Origin: an uncultured Emergencia sp.
GTDB taxonomy: Bacteria; Bacillota; Clostridia; Peptostreptococcales; Anaerovoracaceae
Assembly: GCA_904420065.1 (NCBI GenBank)
Contig: CAJFTU010000015.1
Coordinates: forward strand, 1-39,632
Length of the DNA: 39,632 nucleotides
Direction: 5' to 3'
Under the pieces are notes generated by a model that saw nothing but the letters and a program-made list of their open reading frames with translations, did not search any database and was not told the origin of the DNA. Positions within the stretch are counted from its first letter, which is position 1; each line of letters begins with the position of its first letter. Position numbers and translations under genes: made by a program. Shown here piece by piece: positions 1-39,632 of this stretch.

Positions 1-81
1 CCATCCCGAACACAGCCGTTAAGCTCCCCAGCGCCGATGATACTTGGCGGGAGACTGCCTGGGAAAGTAGGTCGTTGCCGG
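1..81 (+). rRNA. rrf: 5S ribosomal RNA, 3' part
   Basis: The window opens inside a 5S rRNA. The conserved CCATCCCGAACAC segment near its start and the closing AAGTAGGTCGTTGCCGG are typical of Firmicutes 5S. The 5' part lies outside the window. Three tRNA genes follow on the same strand with no promoter visible between, so this is probably the end of an rRNA-tRNA operon. The exact 3' end is good to within a few bases. Confidence 0.93.
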
Positions 82-100
82 TTTTCTGATTTTTAAGCGT

Positions 101-175
101 GGCTCCATGGTCAAGCGGTTAAGACACCGCCCTTTCACGGCGGTAACCCGAGTTCGATTCTCGGTGGAGTCACCA
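101..175 (+). tRNA. tRNA-Glu (anticodon TTC)
   Basis: A full cloverleaf can be drawn. The acceptor stem GGCTCCA pairs with TGGAGTC, the anticodon loop CTTTCAC gives TTC at 134-136, and the T arm contains GTTCGATTC. The CCA end is encoded (173-175). It starts about 20 bases after the 5S end, so it is probably cut out of the rRNA precursor. Confidence 0.96.
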
Positions 176-182
176 AAAAGAT

Positions 183-210
183 ATGCCGTTGCTGTTGCAG
201 CGGCATTTTT
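183..210 (+). terminator. terminator-like hairpin between tRNA genes
   Basis: ATGCCGTTGC (183-192) pairs with GCAGCGGCAT (197-206) over ten positions with one G-T wobble, loop TGTT, followed by TTTTT. This has the shape of an intrinsic terminator, yet two more tRNA genes follow immediately with no room for a promoter. It may attenuate rather than stop transcription, or act as a processing stem. Confidence 0.6.
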
Positions 211-222
211 AAAAGAAAGTGT

Positions 223-297
223 GCGGAAGTGGCTCAGGGGTAGAGCATCGCCTTGCCAAGGCGAGGGTCGCGAGTTCGAATCTCGTCTTCCGCTCCA
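223..297 (+). tRNA. tRNA-Gly (anticodon GCC)
   Basis: The acceptor stem GCGGAAG (223-229) pairs with CTTCCGC (287-293). The anticodon stem-loop around CGCCTTGCCAAGGCG gives GCC, and the T arm contains GTTCGAATC. The CCA end is encoded (295-297). Only 12 bases separate the preceding hairpin's T-run from this gene, so it depends on read-through from upstream. Confidence 0.96.
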
Positions 298-304
298 GAA
301 TTAT

Positions 305-387
305 GCGCGACTGGCGGAACTGGCAGACGCACTAGATTTAGGTTCTAGCGGGAGACCGTGGGGGTTCAAGTCCCTCGTCGCGCACCA
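305..387 (+). tRNA. tRNA-Leu (anticodon TAG)
   Basis: This is an 83-base class II tRNA with a long variable arm. The acceptor stem GCGCGAC (305-311) pairs with GTCGCGC (377-383). The anticodon stem CTAGA/TCTAG encloses TTTAGGT, giving TAG, which reads CUA and related leucine codons. The CCA end is encoded (385-387). It starts 7 bases after tRNA-Gly, so they share a transcript. Confidence 0.96.
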
Positions 388-416
388 GTTTAGAATTGTT
401 TTGTATTTTAATATAG

Positions 417-447
417 CGGTGATATCATAGGCGGTATCACCGTTTTT
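417..447 (+). terminator. terminator of the rRNA-tRNA operon
   Basis: CGGTGATA (417-424) pairs with TATCACCG (435-442) and is followed by five T. It lies 30 bases after tRNA-Leu. Confidence 0.8.
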
Positions 448-480
448 CTATGATCAGAATAGACAAGAAGAAAACAAAAG

Positions 481-510
481 CAGGATGAAATCGTCTCATT
501 CTGTTTTTTT
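481..510 (+). terminator. second, tandem terminator hairpin
   Basis: CAGGATGA (481-488) pairs with TCATTCTG (496-503, one G-T pair) and is followed by seven T. With the hairpin at 417-447 it would give a two-step stop after the stable RNA operon. Confidence 0.7.
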
Positions 511-657
511 GTATGCTTATCACAGACTTTAGCGGATAACGATATGTTGGTCGAATTTATTCTGTTTACCGTCTCGACTCAAGGAGAATATTTGATGCAC
601 ATGCGTACGGAAAAATACCAAAATCTTACATTAATGACGCGAATGTTAGCAAGTCCA
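511..657. other. intergenic stretch upstream of the adhesin
   Basis: Nothing here is clearly a gene. A 29-codon ORF (595-684) has a fair AAGGAG site at 581-586, but its stop falls inside the adhesin's -10 box and I recognise nothing in it. The frame of the adhesin is open back to 540 without a good start. That could be chance or a remnant of an older gene end. Confidence 0.4.
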
Positions 658-685
658 TTGCTAAAACGAAAACCGGGAATATAAT
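658..685 (+). promoter_or_regulatory. sigma-A type promoter of the adhesin gene
   Basis: TTGCTA (658-663) and TATAAT (680-685) are spaced by 16 bases. Transcription would start near 692, giving a leader of about 30 bases that carries the strong GGAGG at 711-715. Confidence 0.7.
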
Positions 686-722
686 AAAGTTGACTGTAAA
701 AAAATGTAAAGGAGGTAAATTG

Positions 723-3700
723 ATGGTAAAAAAGGCAAGGGAGGATTTGCGTCGTACAACTGTTTCTGTATTGATCTTTTTCCTTCTGATTTCCTGCATA
801 CCCGCTCAGGTTTTTGGCGCGGCGATGGAGAAGGGAGACGAGGTTACCATCTCCGAAGGCAAAGAATTGATCGGCGCAGACGGAAAGCCGTATTATCTTG
901 CAGCAGGCTATTATACAGCCCGTTTTTCCAATAGTTCTGGAACGGGTTTTGATTATCGCGTATGTTTGGCCACATCGTCAAAAAATACTCTGGTAATCAA
1001 TAACGGAAAAAGTCGCTATCAAGGATACTGTCTGGAACACGGCGCCTGGATGAACCCGGGATCCACGTCTTATAAGGCTACGGTTACACAGCTAAAAACA
1101 CTGTATTGGCTTAAGCCTTATAGTGAAAGCACGATTAAGTGGATCGAACTGGCGCTTCTGTTCGGCAAACAGCCGGGAATGACACAGAAGGACGTGCCTG
1201 TAGAGGGATGCAATTTAGACGACTGGTATTTTGCGACACAGAATATCATTTGGGAGTTTCAGCAAGGGCTCAGAACGTCGCCGTCATCGATCAAATCCAA
1301 TCCGAAGACTCAGCCGGCGGATTGGTATTCCAAAACGATGAAAGGAAGACCTGCCTATAAGATGTATACCTGGATGCTGAATCAGATGGAAAGGTATGAT
1401 AAGGCGCAGAGTTTTGCTTCGAAAAAGCGTGATAAAGCGCCGCTGCTGAAACTTACCGACAACGGCGACGGAACGTGGAGCGGTACATTTAAGGATACCA
1501 AAAAGGTAGCGCAGAATATCGAAGCGGACAATAAACACGTCACTATTATTCGGAACGGAAACGAATATACCATTTCCACAGATGTCAATCCTGAGGAACT
1601 GGGCACTGTAAAATGCAGAAAAGACGTTCCGGCCGCTAAGATTCGTCAGCCGCTTCTCGCATTTACGACAGGACAAAGCTCGCATATTTCCAATCACTTG
1701 CAGTCGGTGGTATGGGGAGCAAGCGATCCTGTGGAGTTGTTTATCCGCTTGGGTGAAGGAGCGACTCCGGAAGAGAGTGAAGCGCCAGAACCTGAACTGC
1801 CGGATTTTCACCTGGATATTTCAAAGATTGACTTCAATCCTGGATTTGACGGAGATCACGGCACCGGTATGGGTGATGCTGCACTCAATTCGGGTATAAC
1901 GGTAAAAGTAACGACGGACAGCGGGGAAACGGAGGATTACATCGAGCTGGACGAATATGGCAATTCAGAAGGGTTTACCTTTACCCCTTGGCTGGATCTT
2001 TCACAGCTGAAGAGAGAAGTAACTAAAGATGACGAGCATACTTACGTTACCTATACGGCAAAAGCGATTGTATCTACGGAAGAAACTGCTGTCCCGGACG
2101 GAAGATACAAGGAGAGTAAGGAAAGTGGTTCGGGACGGCGGAGTCATACGATAACATATTTTGCTCAGTCAGTCGACAACGGACCGTTTACTTACCGCAT
2201 TGAAGCAGACGGAAAGGTTTACACTGAAATTGGAGAAGAGCCGCTTCTGCTTACGCCTGACCAGTTTGTCAATGATAATTTTAGGGGAAAGCTGCAGATT
2301 ATAAAGACGAAAACCGATCTGGATCCGTTTACCGAGAACAGTGAGGGAGTAACAGGTTCAGAAGGCTCGTCCAGTGAAACCGGTCAGGGATCAGAAAATG
2401 TATCCGAAGGCAAGTATTCTGAACATTCACTGTGGACAGTCAAACTGATCAGCGGTGGCTATGAGGAGTGCCCATATATCAAAGTCGTACCGCTTAAAGA
2501 GGGTGAAGTCGGATATGACAGTTACGCGAAGAATTATCGCGTAGTCAGAAATGAAGAAGGCATTTGTGCCGATGAAAAGAATCCGCTGACGGTTAGCCGT
2601 CATGGGCGGATCAATATCGTCGATCTGCCGTACGGAACCTATGAGGTCAGCGAAATCGCGGCAGACAGTCCGGGATATGTGCTGGAATCCTTTATTATAA
2701 GGGTGACGGATGCCAATCAGGAGATATCCGTATCCGCTCAGAACATTCCAAAGCGAAACAAGATTAAAATTGCGAAGGTAAACAGCGAAACCGGAAAGAC
2801 GGTCCGACTCGAAGGCGCTGTATTCCGTCTGAAATACCTGGGGAATCCTGATTCAGACAGCAAAGAAGAAGACAAGAATTACGGTCGGTATTTGCCCAAT
2901 GGATCTGATCCCCGCGATGGCAGCGACTATATCTTTGCATGCAATGAAAACGGAGAAATCACTTTGCCATATCAGCTTGAATACGGAGACTATCAATTGG
3001 AAGAGCTGATTGTTCCTGAGGGATATTTTGTAGGCGACTACAGTGACATCAAGGAGTTCAATACATATAACTTCAGTGTGAATGAGCAGGAGGCTCATAT
3101 CGATGGTGAAGACTATACGACTTATTATGTGACGGTTAATATGGAGAACAAGCCGGTTAAAGGAAACATCTCTATAACTAAAAAGGGCGAATTTTTCTCC
3201 GGCTGGCAGGAGATACAGAGCGGAGCTCATACGGTTTTGCAGGCCGTATGGGAGAAGGATACACTATCAGGTACAGTGTTTGAAATCTACGCCGCAGAGG
3301 ATATCGAGCAAGTGGACGGAGTGGTTCCGGTAAAGGCCTTTTCTGAAGACGGTACGCCAGTAGAGTTGAAGCTGCTTCACCGGGATCACAGCGAGATTGA
3401 GAATGGGAAAGAAGTGCGCGGCGCAGAGCTGTCTGCCGGCGGAAAAATTACACAGATCAGTGAAAAGGTTGTTTCGGATAAGAATCGGACGACTACAGTA
3501 TACGAAATTTCCGACCAGAATGAAGCTTCGCTTAGAGCCGGCTTTAGCAGAGAAGCTAACGGCATAAGGTGCAGTTATTTGATCGAATGTAAGATGAAAT
3601 ACAGCCCCGGCGGCATGAACTATACAGACGTTCATGTGAAGAGAGAAGCGGCGAGAATTGAGGAGATGCCGGAAGAGGTGACTTTACAGGCGGAAGAGCC

Positions 3701-6284
3701 CGTGGTTTACTATGGCGAAGAGGCTTTGCAGCTGATCGATGTAATTCTGCCCGACGAAAGCAGGCTTGTTCAGCACCAGGACAATCGAAGCGAGAGCCTC
3801 GATGAGAACAATTATGTGCAGGAGTACGATTTTGAGATGGTGCAGCATTTCCAGTCGGAAAAGGGATTTAAATTTTCCTTTGACGGAATTGTTATTGAAG
3901 CCGCTGCAGATCATCAGAGGGAAAGCGCAGTAACGAAGCTGTCCGGTATAGGAGGAGAAGCAGAAATCAGCCGAAAAGGAGCCTATTCTTACAATAAAGA
4001 CGGAGAAAGCTATGTATTTACCGCTTTACCGAAGGAAACGTTTCCGGTATATTTCCAGACCAACGATGGAATAAAAACGGAAATGAGTCTGGCGGCGGGG
4101 TTGACGCACACGCGAATCACTGTGACACAAAGTCAACTGTTTGATTTTGACGGCGTATATCCGAAACTGGAATACAAGGGAAACGACATAGACTGGAGTG
4201 AATCGCTGACGCCGGACAGCGATACTTTCACCTATACCATCGACGGTCGAAATTACGTTAAGGCCGTTCGCCATGAACGTTCTCCGGAAAATGATGAGGT
4301 TTTCTATACTATCGATATCTTCAGCGACGGAAAAGCAGACTCAGGATTTGTCATCACCTATCCCGATTCAACCCAGGCCGTTCCGGTTTTAGGTGAAAAC
4401 GCAGGGGAACTTCGCTTCACCGGGACGGATGATACGTTGATTTACCCTATGGGAAGTCCGATCAAAACCGTGACTACCGATGAACAGGGAACAGCGGTAA
4501 TCGAAAACCTTCCTCTGGGGAAATATTATGTTCGGGAAATTTCTTCGGTCAGCGGTCAGGTGAACAGAGGCGAGTGGAAACCATTTGAACTGCTCTATCA
4601 GGATCAGTCCACACCGATTGTCTGGCAGAGTGGGACGTTTGAAAATGAGGCAGTAGAAGTGAAAGTCGACGTATCGAAACTGTTTCAGTCTTTTCCGGGA
4701 AGCGAGGAATACGTATCCGGCTCTGGAGCGATTTTCGGCATCTATACCGCGGAAGAGATCGGTCAGGCCCCTGTGGATTCTCTGGTAGGAACGATGACCG
4801 TTACAGACGCCAAAGCCTCGGCGCAGCTAAAACTGCCAATGGGCAAGTACTACCTTAAAGAGATTTCTCCGGCGTCAGGATATAAACTGAATCCTTATCA
4901 ATTTTACTTTGACGTATCGGATGTCTTATCTTCCGACCAGCTCAGATTTCATTATACGGGCGAAGGAATTTCCGGTACGGTCATGACGGAAGGAAATGGC
5001 GTGACCGTCGTGGAAATCGATTGGCTGTATCGGTATCCGGATGAGGATATATCCGTTGAAGGCGGAACGAAAACGGTGTCTGTGCTGGATGGCCGGAAGG
5101 TATATCGCATAGAAGTTCAAGATGGTGAAAAAGTGGTGATCGGACTGGAAAACGGCGCAAGGATTGCGGTACAGTCAAAGGGCGACAGTTATACGACCGT
5201 GTTCAGCGGAGCTGTGAAACCGGAGCTGGATCTGGGAGAAGAAGAAAATCTGAAGAAAAACACGGAAGGGGAAAACCTTGTTGTAAACTATTCTCCGAGA
5301 GTGACGAAAACCTGTTTTAACAGTGCGATCCAAATCGATACGAAATCGATCGACGAGAGTGAACTGAATTTTACTGTGTTTACGCCGGAGAACGGCGATT
5401 TGCTGAAAGGCGTTTATCAGTCTGAAGAAAAGACAGTCCATTTTTATCTTGCAGACGACTCGGCCAACGGACAACCGGAAGTTCAACTGAAACAGGGAGA
5501 CGAAGACGTTATTGAGATAGAAAGCGGAATTCGGGCTGAAGTGGAATTTGGAGATGACGGTGTGCTTTTTATCCTGCTTTCGGGAGAAGGTGCCGGCGAC
5601 CTGTCGGGGGAGACAGCCGTGCGCATAGAGGGAAAGGAAATTTTGCCGGATTATGTAAATTTGGAAAACGTTACGGCAAAGACCTACGCGAGGAACAATA
5701 CCGCTGCGGACGTGCTGCACATCACCGTTGGAACCGTAAAAAATGAGGCGCTTCCGGAAGAGCCGGGCGGAGGAACGCCGACGCCGAACCCAGGCAGTCT
5801 GGAGATCCTGAAACTGGACGGGGATACGGGAGAAGCGCTGTCAGGCGCCGAGTTTGAGATTCTGAACGAGGAACAGGAGGTTGTTTTCAGAGGATTTACG
5901 GGTAGTGACGGAAAGCTGTTCGTAGATAATCTGAAAGCGGGAAAGTATTTCTATCGGGAAAAGACGGCCCCACAGGGGTATGTCTTGGACGATAATATCT
6001 ATCCTTTTGATATCAGGCAGGGAGCCACGGTTAAAATTACCGCATACAATCAGCAAATTCCGGAAGAACCAGAAGAAATAGAAGAGCCGGAAGAACCGGA
6101 TCTGCCGGAAACGCCGGAAGAACCTGCATCTGAAAATCCAGAACCTGTTGATGAAGAAGGGGTAACAAAAGCCAACGCTCCTCAGACGGGAGATCGGGAA
6201 GATTTTCGCGTCTTTGCTCTGCTGCTCATCGCTTTAGGCGGACTTTCGCTTGCGGCAGCGCGGAGAAAAAGAGAGGAGAACTGA
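723..6284 (+). CDS. large wall-anchored thioester adhesin with Cna-B/SpaA-like domains
   Basis: This 1853-residue protein is built like a surface adhesin. The ATG at 723 is chosen because GGAGG lies 7 bases upstream; an in-frame TTG at 690 has no such site. Residues 1 to about 32 form a signal peptide with a basic start and a hydrophobic core ending near VFGA. A thioester domain follows: Cys103 in YCLEHG and Gln173 in TQNIIW match the Cys-Gln pair that covalently bonds host ligands in this family. Several Cna-B/SpaA-like stalk domains follow, near residues 522-678, 680-812, 813-1290 (apparently interrupted by an insertion), 1311-1400 and 1691-1778; the last has the YFYREKTAPQGY signature of isopeptide-forming pilin domains. 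Then come a Pro/Glu-rich spacer (about 1780-1810), APQTG (1819-1823, a variant LPXTG sortase motif), a membrane helix and a basic tail. No sortase gene is visible nearby. The ligand cannot be told from sequence. Confidence 0.93.
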   Translation: MVKKAREDLRRTTVSVLIFFLLISCIPAQVFGAAMEKGDEVTISEGKELIGADGKPYYLAAGYYTARFSNSSGTGFDYRVCLATSSKNTLVINNGKSRYQGYCLEHGAWMNPGSTSYKATVTQLKTLYWLKPYSESTIKWIELALLFGKQPGMTQKDVPVEGCNLDDWYFATQNIIWEFQQGLRTSPSSIKSNPKTQPADWYSKTMKGRPAYKMYTWMLNQMERYDKAQSFASKKRDKAPLLKLTDNGDGTWSGTFKDTKKVAQNIEADNKHVTIIRNGNEYTISTDVNPEELGTVKCRKDVPAAKIRQPLLAFTTGQSSHISNHLQSVVWGASDPVELFIRLGEGATPEESEAPEPELPDFHLDISKIDFNPGFDGDHGTGMGDAALNSGITVKVTTDSGETEDYIELDEYGNSEGFTFTPWLDLSQLKREVTKDDEHTYVTYTAKAIVSTEETAVPDGRYKESKESGSGRRSHTITYFAQSVDNGPFTYRIEADGKVYTEIGEEPLLLTPDQFVNDNFRGKLQIIKTKTDLDPFTENSEGVTGSEGSSSETGQGSENVSEGKYSEHSLWTVKLISGGYEECPYIKVVPLKEGEVGYDSYAKNYRVVRNEEGICADEKNPLTVSRHGRINIVDLPYGTYEVSEIAADSPGYVLESFIIRVTDANQEISVSAQNIPKRNKIKIAKVNSETGKTVRLEGAVFRLKYLGNPDSDSKEEDKNYGRYLPNGSDPRDGSDYIFACNENGEITLPYQLEYGDYQLEELIVPEGYFVGDYSDIKEFNTYNFSVNEQEAHIDGEDYTTYYVTVNMENKPVKGNISITKKGEFFSGWQEIQSGAHTVLQAVWEKDTLSGTVFEIYAAEDIEQVDGVVPVKAFSEDGTPVELKLLHRDHSEIENGKEVRGAELSAGGKITQISEKVVSDKNRTTTVYEISDQNEASLRAGFSREANGIRCSYLIECKMKYSPGGMNYTDVHVKREAARIEEMPEEVTLQAEEPVVYYGEEALQLIDVILPDESRLVQHQDNRSESLDENNYVQEYDFEMVQHFQSEKGFKFSFDGIVIEAAADHQRESAVTKLSGIGGEAEISRKGAYSYNKDGESYVFTALPKETFPVYFQTNDGIKTEMSLAAGLTHTRITVTQSQLFDFDGVYPKLEYKGNDIDWSESLTPDSDTFTYTIDGRNYVKAVRHERSPENDEVFYTIDIFSDGKADSGFVITYPDSTQAVPVLGENAGELRFTGTDDTLIYPMGSPIKTVTTDEQGTAVIENLPLGKYYVREISSVSGQVNRGEWKPFELLYQDQSTPIVWQSGTFENEAVEVKVDVSKLFQSFPGSEEYVSGSGAIFGIYTAEEIGQAPVDSLVGTMTVTDAKASAQLKLPMGKYYLKEISPASGYKLNPYQFYFDVSDVLSSDQLRFHYTGEGISGTVMTEGNGVTVVEIDWLYRYPDEDISVEGGTKTVSVLDGRKVYRIEVQDGEKVVIGLENGARIAVQSKGDSYTTVFSGAVKPELDLGEEENLKKNTEGENLVVNYSPRVTKTCFNSAIQIDTKSIDESELNFTVFTPENGDLLKGVYQSEEKTVHFYLADDSANGQPEVQLKQGDEDVIEIESGIRAEVEFGDDGVLFILLSGEGAGDLSGETAVRIEGKEILPDYVNLENVTAKTYARNNTAADVLHITVGTVKNEALPEEPGGGTPTPNPGSLEILKLDGDTGEALSGAEFEILNEEQEVVFRGFTGSDGKLFVDNLKAGKYFYREKTAPQGYVLDDNIYPFDIRQGATVKITAYNQQIPEEPEEIEEPEEPDLPETPEEPASENPEPVDEEGVTKANAPQTGDREDFRVFALLLIALGGLSLAAARRKREEN

Positions 6285-6308
6285 TCGGGACTTTACCGGC
6301 AGGATTAG

Positions 6309-6345
6309 ACCGCCGTACAGACTGTGCGGCGGTTTCGCCTATTTT
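6309..6345 (+). terminator. terminator after the adhesin gene
   Basis: ACCGCCGTACA (6309-6319) pairs with TGTGCGGCGGT (6323-6333, one wobble) around a GAC loop. The T-run is split (TTT, then TTTTT nine bases later). The strong stem makes termination likely. Confidence 0.7.
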
Positions 6346-6385
6346 TGCCTTGTATTAGGACGGAAAACAAGGTAAAATAAGACTC

Positions 6386-6862
6386 ATGAACAGATTATTA
6401 AAGTTACAAATACAATTGAATAAAGTGATTGGAGAACAGGAAGGCAAAGTTGCCGAAAGAGATGAGTCCCTGGATTGGGAGAGACTGCATATGGCTTCTT
6501 CGGCCAGATGCGCCTGGATTTTGGCCATGCAGAGAGGCGGATGCGATCCGGAACTGGCAGCCTGCGCGGCGGCAGTTCACGATTTTGGACGAATTTTAAC
6601 CGGAAAGCAGAAAGGTCATGCCGAAGCGGGGTTTATCCCTGTTCAGCACTTTTTACGGGATACCGGACTGTTTACGGAGCAGGAGATCGCAGAGATTGCT
6701 GAAGCGGTTAAAAAGCACAGTCTGAAAACAGAGATCGGGACACCTCTCGAGGAAGTAGTCAAAGATGCGGACGTCATTGATTGCTATCAGTACGGATACC
6801 CTTTCGACCGACCAGAAAAAGAAGAACGCTATAAGAAATGGAGAAGGGAAAATGGAATATAA
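6386..6862 (+). CDS. HD-domain phosphohydrolase-like protein
   Basis: A 158-residue protein with the metal-binding layout of the HD superfamily: His35, the His65-Asp66 pair in AAVHDFGR, His78, His111 and Asp127 or Asp132. Family members hydrolyse phosphate esters of nucleotides or second messengers; the substrate here is unknown. It is short for the family and has no other domain. The ribosome site is weak (AAGGT about 12 bases upstream). Its last 11 bases overlap the start of the ydbS-like gene, so the two are probably translated together, although no link in function is known to me. Confidence 0.82.
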   Translation: MNRLLKLQIQLNKVIGEQEGKVAERDESLDWERLHMASSARCAWILAMQRGGCDPELAACAAAVHDFGRILTGKQKGHAEAGFIPVQHFLRDTGLFTEQEIAEIAEAVKKHSLKTEIGTPLEEVVKDADVIDCYQYGYPFDRPEKEERYKKWRRENGI

Positions 6863-7340
6863 AAAACTTGACGAGAGGGCGGTGAAAAGTTGGAGGATTG
6901 GCAGGATTATCGCTCTTGGTATCGTCTTGGCCGTTGTGATTCCGATATCGGTTTTGCTGCAGCTTTCTTCCTGGGAATCCATATGGAAAACCATCATTAT
7001 TTGTGCAATGGCGCTGATCGCTATTTACACGGCGGCGGGAATTCTGATATATCCCAGACTGGAGTATCTGCAGTGGGGATATATTATTGAAGAGGATAAA
7101 GTTGTCATTCGACACGGAATTTTTTTTGTAAAAAAGACGATCATACCGATCATCAGAATTCAGAATATTACGGTATCGCAGGGACCAATCAATCGAAAGC
7201 TGGGAATTTATAAGCTGGAGATGGCTCTGGCCAGCGGCAGTTTTGAAATTGAAGGATTGGACAAAGAAACGGCGGATTCTATCAGCGAAAGCCTCAAGAC
7301 CAAACTGTACAAACGCTTAGAAGAAAAGGGGGCCGTATAA
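6852..7340 (+). CDS. ydbS: YdbS-like bacterial PH-domain membrane protein
   Basis: A 162-residue protein with two membrane helices (about residues 15-35 and 42-62) followed by a bacterial PH-like (bPH2) domain with the recurring RxxNITVxQGPINRKLGIYKLE pattern. The ATG at 6852 is preferred because it has a purine-rich GAAGGG site and gives a length close to B. subtilis YdbS (about 159 residues). The stop directly abuts the start of the ydbT-like gene. In Bacillus the YdbS-YdbT pair has been linked to resistance against membrane-active antimicrobials. That role is carried over from the family and is not shown here. Confidence 0.85.
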   Translation: MEYKKLDERAVKSWRIGRIIALGIVLAVVIPISVLLQLSSWESIWKTIIICAMALIAIYTAAGILIYPRLEYLQWGYIIEEDKVVIRHGIFFVKKTIIPIIRIQNITVSQGPINRKLGIYKLEMALASGSFEIEGLDKETADSISESLKTKLYKRLEEKGAV

Positions 7341-8801
7341 ATGAATTTTGGCCCAAAGAGGGGACACGTGTTGTTCATTTTCGAAAACTTCGTCAAGGAT
7401 TTCGGACTGCTGATTGCTGCGCTGCTCATCGGTCTCATCAGCGGGGATATGGAGGTTATCACCGAAAATATTGTCGTTATGGTAATCGTATTTGTCGGAC
7501 CGATCGGCAGAATCGTCCAGTATTTTTTTACTTACTATACTGTTGATGACGAGAAGCTGACGGTTAAAAGCGGTTTTCTGACGAAGAACACGTTGGAAGT
7601 ACCGATTTCCACCATAACTACGGTGGATTTTTCCCAGAATATACTCCACCAGATATTTGGCGCCTACAGGCTGAACGTGGACAACGCCAGCAATGTATCG
7701 AAACAGCAGACGAAAATCAGAATGACGTTTTCAGAGAAAGATGCGCTTTTGGTTCGGGACCTTCTGATCAGGGGAAGAAAGGGATTGGATGGAATGAACC
7801 TGGCCGCTGAAGAGGGAGAAACTGAAGGGGATAAACGGACCTATAAGGCCGAAGCTAAGGACCTCCTCCTTCTTGGAGCCATCAAATCGAAGGGCATTTT
7901 TCTTCTGGAGTTTATCGGCGCTTTTTCTACGCTGATTGCCTTGTTTAATTTTTCTGATGCCTTTATCTACTCAGCCATTGCTGAGCTATTCCGAAAACTT
8001 GAGCTGGGGTGGTTTATCCTTCTGGTAACGGCGGTTTTCTTTTTTATCGCGGTGCTTTGCGGGATGATCGGAACGGTGGTTCGCTATTTTGGCTTTCAGG
8101 TTATGGATAACGGTGAGGCGTTAAAGATCGAATACGGGCTTCTGACGAAAAAACGGTATACTATACAGAAAAAAAAGATCAGCGGCTTTTCCTATCATCA
8201 GTCCTTCCTGATGAAGAGGCTGAAAACAGGAACACTTCAGCTTTACGCTATAGGTTACGGCGGAGGATCTGATGAGGAGAGCCGCGAGGATCCGATTCTG
8301 TTTCCGCTGATCAAAGAAGAACGTCTGCGGAAGGCGATGAAAGAGATACTGCCTCAGATGGAGGAAGTATCGGAATACACCGGGACGGCAAAGGGCGCAC
8401 TTCCGTATTTTTTTCTGAGTTTCAGTTTCTTTTTCACTCTTGCTCTGTTTGTTGCCGCTCTGCTTGTCACAGATGAAAAATACTGCGGAGAGCTTTGGAT
8501 ACCTGCGCTGCTGCTCGTTGTTTTCTGCGCTGTGGGGAGAGTGCTTCGCTGCAGGAATACGGCTGTCTATGGAAACGAACAGAATATTTCCATGTCCTTT
8601 GGCGGTTTCAAAAAGACTACGATCTTTGTGAAAACCGATCACGTAGAAAGCGTTTGTCGGCAAGGGGGAATTTTGAAGCTGCGAAAGGGTATGGTTAATG
8701 TGACAATTGGTTACATCGCCCCGCTTTCCAGCGCTAATCAAACGGTGAAAAACGTCCCGAGAGAAGTTTTTTCCTCGATAAAGAAGAATTTGATCTATTA
8801 A
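7341..8801 (+). CDS. ydbT: YdbT-like protein with repeated PH-like domains
   Basis: A 486-residue membrane protein, close in length to B. subtilis YdbT (about 493). It shows repeated units of paired membrane helices followed by bPH2 modules: one around residues 65-145 (YYTVDDEKLTVKSGFLTK), one around 250-335 (EYGLLTKKRYTIQKKKISGF) and a third near the C-terminus. Its ATG follows the ydbS stop with no gap; AAAAGGGGG just upstream acts as the ribosome site. The pair most likely forms a membrane complex. The exact substrate or ligand is unknown. Confidence 0.85.
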   Translation: MNFGPKRGHVLFIFENFVKDFGLLIAALLIGLISGDMEVITENIVVMVIVFVGPIGRIVQYFFTYYTVDDEKLTVKSGFLTKNTLEVPISTITTVDFSQNILHQIFGAYRLNVDNASNVSKQQTKIRMTFSEKDALLVRDLLIRGRKGLDGMNLAAEEGETEGDKRTYKAEAKDLLLLGAIKSKGIFLLEFIGAFSTLIALFNFSDAFIYSAIAELFRKLELGWFILLVTAVFFFIAVLCGMIGTVVRYFGFQVMDNGEALKIEYGLLTKKRYTIQKKKISGFSYHQSFLMKRLKTGTLQLYAIGYGGGSDEESREDPILFPLIKEERLRKAMKEILPQMEEVSEYTGTAKGALPYFFLSFSFFFTLALFVAALLVTDEKYCGELWIPALLLVVFCAVGRVLRCRNTAVYGNEQNISMSFGGFKKTTIFVKTDHVESVCRQGGILKLRKGMVNVTIGYIAPLSSANQTVKNVPREVFSSIKKNLIY

Positions 8802-8850
8802 TTTTATCTATCGCGTTGCCTTCCGTTGTACAGGACGTTTTTGCCAGCCG

Positions 8851-9849
8851 TTAGTTGGACGGCTGACCGGTGGAAATGGAAGAGAAGAAGGCACTGAGAA
8901 ATGCGTTGATTTCTAAATGATGTATTTTATCTTTTTCACTGAGAATCAGATACCCGTTGAATACCGACGGGTATTTTTCTATTGGCGTAAAGTTTTCTCC
9001 GAGGATAGAACGGGCATCGATGTAGAGTGCTCCGGCTTCGCTTTCACATGGTATGGTCAGTTTTGCCGAAGCGTCGGAGCGGCTCATGACCAGAGTATAA
9101 GGTCTCTCTTCTGTGGGAAAAGAAATGTAATCGGTCGGATGATTTTGCAGGCCGGAAACCTGTAGTTCTCTTCCCGACAGGACGATTCTCTGAATCAGGA
9201 AATCGCCGGCAGGAAAACCAAGTTTGAACATCGCCCTGTGGAAGTCTGTCTTTTCGATAATCGGAAGAAGTTTGTACAGCTGCAGCAAATCGTCGTGGTT
9301 GTGAAGCAGTATTTTCTTCTCCAAGTCAAAGGAATGGGAAAGCATATAGCGGTGATACAGTTCAACGCTTTCCCCTCCGGAAATTTCGTCGTCACGGCTG
9401 TCTGACAGACCCATGAAAATTTCCAGGCTTTTCTGCTTCAGACTTGGCAGCGTCTGGCGAAGGGCCGAATGACCGTTGACGACCAGGTACAGATCCAGGT
9501 TATAGGGAAAACGGAAACCGTTTATTCCGTATCTTTTTGCGCGAGCCTCCATAAAAGGCAGATCGAAATGTCTCCCATTGTATGTGAGCATCATATCTAC
9601 GGAATCGAGAAGGTGAAAAGTTTGCCTGATGATTTCCTCTTCGTCATTTTCCTGATCGGCAAAGAGCTGAATAGCGCGGCAGTTCTGTCCGTTTATCAGG
9701 AGAATACCTGACAAGATCACTTTGCAGCGTCTGGGAGACAGGCCGGTGGTTTCGATATCGAATACGGCGATATTTTTTTCTTTGAAGTACATATCGAAGA
9801 GCTTTGAGGCATATGTATCTATATGCATATCGCGGATGATGGTTTTCAT
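8851..9849 (-). CDS. yprB: YprB-like RNase H-fold exonuclease
   Basis: A 332-residue protein whose N-terminal two thirds is a DEDD-type exonuclease domain: Asp31 and Glu33 in FDIETTGL, Asp97 in YNGRHFDLPF, and a last motif HNHDDL at 183-188. This matches the YprB ribonuclease H-like family of Firmicutes. The C-terminal part (about 215-332) has no motif I recognise. The ATG at 9849 has an AGAGGAG site 5 bases upstream. The gene converges on ydbT. Upstream lies the C-rich sRNA candidate on the same strand. Whether it degrades DNA or RNA cannot be told. Confidence 0.85.
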   Translation of the reverse strand: MKTIIRDMHIDTYASKLFDMYFKEKNIAVFDIETTGLSPRRCKVILSGILLINGQNCRAIQLFADQENDEEEIIRQTFHLLDSVDMMLTYNGRHFDLPFMEARAKRYGINGFRFPYNLDLYLVVNGHSALRQTLPSLKQKSLEIFMGLSDSRDDEISGGESVELYHRYMLSHSFDLEKKILLHNHDDLLQLYKLLPIIEKTDFHRAMFKLGFPAGDFLIQRIVLSGRELQVSGLQNHPTDYISFPTEERPYTLVMSRSDASAKLTIPCESEAGALYIDARSILGENFTPIEKYPSVFNGYLILSEKDKIHHLEINAFLSAFFSSISTGQPSN

Positions 9850-9957
9850 TGTTCTCCTCTATCTTTATTTTTTATCGGATTAAGCAGGGGAAGACCAGAG
9901 CCGCACAGGGTCTGGGGCGGAAGTCTTTTCTGCAGTTTTCACACCGGTAATTTGCCG

Positions 9958-10051
9958 GATAAAAACAAAATAGACCGCAGGGGTGCAGTCTACTTTGTTC
10001 AAAAGGGGTATTGGGATTAGAGATTAATGAGGTTATCAGGGGGATAACCAC
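9958..10051 (-). ncRNA. candidate C-rich regulatory small RNA
   Basis: Read on the minus strand, a transcript starting near 10051 would be about 90 nt. It begins with a perfect hairpin, GGTTATC (10049-10043) and GATAACC (10037-10031), around a CCCCT loop. An unpaired linker containing ATCCC and ATACCCCTTTT follows. It ends in an intrinsic terminator: AACAAAGTAGACTGCA (9999-9984) pairs with TGCGGTCTATTTTGTT (9979-9964) over 16 positions with two G-T wobbles, loop CCCC, then a U-rich end. Four C-rich segments sit in loops or linker, as in sRNAs such as RsaE/RoxS that bind Shine-Dalgarno sequences. I see no ORF. It could instead be a terminated leader of yprB, whose start lies about 110 bases downstream. 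Family assignment (RsaE/RoxS, CsfG or new) is open. Confidence 0.7.
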
Positions 10052-10057
10052 AATGCA

Positions 10058-10086
10058 ATTATATATAATTTAGTCGAAAAATGCAA
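10058..10086 (-). promoter_or_regulatory. sigma-A promoter driving the C-rich sRNA
   Basis: On the minus strand TTGCAT (10086-10081) and a perfect TATAAT (10063-10058) are separated by exactly 17 bases. The spacing and -10 box are near consensus. Start of transcription is expected about 7 bases on, near 10051, right at the first hairpin. Confidence 0.78.
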
Positions 10087-10143
10087 GTATGATTATAAAA
10101 AAATTGAAAAAAAAAGTTTTTTGTTGAACGAATGGCCAACTTT

Positions 10144-10166
10144 TTGTGTATAGCCACAAGTATAAT
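10144..10166 (+). promoter_or_regulatory. spoVS upstream region: inverted repeat and -10 box
   Basis: A perfect inverted repeat, TTGTG (10144-10148) and CACAA (10155-10159) with a six-base centre, sits one base before a TATAAT (10161-10166). There is no good -35 box 16-18 bases upstream, so this promoter may need an activator or a different sigma factor. The repeat looks like an operator for a dimeric protein. I do not see the AGGA/GAAT pair of a sigma-H promoter, which drives spoVS in B. subtilis. Confidence 0.45.
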
Positions 10167-10204
10167 AAGAGAAAATGATAATTTTTTTAAGGGAGGAAAT
10201 ATTG

Positions 10205-10465
10205 ATGGAAATACTGAAAGTTTCAGCTAAGTCGAATCCGAATTCGGTAGCAGGTGCTTTAGCAGGTGTCTTGAGAGAGAAGGGAGGTGCGGAGATACAG
10301 GCCATAGGTGCGGGAGCTCTGAATCAGGCGATAAAAGCCACCGCCATTGCGAGGGGATTCGTTGCGCCCAGTGGTATAGATCTTGTCTGTGTTCCGGCGT
10401 TTACGGACATAGAAATTGAAGGAGAAGAAAGAACGGCGATCAAGCTTATCGTGGAGCCGAGATAA
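10205..10465 (+). CDS. spoVS: stage V sporulation protein S
   Basis: Exactly 86 residues, the usual length of SpoVS, and the sequence follows the family from end to end (MEILKVSAKSNPNSVAGALA at the start, then the GAGALNQAIKA and FTDIEIEGEERTAIKL motifs). The ATG at 10205 has a GGGAGG site 8 bases upstream. SpoVS is a small DNA- or nucleic-acid-binding protein of the Alba-like fold needed for spore coat and septum progress in Bacillus; many non-sporulating species also keep it. It is a single gene with its own terminator, divergent from the C-rich sRNA. Confidence 0.97.
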   Translation: MEILKVSAKSNPNSVAGALAGVLREKGGAEIQAIGAGALNQAIKATAIARGFVAPSGIDLVCVPAFTDIEIEGEERTAIKLIVEPR

Positions 10466-10483
10466 AAGCCGATTGATGATACA

Positions 10484-10520
10484 TAGGGAACTTAAACTTC
10501 AGGTTCCCTATTTTCTTTTT
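10484..10520 (+). terminator. terminator after spoVS
   Basis: TAGGGAAC (10484-10491) pairs with GTTCCCTA (10503-10510), followed by TTTTCTTTTTTT. Confidence 0.85.
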
Positions 10521-10546
10521 TTGAAGGAGTCGGAAAATCGATATTT

Positions 10547-10575
10547 TTGACTTTTACTCTGAAATAGCCTATAAT
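10547..10575 (+). promoter_or_regulatory. sigma-A promoter of nudF
   Basis: TTGACT (10547-10552), a 17-base spacer and a perfect TATAAT (10570-10575). Transcription would start near 10582, leaving about 165 bases of leader before the nudF start codon. Confidence 0.82.
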
Positions 10576-10581
10576 AAAAGT

Positions 10582-10746
10582 AAAAAAGCAAAATAATAAT
10601 TTTTCCTTAGTTGATAAGAATACATAAACGCTAAGAAATTTTCGATTTGGAATCAAAATAAACGGAGAGGATAAGGCGCGAGGTTGTCAGCTGAGGACGG
10701 TCGCCTGTGATCCGGCAGCAGACAGAGGGCGGCGGGAGGAGCGTCT
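10582..10746 (+). promoter_or_regulatory. long structured 5' leader of nudF, possible riboswitch
   Basis: The first half is AT-rich with a small CTTAG/CTAAG pairing. The second half is markedly GC-rich. There GGAT (10669-10672) pairs with ATCC (10710-10713), and inside it GGCG (10675-10678) pairs with CGCC (10702-10705), with a further GTC/GAC stem at the top. The same CGCC could pair instead with the GGCG beside the ribosome site (GGGCGGCGGGAGGAG, 10728-10742), so two mutually exclusive folds are possible. I cannot match it to a riboswitch class from memory. Confidence 0.45.
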
Positions 10747-11304
10747 ATGACTTTTGAGGAAAAAACCATAGATTCGAAAAGAATCTATGAAGGAAGGATT
10801 ATAAATTTAAGAAAAGACAGAGTTACCGTTCTGCACGGAACATCGGAGCGGGAGATCGTTGAGCATCCGGGCGGCGCAGTGATCGCCGCGCTGAAAGATG
10901 ACAGACATATGATCATGGTCAGGCAGTATCGGAAGGCGGCGGGACGTGTTGTTTTGGAGGTGCCCGCAGGAAAAATCGATCCCGGTGAGGATCCGCAGGA
11001 TACGGCGTTGCGGGAGCTGCAGGAGGAGACCGGCTATAGAGCCGGAAATATCCGTTTTTTGACCAAAATGTATCCATCTGTAGGTTATTCAGAGGAAGTT
11101 TTATATCTTTACCTGTGTACGGATTTGATTCCCGGAGAAACTCATTTTGATGACAATGAAGCTATTGATATCGAAGAATATTCTCTTGAAGAACTATGCC
11201 GCATGGTAATGACGGGGCGGATAGAAGACGGGAAATCCCAGGTTGCCGTGCTGATGGTCAGAGAACTCCTTGAAGAAGGAGAACTTCAAGAATGCTTGAA
11301 ATAG
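10747..11304 (+). CDS. nudF: ADP-ribose pyrophosphatase (Nudix hydrolase)
   Basis: A 185-residue Nudix enzyme that splits ADP-ribose into AMP and ribose 5-phosphate. The Nudix box fits completely: Gly75, Glu81, then REL at 89-91, Glu93-Glu94 and Gly96. The N-terminal strand region and the EHPGGAVIAAL segment are as in NudF/YqkG. GGGAGGAG precedes the ATG by about 5 bases. In Bacillus nudF lies near spoIIM and ripX/xerD, and the same three genes are neighbours here. Its long leader suggests control after transcription starts. The 3' end overlaps the opposing SpoIIM-like gene by 47 bases. Confidence 0.93.
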   Translation: MTFEEKTIDSKRIYEGRIINLRKDRVTVLHGTSEREIVEHPGGAVIAALKDDRHMIMVRQYRKAAGRVVLEVPAGKIDPGEDPQDTALRELQEETGYRAGNIRFLTKMYPSVGYSEEVLYLYLCTDLIPGETHFDDNEAIDIEEYSLEELCRMVMTGRIEDGKSQVAVLMVRELLEEGELQECLK

Positions 11305-11782
11305 CCATTAATAGGAAACACAGCAAAAAGTTTGACAGGTACGGCAGTGCGCCCTTTTGCAGCGCAGCCTGGTTTCGATAGTTCCTCTTGACGAATTTTG
11401 CCGTCCCATAAGAAATGATGACCAGCGCTATGTATGCCGGGATTTTGAATATTCCCCGGGGAAGAAGGGCAGCTAAAAGTATGCCGAAAGCCTGATCGCC
11501 TGAAGAGGAAAGAATATATGCGGCCGAAAATCCGAGAGAAAAGGTCTTTCCTATGGCCATCAGTGCAACGACAGGCATAGAAAAGACGCACAGGGAGAAT
11601 ATGATTGCTGCGATGACGGTGAGAAAATCGTCCTTCAGACAGTCCAGAATGCTGTTGCCTATGGAAGGCAGCTGTGTAGAAAGGATCAGGTTTTCTGAAG
11701 GGGTTATGATTTCCGTAAATACCCCGGCGGAGAAACTGACGATGATGATAATCGACGCAGACAGCACGAAACTTTTATTCAT
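11258..11782 (-). CDS. spoIIM: SpoIIM-like (stage II sporulation protein M family) membrane protein
   Basis: A 174-residue very hydrophobic protein with about five membrane segments: an N-terminal helix, pairs around residues 55-100, a GILLAALLPRGIFKIPAYI segment and a C-terminal helix. The LLPRGIFKIPA motif is typical of SpoIIM/DUF95 proteins, which work with SpoIID and SpoIIP in peptidoglycan remodelling during engulfment. The ATG at 11782 has a GGGAGG site 6 bases upstream; an in-frame TTG at 11788 is less likely. The gene is opposite to nudF and xerD, and its last 47 bases overlap the end of nudF tail to tail. Assignment rests on motif and neighbourhood. Confidence 0.75.
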   Translation of the reverse strand: MNKSFVLSASIIIIVSFSAGVFTEIITPSENLILSTQLPSIGNSILDCLKDDFLTVIAAIIFSLCVFSMPVVALMAIGKTFSLGFSAAYILSSSGDQAFGILLAALLPRGIFKIPAYIALVIISYGTAKFVKRNYRNQAALQKGALPYLSNFLLCFLLMAISSILEVLLLQGVL

Positions 11783-11827
11783 AGACAACCTCCCTTTGTA
11801 TGAAAGATATGCCGTTGGCGGAAAAAT

Positions 11828-12748
11828 ATGACAGGGAAAACGGAGACAGAAAAACGCATGGATGTGAACCAGTTTATCGAATATTTGAAGCGGGAAAGAA
11901 AGAGTTCCGACAATACCTGCGATGCGTATCGCAGAGATGTACAGGACTTTCAGCGGTTTATGGAGTCGCGGGGTACAGAGGATCTGGCGGGGGCTTCAAA
12001 CGCAGACGTTGCAGCCTATCTGCTTGAACTGAAAAACAGGGGGAAGTCAAAAGCGACAGTGAACAGAAAGCTGTCCTCTATCCGGACGTATTATAAATTT
12101 CTGCAGAAAAAAGGAGAGGTGTCCCGGAATCCGGCAGAAGACATCAAATCACCCCGAATTGAGCGAAAACAGTTGGATTATCTTACCGTGGAAGAAGTGG
12201 AACGTCTTCTCAGCGCTCCCGACGATTCTGTAAAGGGTGTTCGGGACCGTGCCATGTTGGAGGTGCTCTACGCTACCGGAATCAGGGTGACGGAGATCAT
12301 TGAATTGAAGCTGAAAGATGCCAATCTTCGCATGGGATTTATCACCTGCAGCGGCGCCCACGGCCGCGCGAGAATCGTCCCTATGGGAACTATGGCGAGA
12401 AAGGCTTTGGATAATTACATCCTGCACAGCAGGAATATTCTTATGAAAGACAGAGACGACAACGATCCGGAGGGTCCCCTCTTTGTCAACTATACGGGAG
12501 AGGCTTTTTCGCGGCAGGGGTTCTGGAAGGTTTTGAAACAGTACGGTGAAAAGAGCGGACTTGCAGGTCGGATTACGCCCCATATCCTCAGAACCTCTTT
12601 TGCCGTACACATGGTGCAGAACGGAGCCGATCTGAAATCCCTTCAGGAGCTGCTTGGTCACGAGGACATTATGGCGACGCAGGTATATCTTTCCGTAACA
12701 AAGAACAGAATCAAAGATGTATATGACAAAACCCATCCGCGGGCGTAA
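11828..12748 (+). CDS. xerD: XerD-like tyrosine recombinase lacking the usual active-site lysine
   Basis: A 306-residue tyrosine recombinase with the SAM-like N-terminal core-binding domain (about 14-100) and the C-terminal catalytic domain (about 115-295). Visible catalytic residues are Arg153 (ATGIRVTE), His252 and Arg255 (HILRTSF), His278 (LLGHEDI) and Tyr287 (ATQVYLSV). Two features are unusual. Where XerD has GKGNKER with the catalytic lysine, this has GAHGRAR (176-182). The histidine that normally follows HxLR is Thr256. The start is uncertain: ATG 11828 has a weak GGCGG; ATG 11858 would give 296 residues, the commoner length. Context fits the chromosome-dimer resolvase gene beside nudF and spoIIM, but reduced or altered activity is possible. 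Confidence 0.83.
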   Translation: MTGKTETEKRMDVNQFIEYLKRERKSSDNTCDAYRRDVQDFQRFMESRGTEDLAGASNADVAAYLLELKNRGKSKATVNRKLSSIRTYYKFLQKKGEVSRNPAEDIKSPRIERKQLDYLTVEEVERLLSAPDDSVKGVRDRAMLEVLYATGIRVTEIIELKLKDANLRMGFITCSGAHGRARIVPMGTMARKALDNYILHSRNILMKDRDDNDPEGPLFVNYTGEAFSRQGFWKVLKQYGEKSGLAGRITPHILRTSFAVHMVQNGADLKSLQELLGHEDIMATQVYLSVTKNRIKDVYDKTHPRA

Positions 12749-12814
12749 CTGCGCCTTTTATATATAAAAACAACGCACTTATCTGAATCTGAGATGTTGA
12801 GGAGGTAATTGAAT

Positions 12815-14188
12815 ATGGACTTTACACAAGCGGTCAGAGAGGCTTTACAGCCGCTGACGGAAGATATCGCGGCGCTGTGTAAAATTAAAAGTGTTGAAGG
12901 GGATCCAAAGCCTGGAATGCCTTTTGGGGAAGGACCGGCTCAGGCTCTCGAGGCGGCTTTGGTCATGGGGGAGCGAATGGGCTTCAAAACGGAAAACTTC
13001 GACAATTATGTAGGGCATATCGAGTATGGCGAAGGTGAGGAGATCGTCGGCATTCTCGGTCACGTAGACGTGGTGCCTGCCGGCGACGGTTGGGAAACCG
13101 ATCCGTGGGGAAGCGTCATTCGAGACGGAAAACTCTGGGGCAGAGGTGTGCTGGATGACAAGGGACCGGTGCTGACCTGTCTGTATGCGATGAAAATCCT
13201 GAAAGATCTGGGCGTACCGCTGAAAAAACGCATCCGTTTGATTCTTGGAACCAATGAGGAAAATAACTGGGGCTGTATGGATTATTATCTCCGCGAGGTC
13301 AAACCGCAGCTGCCGGATCTGGCTTTTTCTCCTGATGCAGAGTTCCCGGTAACCTATGCCGAGATGGGTATGCTTCAGTTCACGTTGGAACGGCCCGTTA
13401 CGGAGGATATTTGCCTGAAAGGCGGAAGTGCTTTCAATTCCGTTCCGTCATCGGCCCGGGCTGTCCTGCCGGCAGAGCTGGAGGAAGACGTCAGAGCTGC
13501 CGTTGTAAAGAGCGCAAATCAATCGATGTATACGGTAGAAAATACGGATGAAGGAGTAGTTCTGCACGTTAAAGGCATAGGCGCCCACGCAGCGTGTCCG
13601 AAGGACGGAAAGAATGCCATAAGCTATATGATGGAACTGCTTTCGGAGCTGCCGGTAACCGGAGAATTGAAGGAGATCGTCGAATTTTACCGGAGATACT
13701 TCGGAACCAGTCTGTTCGGGGAGAACATGGGAATTGCGGTTTCTGATGCAGACTGCGGACCGTTGACTCTGAATGTGGGCAAGATCAGCGTGGAGGGACG
13801 CAAGCTTACCATTTGCTGCGACAGCCGTATACCGGTCAGCGTAGAGGTTAACCAAATTGCAGAGAAAATCCGCACGGCCGTTGCCGACAGCGGATACGAT
13901 TTCCACGTAACGTCAAAAGAAGACCCGCTCTACATACCGAAGGACTCGTATCTGGTCACGACGCTGATGGAGGCGTATCAAAAGGTGACCGGCGATATGG
14001 AGAGTCAGCCGATGGCTTCCGGAGGCGCGACCTATTCGCGGACGATTGGAAACTGCGTCGCTTTTGGTTGTCTGCTGCCGGATCAGGAAGACACCATGCA
14101 TCAGGCAAACGAATATCTGGAGCTGTCCAAACTGGAAATCTGGCTGAAAATTTGTCTCGAAGCGATTTATCAGCTGGCCAGAGAATGA
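12815..14188 (+). CDS. pepV: PepV-like M20 family dipeptidase
   Basis: A 457-residue zinc dipeptidase of the M20 family. Metal and catalytic positions are present: His83 and Asp85 in LGHVDVVP, Asp115 in GVLDDKGP, Glu148-Glu149 in GTNEENNWG, Asp174 in FSPDAEFP and His429 near the C-terminus. PepV cleaves dipeptides, including some beta-Ala or D-amino acid dipeptides, in the cytoplasm. The ATG at 12815 has GGAGG 9 bases upstream; the in-frame TTG at 12809 is too close to it. The YfcC-type transporter that follows 57 bases later suggests joint uptake and hydrolysis. Confidence 0.9.
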   Translation: MDFTQAVREALQPLTEDIAALCKIKSVEGDPKPGMPFGEGPAQALEAALVMGERMGFKTENFDNYVGHIEYGEGEEIVGILGHVDVVPAGDGWETDPWGSVIRDGKLWGRGVLDDKGPVLTCLYAMKILKDLGVPLKKRIRLILGTNEENNWGCMDYYLREVKPQLPDLAFSPDAEFPVTYAEMGMLQFTLERPVTEDICLKGGSAFNSVPSSARAVLPAELEEDVRAAVVKSANQSMYTVENTDEGVVLHVKGIGAHAACPKDGKNAISYMMELLSELPVTGELKEIVEFYRRYFGTSLFGENMGIAVSDADCGPLTLNVGKISVEGRKLTICCDSRIPVSVEVNQIAEKIRTAVADSGYDFHVTSKEDPLYIPKDSYLVTTLMEAYQKVTGDMESQPMASGGATYSRTIGNCVAFGCLLPDQEDTMHQANEYLELSKLEIWLKICLEAIYQLARE

Positions 14189-14245
14189 TTTTATTTCTGC
14201 TGATGCAGAGTTTTGTTAACTGTGAGTATGGAAAAGGAGAAAAGT

Positions 14246-15790
14246 ATGAAGAAATTTAAAATGCCGCCAGCTCTGATTATTGTCATGTCGTTTCTGGCTG
14301 TGGTGGCGATCTTAACCTATTTTGTACCCACTTCCGTTGTTGTTACCGATGACGCAGGAGAGAGGGTAATTCACTACAATGCTGCTTTCGATGAGAACGG
14401 CGAAATCATCGAAAACGCGGGAACGGATCCTGTAGGTATATGGGATTTCTTCCTTGCGCCACTTAAGGGGTTTACTAACGCTTCACAGGTTGCCGTAGCG
14501 ATCTTTATTTCCGGAGGATTTCTGGCTATTCTCAACGCTGTAGGTGCGCTGGACGCGGGAATTGGCAGTCTGACCAGACGATTTAAGGGGAATACGCTGA
14601 TCGTATTGCTGATGTGTGTGTTTGCGCTGATGGGTACGGTTTATGGCGCCTGGGAGGAGCTTCCTGCATATGCAATCGTCATCATTCCTCTTTTCGTATC
14701 GGCCGGATATGATGTGGTAACGGGTATGATGGTTATCCTGATCGGGGCGGTTGTAGGAAATATGGCCAGTGTGGTCAATCCGTATTCTATCGGCGCCGCA
14801 GTAGCGGTCATCGGAAACGACGAGCTTTCTCTCGGTTCCGGTATCCTGCTGCGTATGGTGCTGTTTGTGGTTCTGCTCGCTTTGGGAATTTTCCAGGTAT
14901 TGCGCTATGCCAACAAGGTAAAGAAGGATCCGAATAGCTCCTGCGTTGCCGGCAATGAATTGCCGGAGATCGTGACGGACATAGAGACCGGAAATACGGA
15001 GCTCACTGGCAGAAGAAAGGCTTCGCTGGTTGTTTTTGCTATTATGATCCTTATCTGTGTTATTGGATATATTCCGTGGAGTTCCATCCCTATGGGCGAC
15101 GGTACTGCCTATGACTATGTCAACGGCCTGCAGTTCGCGCTCAACGATTCGTTCCTCGGCGACATTTTAGGAACGGAAACTTTTGTGCCGTTTGGAGACT
15201 GGTACTTTGATGAGTTCTCCTGCGTTTGGCTGATCGGAGCTGTAGTTGTTGCCCTGATCAACAAGATGCCTAAAGAGGAGTTTGTTTCGGTATTCGCCCG
15301 CGGCTGTGCAGATCTGATCGGTGTAGTTCTGGTGCTGTCCACCGCAAGAGGTATTGCCATATTCATGGGTTCCAGCGAAGAGGGTATGTGCATTACCTTT
15401 ATCTACTGGATACAGCAGATGATGAGCGGCGTTCCGATGTGGGCTTTCGTTATAGTCTGCGTCCTCGCATATATGCTGATCGGTATTTTTCTTCAGACGA
15501 CCAGCGGCGTTGCGGGTATCACTATGCCGATTTTCGGCGCGTTGGCTATGGCGCTGTTCTCGGGTACAGCCGCAGGTGCGCTGGGCGGACAGATCGTGCT
15601 GCTCTCATCGTTTACACTGGGTATCAATTTTATCAGCGGTCACTATCCGGATGCGACCAATATGGGAATCTGTGAAATGGCAAAGGTGCCTTACAATGTC
15701 TTTGTCAAACAGTGGGCAAAGATTCTCATTCCGATTCTGATTACCGCGGTTATCATCATTTCGATAGCACCGTACATTGGTTTGGTATAA
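14246..15790 (+). CDS. yfcC: YfcC-family membrane transporter
   Basis: A 514-residue integral membrane protein with about 11-13 hydrophobic segments and a soluble stretch at about 235-265. Sequence features of the YfcC/AbgT-like group are the FFLAPLKGF region, GTVYGAWEELPAYAIVIIPL and the paired VVGNMASVVNPYSIGAA and ISGHYPDATNMGICEMAKVP motifs. Members are thought to carry peptides, basic amino acids or other carboxylates; the substrate here is unknown. The ATG at 14246 has AAGGAG 6 bases upstream. It shares a transcript with the pepV-like gene, so dipeptides or their products are plausible cargo. Confidence 0.85.
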   Translation: MKKFKMPPALIIVMSFLAVVAILTYFVPTSVVVTDDAGERVIHYNAAFDENGEIIENAGTDPVGIWDFFLAPLKGFTNASQVAVAIFISGGFLAILNAVGALDAGIGSLTRRFKGNTLIVLLMCVFALMGTVYGAWEELPAYAIVIIPLFVSAGYDVVTGMMVILIGAVVGNMASVVNPYSIGAAVAVIGNDELSLGSGILLRMVLFVVLLALGIFQVLRYANKVKKDPNSSCVAGNELPEIVTDIETGNTELTGRRKASLVVFAIMILICVIGYIPWSSIPMGDGTAYDYVNGLQFALNDSFLGDILGTETFVPFGDWYFDEFSCVWLIGAVVVALINKMPKEEFVSVFARGCADLIGVVLVLSTARGIAIFMGSSEEGMCITFIYWIQQMMSGVPMWAFVIVCVLAYMLIGIFLQTTSGVAGITMPIFGALAMALFSGTAAGALGGQIVLLSSFTLGINFISGHYPDATNMGICEMAKVPYNVFVKQWAKILIPILITAVIIISIAPYIGLV

Positions 15791-15804
15791 GGCGCAATAT
15801 TGGC

Positions 15805-15882
15805 GGCGACATGAGCGGACGCAGTATTGGCATGATTTTTGATGTTCAGCTTGTCGGTTTTGTCAGCTGATTGTCGCCTTTT
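15805..15882 (+). terminator. weak terminator-like structure after the YfcC gene
   Basis: GGCGAC (15805-15810) can pair with GTCGCC (15873-15878), followed by TTTT. The loop is long and may fold internally. Near-identical 12-mers CGCAATATTGGC (15793-15804) and CGCAGTATTGGC (15820-15831) lie in the same stretch without a clear purpose. Confidence 0.35.
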
Positions 15883-15976
15883 AATAAAAGGAATCAAGGG
15901 AAAATGCGATGGATAAAGGCATTGCTTTTCCCTTTTCTGCTGTTGGAAAAAAATCGGCAGATTTGGCGAAAAGTGT

Positions 15977-16005
15977 TTGCAACTTCGCTGTGTATGTGAT
16001 AAAAT
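15977..16005 (+). promoter_or_regulatory. sigma-A promoter of rplS
   Basis: TTGCAA (15977-15982), 17 bases, then TAAAAT (16000-16005). Transcription would start near 16012 at the first base of the L19 leader stem. Confidence 0.72.
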
Positions 16006-16011
16006 ATCTCT

Positions 16012-16088
16012 GTTCGATTACGGGCGGTCCTCTGCACGCAGTATATTTAGCGGCACGAACGTCTTGGAGGGAAGGAGGAATACTTACA
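16012..16088 (+). promoter_or_regulatory. probable L19 ribosomal protein leader RNA
   Basis: GTTCG (16012-16016) pairs with CGAAC (16056-16060), closing a domain that contains GGCGGTCCTCTGC and a small CTG/CAG hairpin. A ribosome site GGAGGGAAGGAGG follows. Position, size and closing stem fit the autoregulatory L19 leader found before rplS in many Firmicutes. I have matched position and fold only, not a covariance model. Confidence 0.55.
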
Positions 16089-16433
16089 ATGAATATCTTA
16101 GATTCAGTTGCACAGGATTATTTGAAGAAAGATGTCCCTGCATTTAACGTGGGCGATACAGTTAAAGTACACGTTAAAATCAAAGAAGGCAACAGAGAAA
16201 GAATCCAGATCTTTGAAGGTTTTGTTCTGAAGAGACAGAACGGCGGTATCGCGGAGACTTTCACTGTCAGAAGAATTGCTTCCGGCGTAGGCGTAGAGAA
16301 AACGTTCCCTGTTCATTCACCTTGGGTCGAGAAGATCGAAGTGGTCAGAAGAGGAGATGTCAGAAGAGCCAGACTCCACTATATGCGTGGAAGAACCGGA
16401 AAAGCGGCAAAAATTAAGAGTTTGGAAAAATAA
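16089..16433 (+). CDS. rplS: 50S ribosomal protein L19
   Basis: A 114-residue L19 protein, the normal length, with the family pattern [34 protein letters not shown] and the closing [23 protein letters not shown]. It sits at the 30S-50S interface. The ATG at 16089 is preceded by AAGGAGG about 10 bases upstream. The frame is open further upstream, but that part is the leader RNA and is not coding. A terminator follows at once; rbgA and rnhB come next, as in B. subtilis. Confidence 0.97.
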
Positions 16434-16440
16434 GTATGGA

Positions 16441-16464
16441 AAGGAAGCGCAAGCTTCCTTTTTT
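16441..16464 (+). terminator. terminator after rplS
   Basis: AAGGAAGC (16441-16448) pairs with GCTTCCTT (16453-16460) around GCAA, followed by a run of T. Confidence 0.87.
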
Positions 16465-16581
16465 GTATACATAATCCTTTTAAGGGATCACTTGTGAGAG
16501 ATTAACGGAAAAGGCTTTCTTTACCCGGGTCAGTAGTGTTATACTAAAGGGAAAGAATTGACGACAGGAGTCAGGATATAT

Positions 16582-17427
16582 ATGATCGAGAGTATAAACT
16601 GGTATCCCGGTCACATGAAGAAGACCCGGGAGCTTATTCAGGAAAACCTTAAAATGGTGGATATGGTCATCGAAGTGATCGACGCCAGAATACCGGTTTC
16701 CAGCAGGAATCCCATCATCGACGAGATAGTGGGAGAAAAGCGGCGATTGATCGTCCTCAATAAAAGCGATCTGTCGGACAGGAAAGAAAACGAAAAGTGG
16801 ACGGATTTCTTCTCTGAACAGGGAAATTTGACTCTGGCGATGAACTGCATGAGCGGTGAAGGTGTGAAACAGCTGTATAATCTGCTGAAAAGAGAACAGG
16901 AAAGAAAAAACCGAGACCAGCTGCGCAAGAAAAATTTGCGTCTGATGATCGTAGGAGTGCCTAACGTAGGCAAGTCGTCTCTGATCAACCGGATGACCGG
17001 AAAGAAAAGCGCCCAGACGGGCAACCGTCCCGGTGTGACCAGGGGAAAGCAGTGGCTTTCTCTGGAAAACAACATGCAGCTTTTAGATACCCCCGGCATA
17101 CTCTGGCCCAAGTTTGAGGATCCAAAGACAGGGCTTTATCTTGCGTTTTGCGGTTCGATTAAAGATGAGATTCTGGACACGGAGACACTGGCACTGGAGC
17201 TGATAGGCGTACTTCAGGAGGAGTATCCGGAGCTGCTGTCAGAACGGTACAAGCTGGGTGAAGTTTCAGAAACGCCTCTCATGACTATGGAAGCCATCGC
17301 CGAAAAACGAGGGTTTATTCGTCCGGGAAAACGTATCGACTATGAACGGTGCGCACGGACCATCCTGGATGAATTTCGCGGCGGAAAAATCGGCAGGATC
17401 ACTTTGGAAAAACTGTCCGACAGGTAG
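16582..17427 (+). CDS. rbgA: ribosome biogenesis GTPase RbgA (YlqF)
   Basis: A 281-residue circularly permuted GTPase, matching B. subtilis RbgA (282). The order is G4 first (NKSD, 60-63), then G5-like NCMSGEG, G1 GVPNVGKSS (125-133), G2 Thr153 and G3 DTPG (169-172), followed by a helical RNA-binding tail. The N-terminal INWYPGHM is a hallmark. RbgA helps late assembly of the 50S subunit. The ATG at 16582 has AGGAG about 12 bases upstream; a TTG at 16558 would add eight residues not typical of the family. A TATACT at about 16541 might be a promoter, but its -35 is poor. Confidence 0.96.
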   Translation: MIESINWYPGHMKKTRELIQENLKMVDMVIEVIDARIPVSSRNPIIDEIVGEKRRLIVLNKSDLSDRKENEKWTDFFSEQGNLTLAMNCMSGEGVKQLYNLLKREQERKNRDQLRKKNLRLMIVGVPNVGKSSLINRMTGKKSAQTGNRPGVTRGKQWLSLENNMQLLDTPGILWPKFEDPKTGLYLAFCGSIKDEILDTETLALELIGVLQEEYPELLSERYKLGEVSETPLMTMEAIAEKRGFIRPGKRIDYERCARTILDEFRGGKIGRITLEKLSDR

Positions 17428-17455
17428 AAGAAAGACGGGAAGCGAAAAAAACGAG

Positions 17456-18121
17456 ATGAAAAAAGCGGAACGAGAAGAAAAGCTGAAGGTCAGGCTGGAG
17501 GAACTAAAGGAATGCGAGAGAGGACTGCGCAGCGAGGGGTTTTTCTGCATAGCCGGTGTAGACGAAGTGGGAAGAGGTCCTCTGGCCGGACCGGTAGTAG
17601 CGGCGGCAGTAGTGCTGCCGGATGATTTTGACATTCTGGGAGTTGATGATTCTAAAAAGCTTTCAGAGAAAAAAAGAGAGCGGCTTTACGGGGAAATTTT
17701 AGAGGCAGCGGTATGCTACGGGATCGGTCAGCGGGACAACGAGGTGATCGATCAGATCAATATCCTAAAGGCGACAAAAGAAGCTATGGCTGAAGCCATA
17801 GAAATGGCTGACGCCATGTGCCTTGAACGAACCGGAAACTCTATAGATTTTGTTCTGTTTGACGCGGTGGAAATCGACGGGGTGAAGAAGCCTCAGCGAT
17901 CTCTGATCAAAGGAGACAGCAAAGCTATTTCTATCGCGGCCGCATCGATTGTGGCAAAGGTTACAAGAGACCGTCAGATGATTGAATTTGATCGAGTCTA
18001 TCCCGGTTACGGTTTTGCGAGCAATAAGGGATATGGAACAAAGGCTCACTATGAAGGCCTGAGAGAACGGGGCATAACCCCGATTCACCGAAGGAGCTTT
18101 TTAAAAAATTTTGAGGTATGA
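17456..18121 (+). CDS. rnhB: ribonuclease HII
   Basis: A 221-residue RNase HII that nicks RNA in RNA-DNA hybrids and removes single ribonucleotides. The four acidic catalytic residues are present: Asp36 and Glu37 in GVDEVGRGPLAG, Asp136 in FVLFDAVEI and Asp154 in KGDSKAISIAAASIVAK. The ATG at 17456 gives a normal N-terminus, but its ribosome site (GACGGGA) is weak, so translation may be coupled to rbgA, whose stop lies 28 bases upstream. The rplS-rbgA-rnhB order is conserved in Firmicutes. Confidence 0.96.
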   Translation: MKKAEREEKLKVRLEELKECERGLRSEGFFCIAGVDEVGRGPLAGPVVAAAVVLPDDFDILGVDDSKKLSEKKRERLYGEILEAAVCYGIGQRDNEVIDQINILKATKEAMAEAIEMADAMCLERTGNSIDFVLFDAVEIDGVKKPQRSLIKGDSKAISIAAASIVAKVTRDRQMIEFDRVYPGYGFASNKGYGTKAHYEGLRERGITPIHRRSFLKNFEV

Positions 18122-18162
18122 TACAGAGCAGTTTCGGCTGAGAGGAAGAAAGGAGCAAAAAA

Positions 18163-19839
18163 ATGGAAATTAAAAGCGATATTCAGATTGCCCAGGAAAC
18201 AGAGATGGCGGATATCCGCGAAATCGCTGCTGCGGCAGGCATAGAAGAAAAATATCTTGAACCGTACGGAAGATATAAGGCGAAAGTTGACTACAATCTC
18301 CTTGAAGAGAAAAAGGATAAGCCTGACGGTAAATTGATTCTGGTTACGGCGATTTCCCCTACGCCTGCGGGGGAAGGGAAGACGACCACATCAGTAGGCC
18401 TGGCAGACGCTCTTCACCAGATGGGCGTAAAGGTAATGGCTGCGCTGAGAGAACCGTCATTAGGGCCGGTTTTCGGCATCAAGGGCGGAGCTGCCGGAGG
18501 CGGCTATGCGCAGGTGGTTCCGATGGAAGACATCAATTTGCATTTCACCGGAGATTTCCACGCTATCGGTGCGGCAAACAATCTGATTGCCGCCATGCTG
18601 GACAACCATATTCAGCAGGGAAACGCTCTAAACATTGATCCAAGGCGGATTACCTGGAAGAGGGCGGTGGATATGAACGATCGGCAGCTGCGTTCCATTG
18701 TGTGCGGACTGGGAGGAAAGGCCAACGGCGTTCCCCGCGAAGACGGCTTCGAAATCACTGTTGCCAGCGAGGTGATGGCGATCATGTGTCTGGCAAAGGA
18801 TATCGACGATTTAAAGGAGAAGCTGGCCAGCATCATCGTAGGCTATACTTATGAAAACAAACCGGTTACCGTCAGAGACCTCAAAGCCCAGGGCGCTGCT
18901 GCGGCTCTTCTCAAGGATGCGCTGAAGCCGAATCTGGTACAGACACTTGAAAAAACACCGGCATTTGTACACTGCGGGCCTTTCGCCAACATCGCTCACG
19001 GCTGCAATTCCATCATGGCTACGAAGATGGCGCTGAAACTGGCCGATTATGTGGTTACCGAGGCTGGTTTTGCAGCGGATCTGGGAGCGGAAAAGTTTGT
19101 GGATATCAAGTGCCGCAAAGCCGGTTTAAAACCGTCCGCCTGTGTAATTGTGGCAACAGTCAAAGCGCTGAAATACCACGGAGGCGTGAAAAAAGAGGAC
19201 TTAGCCCAGGAAAACCTGGAGGCTTTGGAAAAGGGACTGCCGAATCTGCTTCAGCACGTGGAAAATGTGACGCAGCATTTCGGACTTCCGGCGGTGGTAG
19301 CTATCAATGAATTTCCGACAGATACCGAAGCGGAAATCAAATTGGTTGAAGAAAAGTGCAGAGAGCTGGGCGTTAATGTGGTTCTGAGCCAGGTTTGGGG
19401 TAAAGGCGGTAAAGGCGGACTGGAGCTGGCTGAAGAGGTTATGCGGCTCTGCCAGTGCGAGAATCACTTTGATTTCGTCTATCCGCTGAATATCTCAATC
19501 AGAGAGAAGATCGAGATGATCGCGAAGAAAATTTATCGCGCTGACGGTGTGGTTTTTGAAAGCAATGCGCAGAAACAGCTTGCGCAGCTGGAAGCGCTGG
19601 GCTTTAACGATGTTCCGGTCTGCATGGCCAAGACCCAGTTCAGCTTTTCCGATGATCCGTCTCTCTTAGGCGCGCCGAGAGGATTCCAGATTACCGTGAC
19701 GGATTTGAAGATCGACGCGGGAGCTGGTTTTATCGTAGCCAGAACCGGCAATATCATGACCATGCCGGGGCTTCCTAAGGTACCTGCGGCAGAAAAGATC
19801 GACGTAGATAATACGGGACGAATTACAGGATTATTTTAA
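18163..19839 (+). CDS. fhs: formate-tetrahydrofolate ligase
   Basis: A 558-residue enzyme that makes 10-formyl-tetrahydrofolate from formate, ATP and tetrahydrofolate. The P-loop TPAGEGKTT (67-75), the [22 protein letters not shown] region split over about 103-125 and the C-terminal [12 protein letters not shown] are all diagnostic. Length is normal. AGGAG lies 8 bases before the ATG. It begins a run of folate one-carbon genes (fchA and folD follow). These genes serve acetogens, purine-fermenting and glycine-using anaerobes, and purine synthesis in others; no other Wood-Ljungdahl gene is in the window, so acetogenesis is not shown. Confidence 0.97.
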
Positions 19840-19856
19840 CAGATATTGAGAATAAG

Positions 19857-19917
19857 CGGGACGGGTATGCTGACGGATGGATTTAACCCATCTTTCGGTC
19901 TTTCCGTTCCGATTTTT
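19857..19917 (+). terminator. terminator-like long hairpin after fhs
   Basis: CGGGACGG (19857-19864) pairs with CCGTTCCG (19904-19911, one wobble), and inside it GATGG (19876-19880) pairs with CCATC (19888-19892). A TTTTT run follows at 19913-19917. It lies before the nucleotidyltransferase gene. Confidence 0.6.
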
Positions 19918-19958
19918 GTGTGTTGTTCGGGAAATTTTTCGAAGGGAGGCTGAACGTT

Positions 19959-20612
19959 TTGATCGATATGGAAAAGTGGCTTCAGCTGTTTACAGAACAG
20001 ATGGACAGGTACTTTGGAGACAGGCTCGTTTTCATCGGCCTGCAGGGAAGTTACGCAAGGGGCGAGGCCGGTGAAGGAAGCGATATCGATACAGTGGTGA
20101 TCTTCGATCATCTGGACGGTGAGGATTTAGAGCGGTATCGACAGGCCGTCGATGAGCTTCCCCATAGGGAACTCCTCTGCGGTTTTGTCAGCGGTATCGA
20201 GGAATTGGAGCATTGGAACCGATCGGAACTGCTTCAGTTTTATTTCGATACGACGCCGATCAGAGGAAGTCTGGAAAGTCTCAGACCGCTTATTCGCGCC
20301 GAAGATGCCCGAAGGGCGGTGCACAGCGGAGCCTGCGGTATTTATCACGGCTGTCTGCACAACTTCCTTCATGAAAGGAGCGAAGAGATCTTGCGTGGGC
20401 TGTACAAGGAGGCAAGATTTGTTCTGCAGGCCTTGCTTTTTTGCAGAACCGGCCGTTATGTGAGAACAAAAGCGGAAATGGCAGCTATGACGGAGGAGCT
20501 CGAAAAGGCGATTGCAACCGCCGCCGATTTTTCCGGTGATCAGTTTGCGCAATTGTCTGAACAGTTGCTGAAGTGGGCGAAAAAGCTGATTTGTGAATAC
20601 GCCGAGGTATAG
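19959..20612 (+). CDS. nucleotidyltransferase-domain protein
   Basis: A 217-residue protein with an N-terminal Pol-beta-type nucleotidyltransferase fold: GSYARGEAGEGSDID followed by VVIFD matches the GS...DxD metal-binding motif. The second half is helical, like the HEPN- or aminoglycoside-transferase-associated tails. The start is probably TTG at 19959, with GGGAGG 9 bases upstream; ATG at 19968 is too far from that site. It may transfer a nucleotide to a small molecule, RNA or protein; the substrate is unknown. It lies between fhs and fchA with no clear metabolic link. Confidence 0.75.
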   Translation: MIDMEKWLQLFTEQMDRYFGDRLVFIGLQGSYARGEAGEGSDIDTVVIFDHLDGEDLERYRQAVDELPHRELLCGFVSGIEELEHWNRSELLQFYFDTTPIRGSLESLRPLIRAEDARRAVHSGACGIYHGCLHNFLHERSEEILRGLYKEARFVLQALLFCRTGRYVRTKAEMAAMTEELEKAIATAADFSGDQFAQLSEQLLKWAKKLICEYAEV

Positions 20613-20711
20613 ACGAAGGAGCTGCGTTTTGCGCGGCTTTGCAGCGGCGTCTTTTGGGCCGATTTGGCGAAGAGATTTTGATAAAAGACTGAATAGAAGG
20701 AGAAAAAAATT

Positions 20712-21338
20712 ATGAATTTTACAGATAAAAGTTGTCGGGATTTTGTCGGCGCGTTATCCGGCAAAGACCCTGTACCGGGCGGAGGCGGCGCTTCGGCGCT
20801 GGTAGGCTCCCTGGCCGCGGCTCTGGGTAATATGGTGGGCAGTTTGACCGTAGGAAAGAAAAAATACGCCGACGTTGAAGAGGATATGAAAGCGCTGATG
20901 CAGAAAACCGAAAAGCTTCAGGAGGAACTGCTATCGTTGGTAGAAGAAGATGCAAAAGCTTTTGCACCTCTGTCCAGGGCGTATGGAATGCCGAAGGACA
21001 CGGAAGAAGAAAGGGCCGAAAAGGAGAGAGTGATGGAAGCGGCCTTGAAGGAGGCCTCGAGAGTACCGCTGCAGATTATGCGAAAATGCTGTCAGGTCAT
21101 CGAACTGCAGAAAGAGTTTGCGGAAAAGGGGAGCCGGCTTGCCGTCAGCGATGCCGGTGTAGGGGTGATCTTTGCCAAAGCTGCGCTGCAGGGCGCAGCA
21201 CTCAACGTATTCATCAATACGAAATCGATAAAGGATCGAAAATTCGCAGAAGAGAGCGAGCGGGAAGCCGATGAGATGCTGCAGGATTACACGATAAAAG
21301 CGGATTACGTCTACGCTTTGGTCTACAGTCAGCTGTGA
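20712..21338 (+). CDS. fchA: cyclodeaminase/cyclohydrolase family protein (FchA-like)
   Basis: A 208-residue protein of the formiminotransferase-cyclodeaminase C-terminal family. The N-terminal CRDFVGALSGKDPVPGGG and the glycine-rich GGGGASALVGSLAAALGNMV are diagnostic. In clostridia FchA converts methenyl-tetrahydrofolate to formyl-tetrahydrofolate or removes ammonia from formimino-tetrahydrofolate. AAGGAG lies 9 bases upstream of the ATG. folD follows 21 bases later. With fhs and folD it completes formyl to methenyl to methylene conversion, though FolD may itself supply the cyclohydrolase step. Confidence 0.9.
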   Translation: MNFTDKSCRDFVGALSGKDPVPGGGGASALVGSLAAALGNMVGSLTVGKKKYADVEEDMKALMQKTEKLQEELLSLVEEDAKAFAPLSRAYGMPKDTEEERAEKERVMEAALKEASRVPLQIMRKCCQVIELQKEFAEKGSRLAVSDAGVGVIFAKAALQGAALNVFINTKSIKDRKFAEESEREADEMLQDYTIKADYVYALVYSQL

Positions 21339-21359
21339 AAGTAACAGAGGGGGAAGCTT

Positions 21360-22214
21360 ATGGAAAAGTTATTGAAAGGCAAGATTGTCGCCGATAAGAT
21401 CAATGAAGAGATACTGAGCCGCCTGCCGGCGCTGTATGAAAAGGGCATCGTTCCCACATTGGCTATTGTCAGAGTGGGAGAGAATCCCGGCGATATCGCC
21501 TACGAAAACGGCGCGGTGAAAAAAGCCAAGAGTCTCGGACTGCAGACGGAGAAGTTTATCTGCCCGGCGGATATGGAAACCGAGGATTTAATTGCTGTGA
21601 TTCGATCCATTAATGAAAATAAAAACATTCACGGCATACTGCTTCTGCAGCCTCTTCCGGACCATATCGACGGCGAAAGGGTCAGAAATTCACTGGCCTG
21701 GGAAAAAGATCTGGACTGCATTTCCGACCGGGCGCTGGGAAACCTTTTCGTGGGCGCGGAAGGCTTTGCTCCGTGTACTGCGGAGAGCTGTCTGGAAATA
21801 TTGAAGTTTTACGATATCGCCGTGGAAGGAAAGAAAGTCGTGGTCATCGGCAGGAGTATGGTGATCGGAAAGCCGGTGGCGCTGATGCTCTTGAGCGCTA
21901 ACGGCACCGTTACGGTCTGCCACACCAGAACAAAGAAAGAGGATTTGATCCGTTGCTGCCTGGACGCGGACATTCTTGTAGTTGCAGCGGGATGCAGGAA
22001 TACTCTGACTGCAGAGATGGTCCGCAGCGGTCAGACGGTCATCGATGTGGGCATCAATTTTGATGAAGAAAGAAAGATGCAGGGAGACGCCGACTTTGAA
22101 GGAATAAGTCAGATTGTGGATCACATTACACCTGTACCCGGCGGTGTGGGCAGCGCGACCACCAGCGTACTGATGAGGCATTTGGTCGAGGCTGCCGAAA
22201 GAGAAAAGAATTAA
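21360..22214 (+). CDS. folD: methylenetetrahydrofolate dehydrogenase/cyclohydrolase FolD
   Basis: A 284-residue bifunctional folate enzyme. Family motifs are ILLLQPLPDHI, the GRSMVIGKPVALMLL dinucleotide-binding stretch, TVTVCHTRT and the closing PVPGGVGSATTSVLMRH. In the active-site helix the sequence is YENGAVKK (Tyr48, Lys54, Lys55) where common FolD has YxxxK; a YxxGAxK version occurs in strict anaerobes as I recall. A strong GAGGGGG precedes the ATG. It probably shares a transcript with fchA. Confidence 0.95.
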   Translation: MEKLLKGKIVADKINEEILSRLPALYEKGIVPTLAIVRVGENPGDIAYENGAVKKAKSLGLQTEKFICPADMETEDLIAVIRSINENKNIHGILLLQPLPDHIDGERVRNSLAWEKDLDCISDRALGNLFVGAEGFAPCTAESCLEILKFYDIAVEGKKVVVIGRSMVIGKPVALMLLSANGTVTVCHTRTKKEDLIRCCLDADILVVAAGCRNTLTAEMVRSGQTVIDVGINFDEERKMQGDADFEGISQIVDHITPVPGGVGSATTSVLMRHLVEAAEREKN

Positions 22215-22232
22215 AATGTATTGATATTCATA

Positions 22233-22261
22233 TTGATGAAAAAATATTTATATGGTAGAAT
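22233..22261 (+). promoter_or_regulatory. sigma-A promoter of the DHFR-like gene
   Basis: TTGATG (22233-22238), 17 bases, TAGAAT (22256-22261). The region is AT-rich, and the start of transcription would be near 22268, giving a leader of only about 24 bases. Confidence 0.68.
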
Positions 22262-22291
22262 AACGTCAGGATGAAAAATTGGAGGGCGAAA

Positions 22292-22825
22292 ATGAAGAGA
22301 AAAGTAATTTTGTATATGTCAGTCAGTCTTGACGGATACATTGCCGATAAAGCGGGAAAAACCGGCTGGCTGGGCGGTGAAAGCGAATTCTACCAGGGCG
22401 ATTACGGACGCAGCGGTTTTCTGTCCATCGTAGATACAGTGATCATGGGAATGGATACCTACAAGATTCTGAAGGAAAAATACAGTCAAAAGACCTGGCC
22501 GTATCAAGACATGCTCACCTATGTAATCACCCATAGACCGGAAACGGATACGGAGGAAGTTCACTTTGTCGATTCCAGAATGAGCACCTTCATTCAGAAG
22601 CTGCAGCAGGAAGAGGGCGGAAACATATGGGTTTACGGCGGAGCAGATATAGCTAACCAGCTGATCAGAGAAAATCTGATCGACGAATATCATCTCACCA
22701 TTATGCCGATCATCTTAGGCAGCGGAACCAGATTGTTCGGCGACGGCAACAAGGAGATCAAACTGCATTTGATAAAGAATACAGAAAAAAACGGTGTTAT
22801 AGATTGTCTGTATGAACGGGTGTAA
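22292..22825 (+). CDS. dihydrofolate reductase family (RibD C-terminal type) protein
   Basis: A 177-residue protein of the RibD-C/DHFR-like fold. Visible features are MSVSLDGYIADKAGKTGWL at the N-terminus, the VIMGMDTYKIL segment, WVYGGADIANQLI and TIMPIILGSGTRLF. Members are NADPH-dependent reductases of pterin- or pyrimidine-like substrates, and most are uncharacterised. The ATG at 22292 has GGAGG 6 bases upstream; an ATG at 22271 lacks a site. It has its own promoter and terminator. The position after folD suggests a link to folates, but that is only inference. Confidence 0.85.
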   Translation: MKRKVILYMSVSLDGYIADKAGKTGWLGGESEFYQGDYGRSGFLSIVDTVIMGMDTYKILKEKYSQKTWPYQDMLTYVITHRPETDTEEVHFVDSRMSTFIQKLQQEEGGNIWVYGGADIANQLIRENLIDEYHLTIMPIILGSGTRLFGDGNKEIKLHLIKNTEKNGVIDCLYERV

Positions 22826-22848
22826 CACGTTAAAAAATTGAAAAGTAG

Positions 22849-22879
22849 AAACCCCCTCTGCCGCACAGAGGGGGTTTTG
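22849..22879 (+). terminator. terminator after the DHFR-like gene
   Basis: AACCCCCTCTG (22850-22860) pairs with CAGAGGGGGTT (22866-22876) around CCGCA, then TT. It is strong and GC-rich. Confidence 0.88.
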
Positions 22880-22883
22880 CGAA

Positions 22884-22914
22884 AGAGAAACCACGCGTAC
22901 GGCGCGTGATCTCT
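22884..22914 (-). terminator. terminator of the GNAT gene (minus strand)
   Basis: On the minus strand AGAGA-CACGCG pairs with CGCGTG-TCTCT (22914-22884), starting one base after the GNAT stop codon. A short T-run follows. Confidence 0.65.
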
Positions 22915-23385
22915 TTATTTCTCATGTGATGGAGGAACATCTTTCTCCATAATATAATTGATTAACGCTATACCCTGACGATAAACCTGCTGTTCCTTTA
23001 CGACGCGGTATCCGCGGTGTTCAAAGAATGGCCTTGCTGTGATTGAAGCGTGGGTAATGATTTTTTCGCTTTCCGCGTTTTTTTCCAGGGCATCGCAGAT
23101 CGCCGAAGCGATGCCTTTTCCCTGATAATCCTTGTGAACGTACAGCCTGTCCAGATAGCCGGTTTTATCCATATCGCCGAAACCGACGATATGATCGCCT
23201 TCGATGGCGATCAGGGAACGGTGAGACGAAAGAGAACGATCCCATGCAGATAGATCCACGCGGCCGGTGGCCCAGGCGCTGAGCTGTTCTTCCGTGTAAT
23301 CCCTCTTATTGACTTGGTGAACGGTTTCATAGAAGAGCTTTGCCAGGCTTTCACAGTCGGCGGATTGATATCTGCGAAGTATCAT
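22915..23385 (-). CDS. GNAT family acetyltransferase
   Basis: A 156-residue acetyltransferase. The acetyl-CoA motif is YVHKDYQGKGIASAICDALE (about 85-104), preceded by GFGDMDKTGYLDRL and followed by ARPFFEHRGY near residues 120-130. These fit the YafP-like group. AAAGGAGG lies about 6 bases before the ATG at 23385. It follows the DHHW gene by 20 bases on the same strand and may be the last gene of that operon, though its role there is not evident. Confidence 0.87.
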   Translation of the reverse strand: MILRRYQSADCESLAKLFYETVHQVNKRDYTEEQLSAWATGRVDLSAWDRSLSSHRSLIAIEGDHIVGFGDMDKTGYLDRLYVHKDYQGKGIASAICDALEKNAESEKIITHASITARPFFEHRGYRVVKEQQVYRQGIALINYIMEKDVPPSHEK

Positions 23386-23405
23386 GAGAAATCCTCCTTT
23401 TTCAT

Positions 23406-24551
23406 TTATGCGTCGAGCATCATTTCGAGGGAATTGTCCTCGAAGAACGTGTTGGCGTTGTACAGGAACAGTACCTGTGTGATCTCCTCGGCCTCGATAA
23501 TGTCATCGATGTTATCGAAGAAATAGCGTGGATCTACGACAACGATTTCACGAAAGTTCTGTGAGAGAAACGGAATCATGCTGTTTGCATAGGAATCCTT
23601 GATGAGCAGAAGCTTTTCTGAGGACTTTGAAGGGGTCTTTATCGTATACATCGGATGATTGCTGCCGCCAAAGACCGTGTAGGCGTCCTTGGTTTCCAGA
23701 TTATTCAGCTGATAGAATTCTGTTGTTTTCTTTTTTGTATCAGAATAGTAAATTACGGAGTTCCTGTAGTCTTTGTCCTTGTTAGGCATATATATGGTGA
23801 TGCTGTCGTTTTTTCCGTTTACAAAGCCGCTCTTTGAAGCCAGGGTACCACGGAAATCGTTTTTTACTACATATCTTTTATAGCTGACATTGTCAGAAAG
23901 CTTCATCACCTTAGAAAGTTGTTTATATGCGAGAAAGGCTCCGTCGGTAGTCCAGTGATGGTCTGTACGATAATAAATCTGCGTATCGTCTGCGTGGGCG
24001 GTCAATGTATCGCGCACATCCACCGGCGTATACCCCTGCTTCTCTATGCTTTTGTAAAATTGATCGATGTACTTGTCCTGATCTGCGGTACGTACTGTTG
24101 CCGGCAGCTTATCCTCAAGTATGTTGGCTGCATTAGGCGACAGCAAAAAGTACATCTTTAGCTTTTTATGCTGTTTTTTGAATTTTTCCAGACCTGAAAG
24201 CGTATTTTTCATAAAGCTGTCACTCGGTTCGGTCAGCCCTTCCATGAGATAGTTATCTTTACATTTATATACGCCGTTGGCTTCCAGCTTTCCTAAGGTC
24301 ACGTCAGAAGATGCCTTTATCTTAATAAAAGTGTTCCGGAGAAGAAACTGATCGTTAGCATAATTTTCTAACTTTTTCTCAAGGCGTCCTTCCATGTAAG
24401 AGGAAAGGGAAAAACCGGGATTTTCCTGCAGGACCCGGTTTTCTTCCTCGGAAAAGCTTTTGTCGGGGAGGAAGAGATTGGCGAGAAATACTGCTGTCAA
24501 TATGAAAATAAAGCAGAGTCCAAGAATTGATGCCATAGCTTTCTTGTTCAT
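23406..24551 (-). CDS. DHHW family protein (extracytoplasmic partner of MBOAT)
   Basis: A 381-residue protein with an N-terminal membrane anchor or signal (7-29) and an extracytoplasmic SGNH-like domain related to AlgJ/AlgX. The motif DHHW stands at 197-200 (YYRTDHHWTTDGAF), and LLLIKDSYANSM near residue 325 provides the serine segment. Such proteins act with an MBOAT membrane transferase to move acetyl groups to a polysaccharide or other surface polymer. AAGGAGG precedes the ATG. The MBOAT gene lies 17 bases upstream in the same operon. The polymer acceptor is unknown. Confidence 0.9.
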   Translation of the reverse strand: MNKKAMASILGLCFIFILTAVFLANLFLPDKSFSEEENRVLQENPGFSLSSYMEGRLEKKLENYANDQFLLRNTFIKIKASSDVTLGKLEANGVYKCKDNYLMEGLTEPSDSFMKNTLSGLEKFKKQHKKLKMYFLLSPNAANILEDKLPATVRTADQDKYIDQFYKSIEKQGYTPVDVRDTLTAHADDTQIYYRTDHHWTTDGAFLAYKQLSKVMKLSDNVSYKRYVVKNDFRGTLASKSGFVNGKNDSITIYMPNKDKDYRNSVIYYSDTKKKTTEFYQLNNLETKDAYTVFGGSNHPMYTIKTPSKSSEKLLLIKDSYANSMIPFLSQNFREIVVVDPRYFFDNIDDIIEAEEITQVLFLYNANTFFEDNSLEMMLDA

Positions 24552-24568
24552 GAGTACCTCCTTGCCGA

Positions 24569-25963
24569 TCAGAATCGGAAATATAAAAATGGGTTATAAC
24601 TGCTGAAGATCAAATAGGCAACGGACAGAATAAACAACCCCAGGAGCAACAGGATGCTGATGATACTGTGTTTTTTGCAGAGGATGCCGAACTGCTTGGT
24701 CACCTCCGGCGTCGCCGCAATACAGCCGATGATCAGGAGCAGCGCGTTGGTTCGAAGCAGATAAAGAGTATAGGTATCAGCAAATCCGGCGCTTCCGGCG
24801 CCGAACATGACGCCGAGGTAATCCAGTGCGGCCGACAAATCTTCACAGCTGAAAAATACCCAGCCAATGATTACGATGACCATGGCATATATGTGCTGCA
24901 GAATGCCAGGAAACTTTTCCAGGTATTTTCCCAGGAAATATTTTTCTACGATCAGAAGAATCCCATAGTAGATACCCCAAACAACGAAATTCCAGCTTGC
25001 TCCATGCCACAGTCCGGTCAGAGACCATACGATGAGCAAGTTTAAGATGTGCCGGGGTACCGATACCCGGTTTCCTCCGAGGGGGATGTACACGTATTCT
25101 TTGAACCAGGTGCTCAGCGAAATGTGCCATCTTCGCCAGAATTCGGTGACGGTTTTTGAAATATACGGATAGTTGAAGTTTTCCATAAATTCAAAACCGA
25201 ACATACGTCCCAGACCAATGGCCATATCGGAATAGCCGCTGAAATCGAAATAGATCTGAAGCGTATAGGCGATGATGCCGATCCAGAATGTCATGGCCGT
25301 GGCCTGATCATCCGAAAGGGAAGAGATTTCCGCATATATAGCTCCCAAATTGTTTGCCAGAATAACTTTTTTTCCCAGCCCGATGATGAATCGCATAGTT
25401 CCCCAACCGAATTTTTCTAAGGTAACTTCCCGATGATCCAACTGTTCGGCGATATCCTTGTATTTGACAATCGGTCCTGCGATCAGCTGAGGGAATAGAG
25501 CGAGGTACAGGGTGAATTTCAACGGGTTTATCTGTACTTTCACGTTCCCCCGGTATACATCGAAGATGTAGGACAGGGCCTGGAACGTATAGAAAGAAAT
25601 TCCTATTGGCAGGGACAATGCGGTGTACTGTATATCCGTTCCCAATAAATCGTTGATCGTATCCATAAGGAAGCCATAATATTTGAAAAAGGAAAGGATA
25701 AACAGATTTACGATAACGGTAAACAGCAGAGTTCCTTTTCCATTGCTGCCATGCACCCGGGCTTTCCCTATATCAATAGCCATAAAATAATTGAATATGG
25801 CGCTGAATATCATGAGGAAGACGTATACCGGCTCACCCCAGCTGTAGAAGATGATGCTGGCGATGAGCAGAACGCCGTTTCTCGCTTTCTTCGGCAAAAC
25901 GTAATACAGAAACATTACGATAGGAAGAAAATAGAAGAGAAAAATAATGCTGCTAAATAACAC
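24569..25963 (-). CDS. MBOAT family membrane O-acyltransferase
   Basis: A 464-residue integral membrane protein with about ten membrane segments, of the AlgI/PatA group. Key motifs are YFDFSGYSDMAIGLG, NFNYPYISKTVTEFWRRWH and the catalytic GLWHGASW with His320. It would pass acyl groups, usually acetyl, from the cytoplasm to the outside. The start is GTG at 25963 with AGGAGG 9 bases upstream; the frame is open for 25 more codons upstream, but those are basic and inside the DUF4358 gene. It overlaps that gene by 11 bases, indicating coupled translation. Confidence 0.95.
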   Translation of the reverse strand: MLFSSIIFLFYFLPIVMFLYYVLPKKARNGVLLIASIIFYSWGEPVYVFLMIFSAIFNYFMAIDIGKARVHGSNGKGTLLFTVIVNLFILSFFKYYGFLMDTINDLLGTDIQYTALSLPIGISFYTFQALSYIFDVYRGNVKVQINPLKFTLYLALFPQLIAGPIVKYKDIAEQLDHREVTLEKFGWGTMRFIIGLGKKVILANNLGAIYAEISSLSDDQATAMTFWIGIIAYTLQIYFDFSGYSDMAIGLGRMFGFEFMENFNYPYISKTVTEFWRRWHISLSTWFKEYVYIPLGGNRVSVPRHILNLLIVWSLTGLWHGASWNFVVWGIYYGILLIVEKYFLGKYLEKFPGILQHIYAMVIVIIGWVFFSCEDLSAALDYLGVMFGAGSAGFADTYTLYLLRTNALLLIIGCIAATPEVTKQFGILCKKHSIISILLLLGLFILSVAYLIFSSYNPFLYFRF

Positions 25964-26411
25964 TGTCGAACACCTCCTCCTTTTTCTCTGCCGATTTGCC
26001 CGTGCAGTAGAACAGATACTTCCCTTTTGTTGTAACAACGGCGTTTTTCAGCAGAGCTACCTGAGAAGGGCCATATCCCTCGTATGTGGTGATCTGAGAA
26101 TCTATCCGGTTTTCCACAGCGTCTTTTACCGCAGAGAGATCGTCTCTGTTTTTTGCTTTGACGATGAGAACCTCGTCTACGCTGAGGGCCTCCTTTCCTT
26201 TATAATAGAGATATTCGTCATATTGCTGGTAGTCCAGATTGAGGAACTGCATCAGATTGCGGTTCCCGCACTTTGCCATCTTACCGAGATCGGTTTCCTC
26301 TATCAGTTTATTTTCTATATCCTCCATGGGAACATCTTTTGCATTACCGTCAGCATAGACCATGGTCAGAAAGACGATTAATATTATGAGAAAAATTGAT
26401 TTTTTTATCAT
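25953..26411 (-). CDS. DUF4358-like exported protein
   Basis: A 152-residue protein with an N-terminal signal or anchor (3-20). The rest resembles DUF4358: VDEVLIVKAKNRDDLSAVKDAVENRI, then SQVALLKNAVVTTKGKYLFYC. Function is unknown; in other clostridia such genes tend to neighbour MBOAT and DHHW genes. Its ATG overlaps the stop of the SGNH gene (TAATG, shared A at 26411), and its end overlaps the MBOAT start by 11 bases, which points to tightly coupled expression and a shared process. No lipobox is seen. Confidence 0.8.
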   Translation of the reverse strand: MIKKSIFLIILIVFLTMVYADGNAKDVPMEDIENKLIEETDLGKMAKCGNRNLMQFLNLDYQQYDEYLYYKGKEALSVDEVLIVKAKNRDDLSAVKDAVENRIDSQITTYEGYGPSQVALLKNAVVTTKGKYLFYCTGKSAEKKEEVFDSVI

Positions 26412-27202
26412 TAGAGCCCCGCTTTCAGTATCATATTGTTCATCCAGTACGGATAATAGTCCGAAGAAACATGAATGCCGTCTCCTGCATAGAAGTCCGG
26501 ATGTTCTTCAATGATGTAGCTGTTGTCGATGTAAGTCAGTCCCATGTCTTTGCACATTTCCTGGAGCGCTGCATTGAATTTCTTGTAGTTGGAAAGAATC
26601 GGGCTTGCCGATATAGCGCTTTTTGACGGAGTCGAAATGCTGTTAATCAGAATTACAGTATCCGGAGAAATCTTTTTGAAGGACTGAATCAGTTCCTTGT
26701 ATTTTTTGATAAACGAATCAGCATTCCCATTGTAATTGCCCATATCGTTCATCCCGAAGGATAGAAAAGCCAGCTTCGGATATGTCTGCGCTGCTGAGTT
26801 GAACAGATCTTCTCCATTGATGATGGAAGCCCCGATCTTACAAAATACCTGATCACTTCCCAGATAACCGTAGTCAACCAGACCTTCGGTTATGGAATCT
26901 CCGAGGATGACACTGGTGCTGAAGATCTTTCTATACTGGGCTGTAGTAAGACGTTTTGTTACATCAAAAGTACCTCGTGCTTCTGTAGTTTCAAGTTTCT
27001 TGATCTGATCTTCGATAGTGGTTACCTTGGAATAATCAAATGTAGCGACGGCGGACACGTTGGCTTTGATCTTTGCGCTGCTGTAATCAGCGGCTTTGTT
27101 TTGTCGAATAAAATTTATAAAAAATAGACTTACCAGAATCAGTAAGGCTAATATGAAAAGCAGATACGCTTTGTTTATTCTCTTTTTTTTCTTTACCCTC
27201 AT
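26411..27202 (-). CDS. membrane-anchored SGNH/GDSL hydrolase
   Basis: A 263-residue protein with one membrane helix (12-32) and an extracytoplasmic SGNH domain. The catalytic blocks are GDSIT (Ser103), GASIING (Gly124), GMND (150-153, Asn152) and DGIH (Asp241, His244). It may be an esterase removing, or a transferase adding, acyl groups on the same polymer served by the MBOAT. It is the first gene of the minus-strand operon SGNH-DUF4358-MBOAT-DHHW(-GNAT). The ribosome site AAAGGG is moderate. I do not see a convincing promoter in the 100 bases upstream. Confidence 0.9.
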   Translation of the reverse strand: MRVKKKKRINKAYLLFILALLILVSLFFINFIRQNKAADYSSAKIKANVSAVATFDYSKVTTIEDQIKKLETTEARGTFDVTKRLTTAQYRKIFSTSVILGDSITEGLVDYGYLGSDQVFCKIGASIINGEDLFNSAAQTYPKLAFLSFGMNDMGNYNGNADSFIKKYKELIQSFKKISPDTVILINSISTPSKSAISASPILSNYKKFNAALQEMCKDMGLTYIDNSYIIEEHPDFYAGDGIHVSSDYYPYWMNNMILKAGL

Positions 27203-27292
27203 TTTTATACCCTTTCGACGTTTTTCAGCAGTAATTGACTATAATATGATATCAAAACTGAACTAAAAATCAATAGATAGTTAAGTATTCTT

Positions 27293-27312
27293 TCCTTAAA
27301 TATTCTTAAGGA
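27293..27312. repeat. inverted repeat between leuB and the SGNH gene
   Basis: TCCTTAA (27293-27299) and TTAAGGA (27306-27312) flank six bases. It lies about 90 bases upstream of the SGNH start in an AT-rich region and could be an operator. There is no T-run to make it a terminator. Confidence 0.4.
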
Positions 27313-27377
27313 GAAATTAAGTCAAAAGAAAGAATAGAGAGAGAAAAAAGCCCCGTATATCCTGGGAAAAGATGAAG

Positions 27378-27411
27378 AAAGACCGGTTTACCGTCGGGTA
27401 AATCGGTCTTT
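27378..27411 (-). terminator. terminator of the leu operon
   Basis: AAAGACCGGTTTACC (27378-27392) pairs with GGTAAATCGGTCTTT (27397-27411, one wobble) around GTCG. On the minus strand it follows leuB by 8 bases and is followed by T-rich sequence. Confidence 0.85.
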
Positions 27412-27419
27412 GTATACGA

Positions 27420-28490
27420 CTATATCAGATCTGCAATAATTGTGCCCGCCTGGTCGGTGCCTACGGATTCTTTTCCGGCGCATATATCCGGCGTTCTGAA
27501 ACCCTTGGTCAGAAACGCTTTGACAGCGTCCTCTATGGAATCGGCCTCTGCGGATAGTCCAAAGGTATAGCGGAGCATCATAGCGGCGGAAAGTATGGTG
27601 GCGATAGGGTTTGCCAGATTTTTTCCCGCGATGTCCGGCGCAGAACCGTGGACAGGCTCATACATGCCGAAATTGCCCGTAGATAGGCTGGCCGAAGGCA
27701 GCATGCCGATGGAACCGGTGATCTGGCTTGCTTCGTCGGAGAGGATGTCTCCGAAGATGTTGCTGGTGACCAGAACGTCAAACTGCTTCGGATTACGAAC
27801 CAACTGCATGGCGGCGTTGTCTACGTAGAGATTGTCAAGTTCTACATCCGGATACTCTTTGGCCACTTCGGCGACCACTCGTCTCCAGAGTCTCGAGCTC
27901 TCCAGAACGTTGGCTTTGTCCACGCTGGTAACTTTGCGCCTGCGCTTCACCGCCATGTCGAAAGCAACTTTTGCGATTCGCCGCACTTCTTCTTCCGCGT
28001 ACTGTTCCACGTCGTAGGCCGCAGGGCCGAGAGGGGTACTCTCCTTGACGCCTTTTTCACCGAAATAAATACCTCCGGTCAGTTCTCTGACGACGACGAT
28101 ATCCAGACCGCCTTCGATGATCTCCGGTTTCAGCGGTGAAGCGTCGGACAACTGCTCGAATACCATAGCGGGACGGAGGTTGGCAAACAGGCCTAATTCC
28201 TTGCGAAGTCCAAGAAGAGCCCGCTCCGGACGCTGATCTCCCGGATAAGAATCCCACTTCGGTCCGCCCACTGCGCCGAGCAGAACTGCGTCGCTGCCTT
28301 TGCAGATGTCTATGGTTTCCTGCGGAAGGCATTTGCCTGTCTGGTCGATGGCGGCGCCTCCGGCGAGAACTTTATTGTAGGTAAAACTGTGGCCGAACTT
28401 TTCTCCGATTTTATCCAGAACTTTGACGGCCTCTGCGACGACATCCGGTCCGATTCCGTCGCCGGGAACTAAAGCGATATTATAATTCAT
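27420..28490 (-). CDS. leuB: 3-isopropylmalate dehydrogenase
   Basis: A 356-residue NAD-dependent enzyme that oxidises 3-isopropylmalate to 2-oxoisocaproate, the last specific step to leucine before transamination. Motifs: [16 protein letters not shown] at the N-terminus, [23 protein letters not shown] and [32 protein letters not shown] precedes the ATG at 28490. It is the last gene of leuACDB; leuD ends 10 bases upstream. Confidence 0.97.
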
Positions 28491-28500
28491 ACTGTCTCCT

Positions 28501-28983
28501 TTACTTTTTCAGGCTGTTCAGAAGGCCTCCGCTGGCAATGATGTTCTTGATAAAGTCAGGGAAGGCGACTGCCTGATAGGTTTCTCCTCTGGTTAAGTTG
28601 GTGATGACTCCTGTGCTGAAATCCACTTCCACCTCGTCTCCGGCCTGAATTTTTTCGCTGGCCTGCGGACATTCCAGAATCGGCAATCCGATATTTATCG
28701 CGTTGCGGTAAAATATGCGGGCAAAGGTAGAAGCGATTACACAACTTATGCCGGCCGCTTTTATGGCGATCGGAGCGTGTTCTCTGGAAGAACCGCAGCC
28801 GAAATTCTCTCCGGCTACCATGATGTCGCCGGCTTTGACCTTGTGGATAAACTGGGCGTCGATGTCTTCCATACAGTGGCTGGCCAGTTCTCCGTGATCC
28901 TGTGTATTCAGATATCTTGCCGGGATGATGACATCCGTATCCACGTTGTTGCCGTATTTATGTACTCTGCCTTTTACATCCAT
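28501..28983 (-). CDS. leuD: 3-isopropylmalate dehydratase small subunit
   Basis: A 160-residue swivel-domain subunit. [26 protein letters not shown] and [15 protein letters not shown] are diagnostic. With LeuC it isomerises 2-isopropylmalate to 3-isopropylmalate. The size fits the short, archaeal and clostridial type. The ATG at 28983 lies two bases from the leuC stop, with its ribosome site AAGGAGAGG inside the end of leuC, so translation is coupled. A frame 27 bases longer exists but overlaps leuC and is unlikely to be used. Confidence 0.96.
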
Positions 28984-28984
28984 G

Positions 28985-30247
28985 TTAACCTCTCCTTTCC
29001 GGTGCTGCAATTTTGCCGGCCAGAGCGGAGGCTGCGGCTACTGCAGGACTTGCCAGATAAACTTCGGATTTGGTGTGACCCATACGGCCTACAAAGTTTC
29101 TGTTGGTAGTGGCCACACATCTTTCTCCTTCGGCCAGAATTCCCATGTATCCGCCCAGACACGGTCCGCAGGTCGGCGTGGAGACGACGCATCCTGCATC
29201 GATGAAGATGTCCAGATAGCCTTCTTTTATACACTCTTTGTAGATCTGCTGGGTGGCAGGGATGATGATCGCGCGGACATCCTTGTGGATGTGTTTTCCT
29301 TTCATAATTTCCGCGGCTATTTTCATATCGGACAGTCTGCCGTTGGTACAGGATCCGATGACCACCTGATCGATTTTCACTTCACCCACCTGGTCGATGG
29401 TCTTGGTATTTTCCGGAAGGTGAGGGAAAGCCACTGTCGGCTTGAGCAGAGAAAGATCGATATCGTATACGGCATCGTATTCTGCGTCTTCATCGGCCTC
29501 GTAAACCTGATACTCCCTGTTTACACGGCCCTTCATGTATTCTCTTGTCACATCGTCAACCGGGAATATGCCGTTTTTGCCGCCGGCTTCGATGGCCATG
29601 TTGGCTATGCAGAGGCGGTCGTCCATGGAAAGAGACGCTACACCTGGTCCGGTAAACTCCATGGATTTGTACAGCGCACCGTCGACGCCGATTATTCCAA
29701 TGATGTGAAGAATTACATCTTTACCGCTGACGTTTTCCGGAAGGCTTCCGGTGAGGTTGAACTTCAGCGCGCTGGGAACCTTGAACCAGGCCTGGCCGGT
29801 GGCCATACCCGCGGCCAGATCGGTGGAGCCCACTCCGGTGGAGAAAGCGCCCAAAGCGCCGTAGGTGCAGGTATGGGAATCCGCACCGATGATGGCTTCG
29901 CCTGCGGCTACCAGACCTTTTTCCGGAAGAAGGGCGTGTTCGATGCCCATTTGTCCCACATCATAGAAGTTGTCTATTTCAAATCTCCGGGCAAAGCTGC
30001 GGCATTTCTTGCACTGTTCAGCGCTCTTTATATCTTTGTTCGGCGCAAAGTGGTCCATTACGAGAGAGATTTTGCTCTTGTCGAAGACCTGGCTGAAGCC
30101 GGCGCCTTCAAATTCGTTGATCGAAACGGGACCGGTGATATCGTTGGCCAGAACCATGTCCAGTTTGGCATTGATCAGCTGGCCGGGAACTACTTTGTCA
30201 AGTCCTGCATGGGCGGCCAGGATCTTCTGCGTCATTGTCATACCCAT
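28985..30247 (-). CDS. leuC: 3-isopropylmalate dehydratase large subunit
   Basis: A 420-residue aconitase-family subunit. Cluster and substrate motifs are visible: [29 protein letters not shown] with the first cluster cysteine, and [10 protein letters not shown] with the other two. It belongs to the shorter archaeal/clostridial type. The start is uncertain between ATG 30247 (AGGAGG 11 bases upstream) and TTG 30253 (5 bases); both give near-identical products. It follows leuA by 32 bases. Confidence 0.96.
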
Positions 30248-30279
30248 AGTCAATCTTTCCTCCTTATTGATTGCAGCGT

Positions 30280-31992
30280 TTATTTTACAAAATGTATCTT
30301 TTTATTCATCCTGTTCAGCGCGCTGACGAGTGCGTTTACGGAAGCGAGGATGATATCGGCGTGCGTACCGACGCCCCAGTAGAGATTCTCTTCTTTATCT
30401 GCGATGCAGACATAGGCCGCGGCCTTGGAGTTGGAATCCGCGCTGATGGCATGTTCCGTGTAGGTGATGAATTTGTAATCAAAGTGATACTCCGTCTTCT
30501 TCAGCGCGTTGCTCACGGCGTCCAGACGACCGTTTCCCTCGGCTTCAAGATTGTAGATCTGTCCGCAGATATCCACCCGCATTTTTACGCTGACGCTGTC
30601 ATCGTCTTCTGATTTAGTCGAAGAAAAGTGACTGAAGGTCGCGTCGGTGATGTCGATCGGGCTGAAGTCATTGACGTACTCCCTGGCGAAGGCTTCGTAG
30701 ATCTCCTCCGGCGGAAGTTCCTCGTGGTGCTTGTCGGATATATCTTTCATCATGTAACCGACTTCCGACATCATAGCTTTCGGAATGATGAAACCGAAGT
30801 TGTGTTCCAGGATATAGGCGACGCCGCCTTTTCCTGACTGGCTGTTGATTCGGATTACGTCTCCGTCGTATTCTCTTCCCACATCGTGAGGATCTACCGG
30901 CAGATAAGGTACGGTCCATCTGGTCGGATCCTTTTCTTTTCTCCACTTCATTCCCTTGGAAATGGCGTCCTGATGAGAGCCGGAGAAGGCGGCAAATACC
31001 AGTTCCCCGCCGTAAGGCTGTCTTGGATTTACGGTCATTCCGGTACACTTTTCGTAAACTTCCACCACTTCCGGCATGTTGGAAAAGTCCAGTTTAGGGT
31101 CTACGCCGTGGGTAAACATGTTCATGGCTAAGGTGATGATGTCCACGTTGCCCGTGCGCTCGCCGTTGCCGAAGAGGGTTCCCTCGATTCTGTCGCCGCC
31201 GGCCAGAAGTCCAAGCTCGGCGTCAGCAACGCCTGTGCCTCTGTCGTTGTGCGGATGGAGAGAAACGATGACGTTTTCTCTGCAGTGGAGGGTTTTGCAC
31301 ATGTATTCAATCTGATTGGCGAATACGTGCGGCAGGGACATTTCCACTGTCGCCGGCAGATTGATAATCACTTTATTGTCTGGAGTCGGCTGCCAGATAT
31401 CGATTACCGCGTTGCAGATGTCTCGGGCAAACTCCATTTCCGTTCCGGTAAAGCTTTCCGGCGAATATTCAAACTGAAATTTAGTCTCAGGATATTTTTC
31501 AGCGTATTTGTTCATCAGCTTTGCGCCGTCCGTAGCGATCTTAATGACTTCCTTTTCCGATGCGCGGAACACCTGCTGCCTCTGGGCGAAAGAGGTGGAA
31601 TTGTACAGGTGAACAATAGCCCTTTTTGCGCCTTTTAACGCCTGGAACGTCTTGTCAATGATGTGTTTTCTGGACTGGGTCAGCACCTGTACAGTAACGT
31701 CGTCAGGAATCAGATCTTCCTCGATCAGCTTGCGGAGAAAATCGTATTCGGTCTCTGAAGCCGCCGGAAAACCTACTTCGATTTCCTTGAATCCCAGTTT
31801 TACCAGGTATTGAAAGAACTCCAGCTTCTCTTCCAAACTCATGGGAACGATCAGGGCCTGATTGCCGTCGCGCAGGTCTACGCTGCACCACGCCGGCGCC
31901 TTTTCAATATGATCTTTTTTCGGCCATTCCATCTCATCTGTACGCATAGGGGGAACGAAATAACCGGGCCTATACTTCTCGTAATTCTTCAT
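30280..31992 (-). CDS. leuA: 2-isopropylmalate synthase
   Basis: A 570-residue enzyme that condenses acetyl-CoA with 2-oxoisovalerate, the first committed step to leucine. The N-terminal TIM-barrel shows DLRDGNQAL (about 38-46) and the metal-binding HPHNDRGTG near residue 250, followed by [12 protein letters not shown]-terminal LeuA dimer or regulatory domain lies after about residue 430, normally the site of leucine feedback. The length fits the long type-2 form. AGGAGG lies about 11 bases before the ATG. The first gene of the operon, it is preceded by a leucine T-box. Confidence 0.96.
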
Positions 31993-32049
31993 TTTTACAC
32001 AAACCTCCTATTGTTAAACGATTTTAAGCAGCAAGCGATTCATTGCATT

Positions 32050-32416
32050 AAAAATCGTCTCTTATGACGATTCGACGCTGAATCGCAAAAGAGACGAAAA
32101 CAATGGAAATCTGTTTCCGCGGTACCACTCTTTTTGACATATGCGTAACCCGAAGGGAAGATAAATCCGTACCTGTCCGGGATCCGGCGCATCAGTTTGG
32201 TCTGCCGCCGCATCTTTTGACGGACAGAGCGCTGTGCAAATCCATATGCCCTCTCATTTACCTGCCGCTCAGGGGTGAGACACTGTAAAAGGTCTGCGGC
32301 CTTACACCAACCGACCGCTCTCTGCGAGACCACCATTACAATTTATTCCCTTCATCGCGAACTTCATATGTAGTGCCCGGAAAAGGGTTAATCCATAGAC
32401 CGGACAAAAATGCTAT
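32050..32416 (-). promoter_or_regulatory. leucine T-box leader of leuACDB
   Basis: The conserved T-box GAGTGGTACCGCGG stands at 32130-32117 on the minus strand. Stem I has the AGAGAG bulge (32323-32318) and the GGTTGGTG distal loop motif. In the specifier loop the triplet CTC (32279-32277) is followed by A and fits leucine. The terminator pairs CGTCTCTT-type arms (32096-32056) and ends in a T-run at 32054-32050. AAAAGAG before the T-box can pair with CTCTTTT of the terminator to make the antiterminator. Uncharged tRNA-Leu would thus switch the operon on. The specifier was read by eye. Confidence 0.92.
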
Positions 32417-32422
32417 GCTAAT

Positions 32423-32451
32423 AATATAAATGAAGAAAGCGACGATGTCAA
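32423..32451 (-). promoter_or_regulatory. sigma-A promoter of the leu T-box transcript
   Basis: On the minus strand a perfect TTGACA (32451-32446), 17 bases and TATATT (32428-32423). Start of transcription is near 32416. Confidence 0.82.
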
Positions 32452-32488
32452 CCCAAAAAATTGTGTTTTCCCCAAATATTTGTTGCAT

Positions 32489-32506
32489 TTTTTTGTGAAC
32501 AAAAAA
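32489..32506. repeat. AT-rich palindrome between the ilv and leu promoters
   Basis: TTTTTTGT (32489-32496) and ACAAAAAA (32499-32506) flank GA, forming a perfect inverted repeat ten bases upstream of the ilv -35 box. It lies between the divergent leu and ilv promoters. It could be an operator. It is only a loose match to the CodY site AATTTTCWGAAAATT. Confidence 0.4.
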
Positions 32507-32516
32507 CAAAAAAGTA

Positions 32517-32544
32517 TTGACTTTTATGTGCCATAGACTATAAT
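32517..32544 (+). promoter_or_regulatory. sigma-A promoter of the ilv operon
   Basis: TTGACT (32517-32522), 16 bases, TATAAT (32539-32544). Transcription would start near 32551, leaving about 48 bases of leader without a T-box, unlike the divergent leu operon. Confidence 0.8.
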
Positions 32545-32598
32545 AATGTATGGGCGGAAAAGCCGCTCGTTTTGATTCTAAAGAAAAGGAGAGAGAGT

Positions 32599-34260
32599 AT
32601 GAAATTGACAGGATCACAAGTAGTGGCAGAAGTTTTGCTTGACCACGGCGTAGATACTGTATTCGGATATCCCGGCGGTACCGCTTTGAATATCTACGAC
32701 GAACTTTACAAATACAGCGACAGGATCAAGCATGTCCTTACTGCGCACGAACAGGGTGCTGCACATGCTGCCGACGGCTATGCCAGAGCTACCGGCAAGA
32801 CCGGCGTGGTATTTTCGACCAGCGGTCCCGGAGCGACCAATCTGGTTACCGGTATCGCCACGGCGTTTATGGACAGTATTCCGATGGTTGCCATTACGGC
32901 AAACGTCCCCGATTCTCTGATCGGTCGTGATGCGTTTCAGGAAATCTGCATCACCGGGGTCACCATGCCTATTACAAAGCACAATTTCTTTGTCAATAGG
33001 ATAGAAGATCTTGAAACAGCCCTCAGAGAGGCGTTTCAGATTGCAAACAGCGGGAGAAAGGGTCCTGTCCTCGTGGACATTACCAAGGACGTAACTGCCG
33101 CGAGCATTGAATATACATCTAAGCCGCCTCTTCCTCTGAAGGAAGTTCCAAAGATGGAAAGAGAGGACATTGCAGCCATCGTCAAGCTGATCAACGGAGC
33201 AGAGAAGCCGGTTGCCTATGTAGGCGGAGGCGTGGTCGCTTCCGATGCCTGCAAAGAACTGGTAGAGCTGTTGGAGAAGGCCGATATACCGGTTGCGTAT
33301 ACGCTGATGGCAGCCGGTGTTGTGGGATATGACAACGAACTGAATCTGGGTCTTGTCGGTATGCACGGCAGTGTAGCCGCAAACAGAGCTATGGATCAGG
33401 CTGATCTGGTTGTCGCCCTGGGTGCCAGATTCAGCGACCGTGTAGCGCTGAACCCGGAAAAATTCGCCAGAAGGGCCAAGATCGTTCAGGTAGATATCGA
33501 CAAGAGCGAGATCAACAAGAACGTTATCATCGACAAGTGCTGTGTAGGGGACGTCAAAGAGTTCCTGACCAGAGCGCTGCCGTACATAGAGGAAAAGAAA
33601 CATCCGGAATGGCATGAGAGAGTGGTCGGATGGAAGAAAAAAGAGAGAGTGGTCAAATCACCGGAATGCAGACTCCATCCGAAAGAGATCATCGATACGC
33701 TGTGCGACATGACCGATCAGAATACGATCTATGTCACCGATGTAGGACAGCACCAGATGTGGGCTGCCCAGTACATTAAACACAACAAAGCCAAGAAGTT
33801 TATTACCAGCGGCGGTCTGGGAACCATGGGATTCGGTTACGGTGCCGCCATAGGTACACAGTTGGGATGTCCTGACGACAGAGTCATCCATATCACTGGA
33901 GACGGTTCGTTCCACATGAATCTGAACGAAGCCTGCACGGCGGTGAGTCAGAATCTGCCGATCATTACCGTGATCATGAATAACAAGGTTCTCGGTATGG
34001 TTTATCAGTGGCAGACCATATTCTATGAGAATCGTTACTCCAATACGACTCCGGAGAGAAAGACGGACTTCGTAAAGCTGGCCGAGGCTTTCGGCGCTGT
34101 CGGATATCGGGCTGAAAGCGTCGAAGAGTTTAAAGACGCCATGGCCAAAGCCCTTAAGGCGGATGGACCGGTTTGGATCGATTGCAGAATCTCCAGAGAA
34201 GAGAGAGTTCTTCCGATGATTCCGGCCGGCAAGGACGTTGAAGATATGATTATCGATTAA
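32599..34260 (+). CDS. ilvB: acetolactate synthase large subunit
   Basis: A 553-residue thiamine-diphosphate enzyme that joins two pyruvates, or pyruvate and 2-oxobutanoate, the first shared step to valine, leucine and isoleucine. GYPGGTALNIYDEL, HEQGAAHAADGYARATGKTGV, the FQE (VGI-like) patch and the GDGSFHMNLNE cofactor motif near residue 435 are as in IlvB. The ATG at 32599 has AAGGAG 6 bases upstream. It is the first gene of ilvBNCD; ilvN follows 14 bases later. Confidence 0.96.
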   Translation: MKLTGSQVVAEVLLDHGVDTVFGYPGGTALNIYDELYKYSDRIKHVLTAHEQGAAHAADGYARATGKTGVVFSTSGPGATNLVTGIATAFMDSIPMVAITANVPDSLIGRDAFQEICITGVTMPITKHNFFVNRIEDLETALREAFQIANSGRKGPVLVDITKDVTAASIEYTSKPPLPLKEVPKMEREDIAAIVKLINGAEKPVAYVGGGVVASDACKELVELLEKADIPVAYTLMAAGVVGYDNELNLGLVGMHGSVAANRAMDQADLVVALGARFSDRVALNPEKFARRAKIVQVDIDKSEINKNVIIDKCCVGDVKEFLTRALPYIEEKKHPEWHERVVGWKKKERVVKSPECRLHPKEIIDTLCDMTDQNTIYVTDVGQHQMWAAQYIKHNKAKKFITSGGLGTMGFGYGAAIGTQLGCPDDRVIHITGDGSFHMNLNEACTAVSQNLPIITVIMNNKVLGMVYQWQTIFYENRYSNTTPERKTDFVKLAEAFGAVGYRAESVEEFKDAMAKALKADGPVWIDCRISREERVLPMIPAGKDVEDMIID

Positions 34261-34274
34261 GGAGGGGACGCTTT

Positions 34275-34778
34275 ATGTATAAACCGTTAAAGAAGAAGAT
34301 CGTCAGCGTTCTTGTCCTGAATCAGGCCAACGTTCTGACGAGAGTAGTGAGCCTCTTCGGCAGAAGAGGATTCAATATCGATTCGCTGACCGTGTCGGCG
34401 ACCAATGATCCGGCTTTGTCCAGGATCACTATCGTGTTCAGCGCGACGGAGCAGTCCATGCAGCAGATCATCACGCAGACCGAGAAGTTGGAAGTGGTAA
34501 AGAGCATATACATCCTTGACCGGGCGAACAGCCTGTACAGAGAGCTGCTGCTTCTCAAGGTCAACGCAAGTGAAAAAAAGAGGACTCCGATCAAAGAGAT
34601 CGTGGATATCTACAGAGGAAAAATCGTCGATCTTTCTAAGGACAGCATGATCATCGAACTGACCGGAACCCCGGAAAAGTTGGACGGATTTATGGATGTA
34701 ATGGAAGACTACGAGGTTGTTGAAGTCTGCCGGACCGGAATTACGGGTATAGAAAGCAACGGCGACAGAAACGAATAA
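34275..34778 (+). CDS. ilvN: acetolactate synthase regulatory subunit
   Basis: A 167-residue small subunit with an N-terminal ACT domain (LVLNQANVLTRVVSLFGRRGF, NIDSLTVSATNDP) and a C-terminal ACT-like half. It binds valine or a related end product and adjusts the large subunit. GGAGGGG lies 8 bases before the ATG. The length is normal for the Firmicutes form. Confidence 0.96.
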   Translation: MYKPLKKKIVSVLVLNQANVLTRVVSLFGRRGFNIDSLTVSATNDPALSRITIVFSATEQSMQQIITQTEKLEVVKSIYILDRANSLYRELLLLKVNASEKKRTPIKEIVDIYRGKIVDLSKDSMIIELTGTPEKLDGFMDVMEDYEVVEVCRTGITGIESNGDRNE

Positions 34779-34807
34779 ATAAGCTAATTCAAGAGAAAAG
34801 GAGATAG

Positions 34808-35809
<1,002 letters not shown>

Positions 35810-35839
35810 GCCGGTCAACTGAATACACGAGGTTAGGTT

Positions 35840-37510
35840 ATGAGCAAGAGAAGTGATAACGTAACCCGCGGCATAGAAAAGGCTCCAATGCGCAGCCTTT
35901 TTTATGCTATGGGGTATACAAAAGAAGAGCTGGAAAGACCGCTGATCGGCGTGGTTTCCGCTCACAGTGAAATCGTACCGGGACACATCCATCTGGATAA
36001 GATCACCGAAGCGGTTAAAGCGGGCGTTCGTATGGCCGGCGGTACGCCGATCATGGTGCCGGCTATCGGTGTGTGCGACGGCATCGCTATGGGACATATC
36101 GGCATGAAATATTCGCTGGCCAGTCGGGAGCTGATTGCCGACAGTGTGGAGACCATGGCCATGGCTCACCAGTTTGACGGCCTGGTATTGGTGCCGAACT
36201 GCGACAAGATCGTTCCCGGAATGGTTATGGCTGCAGTACGGCTGAACATTCCGGCTGTGGTATGTTCCGGAGGACCGATGATGAGCGGCCTTGTTGGCGG
36301 TGTGGAAACCTCTCTGTCCAAAATGTTCGAGGCCGTCGGCGCCAGAAAGGCGGATATCATCGACGATGCGGGACTTGAAGAATACGAGCAGAATACCTGC
36401 CCGGGATGCGGTTCCTGTTCCGGCATGTACACGGCTAACAGTATGAACTGCCTGTGTGAGGCTGTAGGTATTGCCCTTCCGGGGAACGGAACGATTCCGG
36501 CGGTTCACAGCGGCAGAATCATGTTGGCTAAACACGCAGGAATGGCCATCATGAATCTGGTGGAAAAGGATATCAAAGCCAGAGATATTATCAACGAAAA
36601 ATCCATTCGCAACGCTTTGGCCTGCGATATGGCCTTGGGATGCTCCTCCAACAGCGTGCTTCACCTCCTGGCAATCGCCAACGAAGCCGGTGTGGAACTG
36701 AACCTGGAGCTGTTTAACGAGATGAGCGCTAAAGTGCCTAATCTGTGCCACCTGGCTCCGGCAGGAGGAACCCATATGCACGATCTCAACAATGCGGGAG
36801 GCGTTCAGGCTGTGTTGGCCGAATTGAATAAAAAGGGGTTGATCGATACTTCACTGATCACCGCTGCTGGAACTACGGTGGCAGAAAATATCGAAGGCAA
36901 GTACATAAAGGATAATAACGCCATCAGAAGCGTCGACGATCCTTACAGTGAGACCGGCGGCATTGCCATCATGTGGGGGAACATTGCCCAGGAGGGTTGT
37001 GTAGTAAAACGCAGCGCCGTTGCACCGGAAATGCTGAAGCATACCGGACCAGCCAGAGTTTTTGACTGTGAAGAAGATGCTATTGACGCTATCTACAATG
37101 GAAAAATTGTCGACGGTGACGTTGTCGTTATTCGCTATGAAGGGCCGAAGGGCGGTCCGGGTATGAGAGAGATGCTCAATCCGACCAGCGCTCTGGCCGG
37201 TATGCAGCTGGATAAAACCGTAGCTTTGATCACCGACGGCCGGTTCAGCGGAGCGAGCCGCGGCGCCTCTATCGGACATGTTTGCCCAGAAGCGGCATGC
37301 GGCGGTAATATCGGACTGATTGAGGAAGGCGATATTATCGAGATCGATATTCCGTCGGCAAAGATCAACGCAAAGGTTTCTGACGAGGAATTTGCGCGGA
37401 GAAGGGAAAAGGCCGTACCTCGCGAGCCGAATGTAAAGAGCGGCTGGCTTTACCGCTATGCTAAACTGGTAGGTCCTTCCTGCAAAGGCGCGGTAATGAG
37501 CGAGGATTAG
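35840..37510 (+). CDS. ilvD: dihydroxy-acid dehydratase
   Basis: A 556-residue iron-sulfur dehydratase forming 2-oxoisovalerate and 2-oxo-3-methylvalerate. Cluster cysteines appear in [11 protein letters not shown] and [19 protein letters not shown], and the C-terminal [21 protein letters not shown] is conserved. GAGG lies about 9 bases before the ATG. It closes the ilvBNCD run; a terminator follows 56 bases after the stop. The open frame on the opposite strand here is a shadow. Confidence 0.97.
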
Positions 37511-37566
37511 TTTCGGAAAAAATAAGAAGAACAGCTGCCGAAAGGGCAGTCTGCACGACGCCGGGT

Positions 37567-37619
37567 AGAGGCTGAAGCGCTTTAGATCATCATAGCATCG
37601 GCGCATCGGCCTCTTTTTT
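37567..37619 (+). terminator. terminator after ilvD
   Basis: AGAGGC (37567-37572) pairs with GCCTCT (37609-37614), and internal GCGC (37577-37580) pairs with GCGC (37601-37604). A run of six T follows. It separates ilvD from the cupin gene. Confidence 0.72.
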
Positions 37620-37676
37620 CGATAAAAGTGCAGAAAGCTCAGGGCTCAGTACAGATTGACTTTGGAGGGAAAACTA

Positions 37677-38009
37677 TTGATCATCGATTTCGATCATTTA
37701 GAAGAAACGGTTATTCCGCATTTTCGCGGCGGAGAAAAAGAAACGCGATCCAGGATGTACACGGATGAAAACAACAAGATCATGCGCGGAAAGCTGGAAT
37801 CGGGTGCGTCCATCGGACTGCATGTCCATGAAGGCAACAGTGAAATCATCTATATTTTAGAAGGCAGAGGAAAGGTGATCGATGACGGCAGCGCCGAGAC
37901 GTTGTCTGCCGGCATGTGTCACTACTGCCCTATGGGACACGAGCACAGCCTGATCAACGACAGCGATGAAGATTTGATTTTCTTTGCCGTGGTGCCGGAG
38001 CACAAATAA
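37677..38009 (+). CDS. small cupin-domain protein
   Basis: A 110-residue single cupin. The first motif is GLHVHEGNSEIIYILEG, with two histidines and a glutamate, and the second is PMGHEHSLIN. The start is probably TTG at 37677, with GGAGG 8 bases upstream; another TTG at 37656 lies before that site. The substrate is unknown; such proteins may bind a metal and a small acid or serve as a sensor. It is 18 bases upstream of the threonine ammonia-lyase gene and probably shares its transcript. Confidence 0.8.
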   Translation: MIIDFDHLEETVIPHFRGGEKETRSRMYTDENNKIMRGKLESGASIGLHVHEGNSEIIYILEGRGKVIDDGSAETLSAGMCHYCPMGHEHSLINDSDEDLIFFAVVPEHK

Positions 38010-38027
38010 GGAGAAGGGAAGTAGAAA

Positions 38028-39239
38028 ATGTTAACTTTAGACGCATTTGAAGAGGCCACCGAGGTGGTAAAAAACGTAATCGCCGAAACCAACCTGATGC
38101 ACAGCGACTATTTCAGTGAGCAGTGCGGCAACAAGGTATATCTAAAGCCGGAAAACATGCAGAAAACCGGAGCGTATAAGATTAGAGGCGCCTATTATAA
38201 GATCAGCACTCTGAGTGACGAAGAACGGGAAAAAGGACTGATCACCGCGTCTGCAGGAAATCACGCCCAGGGCGTGGCTTATGCGGCCAAGGTATACGGA
38301 TGCAAGGCGGTCATCGTGATGCCGACGACGACGCCTCTGATGAAAGTGAACAGGACGAAGAGTTATGGAGCCGAGGTGGTCCTTTACGGGGATGTTTACG
38401 ACGAATCGGCTGAATATGCGCAGAAATTGGCGGAAGAAAAGGGATATACGTTCATCCATCCTTTTGATGATCCGGTGGTTGCGACGGGACAGGGCACCAT
38501 CGCTATGGAAATTGTGAAGGAACTTCCGCTGGTGGATTATATACTGGTGCCTGTAGGCGGAGGCGGACTGGCCACGGGAGTTTCGACTCTGGCCAAAATG
38601 CTCAATCCCAAGATCAAAATCATCGCTGTAGAGCCGGCGGGCGCCAGCTGCCTCTCGGCGTCTCTGGACGCGGGCAAGCCGGTTACGTTGGATAAGGTCA
38701 GCACTATTGCCGACGGAACGGCAGTAAAAACTCCCGGAATACAGATTTTTCCTTATCTACAGAAGAACATCGACGAAGTTATTACGGTAGAAGACGATGA
38801 ACTGGTAGTGGCTTTTTTGGATATGGTGGAAAATCACAAGATGGTAGCGGAAAACTCAGGCCTGTTGACTGTAGCTGCGCTGAAACATCTGAAGGTCAGG
38901 GACAAGAAGGTCGTTTCGATCATCAGCGGGGGAAATATGGACATCATCACTATGTCTTCGGTGGTACAGCACGGACTGATTCAGAGAGAACGAATCTTTA
39001 CTGTATCCACGCTGCTGCCGGACAAACCGGGTGAGTTGGTCAACGTAGCGTCCATCATTGCCAGAGAGCAGGGAAACGTGATCCGGCTGGACCACAATCA
39101 ATTCGTCAGCACCAACCGCAACGCTGCCGTTGAGCTGAAAATTACTATCGAATCTTTCGGACCGGATCACAAGAAAAAGATCATCGACGCGCTGTCGGAA
39201 GGCGGTTATGATCCGAAAGTGATCAGCGTGCTGATGTAG
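38028..39239 (+). CDS. ilvA: threonine ammonia-lyase with C-terminal ACT domain
   Basis: A 403-residue PLP enzyme that deaminates threonine to 2-oxobutanoate, the entry to isoleucine. PLP features are KTGAYKIRGA (Lys51 region), SAGNHAQGVA and the phosphate-binding VGGGGLATG. A C-terminal ACT-like domain (about 325-403, VSTLLPDKPGELV) suggests allosteric control. It is shorter than the two-ACT-domain biosynthetic IlvA of E. coli (about 514) and like the TdcB-related forms with one ACT domain; its place after ilvBNCD argues for a biosynthetic role. AAGGAGAAGGGA precedes the ATG. Confidence 0.92.
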   Translation: MLTLDAFEEATEVVKNVIAETNLMHSDYFSEQCGNKVYLKPENMQKTGAYKIRGAYYKISTLSDEEREKGLITASAGNHAQGVAYAAKVYGCKAVIVMPTTTPLMKVNRTKSYGAEVVLYGDVYDESAEYAQKLAEEKGYTFIHPFDDPVVATGQGTIAMEIVKELPLVDYILVPVGGGGLATGVSTLAKMLNPKIKIIAVEPAGASCLSASLDAGKPVTLDKVSTIADGTAVKTPGIQIFPYLQKNIDEVITVEDDELVVAFLDMVENHKMVAENSGLLTVAALKHLKVRDKKVVSIISGGNMDIITMSSVVQHGLIQRERIFTVSTLLPDKPGELVNVASIIAREQGNVIRLDHNQFVSTNRNAAVELKITIESFGPDHKKKIIDALSEGGYDPKVISVLM

Positions 39240-39278
39240 GGTGGATGCCTTGTTCCTGTATTTTAAGGGCACCGCTTC

Positions 39279-39316
39279 TTAAGATTATTTAAGATTTCCC
39301 TCACAGAATGTTCACA
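39279..39316 (+). promoter_or_regulatory. direct repeats resembling PhoP-family binding sites
   Basis: Hexamers TTAAGA (39279), TTAAGA (39289), CTCACA (39300) and TTCACA (39311) recur at 10-11 base steps, one helical turn, as in sites for OmpR/PhoP-type regulators (TTMACA repeats). They lie upstream of a TATAAT at 39349-39354 that lacks a good -35 box, which is what an activated promoter would look like. Confidence 0.4.
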
Positions 39317-39348
39317 TAATAGTGGGGATATTCTACAAATACGGGCAG

Positions 39349-39354
39349 TATAAT
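39349..39354 (+). promoter_or_regulatory. -10 box of an edge transcript
   Basis: Perfect TATAAT without a recognisable -35 box 16-18 bases upstream. It probably starts a transcript near 39361 that carries the 37-codon ORF and continues out of the window. Confidence 0.5.
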
Positions 39355-39401
39355 GAAAGTGCAAAAGGGGATAGAATAAATCGAAAGATTAGGAGGGAAA
39401 A

Positions 39402-39515
39402 ATGAGTAAAAAAATAAAAGAAAAGGAACTCATGATTTACTTATGGCTTTTCAAGCACATGTATGAGGAGTCAGAAAAGACGACGATGATGAAGGCCTGG
39501 TCTTTGGAATCGTGA
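39402..39515 (+). CDS. 37-residue small protein, unrecognised
   Basis: A short ORF with a strong AGGAGG site 5 bases upstream. The product begins MSKKIKEKEL, contains a hydrophobic-aromatic stretch (MIYLWLFKHMY) and ends AWSLES. It could be a small membrane-associated peptide or an upstream ORF controlling the next gene. I do not recognise a family. The good ribosome site and preceding promoter are the only support. Confidence 0.5.
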   Translation: MSKKIKEKELMIYLWLFKHMYEESEKTTMMKAWSLES

Positions 39516-39539
39516 ATATAGAGGGAAAATAAAAGGGAT

Positions 39540-39592
39540 CTGCCAAAAGGCAGAGGAGCATAAAGAAGTATTGCAAAAATACTGAACTATGC
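39540..39592 (+). promoter_or_regulatory. two hairpins, unidentified leader RNA at the window edge
   Basis: CTGCC (39540-39544) pairs with GGCAG (39549-39553). Next, GCATA (39558-39562) pairs with TATGC (39588-39592), enclosing AGTATT (39567-39572) and AATACT (39578-39583). The compact nested fold suggests a structured cis element for a gene beyond the window. No riboswitch class is assigned. Confidence 0.35.
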
Positions 39593-39632
39593 CAAGTGAA
39601 CGGGAAATAAGAAAACTCTATGTGAATGGATA

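Follow-up and report, generated by a model that had tools for sequence, protein, structure and literature searches.

What does the gap between a yprB-like gene and spoVS encode in the genome of an uncultured Emergencia species? The window, that is the whole stretch of 39,632 nucleotides that was analysed, comes from a bacterium of the family Anaerovoracaceae, order Peptostreptococcales (NCBI taxonomy). The original prediction placed the gene of a C-rich small RNA (sRNA) on the minus strand of this gap, and this raised several questions. Is the RNA a gene of its own, or the leader of its downstream neighbour? Does it belong to a known family? What controls its promoter, and which messages might it act on?

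A small transcription unit beside spoVS

Read directly, the minus strand holds a complete small transcription unit at 9961-10086, made of a promoter, a hairpin, a linker and a terminator. The yprB-like gene (minus strand, 8851-9849; the name is that of the original prediction, taken over as given) lies downstream on the same strand, and the ORF of spoVS (plus strand, 10205-10465) is the divergent neighbour. The promoter consists of a -35 element TTGCAT (minus strand, 10081-10086) and a -10 element TATAAT (minus strand, 10058-10063) separated by a spacer of 17 nt, with the expected 5' end of the sRNA at about 10051. The expected transcript of about 90 nt (minus strand, 9961-10051), as judged from the sequence, the fold and a model match described below, starts with a hairpin of 7 bp (10031-10049) in which 10049-10043 pair with 10037-10031 and enclose the loop CCCCT at 10042-10038. 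There follow a single-stranded linker (10001-10030), with the core CTCTAATCCCAATACCCCTTTT, and an intrinsic terminator (9961-10000) with a stem of 17 pairs in the fold, a CCCC loop at 9983-9980 and a T tail. The fold leaves the C-rich loop and core unpaired and has an energy of -31.6 kcal/mol, against a mean of -11.75 for shuffled sequences (z -7.69; reached by 0/200 shuffles). The sRNA is single-copy in its own genome. Elsewhere in the window, the left end (1-384) carries a partial 5S rRNA and three tRNAs.

How good is the promoter? It had been called near-perfect, which is right for the -10 element but too generous for TTGCAT, which matches 3/6 positions of TTGACA; the pair is absent from a consensus promoter scan of the window. 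Both elements are nevertheless conserved in the homologous promoters. A TTG at -35 together with at least 4/6 of TATAAT at a spacing of 16-19 is found in 173 of the 178 copies, versus 28/178 when the same rows are read backwards, the rows including one chance match from the phylum sample (L205) and perhaps others like it. We infer that the sRNA is expressed from this promoter. The absence of an ORF, also claimed at first, does not stand: a 59-aa frame opens with a GTG at 10051 and overlaps the sRNA, although it is apparently not conserved. Among relatives, the loop usually has a run of 4, 5, 6 or 7 C, and a stop falls within 75 nt in each frame (in 71 to 157 of the 178 copies, depending on the frame). 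Single-base differences in this run, together with stops in all frames, make a peptide encoded in this frame unlikely, and the coding reading was set aside.

Conservation and distribution of the family

How widespread is this RNA? The core was found with at most 3 mismatches in 71/99 genomes, the own genome included, some of the matches with 3 mismatches being due to chance; in most members of the Anaerovoracaceae the core is exact even when 3 mismatches are allowed. A model of the hairpin plus the core and linker (R1) was built from 66 sequences out of 79 copies, five of them with 5' ends set by hand. It matches the window at 9993-10051 with 87.1 bits, the window copy being among the model's own sequences, and at E<=0.001 it matches 218 of the 297 sampled genomes of the order, eight of these matches being weaker than 1e-5 and doubtful. 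When the class was sampled, 12/196 genomes matched: six belong to the order (one of them weak), one match is strong and looks real (G798, 69 bits), and five others are weak. The sample of the phylum gave 11/348, namely the own genome, one other member of the same family and nine weak matches. Are the weak matches real? All nine from the phylum (22-28 bits) were inspected and lack the hairpin with its C loop. Two of the six weak ones from the class sample (L266 and L268, 23-27 bits) look like chance on inspection, and so does a weak match in the order (L261, in G037). L128, L152, L158, L036, L041, L052 and L139 were dropped from the family as chance matches, the last one being excluded from the hairpin alignment as well.

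An exact-pattern scan of named genomes returned at least 120 loci, with Tissierella, Sedimentibacter, Anaerosalibacter, Alkaliphilus, Romboutsia, Paraclostridium and Tepidibacter represented; three matches in unrelated phyla had no hairpin. One genus of the order (g351) has up to five matches per genome. Judged by these searches, the sRNA is a member of a large conserved family present in some two hundred related bacteria. Could it have travelled on mobile DNA? Viral contigs contain no exact match to the core, and the lone exact match in the plasmid set belongs to an Acetoanaerobium record of 2.6 Mb, probably a chromosome; a mobile-element origin was discarded.

Is the conserved feature the RNA itself? 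Each of the 7 hairpin pairs has changed on both sides, and pairing is seen in 95.8% of the alignment cells, versus at most 54% in slid versions. In the terminator, 100% of the cells pair and 10/16 pairs change on both sides, in an alignment of 25 relatives (24 distinct) that were chosen for equal length out of 107 terminators. The covariation observed in both stems is reached by 0/500 shuffles. Two relatives (L044 and L054) have the hairpin stem replaced and the C-rich loop kept, and a few (L051, L079, L091 and L101) have lost the C loop. The core, TCCCAATACCCCTTTT, is nearly invariant among the collected copies, an invariance that is partly built in, as the core is also the search pattern; divergent copies found by R1 differ in it. 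With its structure conserved by covariation, the element is, on this evidence, one that acts as an RNA, and conservation, covariation and the conserved promoter together rule out a chance origin. The predicted unit of promoter, 7-bp hairpin, linker and terminator between yprB and spoVS is thus confirmed by direct reading, fold and conservation, and the stems and C-rich segments are kept in relatives.

Leader or free-standing gene

The alternative offered at the outset was a terminated yprB leader, which would regulate the yprB-like gene in cis by attenuation. The position in the window agrees with this, and in 94 of 174 loci (a number in which some places are counted twice) the sRNA lies on the same strand directly upstream of a yprB-like gene; in 47 of the 174, spoVS stands divergently beside it. 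However, this position is not constant. No yprB-like gene is found in 43/174 loci, although more than 1.5 kb of downstream sequence is covered there. Paraclostridium benzoelyticum (L192, about 2556-3055) carries the sRNA three times in tandem, at intervals of about 198 nt and each time with a promoter of its own; the promoters are near-identical and the 3' parts differ. In a C. difficile-like genome, the sRNA is flanked by genes that, on inspection by eye, look like glnQ and a cysteine desulfurase gene. The loci without a yprB-like gene and the tandem copies weaken the leader reading, which we now regard as quite improbable. As far as genome positions can tell, the sRNA is free-standing and not merely a yprB leader.

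Comparison with known RNA families

Does this free-standing RNA belong to a known family? RsaE/RoxS and CsfG had been proposed, both of which we take to be represented in Rfam. At the Rfam cut-offs, the window gave nothing at the sRNA and only tRNA and 5S rRNA elsewhere; 20 homologous loci gave no match to the sRNA at the gathering threshold; and RsaE and CsfG are absent from the five loose matches (E<=10) in the window. Membership in either family finds no backing in these covariance-model searches, and the remaining option, a new RNA, gains from them: the family is not listed in Rfam. Among the literature matches listed, which came mostly from outside the subscription journals, no paper on it was found.

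Which known RNAs come closest? RsaE/RoxS RNAs, from Staphylococcus and Bacillus, are small and have C-rich segments in loop and linker. The sRNA is alike in both respects, and its unpaired C-rich segments would be able to cover ribosome sites; it differs in having no match to the family in Rfam even at the loose threshold, so that the likeness is one of working in the same way and not of membership. LhrC of Listeria (RF00616) is the best sRNA among the loose matches, with 21 bits (E 0.66) over the whole element, but its gathering cut-off is 110 bits. The raiA motif RNA is larger and highly structured. It has no match in the window. The likeness here is that of a conserved clostridial RNA linked to sporulation, as an excerpt of PMC11706538 presents raiA (ModT). 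Taken as a whole, the original prediction is partly supported: in a discrete C-rich sRNA gene, its sporulation link (see below) and the option of a new RNA, but not in membership in RsaE/RoxS or CsfG.

Spo0A boxes in the promoter

What controls the sRNA promoter? For the Spo0A box, the consensus used for comparison is TTTGTCGAA, or TTCGACAAA in the reverse direction. The spacer of the window promoter holds a Spo0A-box-like site, TTCGACTAA (minus strand, 10070-10078), with 1 mismatch to the latter. Across the family, an exact TGTCGAA or TTCGACA occurs in 27/178 promoters, versus a mean of 0.66 (maximum 4) after shuffling and 2/178 when the rows are read backwards. Measured from the hairpin, 13 of these boxes are at -27, within the spacer, and 9 are at -47, just upstream of the -35 element, so the two favoured positions are 20 bp apart.

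Do the boxes follow Spo0A itself? The presence of spo0A was tested in 57 genomes, 47 of which have a usable promoter row. The 9-mer box with at most 1 mismatch is found in 23/33 genomes with a full Spo0A_C domain, in 0/6 with a weak one and in 2/8 without it, where the boundary between full and weak (E about 1e-31) was set by us. Within the own family the counts are 11/14 with full Spo0A_C versus 0/10. Fisher tests give 0.00095 for all genomes and 0.00015 for the own family, values to be read with the relatedness of the genomes in mind, which makes these and the other genome counts not independent. A perfect TTTGTCGAA was seen in the promoters of G047 and G054 (L248 and L064), though no Spo0A_C domain was found in these genomes; this is either a recent loss of spo0A or an assembly gap. 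The G054 assembly is about 86% complete.

The boxes indicate that the sRNA promoter is probably under Spo0A control. Their position suggests the direction too: since the commonest box sits between the -35 and -10 elements, repression by Spo0A is the most likely outcome. The link to sporulation, first suspected from the proximity of spoVS, is supported; Spo0A boxes recur at two set distances from the hairpin, for the most part in genomes whose spo0A is intact.

Candidate targets

Which ribosome sites could a C-rich RNA of this kind cover? In the order outside the own genus, the spo0A ribosome site has a run of at least 5 G in 30 of 31 parsed genomes that carry the sRNA (27 in a first set and 3/4 in a second; unparsed loci, 2/30 in the order set and 1/10 in the second set, were left out), G538 being the exception. 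This run is complementary to the sRNA loop by sequence, and pairing in the cell is predicted. The same feature is found in 7/25 genomes from other lineages of the phylum (4/29 unparsed) and in 2/6 members of the order in which no sRNA was found, a small group (2/8 unparsed); a run of at least 5 G is present at 14/162 ribosome sites of other genes, a background that excludes sigE and spoIIGA except for one spoIIGA (L385) among the 14. One further spo0A site (L279) reads G6 by eye and is excluded from the counts. In the own genus, the G-rich spo0A site is present in 0/6 genomes (G012 and five others). On this pattern, spo0A is likely the ancestral target of the sRNA.

What would the RNA act on in Emergencia? 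Among 301 sampled genes of the own genome, covering about 369 kb of 2.41 Mb, so that better targets may be missed, spo0A ranks 65 to 71. The longest match to the linker in this sample is that of sigE, with 11 perfect pairs. A match of 11 nt is reached at sigE alone by 4/5000 shuffled linkers, and somewhere among the sampled genes by 270/1000, which makes it not significant over the sample. The sigE site reads AAAGGGG in 5/5 genomes tested in the own genus; its conservation may be driven by coding, because the end of the spoIIGA frame extends into it. The spoIIGA site itself has at least 5 G in 12/21 parsed genomes (loci L357-L385; 8/29 unparsed ones left out), and at least 4 G in 4/4 parsed genomes of the own genus. 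By this complementarity, sigE and spoIIGA are leads only as targets in Emergencia. The best hairpin match of the 301 genes belongs to a small gene downstream of spo0A (L305 17310-17612, G000 contig 9); 10 nt from the hairpin arm and the loop have their perfect complement in its ribosome site, AGGGGGATAA.

These results also bear on another reading, in which the sRNA is a general C-rich antisense regulator of metabolic or stress genes, much like RsaE/RoxS, with sporulation targets being incidental and Spo0A one of several inputs. The sRNA is retained in genomes without spo0A, including one of the own genus (G010). Because of this persistence, sporulation cannot be its sole role. The strictness of the linker suggests many targets, and spo0A is not a top match in the own genome. 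A general regulator does not account as well for Spo0A boxes that track the presence of spo0A, nor for a G-rich spo0A site that accompanies the sRNA across the order (the sRNA-free group being 6 genomes). We consider this reading possible, if unlikely.

Partners of spo0A in C. difficile and the question of Hfq

Is a comparable RNA known? According to excerpts of PMC10267692, the sRNA SpoY (nc020) of C. difficile blocks the spo0A ribosome site, with Hfq improving its binding to spo0A, and nine further spo0A partners exist in this species (eight sRNAs and one mRNA), eight of them with a read profile like that of SpoY. SpoY and the sRNA described here both fit G-rich ribosome sites. The C. difficile-like genome (G456, which we infer to belong to Clostridioides) has a homologue of the sRNA with 44.5 bits, about 22 kb from spoIIAA as read by eye. 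Is this homologue SpoY? We take tcdB to lie at about 787 kb in strain 630, and published start sites near 786.4 kb, with an incomplete gene name, fit this place. Further anchors come from excerpts of published work: spoIIAA is at 942,481 and spo0A at 1,412,457 in strain 630 (PMC7438776), tcdB is CDIF630_00773 (PMC8400358), spo0A is CDIF630_01363 (PMC11238072), and SpoY has its start site in common with CDIF630_00827 (PMC10267692). Interpolation of locus tags between tcdB and spo0A puts SpoY at about 845-860 kb, and the distance from spoIIAA in this one genome puts the homologue at about 920 kb, some 60-75 kb away. Judged by these different places, the homologue is probably not SpoY. It may instead correspond to one of the remaining spo0A partners.

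SpoY differs in being helped by Hfq, a protein (Pfam PF17209) that was found in 0/27 genomes of the own family (G000 and 26 others) versus 31/36 outside it. Since Hfq was found in none of the 27, the sRNA probably works without it in the Anaerovoracaceae. Could the RNA instead work through a protein, for which it would be a decoy or scaffold, rather than by antisense pairing? A core that is very strict over many families would agree with this, and so would the missing Hfq. The C-rich loop and core are unpaired in the fold and fit G-rich ribosome sites, which speaks for pairing, and we hold a decoy or scaffold to be the least probable of the readings considered.

A possible double-negative switch

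How could these observations be put together? As the best explanation of the whole, we lean towards a C-rich antisense sRNA that is controlled by Spo0A and covers ribosome sites of early sporulation genes, and rate it somewhat better than an even bet. A free-standing, trans-acting RNA of about 90 nt would block translation by pairing, through its C-rich loop and linker, with ribosome-binding sites that are unusually rich in G. Its own promoter would be controlled, most likely repressed, by Spo0A. The sRNA's chief conserved target in most of the order would be the ribosome site of spo0A, giving mutual inhibition: during growth the sRNA would keep Spo0A low, and active Spo0A would turn the sRNA off. 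In the own genus, where the spo0A site is without a G run, the sRNA would probably have other mRNAs as targets, spoIIGA-sigE being the leads. The fullest version of this proposal is bolder: an order-wide double-negative switch with Spo0A, in which the sRNA would block translation of spo0A at a dedicated G-rich site and Spo0A~P would close the sRNA promoter at the spacer box, run without Hfq in the Anaerovoracaceae and rewired in Emergencia from spo0A to spoIIGA-sigE. It is put forward tentatively, and on balance we doubt that it holds in every part.

What would this mean for the biology of these bacteria? The gating of Spo0A is a gap in knowledge that many other clostridia share with C. difficile. 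For the latter, an excerpt of PMC10267692 notes no apparent phosphorelay and calls this gating barely understood. An RNA that is both controlled by Spo0A and represses spo0A would, if true, be a general and directly testable answer to the question of how Spo0A is gated. It would also offer an Hfq-free sRNA system in common gut bacteria, in a family that is absent from Rfam.
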